This document shows, in pieces, positions 1 through 38,481 of a stretch of DNA of 38,481 nucleotides. Position 1 is the first letter of the stretch. Each line of letters starts with the position of its first letter. The stretch is from a virus. Location of the stretch: positions 1 through 38,481 of IMG/VR virus record IMGVR_UViG_3300029258_001219. One strand, given 5' to 3'. Below the pieces are notes generated by a model, which saw only the letters and a list, made by a program, of their open reading frames with translations, searched no databases and was not told where the DNA came from. The translations under genes were made by a program, and so were the position numbers.

Positions 1-419
1 TTGACGTGTTCCCAATCGACCATGTAGCCCTGGGCGAATAGGGTGCGCACAATGGTCTGGAAGCTCTCGTAGGTGCGATAGTACCAGATGTTCTCGAGGG
101 TGAACACGCGCGGCCGCAGAGCGCGCACAAAGCGGGCGATGGCGCGGCCCAACGCCTTGCCGGTCTCGCTCTCGGTGCGGTCGCCATTGGCACCGCTGGC
201 ATCCAGGCAGGGCGGGGAGGCGTGCAGTACGTCTGGACGCGGCAGGCATTCCGGATCCAGGGCGAGCACGTCTTCGACAATCGAACGAAATCCATTCGCC
301 TCTGCTGCCTCTGCGACAGATGCCTTGAGCTCGACGCCCCACAGGTGACGATAGCCTGCAGCACGCGCCCCTACGCCTACGCCCTCACCGCCGCTGAACA
401 AGGTGGCAATGGTCTGCAT
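1..419 (-). CDS. DNA C5-cytosine methyltransferase, N-terminal part (runs off the window)
   Basis: The first 139 codons of a C5-cytosine methyltransferase are present, read right to left and cut by the window edge. The SAM-binding motif near the start (LFSGGEGVGVGARAAG), the catalytic SPPC motif with its cysteine at residue 71, and the ENI motif at 109-111 are all visible. It is almost identical to the start of the complete gene at 36931-38181, differing for example by Ala/Val near residue 38, Thr/Ile near 86 and Ala/Ile near 100. Its ATG shares one base with the stop of the zinc-protein gene before it (TGATG). If the molecule is circular, the rest of this gene is the sequence from 37762 down to 36931. 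Confidence 0.9.
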   Translation of the reverse strand, partial: MQTIATLFSGGEGVGVGARAAGYRHLWGVELKASVAEAAEANGFRSIVEDVLALDPECLPRPDVLHASPPCLDASGANGDRTESETGKALGRAIARFVRALRPRVFTLENIWYYRTYESFQTIVRTLFAQGYMVDWEHV

Positions 420-502
420 CAGGCGCGCTCCAAGGCGATGAGCAGCTTTGCGACGCGGCGGGCGGCCTCTTCGGGGCTGCAGGCGATGTGGACGCGGATG
501 TA
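1..502. repeat. Terminal repeat, left copy (allele A)
   Basis: This stretch matches 37763-38264 without gaps; I count about 14 mismatches by eye. It spans the start of the cytosine methyltransferase gene and the 3' end of the small zinc-protein gene before it. Several differences change amino acids and others are silent, which looks like natural allelic divergence and not base-calling noise. The offset of 37762 would be the length of a circular genome. A true tandem duplication of the locus cannot be excluded. Confidence 0.9.
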
Positions 503-649
503 GTGGTCCTCGAGGGGCATGTACACTGGCCCGCAGGTGGGGCAGGTCAGCCAGTCGGGACGCCGCTGGTCGGGCACGACGGGGCGGCCGCAGAGGTGGC
601 ACTCCCCCAGGGTAGGGGCGGGTATGGCTCGGATCGCGGTCTCGGTCAT
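419..649 (-). CDS. Small zinc-ribbon protein (allele A)
   Basis: This is a 76-residue protein. A CxxC pair (CHLC) near residue 17 and a second pair (CPTC) near residue 36 make a typical four-cysteine zinc knuckle. The C-terminal half (ACSPEEAARRVAKLLIALE) is a likely amphipathic helix. A longer allele lies at 38181-38468; the two are nearly identical at the C-terminus but clearly different in the N-terminal half. The ATG overlaps the stop of the preceding gene (ATGA), so it probably belongs to the operon ending in the methyltransferase. Role unknown; a DNA- or protein-binding accessory to the methyltransferase is only a guess. Confidence 0.75.
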   Translation of the reverse strand: MTETAIRAIPAPTLGECHLCGRPVVPDQRRPDWLTCPTCGPVYMPLEDHYIRVHIACSPEEAARRVAKLLIALERA

Positions 650-957
650 AGCTCCATCTCCATCAAGGTTGTGCGTGCCATGTCTTGGATGTCATTCAGC
701 GCACCCGCCGCCCGACATGATCGACACCGCTGTATGCCATCCAACTCGTCGCAGCGGCATCGCTCTGTCTCGCTGCGTTGTAGCGCCTCAATCATCTGAA
801 ACAGCGGATGTTGCGTGATGTAGGGACTCAGATCGATGAGGCGCGTCATCGGTAGCGGCATCAGGTTGTTTTCGATGCAATCACAGCGTTCTACATCGGG
901 GGACCATATACGGCCACACCGGGGACATTGCCATCCTTCACGCGATATGTTTATCAT
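646..957 (-). CDS. Hypothetical cysteine-rich zinc-binding protein
   Basis: This is a 103-residue protein. The ATG at 957 was chosen because GGAGGG lies six bases upstream and the start overlaps the previous stop as ATGA; the longer in-frame extension has no ribosome site. An N-terminal CPRCGRIW knuckle is followed by CDC and, near the C-terminus, CRC and CRSC pairs, so two zinc sites are likely. No enzyme motif is seen. It sits third in a run of small metal-binding proteins ahead of the methyltransferase. Function unknown. Confidence 0.75.
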   Translation of the reverse strand: MINISREGWQCPRCGRIWSPDVERCDCIENNLMPLPMTRLIDLSPYITQHPLFQMIEALQRSETERCRCDELDGIQRCRSCRAAGALNDIQDMARTTLMEMEL

Positions 958-1151
958 CCGTCCCTCCACTTGTGCCCGCACTCGCCGACGAGCCAGCCGG
1001 GCGTAATCAGCGCCCACACGTCGCCCCGGCACTGGGCACAGTGGGTGCGCCGGTACAGCCGCCGGGCGTGGTCGCGCTTGGGTGTCCAGTCCCAGGTGGC
1101 GGTGGGGGGCGGGGTTGCTGCGTCCGCAAACGTCAACTGTGCCGCTACCAT
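954..1151 (-). CDS. Hypothetical small zinc-finger-like protein
   Basis: This is a 65-residue protein with a CAQC pair and a later CGHKW, resembling a short treble-clef or zinc-ribbon fragment. The ATG at 1151 is preferred to the longer GTG form: it overlaps the stop of the tiny membrane peptide before it (ATGGTAG), which would allow re-initiation, and no ribosome site serves the upstream GTG. The stop overlaps the next ATG (ATGA). Function unknown. Confidence 0.6.
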   Translation of the reverse strand: MVAAQLTFADAATPPPTATWDWTPKRDHARRLYRRTHCAQCRGDVWALITPGWLVGECGHKWRDG

Positions 1152-1219
1152 GTCGGGTTGTCCCGTCCAGCCAGCCACCACACCAGGGCGATGACGAGTA
1201 GGGCCGCGAGGAACATCAT
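1145..1219 (-). CDS. 24-residue single-pass membrane peptide
   Basis: The peptide starts MMFLAALLVIALVV and consists of one hydrophobic helix followed by a short polar tail with Arg and Asp. A GGAAGGTGGG ribosome site lies just before the double ATG. The start overlaps the preceding stop (ATGA), and the stop overlaps the next start by seven bases. It is far below usual gene-calling limits, but the coupling on both sides and the ribosome site argue that it is real. It could be a small membrane effector or holin accessory; nothing shows which. Confidence 0.5.
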   Translation of the reverse strand: MMFLAALLVIALVWWLAGRDNPTW

Positions 1220-1374
1220 GGTCCCACCTTCCCGTTATCGCGGGGGCTGGGATGCGGCTCCTTGTCCGGCGACGCCATGCGCATCACACACATCAGCACG
1301 ACGCCGAGGTTGGCGCCGATGAACAGCCCGATGAGGGCGGCGGTGACGATGTGGCGGAACGTCTGTGCCTCCAT
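1216..1374 (-). CDS. 52-residue single-pass membrane protein (DUF3789-like)
   Basis: This small protein has one transmembrane helix in the middle (ALIGLFIGANLGVVLMCVM) and a polar, proline-rich C-terminus. The pattern GLFxGANLGVxLMC resembles the DUF3789 family of short phage and prophage membrane proteins; this is from memory. The start lies one base after the preceding stop, and the stop overlaps the next ATG as ATGA. It is the second of three consecutive tiny membrane proteins. Role unknown. Confidence 0.6.
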   Translation of the reverse strand: MEAQTFRHIVTAALIGLFIGANLGVVLMCVMRMASPDKEPHPSPRDNGKVGP

Positions 1375-1375
1375 C

Positions 1376-1555
1376 TCACACCCCCGGCGCGTACCACAAC
1401 ATCACGGCCAGCGCCGCGACGAGAATCGCCAAGACGAACACCAACGCGGCGATGTTGGCCCGTTCCGCCACGCGGTCGCGCTCTCGTTCCCCGGGGACGT
1501 AGACGTGGCGCGGTCCCCGAACGTGCCCTGCTCCACTGCGCGTATAGCGTGTCAT
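1376..1555 (-). CDS. 59-residue single-pass membrane protein
   Basis: A basic, soluble N-terminal half containing an ERERDR stretch is followed by one strong transmembrane helix ([21 protein letters not shown]), so the probable topology is cytoplasmic N-terminus with a membrane-anchored C-terminus. The ribosome site GGGAGGAGG lies close to the ATG, which overlaps the stop of the pentapeptide-repeat gene (ATGA). First of three coupled tiny membrane proteins. Function unknown. Confidence 0.6.
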
Positions 1556-2100
1556 TGTGCCTCCTCCCTCTCTGGCGGCTTAAATCCGTGAGGCCAGATG
1601 GTATATTCATTCCATCGTGCCCCGTACAGATCGGCCCTGTACAGGTTGGCCCCGGACAGGTCGGCCCCGCGCAGGTCGGCCTCGGACAGATCGGCCCTGT
1701 ACAGGTTGGCCCCGGACAGGTCGGCCCCGGACAGGTCGGCCCTGTACAGGTCGACCCCGTACAGGTCGGCCTCGACGCCCTCACCATTCCTCAGCCGTTC
1801 CGCAAACTCATCAGGCAGGATGCGTCGGAGTTCCACGCTGGCATAAGCCGCCTTCTCATCGTCTTCTCCGATGCACTGGCCCACGCCCCGCGCTTCCCAC
1901 GGCCACCAATTCTGTGGCGCGTGTTGTGCATCGAGCGTCTTCATCAGGTGCAGCCGCCCAAATCCGCATGGCCTACCATCCGGTTCGGCGGGGTTGGGGT
2001 GGTCGGTGCGCGCCCACTCTTCGCCGGGGCCAGGCAAATTGTAGATGAATGCCTCACCATCGTAGTACGTACATCCGCAAGCGTCCAGGAACTTGTACAC
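1552..2100 (-). CDS. Pentapeptide-repeat protein
   Basis: This is a 182-residue protein. Residues about 108-160 form roughly ten A(D/N)LxX repeats (such as ADLSG and ANLYR), predicted to fold as a short right-handed quadrilateral beta-helix. The N-terminal 100 residues are unrelated and carry a cysteine pair and several tryptophans. GTG start with GGAGGG upstream. Long pentapeptide proteins can mimic DNA and inhibit gyrase (Qnr, MfpA), but this helix is only two to three turns, so a binding or scaffolding role is as likely. The repeat is also visible in the DNA as near-identical 60-bp blocks, suggesting recent expansion. Confidence 0.8.
1629..1748. repeat. Two tandem 60-bp units within the pentapeptide gene
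   Basis: The first 41 bases of 1629-1688 recur exactly at 1689-1729, on top of an underlying 15-bp periodicity, one period per pentapeptide. This fits repeat-number change by slippage or unequal recombination. Confidence 0.8.
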
Positions 2101-2200
2101 GTTAGCCCTCCTTTGTAGGTCGATGCCGCCCCGCCGCCTAGCCCGGCTACACCGGATACCCAGGCCGCCCCATGGCGGCGCGCGCGGGGCCGCATCGTCG

Positions 2201-2422
2201 TCACTTGCGCTCCAGCCTCAGCTCCAGGTCCGCGGCGCGGGTGTAGAGCGCGCGCGCCGCCTCCGACCACTCGTGCATCAAGTCGCGCTTGGCGTCGCTC
2301 CGGGGCTCGGCGGTGGACAAGGCCATCGACAGGTCCGCGAAGCGCAGCACGTCCTTCCGCCACTTGTTCTCCAGCATCCAGCGCCGGGACCGGTCGCCCT
2401 GGAAGTCAGCCGCGTTGACCAC
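2201..2422 (-). CDS. Hypothetical small helical protein
   Basis: This is a 73-residue charged protein, mainly helical by composition, with a C-terminal stretch rich in Leu and Glu ([10 protein letters not shown]). The GTG at 2422 was chosen because AGGAGGT lies five bases before it; the upstream TTG would sit directly on the ribosome site. It overlaps the previous gene by about 17 bases. The roughly 100 bp after its stop, up to the pentapeptide gene, hold no convincing gene. Function unknown. Confidence 0.65.
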
Positions 2423-2555
2423 GGTCAACCTCCTTGCCCCGCTTGGCTTGCTCTAGCAGGGCCTCCATCTCCTTGCGCTGCTTGCGTAGGTCGGAGATGA
2501 GCAGGCCGGCCATCGTCATCAGCGTGTGGGCCTTGTCGATGTTGCGGTCACTCAT
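2406..2555 (-). CDS. Hypothetical 49-residue coiled-coil-like protein
   Basis: This short protein starts MSDRNIDKAHTLM and continues as one heptad-like helix (LLISDLRKQRKEMEALLEQAK). The ATG lies inside the end of the RecT-like gene (8-base overlap ATGAGTGA), so it is probably translationally coupled to it. Its size and position suggest a small partner of the recombination protein, but nothing in the sequence proves this. Confidence 0.6.
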   Translation of the reverse strand: MSDRNIDKAHTLMTMAGLLISDLRKQRKEMEALLEQAKRGKEVDRGQRG

Positions 2556-3519
2556 CACCGTACACCTCTGCGGTCAGCTCCGCAAAATCACTCTGCCCGT
2601 CATCCTTGAGTGCTTCGCGGTAGATGGCGGCGGCCTCGGCGGGCGCTTTGGGGTGCAGTGGATAGTCGCCGCTGTCGTCTTTCTCCTGCTGTGCCAGCAG
2701 CCACTTGAGATACCCGTCGGCGTGGCCCTTGGTCATCTCGCCTGTGCTGGTGATGCCCGACAGCCACCACATCACCTTGTACCGCTTGGCCTTGGCGTCC
2801 TTATCGCCTGAGAAGCATTCCTCTAGCTTGCTGGCGATCAAGCCGCGCTGTGCATCACTAGCCAAGTCTTTCTTGCCGTTCTCCACGATCTTGGCGATGT
2901 GGTCCTTGATGAACTCCGGGGCCATTGGGCGCTGCCCGTTGCTCTTGGCCGGGGTCGGCGTCGGCCTGGGCGTGTCGTGGAACTGTCCCTCGATGACGTT
3001 GCCCTCGCCGTCCGTCTCCGCGCCGAGTTCCTCCGGCGTGTAGGTGGGGCTGCCGCCAAACGCATCGGGGCAGTACCAGCGCACGCCGTTGGACATCGCA
3101 CGCGCAAAGAGCATGTTGCGCGGATACTTGCGCCAGTTATCGCCAGAGAGTCCGGCCTTGTCAGCGTCATCAAGCGTAAAGGTAGACGTGCCGACAATCT
3201 CTCCGTTCTGATAGAACACAATCGAGCAAATCTCTGCGTCGTGCTTGGCAACCCGGTAGTCGTAGCGCGGATCGCGCTTGACGGTGGTCGCCATCAGGTT
3301 GGCCCCCAGCGACACCTGACCCTTGATGATGCTGATCCCGGTCATCGATGCGATGGGGCCGAGGCCCAGTTCACGACCCGCCAGAATCTTGACGACAGCC
3401 TGAGCCGCTTGTTTGGCGTCGGAGAAGAACCCCGACTTGGCGAGCGTGTCGCCCAAGGTCATCGTCTCTTGTAGGGTCATCTCGTTACGAACGGGTACTA
3501 GGGCGTTGTTCTCACTCAT
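2548..3519 (-). CDS. recT: RecT-family single-strand annealing protein
   Basis: This is a 323-residue protein. The N-terminal 150 residues carry the RecT-type pattern: a helix with AAQAVVKILAGRELGLGPIA, then ISIIKGQVSLGANLMA, and further on FTLDDADKAGL and WRKYPRNMLFARAMSNG. These features typify phage recombinases that coat single strands and pair complementary DNA during recombination-dependent replication. The C-terminal third is a variable tail. The ATG at 3519 has AAAGGAG upstream; the longer frame lacks one. The partner exonuclease usual for RecT is not adjacent, though a PD-(D/E)XK-type protein lies at 32438-32770. Confidence 0.8.
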   Translation of the reverse strand: MSENNALVPVRNEMTLQETMTLGDTLAKSGFFSDAKQAAQAVVKILAGRELGLGPIASMTGISIIKGQVSLGANLMATTVKRDPRYDYRVAKHDAEICSIVFYQNGEIVGTSTFTLDDADKAGLSGDNWRKYPRNMLFARAMSNGVRWYCPDAFGGSPTYTPEELGAETDGEGNVIEGQFHDTPRPTPTPAKSNGQRPMAPEFIKDHIAKIVENGKKDLASDAQRGLIASKLEECFSGDKDAKAKRYKVMWWLSGITSTGEMTKGHADGYLKWLLAQQEKDDSGDYPLHPKAPAEAAAIYREALKDDGQSDFAELTAEVYGDE

Positions 3520-3674
3520 CACTGTCTCCTTTTCGTGTGGTGCGACTTCGTAGCGGGGTCGCCAGCCCCGCCGTCCGTCGCCAAGCAGTTCAAAACACTG
3601 CCGGTCGTGACACCCGCCGTATGGTGGGTCCAATCAATAGGTAATGTCCGACCGAGTGGGTTGTAAAGGCTCAT
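3519..3674 (-). CDS. Hypothetical 51-residue protein
   Basis: The open frame starts MSLYNPLGRTLPIDWTHHTA. AAAGGAGGTG, the strongest ribosome site in this part, lies seven bases before the ATG, and its stop touches the RecT ATG (TGATG). The second half (GGAGDPATKSHHTKRRQ) is low in complexity. Another frame over the same bases also reads open into RecT, so a frameshift or leader-peptide role is possible. No family recognised. Confidence 0.5.
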   Translation of the reverse strand: MSLYNPLGRTLPIDWTHHTAGVTTGSVLNCLATDGGAGDPATKSHHTKRRQ

Positions 3675-3702
3675 CGGCGGGCACCTCCTTTGCATCGTGC
3701 GT

Positions 3703-4011
3703 CTACCAACACCCGGCGTATCGGGCGTCGTCTTGCGTCTCGGCCTCGTCGCGGGCGTCCTGGGCCTCGCACTCGTGCTCGTACTGCGCCAGCAGCGAGT
3801 CCCAGCGGGCGACGGTGTAGATGCGCCGTTCCCCCTTGGCCGGCGGGTCGAGGTGGTCCTCAATCCACTGCCACAGGTACGGGCGAATGTGGTTCACGTT
3901 CCGCAACTGGCAGTAGAATCGGTAGCCGCACTCGGTGGTCGGGTAGACCAGGAAGCCCGGCCAATCGGGCGCGATATCCTGTTCGGGCGTTAGTACGGCA
4001 GTGCGTTCCAT
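3703..4011 (-). CDS. Hypothetical protein
   Basis: This is a 102-residue protein rich in aromatic residues in the middle (YRFYCQLRNVNHIRPYLWQW), with a very acidic, Asp/Glu/Ala-rich C-terminus ending in GCW. AAGGAAA precedes the ATG, which lies inside the end of the previous gene (22-base overlap). No known motif was recognised. Early operon, upstream of the RecT-like gene. Confidence 0.65.
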   Translation of the reverse strand: MERTAVLTPEQDIAPDWPGFLVYPTTECGYRFYCQLRNVNHIRPYLWQWIEDHLDPPAKGERRIYTVARWDSLLAQYEHECEAQDARDEAETQDDARYAGCW

Positions 4012-4214
4012 GGTGTTTCCTTGTCGTCGCTGCGGCTGGCGATGGTGCGGGCCACGTCCAGCGCGGCCATAATGTCGTGTGTCGCCTCGCGCAACTCGCA
4101 GATGTCCTCATCACTCACGCGGTGATAGCAGAGCCGTAGGGCCAGCGCGTCCAGGCGTCGCACCGCGTCCCGTGCCCGGACGATGGCAGCCAAGTCAGTC
4201 TCTCTCAATGCCAC
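3990..4214 (-). CDS. Hypothetical helical protein
   Basis: About 74 residues if it starts at the GTG at 4214. The protein is nearly all helix by composition (LAAIVRARDAVRRLDALALRL, then ELREATHDIMAALDVARTIA). A longer TTG-started form reaching 4271 would overlap the membrane-protein gene by 77 bases; the shorter form overlaps by 20 and is preferred, but no strong ribosome site decides it. Function unknown. Confidence 0.55.
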   Translation of the reverse strand: MALRETDLAAIVRARDAVRRLDALALRLCYHRVSDEDICELREATHDIMAALDVARTIASRSDDKETPWNALPY

Positions 4215-4518
4215 GTTCCGGTGTCCGCCCACGAATGCGCCTGTCCATTCTCCCCCCGCCCCAGTCGTCAATCAGGTACGCCGCCAGGTCGCCCAGCCCA
4301 ATCGCGGCGACCACGACGCAAAAGCCGATGATGGTCTGTCCCCACATGGGGCGTGCCCAGGCCAGCCACGCGGTGTAGGTCACGCCGATGGTGGCGACGC
4401 CGATGATGTAGCTCACCGGGCGGGGCAGCTCTCTACCGAGCAGCTTGCCCCAGGGCAGCCAGTGTAGGGCCATAATCGCAAAGAATCCGTTGGCGCTGAT
4501 GGCGATGAGTTTGTCCAT
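4195..4518 (-). CDS. Hypothetical membrane protein
   Basis: This is a 107-residue protein with about three hydrophobic segments: one near residues 8-25, one near 34-55 (VSYIIGVATIGVTYTAWLAW) and one near 60-86 (TIIGFCVVVAAIGLGDLAAYL). A basic, Arg-rich cytoplasmic-type tail follows. AAGGAG lies seven bases before the ATG. It is the first gene after the 196-bp spacer at 4519-4714. A membrane remodelling or exclusion role is possible but unsupported. Confidence 0.7.
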   Translation of the reverse strand: MDKLIAISANGFFAIMALHWLPWGKLLGRELPRPVSYIIGVATIGVTYTAWLAWARPMWGQTIIGFCVVVAAIGLGDLAAYLIDDWGGGRMDRRIRGRTPERGIERD

Positions 4519-4714
4519 TTGGCTCTCCTTTTTGTGACGGCTGCGGGAAGATGTGGTATCCTATAGTCAAGATGTTGGAGCGCGGACTTTCACACTCTCC
4601 CAAGGGGTCGCCTGGCTCCTCATCCGCGCCGCAAGGGGCGCTACATTGATGGGGCGTTGGCCTTGCACGACGCCCCCGCCCTCCCGGTAGTAGCCCAGTG
4701 CTCGCCCCACTGGG
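4519..4714. other. Intergenic spacer with hairpins
   Basis: No gene was seen. On the minus strand the spacer contains an imperfect 43-nt hairpin (4577-4619, GGAGC pairing with GCTCC and an internal CCC/GGG stem). Just downstream of it is the run CTTGACTATAGGATACC. The TATAGGAT part could act as a -10 box, but no -35 box stands at the right distance, so a promoter is only possible. The start of the membrane-protein mRNA may lie here. Confidence 0.45.
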
Positions 4715-4719
4715 CTACT
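4689..4719 (-). terminator. Strong hairpin at the end of the zinc-ribbon gene
   Basis: A perfect 12-bp stem (4689-4700 with 4708-4719) has a seven-base loop, and the TAG stop of the zinc-ribbon gene lies in its 5' arm as transcribed. There is no T-run after it, so it may be an mRNA-stabilising or partial terminator and not a full intrinsic terminator. Confidence 0.5.
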
Positions 4720-4903
4720 GACTTACATGGTGGACAACGTGTGCCCACCTCGCCGCCAGCAGCCCCAGGGGCCGCAGGTCCACCGTGCCGCCGAGGGCGT
4801 CCATCCGCCCGTTGTGGAGGTGGAACGATGCGCCACAGTTGCGGCAGATGGACAAGCCCCGGTCGGGCAAAGAATGCTGACAGTGGGGGCAGAGGTTAGG
4901 CAC
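4715..4903 (-). CDS. Small zinc-ribbon protein
   Basis: This is a 62-residue protein starting at a GTG with AAGGAGGT five bases upstream. A CPHC pair at residues 5-8 and CRNCG around 20-24 form a classic rubredoxin-like zinc ribbon. A hydrophobic segment ending in ARWAHVVHHV follows. The GTG lies inside the end of the RHH-regulator gene, so the two are probably co-translated from the promoter at 5102-5130. Small zinc ribbons next to a regulator may be anti-sigma or RNA-polymerase-binding factors; this is a guess. Confidence 0.7.
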   Translation of the reverse strand: MPNLCPHCQHSLPDRGLSICRNCGASFHLHNGRMDALGGTVDLRPLGLLAARWAHVVHHVSQ

Positions 4904-5069
4904 GGTAGACCTCCTTGGTGTCCACCAGCATCCGCTGGCGCATGGCGTTCCACTCGCGGATGATCTTGCGAATGGTCGCGCTGCGGCCCGCGTCGCCTGT
5001 ATCTGCTGCATCAACAATCTCTTTGTCTTCGGGGTATAGAGTGATGGCGATGGTCTCTGCTCGCTTCAT
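4896..5069 (-). CDS. Ribbon-helix-helix (CopG/Arc-type) DNA-binding protein
   Basis: This is a 57-residue protein starting MKRAETIAITLYPEDKEIVD. The short basic beta-strand, then a helix, a turn with GRSATIRKII and a second helix match the RHH fold of small phage repressors. The ATG at 5069 was chosen because AGGAGGAG precedes it; the upstream ATG would start inside the leader. It is transcribed from a consensus promoter 30-60 bp upstream and faces away from a second RHH gene at 5429. Likely a transcriptional regulator of the early region. Confidence 0.75.
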   Translation of the reverse strand: MKRAETIAITLYPEDKEIVDAADTGDAGRSATIRKIIREWNAMRQRMLVDTKEVYRA

Positions 5070-5101
5070 AGCTCCTCCTGTCATCTCTGTGGTGTGCTAT
5101 T

Positions 5102-5130
5102 ATAATACCATACTAGCCGACCGTTGTCAA
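5102..5130 (-). promoter_or_regulatory. Consensus sigma70-type promoter (leftward early)
   Basis: Read on the minus strand: -35 TTGACA (5130-5125), exactly 17 bases, then -10 TATTAT (5107-5102). Transcription would begin near 5095, about 25 bases before the RHH regulator ATG. The sequence around the -10 is AT-rich in an otherwise GC-rich genome. Confidence 0.85.
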
Positions 5131-5225
5131 TACCCAATTCCCCCAGTTCCACAAATCCGGTATCGTTACCACATCGGGGTGTGGGCGGTGATGGACGCCC
5201 CCTCGCCGTCCCACCCCGTCCTCTG

Positions 5226-5384
5226 ATGCTCGCCGGCCTGCTGTGCATCCTCGGCGGCGGGACGCTGATGCTGGCCGCCCTCTTGTTCCTGACCGACCCT
5301 GCCAGCGCGTGGGTGTACGTCGCCATCGGCGCGCTGCTCTCCCTGGCGGGGTGGGTGAGGTGGCGGAACAGCGATTCCGCTTGA
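5226..5384 (+). CDS. 52-residue membrane protein
   Basis: From the ATG at 5226 the product is almost wholly two hydrophobic helices (MLAGLLCILGGGTLMLAALLF and WVYVAIGALLSLAGWV) with a short loop and a polar end. The frame is open further upstream, but those residues are low in complexity. No convincing ribosome site was seen; translation may couple to a short open frame whose TGA touches this ATG. Its stop lies inside the -35 box of the next promoter. Moderately likely to be real. Confidence 0.45.
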   Translation: MLAGLLCILGGGTLMLAALLFLTDPASAWVYVAIGALLSLAGWVRWRNSDSA

Positions 5385-5409
5385 CGGGCCATGTGTTCCG
5401 TGTTATAAT
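5381..5409 (+). promoter_or_regulatory. Consensus sigma70-type promoter (rightward)
   Basis: TTGACG at 5381-5386, 17 bases, then a perfect TATAAT at 5404-5409; the start is expected near 5416. An imperfect inverted repeat flanks the -10 (TGTGTTCCGT at 5392-5401 and ACGGAGGCACA at 5416-5426), a possible operator for one of the RHH proteins. Confidence 0.9.
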
Positions 5410-5428
5410 CTTGGTACGGAGGCACACG

Positions 5429-5581
5429 ATGGATGGACGTACCAAGACGATAATGGTTCGGGTGACGCCACAGGAAAAGCGACGGTTCAAGCTGGCTTGC
5501 GTGCGGCTTGGCAAGTCGATGTCTGATGCGTTGCGCGATGCGATGGTGGCGCTAACACGGGAGGCAGGGCGAGATGAGTGA
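5429..5581 (+). CDS. Ribbon-helix-helix DNA-binding protein
   Basis: This is a 50-residue protein with a basic beta-strand (TKTIMVRVTP), helix 1 (EKRRFKLACVRLG) and helix 2 (SMSDALRDAMVAL), a clear RHH arrangement of CopG type. ACGGAGG lies about seven bases before the ATG, directly downstream of the promoter at 5381-5409. The stop overlaps the methyltransferase start (ATGAGTGA). Likely autoregulatory, and together with the leftward RHH protein a candidate switch between early transcription directions. Confidence 0.75.
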   Translation: MDGRTKTIMVRVTPQEKRRFKLACVRLGKSMSDALRDAMVALTREAGRDE

Positions 5582-6584
5582 ATCTGTATTGATGCGCTTT
5601 GACCGCGCCAAGCAAGCATTGGTCGCAGCCAAGAACATTGACGAGGTAAAGCGAGTGCGTGACCAAGCAGAGGCGCTGCGATTGTATGTGCGCCAGCAGA
5701 CCGACAGCCTGCAGATGCAGAATGACATCGCCGAGATCAAGCTGCGTGCCGAGCGCCGGGCGGGCGAGTTGCTGGCAGAGATGGATAAAGCCAAGGGTTC
5801 TGCGGGGCAATTGCGGGGCCGAGATTCCTCTGGCGGTATCATCGTGAAACCGCTAGAAGATGAACCCCCAACACTTAGTGATCTCGGTATCAGCAAGTCC
5901 CAGTCCCATCGCTGGCAGACTGAGGCACAGGTGCCCGACGAGGCGTTCGAGCAGTACGTGGCCGAGACAAAGGCCAGCGACGAGGAACTGACCAGCAAAG
6001 ACCTCTACAGGCTGGGGCAGCGAGTGAAACAGGCGGAAGAACGCGAGCAGACGCGCGAGAATGTGCTGGATGCCAGCGATATTGTTGGTCAGTACCGCAC
6101 CCTCGTCATTGATCCCCCTTGGCCCGTCCAGAAGATACTCAGAGACGTTCGGCCCAACCAGGACGTGTTCGACTATCCAACAATGACGATTGACGAAATC
6201 CACCGCTTGCCCATTGGCGAGCTGGCCTATCCAGACGGATGCCACGTCTATCTGTGGACCACGCACAAGTATCTACCCACCTCCTTTGATTTGTTCAGAT
6301 CGTGGGGCGTGCGCTATCAATGCCTGATGACCTGGCACAAGAATGTTGGACCCACGCCATTTAGTTGGATGTATGATACGGAACACGTTCTATTTGGTAG
6401 GGTCGGCACGCTACAACTACTCAAGATGGGTTTGCGCCTAGGGTTCGAGGCTACGGCACAGGGTCATTCGATAAAGCCAGATGTGTTCTATGAGCGAGTC
6501 GTCGAAGCCAGTCCGTCGCCACGGCTGGAACTATTTGGCCGGCGACAGCGTGAGGGATTTGAGGTGTGGGGCAATGAGGTCTGA
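5574..6584 (+). CDS. MT-A70-family DNA N6-adenine methyltransferase
   Basis: This is a 336-residue protein. Residues 1-165 are helical, with a ParB/KorB-like flavour (SDLGISKSQSHRWQTEA), as often seen in front of phage MT-A70 domains. Residues 172-336 hold the catalytic domain: LVIDPPW with DPPW at 180-183, CHVYLWTTHKYLP, and a C-terminal FGRRQREGFEVWGNE. The enzyme would transfer a methyl group from SAM to adenine N6, probably protecting phage DNA from host nucleases. Co-transcribed with the RHH gene. The target sequence cannot be read from the protein. Confidence 0.85.
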   Translation: MSESVLMRFDRAKQALVAAKNIDEVKRVRDQAEALRLYVRQQTDSLQMQNDIAEIKLRAERRAGELLAEMDKAKGSAGQLRGRDSSGGIIVKPLEDEPPTLSDLGISKSQSHRWQTEAQVPDEAFEQYVAETKASDEELTSKDLYRLGQRVKQAEEREQTRENVLDASDIVGQYRTLVIDPPWPVQKILRDVRPNQDVFDYPTMTIDEIHRLPIGELAYPDGCHVYLWTTHKYLPTSFDLFRSWGVRYQCLMTWHKNVGPTPFSWMYDTEHVLFGRVGTLQLLKMGLRLGFEATAQGHSIKPDVFYERVVEASPSPRLELFGRRQREGFEVWGNEV

Positions 6585-7119
6585 TGTTGCGCTAGATTGG
6601 GAATGGGCCGATGGACATATGCGGGCCATCGCTAACGTGCTACAGCAAAACGCAATGCATTTGCTATCTGTCCATGTCGCCCCAGCACAGCGAGACTTGA
6701 AAAAAGCCACGGACATTATCGTCACCATTGACGGTGGCGATGTTGCAGTGAGGATACGGCGCGCTGAATACCGAGGGAAATACCGCGACCTCACCATCCG
6801 CTCGTGGCGTCGAGGCGGCGTCAAAACAGAGCTGGATAAACTAAAAGAGGGCTTTTGTGATTGGTACTTGTATGGTTGGTCAGATGGACATGGTGGTCTG
6901 GCCGATTGGTTCTTGGTAGACCTGAATAAGCTCAGGGAATCTGGCCTGCTAGAGGACGCCCCCTTCAAATCCAACCACGATAGTCGCACAGGCTTTGTCT
7001 ACATATCAGACGCCAAACTGAGAGACCGTGGTTGTATGGTATCTGAGCTGGGCGCGGACTCGCCGGAACCCGCGCAGCTTTCCCTAGAAAGCGTATGGGC
7101 CGATGCCCCGCCATCTTGA
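6574..7119 (+). CDS. Conserved-looking phage protein, possible nuclease fold
   Basis: This is a 181-residue protein; the ATG at 6574 overlaps the methyltransferase stop. The pattern ATDIIVTIDGGDVAVRIRR, followed by YRDLTIRSWR, KTELDKL, DWYLYGW and WFLVDLNKLR, recalls a family of phage proteins with an endonuclease-like alpha/beta core. The Asp and the VRIRR strand sit where PD-(D/E)XK enzymes keep their D and E/QxK, but the classic residues are not complete, so activity is uncertain. Lying right after an adenine methyltransferase, it could be a partner in DNA recognition. Low certainty. Confidence 0.6.
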   Translation: MRSDVALDWEWADGHMRAIANVLQQNAMHLLSVHVAPAQRDLKKATDIIVTIDGGDVAVRIRRAEYRGKYRDLTIRSWRRGGVKTELDKLKEGFCDWYLYGWSDGHGGLADWFLVDLNKLRESGLLEDAPFKSNHDSRTGFVYISDAKLRDRGCMVSELGADSPEPAQLSLESVWADAPPS

Positions 7120-7771
7120 CTCCGAGACCACCGACGCCGCGCCTTCTCTGCTAGAGGAGGTCCGCGTCTCCGCAGCCGAGGCGCTGTGGTACGGCAAGGT
7201 CTTCTTCGCACTCGGCACCTTTGTCTCCCTGGTTGTGTGCATCAAGACGGGGGTGGAGTGGCGGCGGGCCGTTTTCATCGTCCCATTGTGGGGGGCAGGG
7301 TCGGCCATCTGGATGTACGGCCTGACCTCTGTACTGTTCATTCGCGAGGAGCGGGCGTCCCGGCAGCAAGCGCGGCGCGGTACGACCACGCGGCTCTCCG
7401 TCGCGGAGCCACACGACGAGCTGCCGGGACGCCCCATCGTCCCGGTGACACTCGACCTGGTGCGGGGCAGCCACCACACGCTGCTGGAGATGGACATTAC
7501 CCCGGAGCTGCAAGCGTTCGCGGGGCGGGTGATAGCGTGGCGGGAGGACCCGGATGCGCCGCTTGGGGTAACGTTCAGCGAGGCGGGCTACACGAGGGCA
7601 ACGGGTGAGAGTAAGGCGGATGCGTTCATCGCCTTGCGTGACGAGATGATGGACCGGGGGCTGCTGCGCTGGAAGAACCCCGCACACCACCTGGCGGGCT
7701 ATCAGTTCCGGGCCGGGTTCGATGAGGCGATGCGGTATGTGGCTGAGTACCCCCTACCGGGGCGTACCTAG
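7103..7771 (+). CDS. Membrane-anchored protein with soluble C-terminal domain
   Basis: This is a 222-residue protein. Two transmembrane helices (near residues 33-51, VFFALGTFVSLVVCI, and 57-80, with a tryptophan-rich turn) precede a soluble domain of about 100 residues (TPELQAFAGRVIAWRED ... ALRDEMMDRGLLRW) that looks like a winged helix. The start lies inside the end of the previous gene. A membrane-tethered DNA- or protein-binding role is possible. No family recognised. Confidence 0.65.
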   Translation: MPRHLDSETTDAAPSLLEEVRVSAAEALWYGKVFFALGTFVSLVVCIKTGVEWRRAVFIVPLWGAGSAIWMYGLTSVLFIREERASRQQARRGTTTRLSVAEPHDELPGRPIVPVTLDLVRGSHHTLLEMDITPELQAFAGRVIAWREDPDAPLGVTFSEAGYTRATGESKADAFIALRDEMMDRGLLRWKNPAHHLAGYQFRAGFDEAMRYVAEYPLPGRT

Positions 7772-7833
7772 CGCCTACAGCGGCGTACAGTACGCACGCA
7801 CGGTACGGTAGGGTAGAGAAGGAGGGTAGGGGA

Positions 7834-8022
7834 GTGGCCCTGGACATCTACTTTCGGGAAGACATTGCCGGCCTTATCGTCGGTATCCTGATCGAAAAGG
7901 GCACAACGAACAGCCGCGACCTGATGGCCTTGGCGTCGTTGTGCCGCATTCCGTGGGTCAGGGTGCAGCGGGCGTACTACGCGCAGACGACCACGGCAAA
8001 AGACCCCACTACATCCCTCTAA
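7834..8022 (+). CDS. Hypothetical small protein, last gene of the rightward block
   Basis: This is a 62-residue protein with a GTG start and AAGGAGGG upstream. It contains a hydrophobic helix (IAGLIVGILIEKG) and a second helix (SRDLMALASLCRI) that could form a small helix-turn-helix. Its stop meets the convergent gene from the other strand: a 13-bp palindrome (AGTCAC-G-GTGACT, 8022-8034) covers the meeting point and both stop codons. Function unknown. Confidence 0.55.
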   Translation: MALDIYFREDIAGLIVGILIEKGTTNSRDLMALASLCRIPWVRVQRAYYAQTTTAKDPTTSL

Positions 8023-8023
8023 G

Positions 8024-8725
8024 TCACGGTGACTCTATCCGCACCACAATCGGCCCACCGTCCGGCCCCGTCACCTCGACGCGCTGCACCTCTGGCGACG
8101 GGCCGGGCTGCTCGCCCTCCGCGTACTGCTCCAGGCGGAACACGTCGTAATGCCCCGCGCCAAAGCCCGGATCGTCCACGTTGAACTGCACGACCAGCCG
8201 CACAAACCCTTCGGTGGGGATGATCTCTGGCGCGTCAAGCCGCACCCACTTCCGATCCGGTAGCGCCTCCGCGCCGTAGGTGCCCTGCCAGCCGCCCCAC
8301 ACGACGCTGCCCTCGATGGTGCCGCGCTCCATCGGGTCGCGGGCGTTGCTGCCGACGAACACGCCATCGCCGTCCACCAGGCCCAGGCGCGCCCCGCCGT
8401 TGGCGTTGGCAAAGACGTGCATGTACATCGCGCTGCCCCGCACCGCTCGCCCGCACTGCACGTAGATGCGGTTCGTGACCAGCCAGTAGGTGCCCGTGCA
8501 GCTCAGGTAGAAGCCGTTGGCGCTGAATCGGCCCTCGTACACCTCTGGGTGGCCGGCTTGGCGGTCCTTGGCGTCCATCTCCGGGCGGTTGAGTTCCGCC
8601 GGGTTGGAGGCGTCGTGCAGCCAAAAGACCTGCATCCCCTTGGGGATGGTCACCTCCGGTACACCGTGCTGGTCGTAGAAGCCGTCCTCACATCGGTTGA
8701 CGTACTGCTCGCGCCACGTGCCCAT
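8024..8725 (-). CDS. Putative virion-associated or receptor-binding protein
   Basis: This is a 233-residue protein. Beta-rich composition, many aromatic residues and Gly (FSANGFYLSCTGTYWLV, ARLGLVDGDGVFVG, VVWGGWQGTYG) suggest a jelly-roll carbohydrate-binding fold. The C-terminus is a short extended tail (VRRVEV-like EVQRVEVTGPDGGPIVVR). AGGAG precedes the ATG. It is the last gene of the late operon, next to the lysin gene, so a host-surface or glycan-binding function is plausible but not shown. Confidence 0.6.
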   Translation of the reverse strand: MGTWREQYVNRCEDGFYDQHGVPEVTIPKGMQVFWLHDASNPAELNRPEMDAKDRQAGHPEVYEGRFSANGFYLSCTGTYWLVTNRIYVQCGRAVRGSAMYMHVFANANGGARLGLVDGDGVFVGSNARDPMERGTIEGSVVWGGWQGTYGAEALPDRKWVRLDAPEIIPTEGFVRLVVQFNVDDPGFGAGHYDVFRLEQYAEGEQPGPSPEVQRVEVTGPDGGPIVVRIESP

Positions 8726-8728
8726 CGT

Positions 8729-9253
8729 CTACTCCTCTCGGCCTAGCCACTCTCGAAAGAACCAAAACTGATGCCCGCCGTCGCGCTGGCTGACGAACTT
8801 GCGCACCACCTTGTGCCGCGCCCGCTCCAGCCACCCGTTCACCCGCAGGTCCACCAAGCTCAACATGAACAGGCAGCCGCCGGTGATGTCGCCGAAGCCG
8901 CTTCGCCGTGCGCCGACCACCTCGTGGGCGATGTGCAGCGCCCACGGTGCGGGCGTGGTGACGTTCGCCGTGCCGTGAAAGTCGTGCGCCGTGCGCTCGG
9001 CCAGCGTCCACTCGCGCCCGTCCTGGTGACGCCACCACGGTTTCGTCCAGCGGTTGTAGGCGGTGTGCGCCATCCACGCCCCCAGCTCGTCGCGCTGACG
9101 GGGAAAGAGTGCCGCGCCTTCGCCCTCGATGGCCCGCGCTACGGTCCACACGTCCTCGTCCGTCTCGGTCAGCGAGCGAAGCTGCGTCTGCACGCTGCGC
9201 AGGATGGCGATGGCGTCGTCAATCTGCGCGGACAGGGCAATCAGGTCAGCCAT
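8729..9253 (-). CDS. SleB-like cell-wall hydrolase (endolysin candidate)
   Basis: About 174 residues from the ATG at 9253. After a helical lead, VARAIEGEGA (near residues 40-49) and WMAHTAYNRW match the pattern of SleB-type lytic enzymes: a conserved Glu in a helix, then a second helix ending in NR. Those enzymes cut peptidoglycan glycan strands. No signal peptide, so export would need a holin; candidates lie at 31096-31720, far from it but in the same operon. Position after the tail genes fits lysis. Catalytic Glu inferred from the pattern. Confidence 0.6.
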   Translation of the reverse strand: MADLIALSAQIDDAIAILRSVQTQLRSLTETDEDVWTVARAIEGEGAALFPRQRDELGAWMAHTAYNRWTKPWWRHQDGREWTLAERTAHDFHGTANVTTPAPWALHIAHEVVGARRSGFGDITGGCLFMLSLVDLRVNGWLERARHKVVRKFVSQRDGGHQFWFFREWLGREE

Positions 9254-9431
9254 CGTCACACTCCGTCTCGGCCTGTTCCATCATCGCCCGCACCCGCGCC
9301 TCGGCGATGCGGTCACGGATCGCGCTGTCCACCAGCGCCAGCGCACGCAGCGCCGTGGCATCGTCCAGCCCGTCGCTGACGGCGAACTGCACCGCGCCGC
9401 CTGCCCCGATCTGCACCGTCATGATGTGCAT
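9246..9431 (-). CDS. Hypothetical small protein
   Basis: This is a 61-residue protein starting MHIMTVQIGAGGAVQFAV, with AAGGAGGACGG directly before the ATG. The N-terminal half is beta-like and the second half helical (ALALVDSAIRDRIAEARVRAMM). It lies between the fibre and lysin genes and overlaps the lysin start. It may be a fibre chaperone or a small structural protein; unknown. Confidence 0.65.
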   Translation of the reverse strand: MHIMTVQIGAGGAVQFAVSDGLDDATALRALALVDSAIRDRIAEARVRAMMEQAETECDDG

Positions 9432-9440
9432 CCGTCCTCC

Positions 9441-11042
9441 TTAGGCCAGCGTGAAGATGGGCATAAAGTACATCTGGTCCGTAATCTGCCCCCCGTCGTC
9501 TTGCACGTAGACTTTCAGGAACCCGGCGCGTGTCGCGGTCGTCACCTCGGCCTCGGCCACAATCGAGTTGGTCAGCGACGACGCTGCCGCCGTGCCCCGG
9601 AAGCGAATCAGGTCCTGGTCCACGTCGGCCTGGTAGAGGTAGAGCGGGGGAATGGCGCCGCTGGAGCTGGATTGCGTGGCGTCGATCTTGCCCAGCGGGG
9701 ACGTGGTGCCCGCGCCCAGGCGCTCGGTGTCGGTGACGACGACGTTGCTGGCGTTATTGGCGTCGATGTAGGTGCCCTGGTCGCTCCACAGCCCCGTGCC
9801 GCCGCCGGCGGTCAAACTCTTCCACTCGGAGCCGTTGTAGTAGTAGAGGTCATTGTCCGTGTCGGCATAGAGGTCGCCCTCTGCGGCGCTGCCCGGCGGG
9901 TCGGCCTGCGGCGTGAGGCGCACCTCGCCGTCCACGTGCAGCAGACGGGCGGGCGAGGTCGTGCCGATGCCGACGGTGCCATCGCCGCCCATGTGCATCA
10001 CCAGCACCTGGTTGTCGTCGCTGGTCCCGCCGTGCAGGTAGAAGCGCAGGCCATTGTTGGCCGCTGTCGAAGAGACGGTGGTCTGGATGCTGTGGTGGAT
10101 GTCCGCATCCGCAGCATAGCCGATCTTGATCGAGCGGCCATAGGAGCCGTCATAGTCGCCGGAGTCGATGAACACCGTGCCGCGTACGTCCAGCTCTTCC
10201 AGCGGCGAGGTCGCGCCGATGGCCACCTTCCCGGCGTCGGTGATGACGAATGACCCGTAGTTGTCCGGGTAGATGTATGCCCCGTCATCTGTCCACAGCC
10301 CCGTGCCGCCGCCGGCGGTGAGATCGTCCCAGCCCGTCCCGTTGTAGTAGTAGAGGTTGTGGTCGGCGTCGGCGTAGATGTCGCCCTCGACCGGGCTCGC
10401 CGGCGTGCTGCTGAGGGCCAGATGCACCATCCCGTCGCTGTTGACGTGGAAAATCTCGGTATCGCCGGAGTCGATGATGGACAGCTTGGAATCGCCCGCC
10501 GCGTCAGCCAGCTTGAGCACCAGGTCGCTGTCGCCGCCCGTGGCGTCATCGTCCAGGTACAGCTCTATCGTGTCGTCGTTGGACCCGCCGACGAATTGCA
10601 GCTTGGGCGAGTCGCCGTCGCCATCGTCCAGGATGAGCCCCACCAGCACGGTCGTGTTGCCGTCGGCGTCGCAGTCCACCGCTTGCGGGTCCTCGTCGCT
10701 GGCATAGAGCTCGCTGATCTGCGTGGCCACGGCGGGGCGCAGCGGGGGCACGAACGACCCGCCGCTCGTCTCGCAGAAGCCGATCACGAACCACTTGTTT
10801 TGCTTGTCGCCCACCAGCCGCCGCACCCACACGTAATCGTTGGCGCTGAGATCGAACATCGCGCCCGACGCCCGCGCCTCGCAGTAGACGACCTCGCCCG
10901 TCTCCTCTAGCTGGCAGGTGATGCCTTCTGTGTCCCAATTGGTGACGCCAGACACCTTGGCCCGGCGCAGCTCGCTCTCCTCGAACGCCTGCTTTTTGCT
11001 CTTGGCTTGCAGCGCCTGGCCCAGCATCGTGCCTCTAGTCAT
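9441..11042 (-). CDS. Tail fibre or spike protein with internal repeats
   Basis: This is a 533-residue protein. An N-terminal domain of about 110 residues (possible tail-tip attachment) is followed by Asp/Gly-rich repeats. One unit, GDIYADADHNLYYYNGTGW ... LTAGGGTGLW, near residues 220-250, recurs about 175 residues later as GDLYADTDNDLYYYNGSEW ... LTAGGGTGLW. Each is followed by a segment with GATSPLEELDV or GTTSPARLLHV, typical of trimeric phage fibres. Adhesion to the host surface is the likely role. Its start overlaps the end of the tail-tip gene by eight bases. Confidence 0.75.
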   Translation of the reverse strand: MTRGTMLGQALQAKSKKQAFEESELRRAKVSGVTNWDTEGITCQLEETGEVVYCEARASGAMFDLSANDYVWVRRLVGDKQNKWFVIGFCETSGGSFVPPLRPAVATQISELYASDEDPQAVDCDADGNTTVLVGLILDDGDGDSPKLQFVGGSNDDTIELYLDDDATGGDSDLVLKLADAAGDSKLSIIDSGDTEIFHVNSDGMVHLALSSTPASPVEGDIYADADHNLYYYNGTGWDDLTAGGGTGLWTDDGAYIYPDNYGSFVITDAGKVAIGATSPLEELDVRGTVFIDSGDYDGSYGRSIKIGYAADADIHHSIQTTVSSTAANNGLRFYLHGGTSDDNQVLVMHMGGDGTVGIGTTSPARLLHVDGEVRLTPQADPPGSAAEGDLYADTDNDLYYYNGSEWKSLTAGGGTGLWSDQGTYIDANNASNVVVTDTERLGAGTTSPLGKIDATQSSSSGAIPPLYLYQADVDQDLIRFRGTAAASSLTNSIVAEAEVTTATRAGFLKVYVQDDGGQITDQMYFMPIFTLA

Positions 11043-12579
11043 CGCTGTTTTCCCCCACGTCGTTGGGCGACTGGCTGGCCCGCTCGCTCATGCGGATGTG
11101 CCCCCGCCACGTACCCAAACCGGGGTCGAGGTCAAAGTCCATCGAGGTCACGTAGAAATTGCCCTCGTTGTCGTAGGCGATCTCGGTGTTGGTCACGCGG
11201 TCGCTATCGGGCGTGAAGGTCAGGTTGGCCGGCTCGTAGAGGTCGAGATGGTGAAACAGGAAGAGCGACAGGTCGATCTGCGCCGTGCCGCAGAGCTTGT
11301 GATAGTAGCGTGCCGCCCACGTCTCCAGCGTCGGCGCATCCTCGCAGATCAGCCCCGTCAGCCGCTCCAGACTGCCCGCGCTCTGGCGAGAGCCGTCCGC
11401 CGGGTAGCGCGCCCAAATCTCTGACAGGTCGCCCTTGATGCCGGTGAGCGCCACCTGCTGCACCGGCGGGTCGCCCAGCGCCGCGCCGTTGCCGCCGGGA
11501 TTGGGGTCGGCATATTGCTCCAGGTCGATGGCCTCGAACAGTTCTGTCGTCCAGGTCAGCACGTTGGTATAGGGCGGTGGCCCTTCCGACCCGGCGCTCT
11601 CATAGTCCAGATACCAGCGCACGTCCGCGTCGGGAATGACGTGGAAATCGCCCAGCTTGGTGCAGTAGATCGCGCCAAAGCTGCGCTTCGCCACATCTTC
11701 CAGCACGTCCCACATCGGTCCGCGCGACAGCTTGAGGTTGGTCACGCTCGTGTCGTCGTCAAAGAGCCAGCAGTTGTGGCGCTTGTTGAAATCGTCCATC
11801 AGTACCCACCAGATCGGATCCAGCACCTTGAGCGATGCGTCGGTCAAGTCGTCGCCGCTGCCGGACGTGGCGAACACCATCTCGATCAGCGTGGCCCGCC
11901 GCATCATCTTTTCGGGCGAGACCAGCGTGAACTCCATGTAGGTGTGCATGTGGTCCTCATGCACGCGGCGCGGATCGGACACGTAGCCGTAGAACACGCC
12001 ATCGGCCCACTTGTAGCCGCCGAACGTATCCTCTGAACCGTTCCAATAGTCGTTGACCACCAGCAGCACGGCCGCGTTGCGGTCGAATGCATCGCAGTCG
12101 CCGTAGGCCCGCACGGTCATCTCCCAGCCGCCGCTCTGGATGTCAGCGTGGAAGTTGGTCACGGCGCCCACGGTCATCTCGTCCGTGCCGTAGGCCACAT
12201 AAGCATAGTTGTTCTGGCTGTTGCCATCGGTGACGAGCTTGATCGTCGCATAGCCCGACCCGGAGGCCGGCGCGGTATAGTCGGCGGTGCCGTCGGTATT
12301 GTCGGTGAGCGTCCCATCGCCGGCGGCCTTGGTGAACGTGTGGCCCGTGGCGGCGGTGCGGTCGTGCTGCTGCGAGTCGGTGCCGTCGAGGACGATGGTG
12401 CCGGAGTTGGCGACCCACGCAAAGCGCGGGTAGATGTTGACCATGTCCAGCCACGAGATGGCTCCGCCAGTCACGCTGAGGATGCCCGATGGCGTCCAGG
12501 TCGGCAGGACCACGAACTGGCAGTCGGCCCGCTGGTGGTGGCTTTTGAGCTTGGCGAGCTGGGGGGCGCTGAGAGCCAT
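11035..12579 (-). CDS. Tail tip or baseplate-type protein with Ig-like insert
   Basis: This is a 514-residue protein placed where siphoviruses encode the tail-tip hub. An insert near residues 60-115 (TFTKAAGDGTLTDNTDG, TADYTAPASGSGYATI) resembles a bacterial Ig-like domain. The rest (WEMTVRAYGDCDAFDR, RAATLIEMV-like helices, FGAIYCTKLGDFHVIPD) resembles phage proteins of the tail-hub class, but I cannot name a family firmly. The C-terminus is acidic. Confidence 0.6.
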   Translation of the reverse strand: MALSAPQLAKLKSHHQRADCQFVVLPTWTPSGILSVTGGAISWLDMVNIYPRFAWVANSGTIVLDGTDSQQHDRTAATGHTFTKAAGDGTLTDNTDGTADYTAPASGSGYATIKLVTDGNSQNNYAYVAYGTDEMTVGAVTNFHADIQSGGWEMTVRAYGDCDAFDRNAAVLLVVNDYWNGSEDTFGGYKWADGVFYGYVSDPRRVHEDHMHTYMEFTLVSPEKMMRRATLIEMVFATSGSGDDLTDASLKVLDPIWWVLMDDFNKRHNCWLFDDDTSVTNLKLSRGPMWDVLEDVAKRSFGAIYCTKLGDFHVIPDADVRWYLDYESAGSEGPPPYTNVLTWTTELFEAIDLEQYADPNPGGNGAALGDPPVQQVALTGIKGDLSEIWARYPADGSRQSAGSLERLTGLICEDAPTLETWAARYYHKLCGTAQIDLSLFLFHHLDLYEPANLTFTPDSDRVTNTEIAYDNEGNFYVTSMDFDLDPGLGTWRGHIRMSERASQSPNDVGENSDD

Positions 12580-12582
12580 CGG

Positions 12583-12939
12583 CTATCCCGTGATGACCAG
12601 GCGCATCGAGCAGCCCTGCACGACGCGGCCCCGGTAAGTGAGCTGCGGCTCCTCGGCATAGGCCGTGACCGAGCGCCACGAGGTCCACGACCCGCCCGAC
12701 GTGCGCGGCGGAATGACGAACGTGCCGGAGCTGTTCTTGTTGGTGTTCCAATCGTCCCACAGCTCGATGAACGAGGCCAGCGAGATGACGTCCCACGTGA
12801 CCACGCCCTGCTCCAGCCCCTGCGCGACGGGCTTGCCGCTGGCATAGCGCCCGACGACCGGCGCGGGCTCCGGCGTGTAGCCGTCCGGATCGGGGCAGGT
12901 GGTCAGCAAGCTGTTCCAGACCTTGAAGTAGCTGCTCAT
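12583..12939 (-). CDS. Putative minor tail protein
   Basis: This is a 118-residue protein; the ATG at 12939 shares its A with the tape-measure stop (TAATG) and has GGAGG close upstream. Mostly beta with many Trp, Tyr and Ser residues (SGKPVAQGLEQGVVTWDVIS, SWTSWRSVTAYAEEP). Its position directly after the tape measure and before the tail-tip protein suggests a distal-tail or tail-tip component. Confidence 0.65.
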   Translation of the reverse strand: MSSYFKVWNSLLTTCPDPDGYTPEPAPVVGRYASGKPVAQGLEQGVVTWDVISLASFIELWDDWNTNKNSSGTFVIPPRTSGGSWTSWRSVTAYAEEPQLTYRGRVVQGCSMRLVITG

Positions 12940-14582
12940 TATCCTCCGCTCCAGGCGGCGAACGCGGGCGACCGCTGTGCCCCGCCGCCCGACCAGCCGC
13001 TCATGATGTCGTCGTTGTTGCGCCCGATCTCGTTCTGGGTGTAGGCCCGCAGCGCGCCCTCGTCGTCTACGGTGACGTGGACCTCGACCTCCTGGCTGGG
13101 CTGGATGCCCGCGACCTTGCTGAACCACTTTTGGCCCAGCTCCTCGCCGCCGAACAGCTTGCCCGCCCCGAACGCCGCGACGCTGGCCACGTTGCGCGTC
13201 GGCTGCACGCCCGCGCGCTGGCCCCACGCCGTGCGCGAGATGGCCTCGTTCCCGGCCAGCCCCAGGCCCAGGCCACCAGCGACGGCAGCGCCAACACCCA
13301 GTGCCGATAGCCCACCGCCTGCCGCCGCAGCGGTTCCGGCGGCTCCCGCACCTCCCGCTGGCGTACTGCCAAGGGTCAGCCCTGTGCCCGCTGCTTGACC
13401 CGCTGTTGCCGCAGCACCACCGCCACTTAACAGTCGGCCCGCCCCCTTCATCGCCAGCCCGCCCAGAGCCTTGCCGCCGCCGAGCGGCCCCAGCGCGAGC
13501 GCCCCGCCGACCAGTGCCTTTTGCGCCCAGCCGGGCATGTCCAGGAACGCGCCCACCAGCCGCACCACCGTGTCGGCGATCTTGCCGATGCCGCCTGCGA
13601 TGGCGTCCAGCCGCTCCGGGGTCAGCCAGTCCAGGAAGGCGATCACGGCGTCGACCAGGTGGTTGGCGATCTTGTCGGCCAGCGCCACGACGGTCTCCTC
13701 GTTGGCCTCCAGCCAGTCCATCAGCCGGATCAGCGCCTCGACCACGCGGTCCAGGATCTGCTCGCCGATGGCCCGCTTGAACGCCTCCCATCGCTCGCGC
13801 AGCCGGTCCAGGGCCGTGGCCGACTCGTCAATGTTGGCCCCGACGATGCCGAGCTGATCGAGCGCCTGCACCACGTCCGTGGCCGTCTTTTCCACCGCTT
13901 CCCCGCCGCGCAGGATGGACGTGTAGCGTCCGAGCTGCTGCTCGCCGCCGTCGCCAACGCCCAGCGCCTCCTCGATGCGCTTCTGGCTGCGCCCCAGCGC
14001 CGTCGCCGCCGCCTCGACGTTGCCGGCCATCAGGTCGTTGACGATCTGCATCTGCTCCGTGGCGGACAGGTCGGGCCGGAAGGCGACCACGCGCCGCAGC
14101 GCCTCCAGGTAGGCGTCCCACTGTGCCGGGTCGAACGCGCCTTCCGCGTCGCGCAGGCGGCCCACCACGTCGGGGATGCCGGACGCCAGCTCGTCAAAGC
14201 TCGCGCCGGTGCGCAGGGCCAGCGTTTGCAGGTCGCTCAGGACCCGGTTGGCGCTCTCGGCGCTGCCGGTCATGTTGGTCAGCGCCGCCGTCATCTTGCG
14301 TAGCTGCACGGCGGGCTGGATGATGGACTCAAAGAGGCGCGTGGTGATGTCGAGCAGGGTCTGGAACGCCTCGCGCAGGAAGAATACCTTGGCGGCCAGG
14401 TCGGTGAGCGACTGGATGCCGCGCTTGCCCATATCGCCCAGGGCACGACCCACACGCCCGGCGGTGTTGGGGATGCTCTTGAGCCGGTCGTCTACGCCGC
14501 GCGTGGCCCGCTCGACGCGCTCCATCGCTTGCGAGACGCGCTCGCGTGCATTGAGCTCAATCCCGAGTCGCTTATCTGCCAT
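12939..14582 (-). CDS. Tape measure protein
   Basis: This is a 547-residue protein. It opens with a helical, charged segment typical of tape measures (GIELNARERVSQAMERVERAT), continues with long helices, and has a Gly/Ala-rich hydrophobic stretch near residues 360-460. Just before it are the tail chaperone and its frameshift extension, the invariant layout of siphovirus tails. At about 0.15 nm per residue the tail would be near 80 nm (estimate). No peptidase or lysozyme domain was seen inside it. Confidence 0.85.
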   Translation of the reverse strand: MADKRLGIELNARERVSQAMERVERATRGVDDRLKSIPNTAGRVGRALGDMGKRGIQSLTDLAAKVFFLREAFQTLLDITTRLFESIIQPAVQLRKMTAALTNMTGSAESANRVLSDLQTLALRTGASFDELASGIPDVVGRLRDAEGAFDPAQWDAYLEALRRVVAFRPDLSATEQMQIVNDLMAGNVEAAATALGRSQKRIEEALGVGDGGEQQLGRYTSILRGGEAVEKTATDVVQALDQLGIVGANIDESATALDRLRERWEAFKRAIGEQILDRVVEALIRLMDWLEANEETVVALADKIANHLVDAVIAFLDWLTPERLDAIAGGIGKIADTVVRLVGAFLDMPGWAQKALVGGALALGPLGGGKALGGLAMKGAGRLLSGGGAAATAGQAAGTGLTLGSTPAGGAGAAGTAAAAGGGLSALGVGAAVAGGLGLGLAGNEAISRTAWGQRAGVQPTRNVASVAAFGAGKLFGGEELGQKWFSKVAGIQPSQEVEVHVTVDDEGALRAYTQNEIGRNNDDIMSGWSGGGAQRSPAFAAWSGG

Positions 14583-14742
14583 GCTCTCTCTCTTCGTACA
14601 GCCACGTCAGGAACGCGGCCCACTCCCGGTAGTCGGCGGGCGTCAGGTACAGGTCCAGATAGCGGGGGTGCGGACAGCCCAGTTCCATGCACAGCCGGAA
14701 CTTGAGCTTGGTCTCGCCGTCTAGTCCGTCCCCGCCATCGCT
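14572..14742 (-). CDS. Tail assembly chaperone, -1 frameshift extension
   Basis: The -1 frame after the slip site is open for 56 codons, crosses the TAG of the upstream chaperone gene and ends in a TAA overlapping the tape-measure ATG. The peptide (CMELGCPHPRYLDLYL, then TPADYREWAAFLTWLYEER) has the usual look of the second chaperone domain, with a DYREW-type helix. It would be made as a fusion to the 14721-15062 product (lambda gpG-gpT style). Independent start from an internal ATG is possible but has no ribosome site. Confidence 0.75.
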   Translation of the reverse strand, partial: SDGGDGLDGETKLKFRLCMELGCPHPRYLDLYLTPADYREWAAFLTWLYEEREHGR

Positions 14743-15062
14743 TCCCCCGATTCGTCCCCGATGCCAGCGAGATCCAGGATGCGCTCGGCCACGCGGTTGA
14801 TCGGCCCCAGCGGGCGATTGAGCAACGCCTTGTACTGGCCCGGCGCGAACGCGGGCTCGACACAGCCCATCTCCACGATCAGGCAGGTCAACTTGACGTT
14901 ATCGACCTCTTTGGTGCGCGGGTTCGTCGCCTCGCGCTTGGCGCGCGACAGCTCCGCCGCCGTGATCGCCCGCACCTTGACCGTGCCGCCCCAGGCGGGT
15001 ACGTCCACCTCCTCTTGCGGCAGGTCGGCCTCCATGATGTCCCCCAACGACAGGTACGCCAT
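14721..15062 (-). CDS. Tail assembly chaperone
   Basis: This is a 113-residue protein: a beta-rich N-terminus (VDVPAWGGTVKVRAITAAEL) and a helical C-terminus (PINRVAERILDLAGIG), as in gpG-like chaperones that hold the tape measure while the tail tube forms. GGAGG is near the ATG. The last 10 codons include the slip site at 14742-14748. It lies between the tail-tube and tape-measure genes. Confidence 0.8.
   Translation of the reverse strand: MAYLSLGDIMEADLPQEEVDVPAWGGTVKVRAITAAELSRAKREATNPRTKEVDNVKLTCLIVEMGCVEPAFAPGQYKALLNRPLGPINRVAERILDLAGIGDESGEAMAGTD
14742..14748 (-). promoter_or_regulatory. Putative -1 ribosomal slip site (G GGG GAA)
   Basis: In the zero frame the codons are TCG GGG GAA. 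Slipping back one base re-reads GGG GGA, perfect in the P site and G-U tolerant in the A site. This is less canonical than the lambda site (G GGA AAG), but position and frame are right. Confidence 0.5.
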
Positions 15063-15080
15063 GTCTCCTCCTTTACACGA

Positions 15081-15470
15081 TTAGCTGATGTCCGACAGTG
15101 ACCCATTCCCCCCGATGTTGATGCTGACGTTGTTTCGGGCCGGCCCGCTGACCGTCTTGGTCCAGCCCAGGACCACCCCGGCGCCGGTGCGCCCCTTGGC
15201 GCTGTCCTCGTCCGTGTAGAGATAGACCGTCGCCGCCGAGCCCAGGTCGAGCAGGTCGGTCAGCTCGCTGTCGCTCTCGTCCAGGTCCACGTCCAGCGTG
15301 GCGGTCCAATCCGTGTGCCCGGTGATGCGCGTGGTATAGTCCACGCCCAGGTGCTTGCCGGGATACTCATCCGCGCTCTCGTTCAGGGTCCACGAGTTGA
15401 CGTTGCCGATGGCGGTATCACTCGTCGCCCCGATCTTGACGCGTCCGTCCTTGCCTGTTAGCACTGCCAT
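15081..15470 (-). CDS. Major tail (tube) protein
   Basis: This is a 129-residue beta-rich protein (TSDTAIGNVNSWTLNESAD, DYTTRITGHTDWTATLDVD, GPARNNVSINIGGNGS) with the alternating pattern of phage tail-tube subunits. AAGGAG precedes the ATG, which overlaps the end of a glycosyltransferase gene by 13 bases. It directly precedes the tail chaperones. Small for a major tail protein but within range. Confidence 0.75.
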   Translation of the reverse strand: MAVLTGKDGRVKIGATSDTAIGNVNSWTLNESADEYPGKHLGVDYTTRITGHTDWTATLDVDLDESDSELTDLLDLGSAATVYLYTDEDSAKGRTGAGVVLGWTKTVSGPARNNVSINIGGNGSLSDIS

Positions 15471-16126
15471 TTGCTCTCTCCTTGCGCCCACTTGAGGGGC
15501 TCGATGATGTGATAGCCATCGTTGATCTGTGCCTGTCCGAACTCGCGCACCTTGAGGTGATGCACCTCGTCCCACACGACCGCCGCCCGGAGGCCGAGCT
15601 GGTAGAGCGCAAAGGTGAAGCCGATGTCGGCCCCGTAGGGCGACTCGCTGCCCTCGTCCCACGTCACCTGGCGCGGCTTGACCAGCCGGTTGCGCAGCGT
15701 GAACCACGGGCGCGGCATGAGCTCAAAACACACCCGGCGCAGCAGGATACAGCCCGTCGCGCACCACACCATCCGGCCCGCGCCGTCATAGTTGAGCGGC
15801 GATGCCCCGCCGCCTTCGAGCGTGCCGATGGGATAGCTCGTGGTCACGTAATCGGCCCCGGTCTCTAGCTGCGCCCACATCGCGGCGAAGGTGGACGCCG
15901 GGGACGCCGGGGCCACGTCCTCCTCCAGCAGCCAGAACACGTCCGCGCCCCAGTCCCACGCCCGCCCTACCACGTCGTTGAAGCAGTCCGGGATGGGCAG
16001 ATCGTGGCTCCAGAAGGTGCGCCACGCGTGCCCGTCGTTTTGGGCCAGCACCCGCGCCGTCTCCGCCGCCGCTTCGGTGCGGCTGTGGACGAGGCCCCGC
16101 GTCGGCGTGCAGCGTGCGATCTTCAT
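15458..16126 (-). CDS. Putative glycosyltransferase (GT-A-like), second of a pair
   Basis: This is a 222-residue protein. The start (MKIARCTPTRG) resembles GT-A enzymes. The segment ADVFWLLEEDVAP near residues 61-73, with EED at 68-70, sits where such enzymes keep their metal-binding DxD. Later ATGCILLRRVCFE, SPYGADIGFTFALYQLG and VVWDEVHHLK complete a typical pattern. The start overlaps the stop of the other glycosyltransferase (ATGA). It may add a sugar to a virion protein. Acceptor and sugar cannot be told. Confidence 0.7.
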   Translation of the reverse strand: MKIARCTPTRGLVHSRTEAAAETARVLAQNDGHAWRTFWSHDLPIPDCFNDVVGRAWDWGADVFWLLEEDVAPASPASTFAAMWAQLETGADYVTTSYPIGTLEGGGASPLNYDGAGRMVWCATGCILLRRVCFELMPRPWFTLRNRLVKPRQVTWDEGSESPYGADIGFTFALYQLGLRAAVVWDEVHHLKVREFGQAQINDGYHIIEPLKWAQGESKWQC

Positions 16127-16692
16127 TCGGGCGCTCCCCGCGAGATGCGCTGGCTGCGGGCGACGATGCGGTCCCACCAGTACACGGTGTGGCCCTCCAT
16201 AAACACATCCCAGATAAAGGTAAAGTCCCCGGCGTGCGAGCCGTTGTGGTAGGGGTGAATCTTCTTGTCGAACGAGTCCGCGTGCGCCTTCCACACATCT
16301 GCCCGCACCACGTAGTTGAGCATGTCCACGTGCCCCAGCGCGGGCAGTCCTTCCCACGACAGGCTGTCGGGCATGATGCCCAGCTCCAGCTTGTCGGCCT
16401 TGGCCATGATCAGGTCCGGGTCGTGCTCGGCGGCGATGCGCTTCAGCCCCGACACAAAGTCGGGCACGATCAGCATATCGTCGTCGGGCAGCAGGTAGAT
16501 GTACTGTCCGTGGTAGCGGTCGCGCTCCGCGCCCAGCCGGGCGTGAAAGCCGTCGATGCCGTACTCCGTATCGTCCACCAATATCACCTGCTCCCAGTCC
16601 GGATCGTCCTGGGCCTCCACCGATGCCACGCAGCGGGCCAGCATCGTGGGCCGGCGATAGGCGCCGGTAATGATGGTCAGGAATGGGCTCAT
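16123..16692 (-). CDS. Family-2-like glycosyltransferase, first of a pair
   Basis: This is a 189-residue protein starting MSPFLTIITGAYRRPTML. The first strand and helix, VILVDD at 36-41 and LLPDDDML with the metal-binding aspartates at 70-72 match nucleotide-sugar transferases of GT-A fold. TFIWDVFMEGHTVYWWD near the C-terminus may shape the acceptor site. It lies between the tail-completion gene and the second transferase, inside the structural operon, so virion glycosylation is the favoured inference. Confidence 0.8.
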   Translation of the reverse strand: MSPFLTIITGAYRRPTMLARCVASVEAQDDPDWEQVILVDDTEYGIDGFHARLGAERDRYHGQYIYLLPDDDMLIVPDFVSGLKRIAAEHDPDLIMAKADKLELGIMPDSLSWEGLPALGHVDMLNYVVRADVWKAHADSFDKKIHPYHNGSHAGDFTFIWDVFMEGHTVYWWDRIVARSQRISRGAPE

Positions 16693-17150
16693 ATCACCTC
16701 CGCCACTTCCAGCGTCACCGTCGCGTGGTGGCACAGCACGCCGGCATAGAGCCGCTCGTCTATCGCCAACTGCGTCGGGTTGCGGTAGAGCGAGAGCGTG
16801 TCTGCGTTCAGTGTAGCGTCGGCGTCCAGTGCGTTGCACACGCTCTCGGCCAGCGCCGCAAACGTCTTTTCGGTCGATGCGCTATCGTCCAGGCCCAGGT
16901 AGCCGTGGATCTCGAAGCGATGCACCCGGTACTGATCAGCCGTGCGCCCGATGTGCGGCTCGGTCTGGCTGAAGCCGCGGTAGACGATCATCCAGCCGCG
17001 GATCTGATCGACGCTAGAGATCGTCGTCTTGAACTGGTCCTCGAACGAGGACTGCTTGACCGCCCAGCGCAAATAGTCGTGCGTCTGGCCCTTGTTGCTC
17101 ACCGTGTCGAGCACGGTCTTGATGCGCGTGCGGATGGTGGCTTGCGTCAC
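16689..17150 (-). CDS. Tail terminator or neck-type protein
   Basis: This is a 153-residue protein starting at a GTG (GTGA overlap with the previous stop, AGGAG upstream). The segments RTRIKTVLDTV, MIVYRGFSQTEP, HRFEIHGYLGL and FAALAESVCNALDAD resemble tail-completion proteins, which have a short helix and then a four-stranded sheet. Position between the HK97-gp10-like gene and the tail tube (apart from the inserted transferases) agrees. Confidence 0.65.
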   Translation of the reverse strand: MTQATIRTRIKTVLDTVSNKGQTHDYLRWAVKQSSFEDQFKTTISSVDQIRGWMIVYRGFSQTEPHIGRTADQYRVHRFEIHGYLGLDDSASTEKTFAALAESVCNALDADATLNADTLSLYRNPTQLAIDERLYAGVLCHHATVTLEVAEVI

Positions 17151-17656
17151 GATGCCAACTCCTGCAAGAATCGCTCCAGCTCGTACTCCCAGAGACGGTC
17201 GATCTCGTTGCCGCTCACGGCGCGATTGAATGCCTGGTAGACCATCGCCGCCCCGTCCGTGCCGCGCCGCCCGATGGCTCTCGCGATGAGATAAGCCGCC
17301 TGCTCCAACTCGTCCCCAGATAGCCCCAGCTTGCGCCGCGCCCACAACTTGATGGCGTCTACCGGCGGCATCTGGCCCGGCCTTCGCCCGCGCTCCACCG
17401 GCCAACCGTAGGTCAGCGGGGTGAACATCTCCCCGATCAGCGTCACCCGCTCGCCCGTGACCTCTTTGGTCCACGAACTGCGCAGCAGGCCCAGGTTGAC
17501 CGGCGTCTCAGCGCTCGTCCAGTCGATGAGCAGGTCGAGGCTGGCGTCCATCGCGTTGTGCATGTGCTCGGCCAGCGATTCGGGCGCATCGGCCAGGTCG
17601 TCCAAGAACGCGTCCCAGCCGGGCAGGTCGAGCTCGATGGTAAAGGCGTCGCTCAC
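17147..17656 (-). CDS. HK97-gp10-like head-tail joining protein
   Basis: About 169 residues from the GTG at 17656, chosen for its GTGA overlap with the preceding gene; an ATG at 17695 is possible. GWDAFLDDLADAPESL, AEHMHNAMDASLDLLIDWT, SAETPVNLGLLRSSWTKEV and the Tyr-Gly-rich loop FTPLTYGWPVERGRRPG are typical of the gp10 family that joins head and tail. The C-terminus is extra helical compared with the family. Confidence 0.8.
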   Translation of the reverse strand: MSDAFTIELDLPGWDAFLDDLADAPESLAEHMHNAMDASLDLLIDWTSAETPVNLGLLRSSWTKEVTGERVTLIGEMFTPLTYGWPVERGRRPGQMPPVDAIKLWARRKLGLSGDELEQAAYLIARAIGRRGTDGAAMVYQAFNRAVSGNEIDRLWEYELERFLQELAS

Positions 17657-18537
17657 CGTCGGCCCCGGAACAGGTAGCGGCGCCCACTGGGCCATTCGGG
17701 CCGGGTGTCAAAGTCCACGAACGTGCCCGCCGCCTTGACTGGCGCGGCCTCCGCTCCCGTCTCCAGCCCGACGACATCGCGGTACTCGGCGCAGTATTCG
17801 TCCGCCCGGCGTGCGTAGGTATCCGACTTGGTCTGATGTGCGGCGGCGTCGGCGGCCACGGTGCTGTCGCTGATCTGGGCGTAGCTCGTCGCTATCACCC
17901 GGCACGCGCCACACGCCGCCAGGAAGCAGACGCCGAAAAAGTGCGCTGGCGGGATGTCCACGTACAGCGCCTGATAGGAGAAGTTGTCGCTGTCCGTGAC
18001 CGTCGAGACGATGTGCGTGGCCTTGTAGTCGTCGGCGCTGACGGTGGTGAACGTGCCGCTGTCCAGATAGCCCAAGTCGCCCACGCTGAACCCGTGCCCG
18101 GTGTCGTTGACCGCCGTCTCCGAGCCGCCGCCCGCCCAGGCGTAGGGCTTGGTGTAGCGGATGCGCATCGTCTCCGTCGCGGCGGGCGCGTGGTTGGGCA
18201 GGTACAGGTAGCGCACGTCCGCCGCCCAGAAATCATCGCGCCAGTCCTCCGGGTCGAGGTAGACGGGCGCCTCGTCGCTGGCCACCGTCGCCGCCGGGTA
18301 CTCGATGGACACGATGCGGCTGAACCCCTCCGTCCAGTTGTCGAGGCTGGTCGAGAGGGCGTAGTACTGGCCCGCGTCGCCGCTCACGTCGTCGTATTCC
18401 TCGTCCGGGAAGTCGGCGCTGTACTGCTCGACCGCCGCCCGCACGGCGCGGTTGCACTGCTCGTCGGTCAGCTCGGTATCGTAGTCGGGAATGAGCGACT
18501 GTGTTTGTGTCCGAAACGTTGCCAGTGCGATGGTCAT
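17653..18537 (-). CDS. Head-tail connector-type protein
   Basis: This is a 294-residue protein. The N-terminal region (LTDEQCNRAVRAAVEQYSADFP) looks like the helical start of connector proteins. The middle has a beta-rich insert (SETAVNDTGHGFSVGDLGYL, TTVSADDYKATHIV), and the C-terminal part is helical (HQTKSDTYARRADEYCAEY). GAGG is near the ATG. Being upstream of the gp10-like gene, it is probably the portal-side adaptor. Longer than usual for the class. Confidence 0.6.
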   Translation of the reverse strand: MTIALATFRTQTQSLIPDYDTELTDEQCNRAVRAAVEQYSADFPDEEYDDVSGDAGQYYALSTSLDNWTEGFSRIVSIEYPAATVASDEAPVYLDPEDWRDDFWAADVRYLYLPNHAPAATETMRIRYTKPYAWAGGGSETAVNDTGHGFSVGDLGYLDSGTFTTVSADDYKATHIVSTVTDSDNFSYQALYVDIPPAHFFGVCFLAACGACRVIATSYAQISDSTVAADAAAHQTKSDTYARRADEYCAEYRDVVGLETGAEAAPVKAAGTFVDFDTRPEWPSGRRYLFRGRR

Positions 18538-18568
18538 CTATTCCGTCCTCGTATAGCCATTAGGTGAA

Positions 18569-19045
18569 CTATGGCAGTATTTGGTTGATCGCCTTGTCCC
18601 GTTGGGCATCCAGAAACGCCAGCACCGCATCAATCTGCGCCTGGGAGAGATGTGGCTGGTCGTTGAATTGATGGCGGGCCGCGAACTGTCCTGCCTCGTC
18701 CAGCTCGATCACCCTGGCATATAGGCTCCTGCTCCCTGCTGTACCGTCACCATCACGGAGGCGCCACGTACAGCGCCCGCATTGGTGTCCCTCGGCCCAC
18801 TCCAGATCGTCGGGTAGGCTGATCCGGCGGCTCTCCATGAAGGACTGAAGCTGATTGATCTGCTGCGATGTGAGATGTGGCACCTCGTCGCCGAAACGCA
18901 TCTTCATCACGTCGCCAAATTGATCCAGCACTTCTAGATTGAACTGTAGGGCACGATTGCCTGCCGTGCCGTCTAGGTCGTCCAGAAAGTGGTCGATGCG
19001 CCCGATAGTGGTTGGGGTCAAGATGTCCTGCACGTCGAATGTCAT
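18569..19045 (-). CDS. Hypothetical protein with an internal duplication
   Basis: This is a 158-residue protein made of two clearly related halves: one with DGTAGNRAL, EVLDQFGD, PHLTSQQINQLQSFMES and one with DGTAGSRSL, IELDEAGQ, PHLSQAQIDAVLAFLDA. A short linker with CGRC lies between them. Strong ribosome site, with the ATG overlapping the preceding stop. Each half looks like a small domain ending in a helix. Found in the island of probable virion proteins; role unknown. Confidence 0.65.
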   Translation of the reverse strand: MTFDVQDILTPTTIGRIDHFLDDLDGTAGNRALQFNLEVLDQFGDVMKMRFGDEVPHLTSQQINQLQSFMESRRISLPDDLEWAEGHQCGRCTWRLRDGDGTAGSRSLYARVIELDEAGQFAARHQFNDQPHLSQAQIDAVLAFLDAQRDKAINQILP

Positions 19046-19308
19046 TACACACCCTCCTCAAACGATAGGAACCAGCCGGCGGCCTCGGCCTCCGCTTCCG
19101 ATAGCAGTGCATCGCGCTCTGCTTGGGCGAAAAACTCCGTATCGCCCTCGCCGTTTACCACAAGCGCCTCTTGCGCCGTGATGGGATGAGTGATCCAGCT
19201 ATGCCAGTAGCGGGTCACGTCGCGGGACTGCAATCCTGCCGCTCGTTGCTGCGCCTCCAGGCGAGAGCGGTCGGTGGCGCGTTGCCCTATCAATGGTAGA
19301 TATTCCAT
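19045..19308 (-). CDS. Hypothetical protein
   Basis: This is an 87-residue protein; the ATG at 19308 overlaps the stop of the previous gene (TAATG). It has a helical middle (DRSRLEAQQRAAGLQ), an aromatic segment (RYWHSWITHPITAQEALVV) and an acidic C-terminal helix (RDALLSEAEAEAAGWF). No family recognised. Probably co-translated with the lectin-like protein before it. Confidence 0.6.
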   Translation of the reverse strand: MEYLPLIGQRATDRSRLEAQQRAAGLQSRDVTRYWHSWITHPITAQEALVVNGEGDTEFFAQAERDALLSEAEAEAAGWFLSFEEGV

Positions 19309-20153
19309 TAGTAGGCCCCCCAATAAGCATTCATCGCGGCTTCCATAGACTGACGCGCAGCATCACTCAGCGATGGATCACAGATGACGATGGAGCCGAT
19401 GGTGCCCAACCACGGCAGCAAGCCGTCCCACTTACTTCCTATCGTGATCCCATCTGGGTTATTTGTCCCTGCATCACCAGACGCCTGGGATACGCCGTTG
19501 ATCCAAAACTGGCTTGATGCGCCGCTGAATAACACACTCCAGATATTCCAATTATCGTCAGCGGCGTTTGAGCTTGTAAGATTATTCCCTGCATATAGGT
19601 TGAACGCATCGGGGTCGGGGGTCGTCCACTTTCGCACTATCATGCGATTTGTGCCGTCGTCTCCATCCATCATATAGCGATCTGCGTCGTCGCTGTTCTC
19701 GTCATCTGCTGCCAATGCAGCGGCGACGAACACGCCGAATGGCTGGGATAATGCTCCACCCGTGGTAAACGCCCCCTGAAGATAATCGTCGCCTGGATCG
19801 ATTCCGGCATGGCCATTCTGAACAGTAGCCGCATATGGCGGTTGGTCCGCCGCCACGGCCTGCGTTGCGTCATCCCCTGCGGGCGCTTGGTCGTAGATCG
19901 TTACCACGTACCCTGTCGCCGCGCCCAGCCAGGACGCAATCGCCGCCGTGTCCAGGTCATTGTTGGACGTGTAGCCGAAATCCGCTTCCGCGTCGTCACT
20001 GTCCCGCCGCAGGCGCACCAGACTACCGGTATAGGACGACAGCACCCGCCGCGCCGGTTCGTAGGCGTGGACGATGGACGAGGCGAAGGCGTCGTAGGCG
20101 GGTATGTTGCCCTCCCCACCCATCAGCAGCAGCGACGTCCTGAGTCTATCCAT
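19308..20153 (-). CDS. LamG / concanavalin-like virion protein
   Basis: This is a 281-residue protein. RVLSSYTGSLVRLRRDSDDA, DLDTAAIASWLGAATGYVV, TIYDQAPAGDDATQA and ADQPPYA match a module common in phage surface proteins and related to the catalytic-type domain of arabinofuranosidase B. The second half (FGVFVAAALAADDE, MIVRKW, FWINGVSQASGD) is a LamG-like sandwich. Likely binds glycans at the virion or cell surface; enzyme activity is not evident. Confidence 0.75.
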   Translation of the reverse strand: MDRLRTSLLLMGGEGNIPAYDAFASSIVHAYEPARRVLSSYTGSLVRLRRDSDDAEADFGYTSNNDLDTAAIASWLGAATGYVVTIYDQAPAGDDATQAVAADQPPYAATVQNGHAGIDPGDDYLQGAFTTGGALSQPFGVFVAAALAADDENSDDADRYMMDGDDGTNRMIVRKWTTPDPDAFNLYAGNNLTSSNAADDNWNIWSVLFSGASSQFWINGVSQASGDAGTNNPDGITIGSKWDGLLPWLGTIGSIVICDPSLSDAARQSMEAAMNAYWGAY

Positions 20154-20182
20154 GCTCAGTTCCCCTAATCATCCTTCACCGC

Positions 20183-20680
20183 CTAGCTGAACGGCAGATA
20201 CCACAGGTTGACTTCCAGCACCTCGTCATCCCCTGCGGCGTCGTTCAGGTCGGTGCTGTCCGTGTGGAACCACACAAAGTAGAGCGTCGAGACCGCGTGA
20301 TAGGGAATCTGGAGCTGGTTCAGGTAGGCGTGGCCGCCGTTGGCGTCCGTCTCCCAATCCAACGCCGCAACCTCGATCTCGGCGATCTTGGTCTTGTGCT
20401 CGGCGGCGGTCAGCGCCGTGTCGCCTGCGGTCGGGTTGGGATCGGCGTCGAAGATGAGCAGCTTGCCCGCGCTGTCCTGCACGGCGCCGGTGCCCGTTTC
20501 CGTGGCGATAAAGATGGCGGCGATGATCAGTCCAGAGGAGGGTTGCGGACCGCGCGACACGTCCGCGCTCACCGAGCCGCCATAGTCGTCGGTGTTGACT
20601 TCCTCATCCGCGCCGACCAGTTCCAGCACACCCGTCTCGCAGACCGGCGCGAACGGCTTTTCCAGTCGAATGCCTGGCAT
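20183..20680 (-). CDS. Probable virion structural protein
   Basis: This is a 165-residue protein, beta-rich with Asp/Thr/Gly-rich loops (GSVSADVSRGPQPSSGLI, TGTGAVQDSAGKLLIFD, HAVSTLYFVWFHTDSTD). AAGGAG precedes the ATG, which overlaps the stop of the previous gene (TGATG). It lies in the region between capsid and connector genes; a decoration or adaptor role is possible. Confidence 0.55.
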   Translation of the reverse strand: MPGIRLEKPFAPVCETGVLELVGADEEVNTDDYGGSVSADVSRGPQPSSGLIIAAIFIATETGTGAVQDSAGKLLIFDADPNPTAGDTALTAAEHKTKIAEIEVAALDWETDANGGHAYLNQLQIPYHAVSTLYFVWFHTDSTDLNDAAGDDEVLEVNLWYLPFS

Positions 20681-20991
20681 CAGATATGTCTCCTTACGTC
20701 GCTCACCAAGATGCGCCCACCCTCGCCCGTGCCGCGCACGGCATCGAGCCGGACCCCCTTGGCGATGGCTAACGAGCGCGCCTGCGGCGTGGCCTCGACT
20801 GCCTCAGCGCGAGCGACCATCCGTCGCCGCAGCTCGCGGATCGGGATGGCGTGCTTGTAGCCCTGCCGCACCACGACGACCATCTCCCCACGCTCAGGAT
20901 AGAGCCGCCAGTTGATGGCCGGCCCGATGTCGCCGTCGTGCCGCTCCTTGCACCACGCAATCGCCTCACGCAGCAGTGCGCGCTCGTCCAT
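20680..20991 (-). CDS. Protein with a peripheral-subunit-binding (E3-binding) type domain
   Basis: This is a 103-residue protein. The N-terminal 60 residues are charged and beta/helical (INWRLYPERGEMVVVV). Residues 67-103 carry ATPQARSLAIAKGVRL then VRGTGEGGRILVSDVR, matching the 35-residue domain by which the E2 subunits of 2-oxo-acid dehydrogenases bind E3 or E1: helix, GTG-GGRI turn, DV helix. The same small fold occurs in a few DNA- or protein-binding proteins. A virion-side or host-enzyme-binding role is conceivable; no lipoyl domain or catalytic part is present. Confidence 0.7.
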   Translation of the reverse strand: MDERALLREAIAWCKERHDGDIGPAINWRLYPERGEMVVVVRQGYKHAIPIRELRRRMVARAEAVEATPQARSLAIAKGVRLDAVRGTGEGGRILVSDVRRHI

Positions 20992-21006
20992 GTTGTCTCC
21001 CGTTGT

Positions 21007-22026
21007 CTACGCCTCGCCGCCCTCGCCGATCTGGATGAAGCTCAGCACCAGCGGGTCGTCTCCACGCGTGCCGCTCTGCGTCAGCGTCACGGTGATCGCG
21101 GTATCGGCATCCACATAGTCCGGTGTCGTCGTTGGCGTCAGCCAGTTCGGATCGCCAGACGTGCCAATCGCCGCCGCCGCGTCCTCAGCCCCATCCGCGA
21201 GGGTGATGGTCGTGGCGCTCGTGGCAGAGGCGCAGCCCTTGTGGCCCAGGTACTGGCAGGCGAACGGGAACTCATACACCCACTCGCCCGTCGTGGCGTC
21301 GCCCGTTTGCAGCAAGCTTACACACTGCACCAGCTCGCCGTGGCCCGTGAAGTTTCCGCCGCCCTCGCCGACGGCGAAGAACAGCAGCGCCATCGGGTCG
21401 TCGTGCCGCGAGCCGGTCTGTGTCAGCGTCACCGTGATCGCCGTGTCCGCATCCACATAGTCCGGCTCGGTCGTCGGGCTGGCCCAGCTCGGTGTGCCAC
21501 CGTCGCCCAGCTCCGCCGCCGCATCGACCGCGCCGCCAGAGATGGCCAGCGTGCTCGTAGCAGTGTTGGAACCGCAGCCGTAGTAGCCCAGGAACTTGGT
21601 CGGGAACGGGAACTCCACCACCCAGGCAGCGGTCGTGGCGTTGCCGGTCTGGTAGATCGGCACGCACACGATGCGCTCGCCCAGCTCAGAGAAGTTGCTC
21701 CCACCCTCGCCGACACCAAAGAAGAAGATCAGCATCGGGTCGTCGATGTCCGTCGAGGTGGCCAGGGTCAGCGTGTAGGCCGTCCCCGCCGCCACATAGT
21801 CCGGCTCGGTGTCCGGCGCCGTGTACGTCGGGTCCGCACCGTTGGCGATGGTCGTCGCCGCGATGGTCGCCCCGCCGCCGATGGCGAACGTGCTATCCTT
21901 GCTCGTGCCGGTGCCAGAGTGCTTGACGCCCAGCAGCCGCGTCGGGAACGGGAACGCGAACGCCCACGCCCCGGCGGTGCAGTCGCCCGTCTGGTGGAAG
22001 GCGAACGTTAAGATTCTTTCTTTCAT
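21007..22026 (-). CDS. Three-repeat beta-rich virion protein
   Basis: This is a 339-residue protein built from three tandem repeats of about 113 residues. Each has QTG(D/N) near the start, FPFPT or FPFAC, a TLA/TLT strand with DADTAITVTL or AAGTAYTLTL, DDP and a GEGG end. Repeats 2 and 3 are the closest. GGGGAGG lies upstream. Such repeats suit a decoration protein or a repeated adhesin. No signal peptide and no known family. Confidence 0.65.
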   Translation of the reverse strand: MKERILTFAFHQTGDCTAGAWAFAFPFPTRLLGVKHSGTGTSKDSTFAIGGGATIAATTIANGADPTYTAPDTEPDYVAAGTAYTLTLATSTDIDDPMLIFFFGVGEGGSNFSELGERIVCVPIYQTGNATTAAWVVEFPFPTKFLGYYGCGSNTATSTLAISGGAVDAAAELGDGGTPSWASPTTEPDYVDADTAITVTLTQTGSRHDDPMALLFFAVGEGGGNFTGHGELVQCVSLLQTGDATTGEWVYEFPFACQYLGHKGCASATSATTITLADGAEDAAAAIGTSGDPNWLTPTTTPDYVDADTAITVTLTQSGTRGDDPLVLSFIQIGEGGEA

Positions 22027-22037
22027 GTCAGCCTCCC

Positions 22038-22745
22038 CTAGTTCTCAGCCCGGCTCAGCTCGAGCCAGTCGGTTCCATCCGAGATCAGGATGATGATCTC
22101 GTTCTGCTCCAGCGCGATGGCTGCCGTCAGATCCGCCCCATTGCCGTCGCCGGAGTCTGCCAAGTTGATCGTCTCTGAAGACTCGTTGACTAGGATGAGC
22201 AGTTGTCCCGCTGTCCCGGCGGTGATCGTCGGCGTGACCTCACCCGCAGCCGTGATGGGCTGATAGGTGCCGGTCGGCGTGAACGCCGCGCCGTTGGTGA
22301 CCGTGATCGATGTCTGCGCAGTGATGCGCAGGTCATCGGCCACAACCACGTCCCCATCCGAGACGGTCAGCCCGGCGGCGAGCGTCAGCCCGCCCGTGGC
22401 ACCAAAGTCCGTGCCTGCCGCGCCGATGTTGGCGATGATGTTGTTGCCCATGTCCACGTTGCCGCCAACGGTTTGCGCGCCGTCCGAGTCCACAGCATAG
22501 ACCGCCGTGCCCGACGGGTTCAGCACCTCGATGGACCGCGCCACACTGTCGTTGTTGACGTATAGCCCCGGTGTGCCTGTAGCCTGTGCGGTTGGCACCG
22601 CCAGATGCAGGCTGTTGAGGTTGCTCACGCCCTGCGGTGAGAAGCCGCTGATGACCGGCCCAGGCCGGAATGCGCCATAGGCCGCCACCAGGCCGACCAG
22701 CAGCACAGCAATGAGCGTGGCGATTGAGATTCGTTTCTGTTCCAT
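22038..22745 (-). CDS. Surface protein with an N-terminal membrane anchor
   Basis: This is a 235-residue protein. After a basic start (MEQKRIS), residues 8-26 are a strong hydrophobic helix (ATLIAVLLVGLVAAYGAF), a signal anchor or uncleaved signal peptide. The rest is beta-rich and fibre-like: SLHLAVPTAQATGTPGLYVNN, IEVLNPSGTAVYAV, GGLTLAAGLTVSDGDVVVADDL, then QLLILVNESSETINL. This pattern is seen in phage fibre and host surface proteins. An export signal is rare for a virion protein; it may act at the host envelope. Confidence 0.6.
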   Translation of the reverse strand: MEQKRISIATLIAVLLVGLVAAYGAFRPGPVISGFSPQGVSNLNSLHLAVPTAQATGTPGLYVNNDSVARSIEVLNPSGTAVYAVDSDGAQTVGGNVDMGNNIIANIGAAGTDFGATGGLTLAAGLTVSDGDVVVADDLRITAQTSITVTNGAAFTPTGTYQPITAAGEVTPTITAGTAGQLLILVNESSETINLADSGDGNGADLTAAIALEQNEIIILISDGTDWLELSRAEN

Positions 22746-22751
22746 TCGTGC

Positions 22752-22784
22752 CCTCCTTGAAGGAGGGCGGGTCGCCCCGCCCTT
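22752..22784 (-). promoter_or_regulatory. Overlapping hairpins after the capsid gene, one masking a ribosome site
   Basis: Downstream of the capsid stop, 22784-22777 pairs with 22772-22765 (8 bp, four-base GCGA loop as transcribed). The 3' arm then overlaps a second hairpin (22768-22763 with 22757-22752), which contains the AAGGAGGG of the next gene. Only one of the two can form; the second would hide the ribosome site, the first would free it. This may set the ratio of capsid to the next product. Confidence 0.5.
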
Positions 22785-22789
22785 CTAGT

Positions 22790-25171
22790 CTAGCTGACGT
22801 TGTTCTTGTGCAGCGGTCGGAAGTCAGACACCGGCGCGCAGTCGTAGGTGCTGCTGTAGCGGAACGTCAGCATCCGCACCTTGAAGCGCAGCGTGTCGTT
22901 GGTGAACATCGCGCCCTGCGTCTCGTCCTCGCTGGTGTAGAGCTCCGGCACGCGGTTGCCCCGGTAGTAGATCGTGTAGATCGCCGGGAACTCGACCGGG
23001 TCTGCCACCAGCGCCCAGTTGTCCGTGTCCGTCCACTCTGGGACCACGATGACCTCGGACTCGCCCTTCCACGGGTTGATCTCGCGGTTGGCCGTCCCCG
23101 GTTTTTCGGGGTTGTCCATCAGCTCGCGGGCCGTTGCTTCCAGGTCCGTCGGAACGAGCAGATAGCGGGGCCGGATGAGCAGCTTGACGCCGCCGCCGGA
23201 GTCGCCCGTGGTCTGCTTGGACATCGCCACGCGCGCCGCCACATACGCATCATAGTCGAGCGCAGCGGTCAGCAGGTTGGCGTGCCCGGTAGCGCCGGAG
23301 GTCGCGGTCGCGTTGAACAGTGCCCCGCCATCGGCCAGCGCAGGACCAGCGTTGGTGTTTGTGGTGAACACGGCGGCCACGTACTTGCTGTGCGTGTTGT
23401 ACCAGGAGTCCGCCAGGAGCTGCGGGATGGCCCGCACCTTGTTGACCTTGTCGGCCAGCAGCGTCTCCATCGTGATCGCGACAAAGTTGCCGCGCTTCAC
23501 GAACGCAGCCGTCTCTTCCTCGTCCACCATCGAGAGCTCGGTGTACGCTTGGCCTTCCTCGACCACGTCGAGCGTCGAGAGCCCGAAGAAGCGAACGAGC
23601 GTCGCCGTGTCGATGGTGTCGACCTCTTCCTCGCGCACGATCGGCTTCCACCACTGATGGCGCTTCTGGAAGTCGGCGGCCAGCATGATGTTGACCGTGT
23701 TCTTGACCACGCTGGAGAGCGTCGAGGTCGTCGCGGCCTCAAACGTGCGCTCCAGTGGGTCGCCAAAGCCCTGGATCAGCCACTCGGACAGCCTGCGCGT
23801 GTTGCCGAGCGGTCGACCCGCCTTGATCCACGCCTGGTAGCCCTTGGATTCCTTGAGCCGGTCCTCCGTCTCCTCGTCCTCGATGGACTCCAGACGGCGG
23901 AAGTCGTAGTTGCCGGCCAGCAGCCGCATGAACTCGACCTCGCGCCAGTCCTGCTCGTTCATCCCCACGCTGAGGACGCCCGAACGTCCACCGGCGCCCT
24001 TGACGTTGCCGCTGGCGTCGCGCGCCGCTGCCACGTTGCGCAGATTCTCGATCATGCGCGTTACCTCGTCTTTCTTGAACACCTTGCCGTCGAATGCCTC
24101 ACGGACCACCTTGGCGGCGTCCTTGGGCAACTTGGCCGCGTCGAGCATGTCGCGCAGCACGATCCTGCATTCGAGCCTGCGCACCGCTTCCTGCGCGGCG
24201 GCGATCTCGTCCGCCTTGTCCTGCGCGGCGTTGGCGGCGGCCTGTGCGGCCTCCGCTGGCTCCACGTCCGCCGGTACAGCGGTTGCTACTTCCTCTGCCG
24301 CGTCTGCGACCTCTTCTGCGGCCTCTTCCGGCGACTCCGCCGGCTCTTCCATTGGCTCTTCGTCCTGCTCGCGTGAGGCGAGGGCTTCCTCAAGCGCAGC
24401 AATTCGAGCTTCTAGCTGTTCGAGTGTTGCTGGCATGTCTGCCTCCTTGTGTTGTGTTGCGGCGATGAGGCGTTTGAATCCCCCGCCTGCCGCTGGTTGT
24501 GCGACTACGTCTACCGACATGATCTTGCTGAATCCCTCAATCAGTGGCATGCGCTCGCCCTCAATTTCTGCGCTGCCCCGCTGAATCGGGAACGTGTCCA
24601 TGGACAGCCCAATGCTGTCCAACTTTCCTCGCTTGTATGCGTTCAACAACTTCTCGGCGACTGCGTCCTCGATCAGTGTAAAGATGCCTCGAAGCTGCTT
24701 GACTTCTTCGTTCCATCGCACATTGTCAATCACGCCCAGCCACTCATTCTTGACCGAGCGCATCCCGCCGCGTTCCTCGAACTCCGCATCGGTGAGGTGG
24801 TTGTCAAAGACGCGCACCCCCTCGAACAGGGATGCACTGGTTTTCAGGCCAGCGCAATTGTATAGGCGCTTATTGTCACTTTTGATGTACTCGCGCCCAT
24901 TAACGGTGACGACGTTGCTTTTGTCGTCCTTTGCGCCGACAATCACCACATCCCACACTGTTCCCGTTGGTTCCTTACCGCGTGGTGTCAGTTTCGCTTC
25001 AACATAGTGTTGCTCTGACTGCGGCACCATCTCGCCCTCCACGCCCTCCACGATGCTGGCGTAGCAGATTTTGATGGCCCGTTCCTTGCTCGCGCCCTGC
25101 TTGGCCTGCACGTCGGCGACGCAAGCATCCATCTCATCCCACTTGTCACGCGGTACGTTGTCGTAGGGCAT
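22790..25171 (-). CDS. Fused prohead protease, scaffold and major capsid protein
   Basis: This is a 793-residue protein. Residues 60-240 are a capsid-maturation protease of the S78/S14-like type: His125 in DNHLT, Ser190 in SIGLSMD and a VDVVAQPA strand. Residues 245-335 are an acidic Glu/Ala-rich coiled segment that looks like a scaffold. Residues from about 400 to the end form the capsid subunit, with FKVRMLTFRYSSTYDC near the end. AAAAGGAGGG precedes the ATG. In most phages protease, scaffold and capsid are two or three genes. Self-cleavage between the parts would be expected. Confidence 0.85.
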   Translation of the reverse strand: MPYDNVPRDKWDEMDACVADVQAKQGASKERAIKICYASIVEGVEGEMVPQSEQHYVEAKLTPRGKEPTGTVWDVVIVGAKDDKSNVVTVNGREYIKSDNKRLYNCAGLKTSASLFEGVRVFDNHLTDAEFEERGGMRSVKNEWLGVIDNVRWNEEVKQLRGIFTLIEDAVAEKLLNAYKRGKLDSIGLSMDTFPIQRGSAEIEGERMPLIEGFSKIMSVDVVAQPAAGGGFKRLIAATQHKEADMPATLEQLEARIAALEEALASREQDEEPMEEPAESPEEAAEEVADAAEEVATAVPADVEPAEAAQAAANAAQDKADEIAAAQEAVRRLECRIVLRDMLDAAKLPKDAAKVVREAFDGKVFKKDEVTRMIENLRNVAAARDASGNVKGAGGRSGVLSVGMNEQDWREVEFMRLLAGNYDFRRLESIEDEETEDRLKESKGYQAWIKAGRPLGNTRRLSEWLIQGFGDPLERTFEAATTSTLSSVVKNTVNIMLAADFQKRHQWWKPIVREEEVDTIDTATLVRFFGLSTLDVVEEGQAYTELSMVDEEETAAFVKRGNFVAITMETLLADKVNKVRAIPQLLADSWYNTHSKYVAAVFTTNTNAGPALADGGALFNATATSGATGHANLLTAALDYDAYVAARVAMSKQTTGDSGGGVKLLIRPRYLLVPTDLEATARELMDNPEKPGTANREINPWKGESEVIVVPEWTDTDNWALVADPVEFPAIYTIYYRGNRVPELYTSEDETQGAMFTNDTLRFKVRMLTFRYSSTYDCAPVSDFRPLHKNNVS

Positions 25172-26077
25172 CTATGCCGCCCTCCTTTTGAGCTCCGCCG
25201 CCACGCGTCCGTCGAGGCTGCTCCCCACGCGCCCCAGCGCCGGGTGGTGCGTCACGCTGCGGCAGCGGCAGTTGATCGTCTCTCCCGGCGGGCCGTTGGG
25301 GTCACACGGGTACATCAGCCGCGCCGTGCCCACCACGAACGGCTCGTCCACCGGGATCGGGTTGCTCTTGTAGCGCATGTGCGCCCGCAGGTGCGTGGGC
25401 CGCGTCCGCCCGTCTGCCGTGGCCACCCAGCTCTTGGTCAGATCCGGAATCTGTTGGGCGCTGGCAATCTGCTGGGAGTGCGTGGCCAGGTTGAACGCCC
25501 GCTGCATCTCGGTGCGCAGAATCGTCTCGCCCCGCGCCGCCACGCCCTTGACCGGGTCGGGCCGCGCCTTCCACACGCCGGTGCGGGCGTCGATGCCCAG
25601 GTCGCTCGTGATGCCCTTCATCGCATCGAGCGGCGACTTGTCGCCCAGCACAGCCAATCGGATCTGCTGGTCGATCTTGGCCCGCGCCTGGTCGCTGATC
25701 TGCTTGACCAGCCGGGCGCTGAAATCCACGATGGCGTTGGTCTGCGCCGTCGAGAAGCGGTGATAGCCACTGCGCAGCCCCACCGTCTCAAACGGCTGCA
25801 CCACGCTGTCCATCCCGGTCTGCACCGCGCCCTGCATCGCCGACTGCAACTCGCTGGCAAGCTGGCCCTCGAATGTCTCGATCTGCGCCTCCACGTTGGC
25901 CCGCAGCTCGCGCAGATGCACGGCGTCGAACCCCTGCACCGTAGCGACCTGGGCCGCGATGCGCTGGCGCAGCTCTTTCAGCATAGAGAGCATGCGGCGA
26001 ATGGTCGTGTCCTCCAACTCGCCGTAGCGGTTGGCGATGGCGTTCAGTTCTGCGACGTACTCCTGCGCGATGGTCAT
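25172..26077 (-). CDS. MuF-like head morphogenesis protein
   Basis: This is a 301-residue protein; the ATG overlaps the portal stop (ATGA). The N-terminal half is long helices (ELDD/RRMLSMLKELRQRIA-like). The C-terminal part holds ETILRTEMQRAFNLATH, WVATADGRTRPTHLRAH, VGTARLMYPCDPNGPPGE and INCRCRSV, the signature of phage Mu gpF-type minor head proteins. It helps head assembly and may go with the DNA. No toxin domain follows. Confidence 0.9.
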   Translation of the reverse strand: MTIAQEYVAELNAIANRYGELEDTTIRRMLSMLKELRQRIAAQVATVQGFDAVHLRELRANVEAQIETFEGQLASELQSAMQGAVQTGMDSVVQPFETVGLRSGYHRFSTAQTNAIVDFSARLVKQISDQARAKIDQQIRLAVLGDKSPLDAMKGITSDLGIDARTGVWKARPDPVKGVAARGETILRTEMQRAFNLATHSQQIASAQQIPDLTKSWVATADGRTRPTHLRAHMRYKSNPIPVDEPFVVGTARLMYPCDPNGPPGETINCRCRSVTHHPALGRVGSSLDGRVAAELKRRAA

Positions 26078-27666
26078 CGATCTCCAAACGTGACCGCTGT
26101 AGGCTCGTCCGCTGTCAACACGCCGTGCGCTTGCAGCCAACTGTTGCGGTCCATCTGCCCGTCGAGCTGCCCGTCCTGCACGGCCACCTGCGCCTTCTTG
26201 AGCTCCTCCTGTACGTCCACCTCCACGCCCATCTCCGCCACGACGCGGGCGAACACCTCCGCCGCCGTCTCTTGCGAGAGCCAGCCCCGGTCCTCGGCAA
26301 TCATCAGCGCCGTGGCCAGCGCGCTGGCTGAGGTGGACAGCGACGCCAGGTCGCGCACGGTCATCTCCGGCATCGTCAGATCCACGTCCGCGCCCTCGTC
26401 CCACTCGACCGTGTGGGCAATCTCGGCCTGGTCGCGGGCGAACGCAAGCAGCGCGATGAACATATCGCGCACGCCGTCCTGGTCCTGCTCCATCGTCCGC
26501 CAGGTCGGGTCGTTCTGCGCCTGCGCCGTGGCGCGGTTGGTCTCGTCGCCGTAGCCGTACCAATGGCGCGGCAACCCCAGCCCGCCCAGGGTGAACGTGT
26601 TGAGCTCGCGGTGCGTCTCGATAGACGGCTGCTGCTTGAGGTCGGGCGCGTTGAGGTTCCACTGCTCGCGCTCGTTGTGGACCTTCCAGGACCCCTTCTT
26701 GGGCGGGCTCTGGGCAATCTCGGCGGCGCGCTGCTTGACCTCATCCGGCTGCGCCCCCTCTATGGTCACGTCGCCAAAGAAATAGCCGGCCACGTTCTCC
26801 CGCTCGGCGAGGTCGAATAGCACCATCTCGTCCTGGTCGATCCAGTCCGCCACTTGCAGCAGGTCGCTGTAGCCACGCGATTGGTTGGACAGGTCGTTGC
26901 GCGAGAAGTAAAAGCACGAGCCCTCGTAGCCGTCCACACCGTAATGCGCCCAGACTTCCCGCTCCCAGTCCTCCAGCGCCGCTTGCTCGTGGGTGACGAG
27001 CTTGCCCGCGTGCTCGCCGGGCTGCACCTCGTCGCCGTCCATCGCACCCTCATCCAGCCGCACAATGCGGTACAGGCGCTGGCGGTCGGTGCGCGCCCGC
27101 CACGGCTCGTCGCTGTCGGCCTCGACCGGCTTGAGCACGACGATCCACTTTTCCAGCACGTTGTCGGGATGGCTGATCACACGCTCGATCTCGACCGGGT
27201 CGATGTAGCCCAGCCGCACGCGCCCATCGGTCGCCCGCACGAACACGGGGAACATCTGCTCGCCCAGGAGGTGCAGTTGCAGGGCGAACTTTTTGGCCCG
27301 GCTGTCGAGCTTGTTGTCGGCCCAGAATGCCTGGAGGTGCTCGGTCAACGCGTCGTCGTCGCTGGCCGGCGTCACGCCCCCGCCGAGCTCATAGTCGCGC
27401 TTGACGTGCAGGTATCGCTTGGCGACGGGGCTCATCAGAAAGACGCGCCACGCCGTGTCGAGCACGCTGCCATAGTCGAGCCCGCCGAAATCGCGTATCG
27501 AGCCCGCCGTGGCCCGCCGGTAGCCGAACTTGGCCAGGTCGCCGCTGGGCGGCTCGTCCTCGCCGCCGTCGTCGTAGCCCGCTTCCCAGGCACGCGCGAG
27601 CGCCCGCTCGTGGTCCTCTGCGGGCACCGCCTTGAGAATCTCCAGGATGCGATCTCTTATTGCCAT
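26074..27666 (-). CDS. Portal protein
   Basis: This is a 530-residue protein in the standard place between the large terminase and the MuF-like gene. Typical features include LDTAWRVFLMSPVAKRYL, the wing-like FPVFVRATDGRVRLGYIDP, SNQSRGYSDLLQVADWID, and LGLPRHWYGYGDETNRATA. The dodecameric ring at one capsid vertex is the DNA gate. Its start overlaps the end of the terminase by ten bases. Confidence 0.9.
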   Translation of the reverse strand: MAIRDRILEILKAVPAEDHERALARAWEAGYDDGGEDEPPSGDLAKFGYRRATAGSIRDFGGLDYGSVLDTAWRVFLMSPVAKRYLHVKRDYELGGGVTPASDDDALTEHLQAFWADNKLDSRAKKFALQLHLLGEQMFPVFVRATDGRVRLGYIDPVEIERVISHPDNVLEKWIVVLKPVEADSDEPWRARTDRQRLYRIVRLDEGAMDGDEVQPGEHAGKLVTHEQAALEDWEREVWAHYGVDGYEGSCFYFSRNDLSNQSRGYSDLLQVADWIDQDEMVLFDLAERENVAGYFFGDVTIEGAQPDEVKQRAAEIAQSPPKKGSWKVHNEREQWNLNAPDLKQQPSIETHRELNTFTLGGLGLPRHWYGYGDETNRATAQAQNDPTWRTMEQDQDGVRDMFIALLAFARDQAEIAHTVEWDEGADVDLTMPEMTVRDLASLSTSASALATALMIAEDRGWLSQETAAEVFARVVAEMGVEVDVQEELKKAQVAVQDGQLDGQMDRNSWLQAHGVLTADEPTAVTFGDR

Positions 27667-28988
27667 AGGAGCCGTCTCCGTTCGGGCTGATAGTGTTCGG
27701 GCGCCACGTCCACGGTGGCGCTGGCTGCTCGTCCTGTTCCATCCGCGTACATCACGCCGTAGCGCATCGCGTCCATTCCGTGATTATCCACATCGACCGG
27801 CGCCTCCTTGATCGGCTTGCCGTCCCTTGCTTCCGGCCACACGTAGGCCGGGAACTCATGTGCCGTACACGTCGGCTTGTACTCCCGGCGTAGCCCTCGA
27901 TCTTCCTCCGCCAGCGCATCGCGCATCACGAATAGCCGTGCGCGATTGTCTCCCGCCTTACGTAGTCGCGCCTGCACCTTCTGGATGCCCACCGAGACCG
28001 CCTTGCGCGCCGCGACCGTCGAGACGCCGTGGCGTTCCAGTGTCGCCCGGTCCTCCGCGTCGTGGTCGCACACGGTCGCCTCGATCCGCTCGCCTGCACT
28101 CAGCCGCACAATGTCCCTCGCATGGTCCTCCACCAGCCGCTGCGTGTGGTAGATCTCGCGGTACAGGTACATGCGCCCGTCGTGGTCGATGGCCCACCAC
28201 TGGCACACGAACGGGTTGGTGTATCCAAAGTCGATGGCCCGGATGCGCCGCCAGTCCGCCGGAATCTCGAACGGGTCGATGTGGTGCAACGCTTCGCTGT
28301 AGCCATCGTAGACGACGCCCTCCGCCTGCACCGCACGACCCTCGAATAGTCGCACGCGACGCAGGCCAGTCAGCGCCGCCAGTCGCGTGCGAGTGACCTC
28401 ACCCTGCGTTGTCCAGTCCTCTTCCTCGTGGTCGTAGAGCGTCGGGTTGTCCCGGTGCCACGAGTAGAACCGGGCGATGCCCTTGCGATGGTACATCCAG
28501 TGCGTCGGATAGGTCGGGTTGGCGTCCCCCAGCGTTTGGCTGTAGGGCATGTGCCCCGCGCGTCCGGTCGTGCGCGTGGTCAGCGTCTCCCACTCATCCA
28601 GCGTCAGCTCCTCCGCCTGGTTGACGTAGATCACGTCGTGCTCGGCAGAGAGGATGCGGCTCGACTTGTCCAGCCCCGCGACCCAGATGCGGGCGCCCGT
28701 CGGGTAGTCGAACCACTGCGGCTTTTCGCCGCCGTAGGTGTCGATCTGCGCCGACTCGCCCAGCACCTTCTCCTGGAACGTGACCAGCACGGTCGAATAT
28801 GTGGATGTTAAGGTCTTGCGTAAGATGACGATAGATGCCTTGCGATATTTGAGCGCACAGAGGTGCAGCTTCCACAGCAGCCCGAAGGTCTTGCCCGTCT
28901 CCGCCGGACCGATGAGCAGCACCTCCGCGTCGCGGCACCGGAACGCATCTCGGTTGTCGCCATAGAAGCTCGGTACATCATACGTCAT
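27657..28988 (-). CDS. terL: Terminase large subunit
   Basis: This is a 443-residue protein. The ATPase domain has Walker A GPAETGKT at 27-34 and a Walker-B-like VIYVNQAEE at 119-127. The nuclease domain has AIDFGYTNP with Asp253, VCDHDAED with Asp308/310, and DVDNHGMDAMRYG with Asp401/406. It cuts concatemers and pumps DNA through the portal using ATP. Length and motif order are usual for the family. The start overlaps the small-subunit gene. Confidence 0.95.
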   Translation of the reverse strand: MTYDVPSFYGDNRDAFRCRDAEVLLIGPAETGKTFGLLWKLHLCALKYRKASIVILRKTLTSTYSTVLVTFQEKVLGESAQIDTYGGEKPQWFDYPTGARIWVAGLDKSSRILSAEHDVIYVNQAEELTLDEWETLTTRTTGRAGHMPYSQTLGDANPTYPTHWMYHRKGIARFYSWHRDNPTLYDHEEEDWTTQGEVTRTRLAALTGLRRVRLFEGRAVQAEGVVYDGYSEALHHIDPFEIPADWRRIRAIDFGYTNPFVCQWWAIDHDGRMYLYREIYHTQRLVEDHARDIVRLSAGERIEATVCDHDAEDRATLERHGVSTVAARKAVSVGIQKVQARLRKAGDNRARLFVMRDALAEEDRGLRREYKPTCTAHEFPAYVWPEARDGKPIKEAPVDVDNHGMDAMRYGVMYADGTGRAASATVDVAPEHYQPERRRLLWQ

Positions 28989-29418
28989 CGCTCGATACGT
29001 TGCTGTCGATAAAGCGAACGGTCAGCGGCTCGCCGTCGGCGCCTGTGACCTCTTGGCGCATCGTGGCTCGCCCCATCTCCCACTCAATAATCTCCGTCGC
29101 TACCCGCTGGCGGAGGCCGTCATCATCCAGGTCCAGCCCTGCCACCTTGACCATCATCGCCTTGGCGAGATTGCGCCGTCGGATGTGGGCGGCCATAATC
29201 AGCCCATCCATCGCCATCAGGCGCACCGCTTCCTTGACCTGATCCGGCCAGCCATACACCGTGCGCGCACTGATGCCAATGGCCGCCGCCGCCTCCTTGT
29301 CTGTGGAGTACTCCTGGCGCGCAATGACGAAGCGCATCTGATCGGTAGTCAATCCGGCCAGAATCGCCTCCAGACGGTCAGATGTGCAGTTTTCTACCTT
29401 TTCCGTCTTCTCCGTCAT
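28978..29418 (-). CDS. terS: Terminase small subunit
   Basis: This is a 146-residue protein. Residues 30-60 hold TTDQMRFVIARQEYSTDKE then AAAIGISARTVYGWP, a helix-turn-helix as used by small terminases to bind the packaging site. The remainder is helical (AAHIRRRNLAKAMMVKVAGL, EIIEWEMGRATM). It lies immediately before terL. The start overlaps the preceding gene by 41 bases. Confidence 0.85.
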   Translation of the reverse strand: MTEKTEKVENCTSDRLEAILAGLTTDQMRFVIARQEYSTDKEAAAAIGISARTVYGWPDQVKEAVRLMAMDGLIMAAHIRRRNLAKAMMVKVAGLDLDDDGLRQRVATEIIEWEMGRATMRQEVTGADGEPLTVRFIDSNVSSDDV

Positions 29419-29593
29419 CGTCCTGCTCTAGTGCCTCACACGTCACCTGCAACACCACCCCGAACCGCTTGCACGTCATCAGCTCCGCCGCCTGCATCAC
29501 GCTGCTCTCCGGCGCGTCCAACGTGAAGCGCAGTCCACCGTCCGCGAGCGTCTGCACCCGTGCCACCTGCGCAGAGAAGGTGATGGCGTCCAT
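29378..29593 (-). CDS. Hypothetical protein upstream of the terminase
   Basis: This is a 71-residue protein: a beta-rich first half (ITFSAQVARVQTLADGGLRFTLD), a helix (SSVMQAAELM) and an acidic end (EQDDDGEDGKGRK). It shares its last 41 bases with terS in another frame. The composition and the CKRFGVVLQVTCEA strand suggest a small SH3- or OB-like fold. Function unknown. Confidence 0.6.
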   Translation of the reverse strand: MDAITFSAQVARVQTLADGGLRFTLDAPESSVMQAAELMTCKRFGVVLQVTCEALEQDDDGEDGKGRKLHI

Positions 29594-29615
29594 CAGCTCG
29601 CACCGAAGGGCCGGA

Positions 29616-29693
29616 TCATCGGGTGCCCAGCCCTCCCCGGCCCCCGGTGCAGAAAGGAGGAGAAGTGATGATGGCGGCTACACGTGTGGTCAC
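29616..29693 (-). CDS. Possible 25-residue peptide
   Basis: GTG start one base after the phosphoesterase stop; the peptide ends PPFCTGGRGGLGTR. Its stop overlaps the ATG of an 8-codon frame (29593-29619) whose stop touches the next gene. The chain of overlaps is suggestive, but there is no clear ribosome site and no family. Confidence 0.3.
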   Translation of the reverse strand: MTTRVAAIITSPPFCTGGRGGLGTR

Positions 29694-29694
29694 C

Positions 29695-31095
29695 CTAACC
29701 AACCCCTCCGCCCTCGCCCTCGCCGCCATCGTCCCCCACAAACCGTCTCCCGTTCCACAATGCCGCGCCCTGCTCAATGGCAATGGGCACGATGGCCTTG
29801 TGTGTGCCCACCGGCTCATAGTCCACGACCGCCAATCCCTGCTGCCAGTTCAGCTCCCCCTTGCTGGCCGGGACGCGCCCATCCACGTGACACAAACAAC
29901 CGGGGCAGAAGCCCTCGATCACCCGCTGCCCGTGGCGGGTATGAAGCGTCTGGCTCACCCACTCACGCCGGTGGATGTGGCCGAAAATGTGCGTGACCGT
30001 GGACTCGCTGATCATGTTCCGCGCCGTCCCGCCGGGCACGCTGCTCGTCTGGTCGCCGTGGCTGAGTCGAATCACGTCGTTGAGCCACCCCAGCTCGTCC
30101 GGGTAGTCGCCCACCCACTCAATCTGAAGCTGGTGCAGCGCCAGCAGCTTGGGCAGCGAGAGCGCCGGCGGCAAGTCCAGCTCATCCACCGCCTTGAGCC
30201 CGTAGGCCACGGGCAGATGCGTCAGCAGCGCGTCGCGCATCCGGGCCTCGTGGTTGCCCTCGTACAGTCGGATCTCCGCATCGGGTAGCAGGCTCCGTAT
30301 CTGATACAGCCACTCGTACGCTGCCCGGAGTGCCGCCTGGGTCTGCCCACAGTATTCGGGTGAGCGCACAAACTTGCTCGTCCAGTCAGTCATGTCGAGC
30401 AGGTCACCCAGCACGTCCACCCGGTCCGGCTGTGCCTCGTCCGCGATCTGTAGGGCGATGTCCAGCGCCCGCGTGTCGTGTATCGGCTGCTGCACCCCGC
30501 GCCACTGCCGGAACCAAAAGTGCGGATCGGCCAGCACCAGCGTGCGCACCAGGTCCGCGTCGCCCGGCCCCGCCGGGGGCTCGAAGGTGACCGGACACAC
30601 GATGGGCTGGATCGTCGGCTGCACGGCCACCAGCTCGCGGCGAATGAACGATGCGTGGACGCTGTAGAGCGTTTTCGTCTCAATGCCCAACTTCTTGACG
30701 TAGCCCTCGTCAATCGCCCCGCCGCGCCAGGTGATGTCCGCCCGTTCCTTCTTGGCGTATCCGTCCCACGCCTTGACCGACCAATCCCTGACGCGCCACA
30801 CGTCCAGGTCCACGTCACACGCCTCGATGAGCTGGGCCAGCGTGCCGATCTGGTCGCCCGTGCTGGAAGCGTCGGCATAGTTGCCCGCCCCGGCAAACTC
30901 GGCTGTATTCGGTTGTTCATGTGCATCATCGTCCGGCGGCTCGACGCCGATCTCCAGCAGCGCCGCGTCACGAACCGCGACGGCCTCTGCCAGTGAATCG
31001 TGCGTCGAATGGTATCTATGTTCAAACAGCCCCGCCGGGAACACGATCCGGTATCGGTTCCCACGTTGCTGGATGTATTTGGGCAGCTCGGCCAT
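29695..31095 (-). CDS. Calcineurin-like metallophosphoesterase with an AP2-like N-terminus
   Basis: This is a 466-residue protein. Residues 1-50 (GNRYRIVFPAGLFEHRYHST, then DSLAEAVAVRDAAL) resemble the AP2 or arm-type DNA-binding fold. A helical segment (IDEGYVKKLGIETKTLYSV) follows. From about residue 180 a metallophosphoesterase core is complete: LADPHF, DVLGDLLDM, YEGNHEARM, RLSHGD and FGHIHRREW give all the metal ligands. It may act on DNA ends or nucleotides. Its place between holin-like genes and terminase is shared with some other phages. Confidence 0.85.
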   Translation of the reverse strand: MAELPKYIQQRGNRYRIVFPAGLFEHRYHSTHDSLAEAVAVRDAALLEIGVEPPDDDAHEQPNTAEFAGAGNYADASSTGDQIGTLAQLIEACDVDLDVWRVRDWSVKAWDGYAKKERADITWRGGAIDEGYVKKLGIETKTLYSVHASFIRRELVAVQPTIQPIVCPVTFEPPAGPGDADLVRTLVLADPHFWFRQWRGVQQPIHDTRALDIALQIADEAQPDRVDVLGDLLDMTDWTSKFVRSPEYCGQTQAALRAAYEWLYQIRSLLPDAEIRLYEGNHEARMRDALLTHLPVAYGLKAVDELDLPPALSLPKLLALHQLQIEWVGDYPDELGWLNDVIRLSHGDQTSSVPGGTARNMISESTVTHIFGHIHRREWVSQTLHTRHGQRVIEGFCPGCLCHVDGRVPASKGELNWQQGLAVVDYEPVGTHKAIVPIAIEQGAALWNGRRFVGDDGGEGEGGGVG

Positions 31096-31365
31096 CTAGC
31101 CGTCGATCAGGCCCAGCGCCATCGCCACGAGCGCGATCCCGCCGGTCACGGCCTCGGACACGTTGCGCCACGGGGTCTGCTTCTCCAGCGCCCGCAGGCG
31201 GCCCTCGTGGTCCTTGTGTTCATCCGAGGCGTCCGCGCAGTGCTCGTGAAACGCCTCAATCAGCGCATCGAAGCGCGTGTCCATATGGTCCTCGACGGCG
31301 GCAAATCGCGCATCGAGAAATCGCTCCAATGGCACGCGCCCGTTATACGGTGTTGGGTTGGTCAT
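31096..31365 (-). CDS. Holin-like protein with coiled coil and C-terminal membrane helix
   Basis: This is an 89-residue protein. It has a long amphipathic helix (RFLDARFAAVEDHMDTRFDAL, then DHEGRLRALEKQTPW) and then one transmembrane segment near the C-terminus (VTGGIALVAMALGLI). The arrangement resembles XhlA-type haemolysin or holin partners. The stop runs directly into the phosphoesterase ATG (TAGATG). It may work with the next membrane protein in lysis. Confidence 0.65.
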   Translation of the reverse strand: MTNPTPYNGRVPLERFLDARFAAVEDHMDTRFDALIEAFHEHCADASDEHKDHEGRLRALEKQTPWRNVSEAVTGGIALVAMALGLIDG

Positions 31366-31402
31366 CAGGTCGGGATCCCCGTGCGCCCCTCACGAGGTGC
31401 AG

Positions 31403-31720
31403 CTAGCCAGGTGAGCGCAAACGCTTGCGTCCGTGAATGATCTGGCCCAGGTTGGTGGCAATGAACGCGACGGCAAACAGCGCCTCCGCCCAGGCTTGCG
31501 CGGTGGCCGGCTGCTCGGTGTAGCCCAATGCCACGCCTATAGAAAACGCCGCCATCCCCAGGACAGCAGCGAGAGATAAGGACACGTATCGTTTGAGTTC
31601 GCTGGTCAGCTCGGCCAGCGGGCGCACCTTCTCCATCAAGAAATAGGCGACGATGCCCGCACCGCCGCCGCTGACGAACCAGGTTAGGACTTGAGATAGA
31701 AGCGATGTGTCAATCTGCAA
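31403..31720 (-). CDS. Putative holin (three membrane helices)
   Basis: This is a 105-residue protein with three hydrophobic segments: near 8-28 (VLTWFVSGGGAGIVAYFLM), 47-66 (SLSLAAVLGMAAFSIGVALG) and 80-96 (ALFAVAFIATNLG), and a basic tail (HGRKRLRS). TTG start supported by AGGAGGAG seven bases upstream. Length, topology and the paired coiled-coil gene downstream suit a holin, the pore that releases the lysin. It opens the late operon. Confidence 0.65.
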   Translation of the reverse strand: MQIDTSLLSQVLTWFVSGGGAGIVAYFLMEKVRPLAELTSELKRYVSLSLAAVLGMAAFSIGVALGYTEQPATAQAWAEALFAVAFIATNLGQIIHGRKRLRSPG

Positions 31721-31801
31721 GGCACGCTCCTCCTAGGTGACGAGGTGTTAGTTGTCTCCTAGGGTAAGCATACCATGGGGAATACCCTACTGGTTAGGGT
31801 A
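31721..31801. other. Intergenic region with three AGGGTA sites
   Basis: A perfect 8-bp stem, AATACCCT (31781-31788) with AGGGTATT (31796-31803), overlaps the stop of the preceding gene. A further AGGGTA lies at 31761-31766. No T-run follows, so it is a weak terminator at best; the spaced copies could be operator sites ahead of the late genes. No good -35/-10 pair was seen. Confidence 0.45.
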
Positions 31802-32089
31802 TTAGCAGCTCAATTGCTCGAAATCCAGATACCACAAGCTCCGCTCATCTTGCTTGATGGCGGGGTCCGCCACAGCAAGCAGCGTCATCGCACGATAGGC
31901 GTTGTCCCACGTCACGCCCATCAGGTCGGCCACGTCGCACGTCCGCATCGCTTCCCCATCGCGCAGGTGCATGCAGATCAGGTAGCCCTTCTGTAGATAC
32001 GTCCACTCGCGTTCCTCGGCCAGCTCTCGCCATCGTGCCCGCCGATGTTCGCTGACGGGTCCACACGCCGCTCGCCCCGGCTCTGCCAT
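31802..32089 (-). CDS. Winged-helix-like protein, possible late regulator
   Basis: This is a 95-residue protein with GGGAGGACGT before the ATG. Residues 45-80 (EAMRTCDVADLMGVTWDNAYRAM) fit a helix-turn-helix, followed by a wing-like LAVADPAIKQDERSLWYLD. It is the last gene before the spacer at 31721-31801 and the holin-terminase operon, a suitable place for an activator or repressor of late genes. A regulator role is inferred. Confidence 0.6.
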   Translation of the reverse strand: MAEPGRAACGPVSEHRRARWRELAEEREWTYLQKGYLICMHLRDGEAMRTCDVADLMGVTWDNAYRAMTLLAVADPAIKQDERSLWYLDFEQLSC

Positions 32090-32147
32090 ACGTCCTCCCA
32101 GACGCTACCCCCACTGTAGTGGTACGACGAAGCTAATCGTAGCTAGT

Positions 32148-32438
32148 CTAATCCGCACTAGAAAGCACGCTCTCCCTCACCGCCTGCTCCGCCCGCTGCA
32201 CCTCACGGCGCACCAGCTTGTAGGCGATGTCATAGACCCGCTTTTTCTGTCGCGCATCCGTGTCAAACGGACAGAGCGGGTATCCTATATGACACCCGTC
32301 TGGATACGGGCAGTCGAAGCACACCCGGTCGAGGTCGTCCAGCTCGCGGACCAGGTGCGCTTGCCCCGTCCACGCATCGGCCCGGTGCGTGTGGTAGCCC
32401 CACGGCTGCGCCCCGTGAAAGAACTGGGATTCGCCCAT
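32148..32438 (-). CDS. Hypothetical cysteine-containing protein
   Basis: This is a 96-residue protein. RVCFDCPYPDGCHIGYPLCP holds four cysteines and a histidine, a likely metal site. A helical C-terminus follows (RVYDIAYKLVRREVQRAEQAV). The ATG overlaps the previous stop (TGATG). Cysteine clusters of this style occur in small DNA-binding and iron-sulfur proteins; function not known. Confidence 0.65.
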   Translation of the reverse strand: MGESQFFHGAQPWGYHTHRADAWTGQAHLVRELDDLDRVCFDCPYPDGCHIGYPLCPFDTDARQKKRVYDIAYKLVRREVQRAEQAVRESVLSSAD

Positions 32439-32770
32439 CACCTCGTCCCCCCTGTACTCTCCGTCCAGGACGAGTGCTCCACCCAGCGCCGCGCATCGTC
32501 CAGGCAGCGCCACACCATCCCCACGATGTTGTCCGCCAGCGCCAGGTGGGGGCCGACCTCCGCCCACCAGTCCTCCTCCGCTGTCGTGAACCCGTTGGTG
32601 CCGACCTTGCCCTCGATGAACAGGCAGTAGCCGTGCCCCAGGTACACCCGGTCGGGGTGGCCGGCCAGTTGAGCGCGGGTGCGTCGATCTGTGGAATATT
32701 TGAGCACCACGAAGCCACACGTCTCCATATAAGTATCACACAGCGCCAGCATGTCCGATTCAGTGGTCAT
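32438..32770 (-). CDS. PD-(D/E)XK (VRR-NUC-like) nuclease
   Basis: This is a 110-residue protein; its ATG overlaps the end of the preceding gene. GHPDRVYLGHGYCLFIEGKVG gives the PD ... ExK core (PD near residues 39-40, EGK near 53-55), followed by TAEEDWWAEVGPHLALADNIV. The layout is that of small VRR-NUC or Holliday-resolvase-like nucleases. It might resolve replication intermediates or supply single strands for the RecT-like protein. Confidence 0.75.
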   Translation of the reverse strand: MTTESDMLALCDTYMETCGFVVLKYSTDRRTRAQLAGHPDRVYLGHGYCLFIEGKVGTNGFTTAEEDWWAEVGPHLALADNIVGMVWRCLDDARRWVEHSSWTESTGGTR

Positions 32771-32960
32771 CGGTGCCCACCAGCTCGGCAATCTCGCGCA
32801 GCTCGCCCACGCTGAACCACACGCGCAGGTGCTTCTCGTCTGGCAGATCGTCGCGGAAGGCATCGCCCTGCCACTGGCTGTAGGCCACCATCAGCAAGCG
32901 GCGCATGCGATCGGCGTCCGTCTCCACCATCTGCGTAGCGTCCTCAGTTGTCACCGTCAT
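32760..32960 (-). CDS. Hypothetical protein
   Basis: This is a 66-residue protein starting MTVTTEDATQMVETDADRMR, with AAGGAGG before the ATG. It is mostly helical with an acidic end (ELREIAELVGTDDH). The start overlaps the previous stop, and the end overlaps the nuclease start by 11 bases. Function unknown; possibly a partner of the nuclease. Confidence 0.6.
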   Translation of the reverse strand: MTVTTEDATQMVETDADRMRRLLMVAYSQWQGDAFRDDLPDEKHLRVWFSVGELREIAELVGTDDH

Positions 32961-33376
32961 TGCGCCTCCTTCCAGGCCAGGAACGCCTTGCAGATGGCTT
33001 CGGGGGCGGTAGATGCCTCCGCAGAGAAGGGAAGACCTATGCGTACCTTTGCCTTGCCCCTCCTCATCTGGCGCACAGTAACTACCCATCCTCTTCCTGC
33101 CGCCATCTCCACCAGCTCCCACGCGGCGGCGATGTCAGTGGAGTAGAATGGCACCACCTCAAGGCATCCTGCATAATGTCCACAGGATAGGATCTCTTCT
33201 TCATCCCACTCATCCACAATGTCGCAGATACAGTGGGCCAGATAGACAGGGTGTTTCTCATCGGCCCATGACCATACATACCACGTTGGCGCTTCGGGGT
33301 CAGGTCGTGATGGCTCCCAGCCCATCACCTCGTATCCCAGCGCCTTGGCTACTCGATCGTCCAGCTCTCTACTCAT
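32957..33376 (-). CDS. Phage ABA-sandwich-like protein
   Basis: This is a 139-residue protein. LDDRVAKALGYEVMGWE at the start, then PFYSTDIAAAWELVEMAAGRGW in the middle and STAPEAICKAFLAWK at the end, match a widespread small phage family (ABA sandwich) of unknown role. GGAGGTGAG lies just upstream of the ATG. Coupled to both neighbours. Confidence 0.75.
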   Translation of the reverse strand: MSRELDDRVAKALGYEVMGWEPSRPDPEAPTWYVWSWADEKHPVYLAHCICDIVDEWDEEEILSCGHYAGCLEVVPFYSTDIAAAWELVEMAAGRGWVVTVRQMRRGKAKVRIGLPFSAEASTAPEAICKAFLAWKEAQ

Positions 33377-33551
33377 CACTCACCTCCACCGTCTCCCATA
33401 CACGCCATGCCTGCCGCCCGCCGTCCGCGTCGAACGCCCACACCACGCCACAGGTGAACTCCCACAGCGTGTCCACGCGCATCGTGGACCCGTCGGGAAG
33501 CTGCACCACGTCGCCGCAGCGCAGGTCGTCGGCGTAGATGGCGGGGGTCAT
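33369..33551 (-). CDS. Hypothetical 60-residue beta-rich protein
   Basis: The chain MTPAIYADDLRCGDVVQLPD, then STMRVDTLWEFTCG, VVWAFDADGG and AWRVWETVEV looks like a small beta-barrel. The ATG overlaps the previous stop (ATGA). No family named. Confidence 0.6.
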   Translation of the reverse strand: MTPAIYADDLRCGDVVQLPDGSTMRVDTLWEFTCGVVWAFDADGGRQAWRVWETVEVSDE

Positions 33552-33820
33552 CGCCAATCCCGCAGTGTCTCACGTTCCATCCCCTCCTCCATCTGTCTGA
33601 TGGTAGCCCGCAACACGTCCCGCTCGGCCTCGGCGCGGATCATACGGGAATGCAAGGACAGCACGTGCCACGCATCCGCTTGCGTCGTCGTGCCCCGGCA
33701 GATACGCTCGATCAGCTTGCCGAACAGCGAGACGTGCCCCCGCTTCCGTCGGTGCTGCTCCGGGCGCACGCCGCGTAAGGACACGGTGCGCCGCCGGCCC
33801 CAGCTCATACGTCCGGTCAT
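33548..33820 (-). CDS. Hypothetical basic helical protein
   Basis: This is a 90-residue protein. A basic N-terminus (GRRRTVSLRGVRPEQHRRKRG) is followed by helices (KLIERICRGTT, AEAERDVLRATIRQMEEGM). It may bind nucleic acid. ATGA overlaps at both ends of the gene. Confidence 0.55.
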   Translation of the reverse strand: MTGRMSWGRRRTVSLRGVRPEQHRRKRGHVSLFGKLIERICRGTTTQADAWHVLSLHSRMIRAEAERDVLRATIRQMEEGMERETLRDWR

Positions 33821-34080
33821 TGGTCACACTCCAGTCTATAGCCATCCCCCACTTGCCACAGCGCGCATGCCACGTCCGGCCCCCGCCACCATAGGCCGAC
33901 GTAGACGGGGGCAGTGCCCGGTGACGGCGCCACGCGGTTGGGTGGTGGACGGGGTGGCAGCGGGCGGGGCGGCAGATCCGGGTACAGCGGGGAGACGGGG
34001 GAGGCGGCAGCGGTCGGATAGGCCGCGCAGCACAGCGCCAGGAGAAGGGCGAGAACGGCGAGGGGGAGTAGGGTTTTCAT
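33817..34080 (-). CDS. Small exported proline-rich protein, possible lipoprotein
   Basis: This is an 87-residue protein. The first 26 residues are a signal peptide (MKTLLPLAVLALLLALCCAAYP). LALC could be a lipobox with a diacylated Cys, or signal peptidase I may cut after ATAA-type residues. A proline-rich stretch (LPPRPLPPRPPPNRV) and a small Trp/Cys-rich domain (YVGLWWRGPDVACALW) follow. AAAGGAG precedes the ATG. Exported early phage proteins are often exclusion or spanin-type factors; not determined. Confidence 0.6.
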   Translation of the reverse strand: MKTLLPLAVLALLLALCCAAYPTAAASPVSPLYPDLPPRPLPPRPPPNRVAPSPGTAPVYVGLWWRGPDVACALWQVGDGYRLECDQ

Positions 34081-34667
34081 GGCGTCTCCTTTCCATCGGT
34101 TAGCCGTTTGGCGACAGCCCCGATGCGCTTGAATCCGCCATCCCCTACACGTTGCACGGCCTGGCGCACCTCTGGCAGCATCCGCACTGTCTCACGGTCC
34201 CGCCCGGTGTAGGTCTCGTAGGCTTGAATGAACCGGGCGCGGTCTGCTGCTGCGTTGTCGCTGTTACACAGCGTCCGCCAGCCGCCAATGGCCTCCATCG
34301 CCCGGTAGACGCGGGGATGGCTTACATCGTCTACCGATGGAGCGTTGTAGCGGGAGAAGCCCCGCCGGAACAGCCGCATCACCTCGCCCCACGCTTCCGG
34401 CGCGGACGGGATGCCATCGGCCTGCTCCGCCAGCGCAAAATACGCCTGCCGCAACTCTCCCGCCGATGGGAAGAACGTTCCCTTGCTGATGACGTGCAGC
34501 GCCGCTTTGGTAAGCAGATCCACCTCCAGGTCGCCCAGGAGCATGTGGTAAGCGCGGATCATCTCCGCAAGGCGAGTGTCGCCCTCTGGCCCACTGCCCA
34601 GCTTGAACGAGGGAAGCGCCGCTGCCATGATGCTGATCAGCTTGCCGATCTGCGCCTTACTCGCCAT
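34077..34667 (-). CDS. Helicase-loader-like replication protein
   Basis: This is a 196-residue protein. LGDLEVDLLTKAALHVISK, TFFPSAGELRQAYFALAEQ, PEAWGEVMRLFRRG, YRAMEAIGGWRTLCNSDN and RARFIQAYETYTGR form the pattern of phage helicase loader/inhibitor proteins (SPP1 G39P-like). It would bring the host or phage replicative helicase to the initiator. The stop overlaps the next ATG; the start overlaps the end of the initiator gene. Confidence 0.75.
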   Translation of the reverse strand: MASKAQIGKLISIMAAALPSFKLGSGPEGDTRLAEMIRAYHMLLGDLEVDLLTKAALHVISKGTFFPSAGELRQAYFALAEQADGIPSAPEAWGEVMRLFRRGFSRYNAPSVDDVSHPRVYRAMEAIGGWRTLCNSDNAAADRARFIQAYETYTGRDRETVRMLPEVRQAVQRVGDGGFKRIGAVAKRLTDGKETP

Positions 34668-35472
34668 CCTCTGCCTCCATCTCTGCTACCAGCTTGGCAG
34701 CTCGTTGGGCCGGGGTCAGCCCGCCATCACTCCCGTTGCCTTTTACCACTGCCTGAATGTAGGCCAGTAGATCACCCGTTGGAGGGCGCGTGCTATGTTG
34801 CCATAAGAGGTCCGCCAATCGCCCCGCTCCGCCCACCTTGCGTGCCACCTTGCCAATGTATCCATAATCGGGCGGGTCCAATCCGGGGTACAGCACCTCA
34901 CACATCCACCTTAAGGTGGCCGTGCGGTTCCGGCTTTTCCGAATCGCATCCTGCCACTCCGGGAACGTAGCGGGTGGCGCGTCAGCGCCCGTAAGGTCAT
35001 CTTGTTCGTGTTCATGCTCCTGTTCATGTTCATGCTCGCTCTCTGGCTCTGGATCGGGTATAGATAGGGTATCCATACGGTATCTGTCGTCTACCATAGC
35101 GTTGTAGTAGGCTATCCACCGGGCCTTGAGCGGGCATTCTCGCGTGTTCTCGATCAGCGTGTTGAGATGCGCCTGGATCTTGGGGCTGGTGATGTTCTTG
35201 GCGTTGTGGCGCAGTAGGGTGGGCACCCACACCATCCCGTCCTCGTAATACACCTTGCCATCGTCCTCGAACTGTATCAAGCCGGCCTTGATAGTTTCCA
35301 TGTCAAGGTCTGTCTCGAATGAGATAACCTTGAGAGAGAGGTCGTACAGCCCTGCAAGGCATGCCCGCTCGTTGCTGAACAGGTAGATGAAGAGCAGCTT
35401 GAACTCTTGGGGGAGCTCGATGAACCACGAATCCTTCCAGATGCACGTATGGATCTGTCGGTAGTCAGCCAC
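34657..35472 (-). CDS. Replication initiator (DnaD/replisome-organiser-like)
   Basis: This is a 271-residue protein. The N-terminal domain (YRQIHTCIWKDSWFIELPQE, FKLLFIYLFSNERA, GLYDLSLKVISFETDLDME) is a winged helix of the phage replisome-organiser type. A His/Glu-rich linker (SEHEHEQEHEHEQDD) separates it from a C-terminal helical domain (LDPPDYGYIGKVARKVG). GTG start. It binds the phage origin and recruits the helicase loader encoded next. Confidence 0.8.
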   Translation of the reverse strand: MADYRQIHTCIWKDSWFIELPQEFKLLFIYLFSNERACLAGLYDLSLKVISFETDLDMETIKAGLIQFEDDGKVYYEDGMVWVPTLLRHNAKNITSPKIQAHLNTLIENTRECPLKARWIAYYNAMVDDRYRMDTLSIPDPEPESEHEHEQEHEHEQDDLTGADAPPATFPEWQDAIRKSRNRTATLRWMCEVLYPGLDPPDYGYIGKVARKVGGAGRLADLLWQHSTRPPTGDLLAYIQAVVKGNGSDGGLTPAQRAAKLVAEMEAEDGE

Positions 35473-36051
35473 CTAGTGCCGTCCCTTCCATTGGTGAAAG
35501 TGGTCGTGGCATTCCCCGCACAACACGATCAGATCAGTGGGCCGCTCGTCGCCCAAGTTCTCGTAGGTGTTATGGTGGACGTGTAGGGTTGTGCCACGGA
35601 CGCCACAAAGCTGACACTTGTAGTCCGCGCGCTCTAGCGCAGCAGGGCGCACATCGTTGCGCCAGTGTGAGGTATCCAGGTATTCCTCGTAGGGCATTTG
35701 GTGTGCCCAATCTTCGGCGTCTTTTGCGTCTTCCTTATCTTGCCAGATAGGATCAAGTGGAGCGGCCTTCAAGACATTGATAATGAACATCGCATCTGCC
35801 GATGTCCAGTCGTCAGCGTCCATTTCCCAAACGCCTCTTATTAGCTTCAAGAGGTCGCGGTAGACCAGATAACGGTGTGCGGCCTCCTCGATGATGAGCG
35901 TGGTTTGCGCGGAACTCATGGGCTTGCTCCCCGCCACGTTCTCATATCGTCGCCTTGGCTCGTATCCATACTTGTCTACCAGGTCTTTCAGCTTGGGGTC
36001 TTGTGAGATGCGGTACATGGCGCGATCTAGAGCGATGATGTCTACCTTCAT
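35473..36051 (-). CDS. HNH endonuclease
   Basis: This is a 192-residue protein. Residues 1-130 are helical and of unknown type. The last 55 residues form an HNH site: CQLCG, LHVHHNTYENLG and LIVLCGECHDHFHQW, with two zinc-binding Cys pairs and the catalytic HH. It might nick phage DNA for replication or packaging, or be a former homing enzyme. No intron or inserted gene is seen around it. Located right upstream of the initiator gene. Confidence 0.85.
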   Translation of the reverse strand: MKVDIIALDRAMYRISQDPKLKDLVDKYGYEPRRRYENVAGSKPMSSAQTTLIIEEAAHRYLVYRDLLKLIRGVWEMDADDWTSADAMFIINVLKAAPLDPIWQDKEDAKDAEDWAHQMPYEEYLDTSHWRNDVRPAALERADYKCQLCGVRGTTLHVHHNTYENLGDERPTDLIVLCGECHDHFHQWKGRH

Positions 36052-36323
36052 CCCCGCGCCTCCTCTGGCGCGACGTTGTACAGAATCTCAACATCGCAGT
36101 AGCCGCCGCGCTTCCTGTAGTGGGCCAGTGTTGCCGCAACGTCAAAGTCGCCCATTTCCTCCAGCACGTAGCGCGAATAGCGGTAGTCGTTGTACGCGCG
36201 CCGGGTAGCCAGCCAGCGCGCCAGGCGCACGCGGAACTCTCGAAAGCGGGGATGGTCTGTGGTGAGGATCTCGCCCTCGTTGCCTTTGAACAGCTCGCCC
36301 AGGTACGTCCGTAGTTCTTCCAT
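36048..36323 (-). CDS. Hypothetical protein, first gene after the leader RNA
   Basis: This is a 91-residue protein starting MEELRTYLGELFKGNEGEIL with GGGAGG six bases upstream. Helical with many Arg and Tyr residues (FRVRLARWLATRRAYNDYRYS). The longer in-frame extension into the leader is rejected for lack of a ribosome site. It lies downstream of the leader terminator, so its expression should depend on read-through. Function unknown. Confidence 0.65.
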   Translation of the reverse strand: MEELRTYLGELFKGNEGEILTTDHPRFREFRVRLARWLATRRAYNDYRYSRYVLEEMGDFDVAATLAHYRKRGGYCDVEILYNVAPEEARG

Positions 36324-36344
36324 GTTCGCCTCCCGGTGGAACGC

Positions 36345-36411
36345 AAAAAACCGCAACCTACATGCGGACACCTGTCATCGCCAGAATCGAGGCGGGCGCA
36401 GTAAGTTGCGG
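36345..36411 (-). terminator. Intrinsic terminator in the leader
   Basis: An 11-bp stem, CCGCAACTTAC (36411-36401) with GTAGGTTGCGG (36361-36351), one G-U pair and a 39-base loop, is followed at once by TTTTTT (36350-36345). The loop includes the 3' strand of the long leader helix, which gives the attenuator geometry. Confidence 0.65.
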
Positions 36412-36490
36412 CTCTTTGCTCACAAGCCATGTATGCGATTGTGAAGGGGTGCCCGCAAAAAAGACACCCGCTCCCGATTCTGGCGATTCG
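36345..36490 (-). ncRNA. Structured leader RNA, candidate attenuator or phage small RNA
   Basis: From the promoter at 36497-36525 the transcript should begin near 36490. Its first part, 36487-36464, pairs with 36377-36399 in a helix of 23 pairs, including 13 perfect at the outer end, one bulged A and three G-U pairs. Inside this helix is a hairpin (36446-36439 with 36425-36419). Immediately after that, 36411-36401 can pair with 36361-36351 to give a terminator stem followed by six U. The two long stems interleave and are unlikely to coexist, so one may control the other. Confidence 0.65.
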
Positions 36491-36496
36491 CTCACT

Positions 36497-36525
36497 ATCA
36501 TACCACACTCTCTCTGTGCCGTCAA
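36497..36525 (-). promoter_or_regulatory. Consensus sigma70-type promoter (replication operon)
   Basis: On the minus strand TTGACG (36525-36520), 17 bases, then TATGAT (36502-36497). It lies three bases after the stop of the preceding gene, so it is a new transcription start in front of the leader RNA and the HNH-initiator operon. Confidence 0.85.
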
Positions 36526-36527
36526 GC

Positions 36528-36743
36528 TCACCACAACACCCCCTGCTCGACCTGCACGGTGTCGCCGTCGTCCGCTGGCGCGGGACAGCTCCACCCGCCC
36601 CGAACCCATGCGCACTGCGCCCAGCCGTCTTGCCAGCCAATTGGATAGGCAATGCCCGTCATGGGACCGACGGTAATGGAAAATCTGAGCATCTCGTATT
36701 TGGGATAGATCACCTCTGCCATGCGATACTTGCGTCTCATCAT
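36528..36743 (-). CDS. Hypothetical protein
   Basis: This is a 71-residue protein, beta-rich with several Trp and Pro (VIYPKYEMLRFSITVGPMTG, then WQDGWAQCAWVRGGWSC). The ATG overlaps the previous stop (ATGA); a second ATG follows directly. Its end lies just before the -35 box of the leader promoter. No family known. Confidence 0.6.
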   Translation of the reverse strand: MMRRKYRMAEVIYPKYEMLRFSITVGPMTGIAYPIGWQDGWAQCAWVRGGWSCPAPADDGDTVQVEQGVLW

Positions 36744-36934
36744 CCCTCTCTCCTCACGTATTGGTCGCCCTCGCGCAGGAACATGCGGCGCCGGCCGCTG
36801 AAGACGAGGACCAGGTTGCTCTCTTGGACGCGGGCGACGACGGCGGTGATGGGGATCCAGCCGTTCTGCATGACGGTGCAGGTGTGGTGGATCTGCAGGG
36901 GCTGGTCGACATCGACGGTGTAGGTCTGCATCAT
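36740..36934 (-). CDS. Hypothetical beta-rich protein
   Basis: This is a 64-residue protein: MMQTYTVDVDQPLQIHHTCT, then GWIPITAVVARVQESNLVLV, then FSGRRRMFLRE. The alternating pattern suggests a small barrel. The start overlaps the methyltransferase stop (ATGA). Function unknown; possibly a small methyltransferase-linked protein. Confidence 0.6.
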   Translation of the reverse strand: MMQTYTVDVDQPLQIHHTCTVMQNGWIPITAVVARVQESNLVLVFSGRRRMFLREGDQYVRREG

Positions 36935-38181
36935 CTATCCTCGTATATGAACTGACCGACGATCTTCTGGTACATCAGAGGCGGCACCGCATTCCCGATC
37001 ACGTAGCAAGCCAGAGCCCGCGACTCGGGCAGGACATAGGTGTCAGGAAATGTCTGGAGCCGGGCCAGGGCACGCGGCGTCATCTGCACGACACATCCAT
37101 TGGACAGCCAGGCCCGAGGTAATGTGCCACCGCCTTTGAGACTTGGGACCGTGGTCGCTGGTTGTTCTTCATAGCGCATGCCCTTACCCTCGCGTGCGGT
37201 TGTTCGACCAGTGTTGCCATAGCCTGGCATCAGGAATGCTCGTGGATAACCTTTTGAGGCATCACAAACAGTAAACATAGGTTCGCCTTCGGTTCGCACT
37301 GTAACTGGCCCATTGCTGCGTGCATTTTGGTTGTCCGGAATGAACGCCCGCGGCAAGCCGTGATTGTTGGCTCCAATGGTGAACGTAGGCTCTTCCCCGC
37401 GTCGCGCCACGAACCGGTCACAGTCCGCATTGGGATGCACCAGGAAGGCGCGCGTATTGAGTAGCGCCTTGCGCACCGTCATGGAGGGCTCGCCTGCCTC
37501 TCGATAGATCGTGCCGTAGCAGTTGCCCTCCTGATCGTGGCTGTTCTGGTTGGAGAACAGCGCGCCCTGCGATAGGTGCTCGGGCAACCGCTCCAGCTGC
37601 CAGGGTGCAAACTCGCTCTCGGGCAGCGTCGGGAGCAGGTCCTCGATGGCCTCGTACCAGCCAACCCAGGGCTCTGGAGGAGGCAGCGGCGGCAGCAGCG
37701 AGCCGTGCACCGCACGCAAGATCAGCCGCTGTCTTGTCTGGGGCACGCCATAGTCTGCCGCGTTGACGTGTTCCCAATCGACCATGTAGCCCTGGGCGAA
37801 TAGGGTGCGCACAATGGTCTGGAAGCTCTCGTAGGTGCGATAGTACCAGATGTTCTCGAGGGTGAACACGCGCGGCCGCAGAATGCGCACGAAGCGGGCG
37901 ATGGCGCGGCCCAATGCCTTGCCGATCTCGCTCTCGGTGCGGTCGCCATTGGCACCGCTGGCATCCAGGCAGGGCGGGGAGGCGTGCAGCACGTCTGGAC
38001 GCGGCAGGCATTCCGGATCCAGGGCGAGCACGTCTTCGACAATCGAACGAAATCCATTCGCCTCTGCTACCTCTGCGACAGATGCCTTGAGCTCGACGCC
38101 CCACAGATGGCGATAGCCTGCAGCACGCGCCCCTACGCCTACGCCCTCACCGCCGCTGAACAAGGTGGCAATGGTCTGCAT
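36931..38181 (-). CDS. DNA C5-cytosine methyltransferase (complete)
   Basis: This is a 416-residue protein. SAM-binding LFSGGEGVG at 7-15, catalytic Cys71 in SPPC, ENI at 109-111, QTRQR at 148-152 and IGNAVPP at 395-401 give motifs I, IV, VI, VIII and X. The target-recognition region (225-365) holds four related units: EPSMTV..RAFLV, EPTFTI..PRAFIP, EPMFTV..PRAFLM and QPATTV..PRAWLS, about 33-40 residues apart. It probably protects phage DNA by methylating cytosine C5. No cognate restriction enzyme is adjacent. Confidence 0.92.
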   Translation of the reverse strand: MQTIATLFSGGEGVGVGARAAGYRHLWGVELKASVAEVAEANGFRSIVEDVLALDPECLPRPDVLHASPPCLDASGANGDRTESEIGKALGRAIARFVRILRPRVFTLENIWYYRTYESFQTIVRTLFAQGYMVDWEHVNAADYGVPQTRQRLILRAVHGSLLPPLPPPEPWVGWYEAIEDLLPTLPESEFAPWQLERLPEHLSQGALFSNQNSHDQEGNCYGTIYREAGEPSMTVRKALLNTRAFLVHPNADCDRFVARRGEEPTFTIGANNHGLPRAFIPDNQNARSNGPVTVRTEGEPMFTVCDASKGYPRAFLMPGYGNTGRTTAREGKGMRYEEQPATTVPSLKGGGTLPRAWLSNGCVVQMTPRALARLQTFPDTYVLPESRALACYVIGNAVPPLMYQKIVGQFIYEDR

Positions 38182-38264
38182 CAGGCGCGCTCCAAGGCGA
38201 CGATCAGCTTTGCGACGCGGCGGGCGGCCTCCTCGGGGCTGCAGGCGATGTGGATCCGGATGTA
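37763..38264. repeat. Terminal repeat, right copy (allele B)
   Basis: Matches 1-502 with about 14 mismatches. The match stops being continuous at the point where allele B carries extra sequence (38265-38369). Beyond that, similarity resumes but is lower. Confidence 0.9.
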
Positions 38265-38468
38265 ACGGCCATATCTACCCACACAGCAAGTAGGTAGCCA
38301 TATGTACCTTCGCCAGTGGGAGCTGTTCCGCCATATAGCAGCCCGCCGGTTAAGGTGACGCTGAACCGGCATGTACACCGGGCCGCAGTGGGAGCAAGTG
38401 AGCCAGCCATTGCGCTTGGGATCGCAATCGTAGTGTAAGGCCCCGCCGCAGACGTGGCAGGTGTCCAT
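38181..38468 (-). CDS. Small zinc-ribbon protein (allele B) with an insertion
   Basis: This is a 95-residue protein with a CHVC pair, CSHCGPVYMP and a C-terminal helix almost identical to the allele at 419-649. Between GPVYMP and IRIH it has 35 residues where the other allele has five. The insert is basic and tryptophan-rich (NRRAAIWRNSSHWRRYIWLP, then TCCVGRYGRY). The ATG at 38468 is assumed; a GTG six bases upstream is possible, and the true start may lie beyond the window. Confidence 0.65.
   Translation of the reverse strand: MDTCHVCGGALHYDCDPKRNGWLTCSHCGPVYMPVQRHLNRRAAIWRNSSHWRRYIWLPTCCVGRYGRYIRIHIACSPEEAARRVAKLIVALERA
38265..38369. other. Extra segment in allele B of the zinc-protein gene
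   Basis: The corresponding stretch in allele A is 15 bp (503-517), so the net gain is 90 bp, exactly 30 codons, and the frame is kept. The segment holds three copies of CCATAT (in GCCATATCTACC, GCCATATGTACC and GCCATATAGC), hinting at short-repeat expansion or a tiny inserted element. Confidence 0.7.
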
Positions 38469-38481
38469 CCCCACGTGGGGA

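Follow-up and report, generated by a model that had tools for sequence, protein, structure and literature searches.

The window, a stretch of 38,481 nucleotides (positions 1 to 38,481 of IMG/VR virus record IMGVR_UViG_3300029258_001219), carries on its minus strand a leader followed by three genes, and all window coordinates below refer to that strand. The first gene after the leader (36323–36048, ATG at 36323) is preceded by the ribosome-binding site GGGAGG (36334–36329) and encodes 91 amino acids with weak similarity to DUF2695, below the Pfam cut-off. The second encodes an HNH endonuclease (36051–35473), and the third is the replication gene, encoding a DnaD-like helicase loader or replisome organizer (35472–34657; phrog_1701, phrog_6251). 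The HNH gene lies between leader and replication gene in the window, whereas the leader abuts the replication gene in two related loci (L010 and L002); a mobile endonuclease gene seems to have been inserted there. No close DNA relatives of the window were found among named phages, and a match to the 91-residue gene (L003) was discarded as not a real homologous locus.

The leader begins with a sigma-70-type promoter (36525–36497) composed of a −35 element TTGACG (36525–36520), a 17-nt spacer and a −10 element TATGAT (36502–36497). This promoter scores 10/12, has an extended −10 (TG before the −10) and gives p = 0.02 in the sense direction; a strong promoter occupies the same position in most homologous leaders. 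Transcription is predicted to start near 36490, placing segment a (ATCGCCAGAATCGGG, 36487–36473) at the 5′ end of the RNA, followed by segment b (GCGGGTGT, 36471–36464). Their partners, b′ (GCGCCCGCC, 36399–36391) and a′ (CTCGATTCTGGCGAT, 36391–36377), lie within the loop of a second stem, P2. The resulting helix, P1 (36487–36464 with 36399–36377), contains 23 pairs with a longest unbroken run of 13, and an exact search of IMG/VR for its sequence returned no match. An inner hairpin, CTTCACAA/TTGTGAG (36446–36439 with 36425–36419), was recognized from sequence and fold. P2 is formed by c (CCGCAACTTAC, 36411–36401) and c′ (GTAGGTTGCGG, 36361–36351), with the U6 tail of an intrinsic terminator (T6 in DNA, 36350–36345) directly 3′ of c′. 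The initial annotation had listed the promoter, the 5′ complement to the terminator loop, the wide-loop terminator, its U6 tail and the inner hairpin, and our analysis places all of them at the same positions.

Folding of the leader and competition between its stems

Folded as the initial annotation had proposed, the window RNA reaches −68.4 kcal/mol, far stronger than its shuffles (z = −4.6; 0/200 equally stable), with a second state nearly equal in free energy at −66.3 kcal/mol. P2 can be extended upward to pair 36419–36390 with 36373–36343 (28 pairs), and because the upper half of this extended stem overlaps b′, P1 and P2 compete not only for space but also for bases. The rivalry of the two stems that had been anticipated is thus borne out, and it goes beyond space alone. 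A full H-type pseudoknot containing P1 and P2 together was considered and is unlikely where the strands overlap or adjoin; the gap between P1 and P2 strands is −2 to 0 nt in L002, L017, L045 and L047.

Each of 14 leaders was folded twice, once with a′ just made and once at full length. With the RNA ending just after a′, the pairing probability of P1 was ~1 in 14/14; at full length P1 fell to 0 and P2 formed instead in 13/14. The window is the exception, with P1 predicted to be slightly stabler than P2, opposite to the 13 other leaders. The two stems exclude each other in this folding model, and an alternative-stem switch is well supported. The modeled RNAs contain the components expected of an intrinsic-terminator attenuator, namely an early alternative stem opposed to a terminator, a U-tract and a downstream gene. 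P1 would be ready before polymerase reaches the U-tract and be displaced within roughly 10–30 nt, which is the situation of a kinetic attenuator. We infer that P1 is the ON state and that transcription would actually terminate at the U-tract.

Recurrence of the pairing order in other phages

The comparison set was defined by homologues of the window DnaD-like protein. L002 and L010 were reached through that protein (45–64% identical), 33 viral loci matched a degenerate DNA pattern built on the KLLFIYLFSNE segment of the protein, and a second pattern gave 13 more. One further viral scan added nothing new; in genome_contigs, protein alignment found no relatives and the DNA pattern found three loci, all without a leader. 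L010 and L002 have a promoter, a P1 helix whose 3′ strand lies within the loop of P2, a terminator and the DnaD-like ATG in direct succession, in letters unrelated to the window leader. In total, ~16 phages with DnaD-like genes have, in unrelated sequence, a leader of the same order, placed ahead of the gene or of the operon that contains it: promoter, a, b, c, b′, a′, c′, usually a U-tract, and the gene, commonly with a small hairpin between c and b′.

The leader is found upstream of L026, L029/L031, L035, L038, L039, L045, L047, L048/L054 and L049, and also in L046, L027 and L036, where one or more genes are inserted between leader and DnaD-like gene, as in the window. The order a-b-c-b′-a′-c′ is seen in L010, L002, L026, L029, L035, L045, L046, L027 and L036; P1 is one continuous helix, in an otherwise identical order, in L039, L047, L048 and L049; and L012 and L017 are weaker cases. 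The initial annotation had read the region as attenuator geometry before a replication operon and had suggested a comparison with homologues of differing sequence. These homologues keep the order of the pairing elements with unrelated letters, which supports the attenuator reading.

A U-tract is absent in three leaders (L038, L017 and L012), so control there may be translational. Upstream of the gene start at 991 in L017 the P2 loop holds an anti-SD (CCCTCCTT versus AAGGAGGG), as it does upstream of 6714 in L038 (CCCTGT versus ACAGGG), and the two sequences suggest a translational version of the switch. A textbook element on the minus strand of L028 (terminator near 9382; 16-bp P1, 13-bp P2, U-tract) shows that the class extends beyond DnaD-like operons: the gene that it precedes encodes a Zn-finger protein and is located ~4 kb downstream of the DnaD-like gene. 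A candidate near 18492 on the minus strand of L088 (record G016), a genome that already has one leader, combines GCCTTGTAA/TTACAAGGC, a P2 with a T-tract and the promoter TTGGTA-17-TATAAT, and is possibly the second leader of that genome.

Several loci were set aside. No leader was found upstream in the DnaD-type phages Geobacillus E2 and PK3.6, deep-sea D6E, Psychrobacillus PVJ1, Exiguobacterium vB_EalM-137, Tenacibaculum JQ, Oenococcus, Stenotrophomonas, Bacillus 268TH008 and Streptococcus Javan271. L018 was dropped because a −10 is located between a and c. The related phages L033 and L032 have upstream of the DnaD-like gene a long, significant palindrome and, after it, the GC-rich terminator GCAGCCG..CGGTTTTTT; they lack P1 and seem to represent a different element. 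L002 contains a repeated gene-junction motif, CTTGACAACCGAGGAGAAATAATG (stop, SD, start), in several near-copies at 3166, 4207, 4352 and 4790, the last of which also serves as the −35 of the leader promoter.

Both stems were assessed statistically. The P2 test, which scored helices that enclose 15 nt or more and end no further than 60 nt from the gene start, was clearly bimodal, with 13 loci at p <= 0.03 and the others ordinary. The blinded P1 test paired the P2 loop with the 90 nt that precede P2, took the best ungapped helix or chain of two such helices, and compared it with dinucleotide shuffles of the upstream part. Ungapped or two-segment chains replaced rankings by a lenient-gap helix finder and duplexfold, which were uninformative because long gapped pairings swamp short helices. 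The P1 test set was chosen solely on P2 (z >= 2.5; n = 17 once near-identical copies had been discarded), and the pairing of a/b with b′/a′ in these 17 loci gave a Fisher combined p of 1.8e-7, with modest per-locus values, some lineages that may share ancestry, and two P2 calls (L060 and L033) that are probably false and were kept in. The 29 relatives without a significant P2 hairpin gave p = 0.89. The proven seqA/CI pairing of P4 scores p = 0.036 in the same test, so the p values of individual leaders match the strength of a real system.

A scan of 0.55 Mb of leader-bearing genomes on both strands yielded 186 wide-loop terminator-like hairpins, among which the lowest P1 values belong mostly to replication leaders, ~1 per genome, with L028 as one exception. 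Leaders found by the scan gave p = 0.001 (L028) and p = 0.007 (L036 and L027), values that are scan-selected and so not independent.

The same comparison bears on the trigger of the switch. The remark in the initial annotation that the leader resembles no known riboswitch holds, in that an Rfam search of the window and related leaders matched no riboswitch class. A small-molecule riboswitch would account for the leader position and the competing stems, but the leaders are unrelated in primary sequence, and none of them contains a conserved sequence or matches an Rfam model; as no sequence is conserved, a ligand aptamer is not indicated, and we regard this explanation as hardly conceivable.

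Proposed control by the terminated RNA, and alternatives

The leader probably serves the replication operon as a CI/C4-like attenuator, compact and self-terminating, in which the terminated RNA would brake the next transcripts. RNA polymerase would start near 36490, and b′/a′, once made, would pair with a/b to form P1, the putative read-through state, holding the terminator arm c in the loop. If P1 were absent or displaced in time, c would pair with c′ to form P2, stopping transcription at about 36345 and releasing an RNA of about 145 nt with b′/a′ in its P2 loop and a/b in its 5′ tail. The released RNA itself would be the simplest regulator that requires nothing further: its loop would bind a/b of the next nascent transcript, blocking P1 and leading to termination. 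Expression of the replication genes would drop as the RNA, and hence phage copies, build up, and the brake would extend to any incoming phage that shares the RNA type. In the predicted terminated state, a/b and a′/b′ are open (mean unpaired 0.68 and 0.65, respectively, versus 0.39 for the whole RNA), so the terminated RNA could reach the a/b of another nascent RNA. Because masking a/b removes P1, termination is expected, a negative feedback loop for which no further gene is required.

This action in trans, which we infer, is the point on which a cis-only explanation differs. The folding results, with P1 early and P2 at full length, would suffice for an attenuator or timer acting only in cis. 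In that case P1 and P2 of a single transcript would be rivals, the choice between them would depend on how fast polymerase moves, on antitermination of the polymerase, or on a protein of phage or host, and the released RNA would be waste. The search of leader-bearing records, which revealed no repressor gene, is also consistent with this explanation. However, no protein-site or other motif is common to the leaders, and RNA–RNA specificity would better account for a/b and a′/b′ that change fast while the layout stays constant, and for a terminated RNA whose loop and tail are open. P4, of the same layout, works in trans (PMC4825925). A cis-only mode is rather unlikely in our assessment.

A pairing partner might alternatively be supplied by a separate RNA. 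In the plasmids pT181 and pIP501, a pre-emptor stem competes with a terminator before the replication-initiator gene, and the antisense RNA comes from the opposite strand. A countertranscript of this type could mask a/b here by the same logic, but antisense promoters across 14 leaders were not above chance, with one borderline, and none was detected across the window leader (p = 0.70), unlike in the plasmid systems; sense promoters reach p <= 0.03 in 9/14 leaders. The segment a′, moreover, already gives the complement on the same strand, and a separate countertranscript appears very improbable.

Alternatively, the RNA of ~145 nt could itself be the functional product, either a stable small RNA or a primer or R-loop RNA for the phage origin, with read-through into the replication operon incidental. 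The terminator and the very stable fold would agree with such a role, as would the predicted final fold of the window RNA (P1 plus a short 3′ stem) and DnaA-box-like sites that immediately precede the L012 and L035 promoters. These sites, TTATCCACA, are beside the leader promoter and fall in the 210 nt ahead of the replication gene, and on sequence grounds a phage origin may lie near the leader in these two loci. Against such a product, neither a second copy of a/b nor other complementarity above chance was found elsewhere in the sequence searched, and in most loci P2 is closely tied to the start of the next gene, a link that a stand-alone RNA does not need. We consider this role improbable.

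The gene content of the records touches on the lifestyle of these phages. None of 18 leader-bearing records has a match to tyrosine integrase, resolvase or HTH_3, and none has ParA above cut-off. The 25 relatives set down as leaderless include 8 with an integrase and 7 with an HTH_3 match (5 above cut-off). Two of the 25, L027 and L036, were later shown to be leader-bearing; neither has an integrase, and L027 has only a sub-threshold HTH_3 match. This is suggestive only, the records being often fragments and partly related, of leader-bearing phages that dispense with a classical protein repressor. It fits phages that are either virulent, metering replication or excluding superinfection, or temperate and using RNA; given the lack of integrase and HTH_3 they may be virulent, and "immunity" of the lysogeny type may not apply.

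Under the favored reading of a trans-acting terminated RNA, CI/C4-like control apparently exists in a form that is widespread and absent from Rfam; because only the order of the pairing segments is kept, it is invisible to sequence-based RNA family searches. The literature searched contained work on P4, IsrK and C4 and no description of this leader class. Tentatively, the leaders may represent a widespread undescribed class of self-contained, RNA-only elements for replication control and superinfection exclusion, ~1 per genome, in phages without a recognizable integrase or HTH_3 repressor, with rapidly diversifying a/b-a′/b′ immunity types, a counterpart of P4 CI and P1 c4 built as a single self-terminating leader. 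If so, P4/P1-type logic would be spread over very different phages in minimal form, and replication metering or self-exclusion would be explained in phages without a recognizable repressor. A simple rule would then find such elements, which would provide small reprogrammable attenuators with base-pairing specificity.

Comparison with P4 CI/C4 and IsrK

RNA-based phage immunity is established for a few phages and satellites (P4 and P1/P7), in addition to Gifsy IsrK. The closest known system is P4 CI with seqA and seqC (Rfam C4 RF01695, isrK RF01394; P1/P7 c4), a likeness absent from the initial annotation and recognized in this follow-up. According to published work cited through PMC4825925 and PMC10111431, the CI RNA pairs with seqA and seqC, and transcription of the P4 replication genes is thereby terminated. 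The P4 minus strand reads GUGAGAA (8669), UUCACAGG (8651), an isrK-type terminator, the C4 stem (8502–8486), CCUGUGAA (8463), UUCUCAC (8449), a stem at 8441–8425 and second copies of both targets. The leaders share with P4 the order a-b ... c-b′-a′-c′, bipartite pairing of a/b with loop-borne b′/a′ under c/c′, an upstream promoter and a replication operon, which in P4 is controlled by transcription termination (PMC4825925; PMC10111431).

Differences are also apparent. In these leaders, unlike P4, c/c′ is itself the terminator and lies directly before the gene; a/b is near the 5′ end of the RNA, with no isrK-type terminator between b and c; a downstream seqC copy is generally absent; and the phages that bear them carry DnaD-like rather than P4-alpha replication genes. 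A test for a downstream second target (seqC, a2-b2) gave p = 0.002 for P4 and p = 0.35 for the window, and only L017 was individually strong; the combined p over the leaders, 0.014, comes mainly from L017, whose loop complements the SD. The C4 model (RF01695), which scores 74.9 bits on P4, found no match in the window, whether the threshold was the gathering score or E<5, and none at gathering score in 12 related loci. The leaders do have the C4 feature of a c/c′ stem enclosing, in its loop, the b′ and a′ partners of a-b segments located upstream.

The Gifsy-1 IsrK leader gives a short terminated RNA and a read-through mRNA through two alternative structures, and the short RNA acts on its own mRNA, activating antirepressor translation (PMC4825925). 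The present leaders resemble IsrK in having two alternative structures predicted to yield a short terminated RNA and a read-through mRNA, and differ from it in that the gene concerned is a replication gene and the predicted effect negative. The best reading of these comparisons is that the leaders would work like CI/C4 but outside that Rfam family, fitting a P4-like order into about 70–150 nt.
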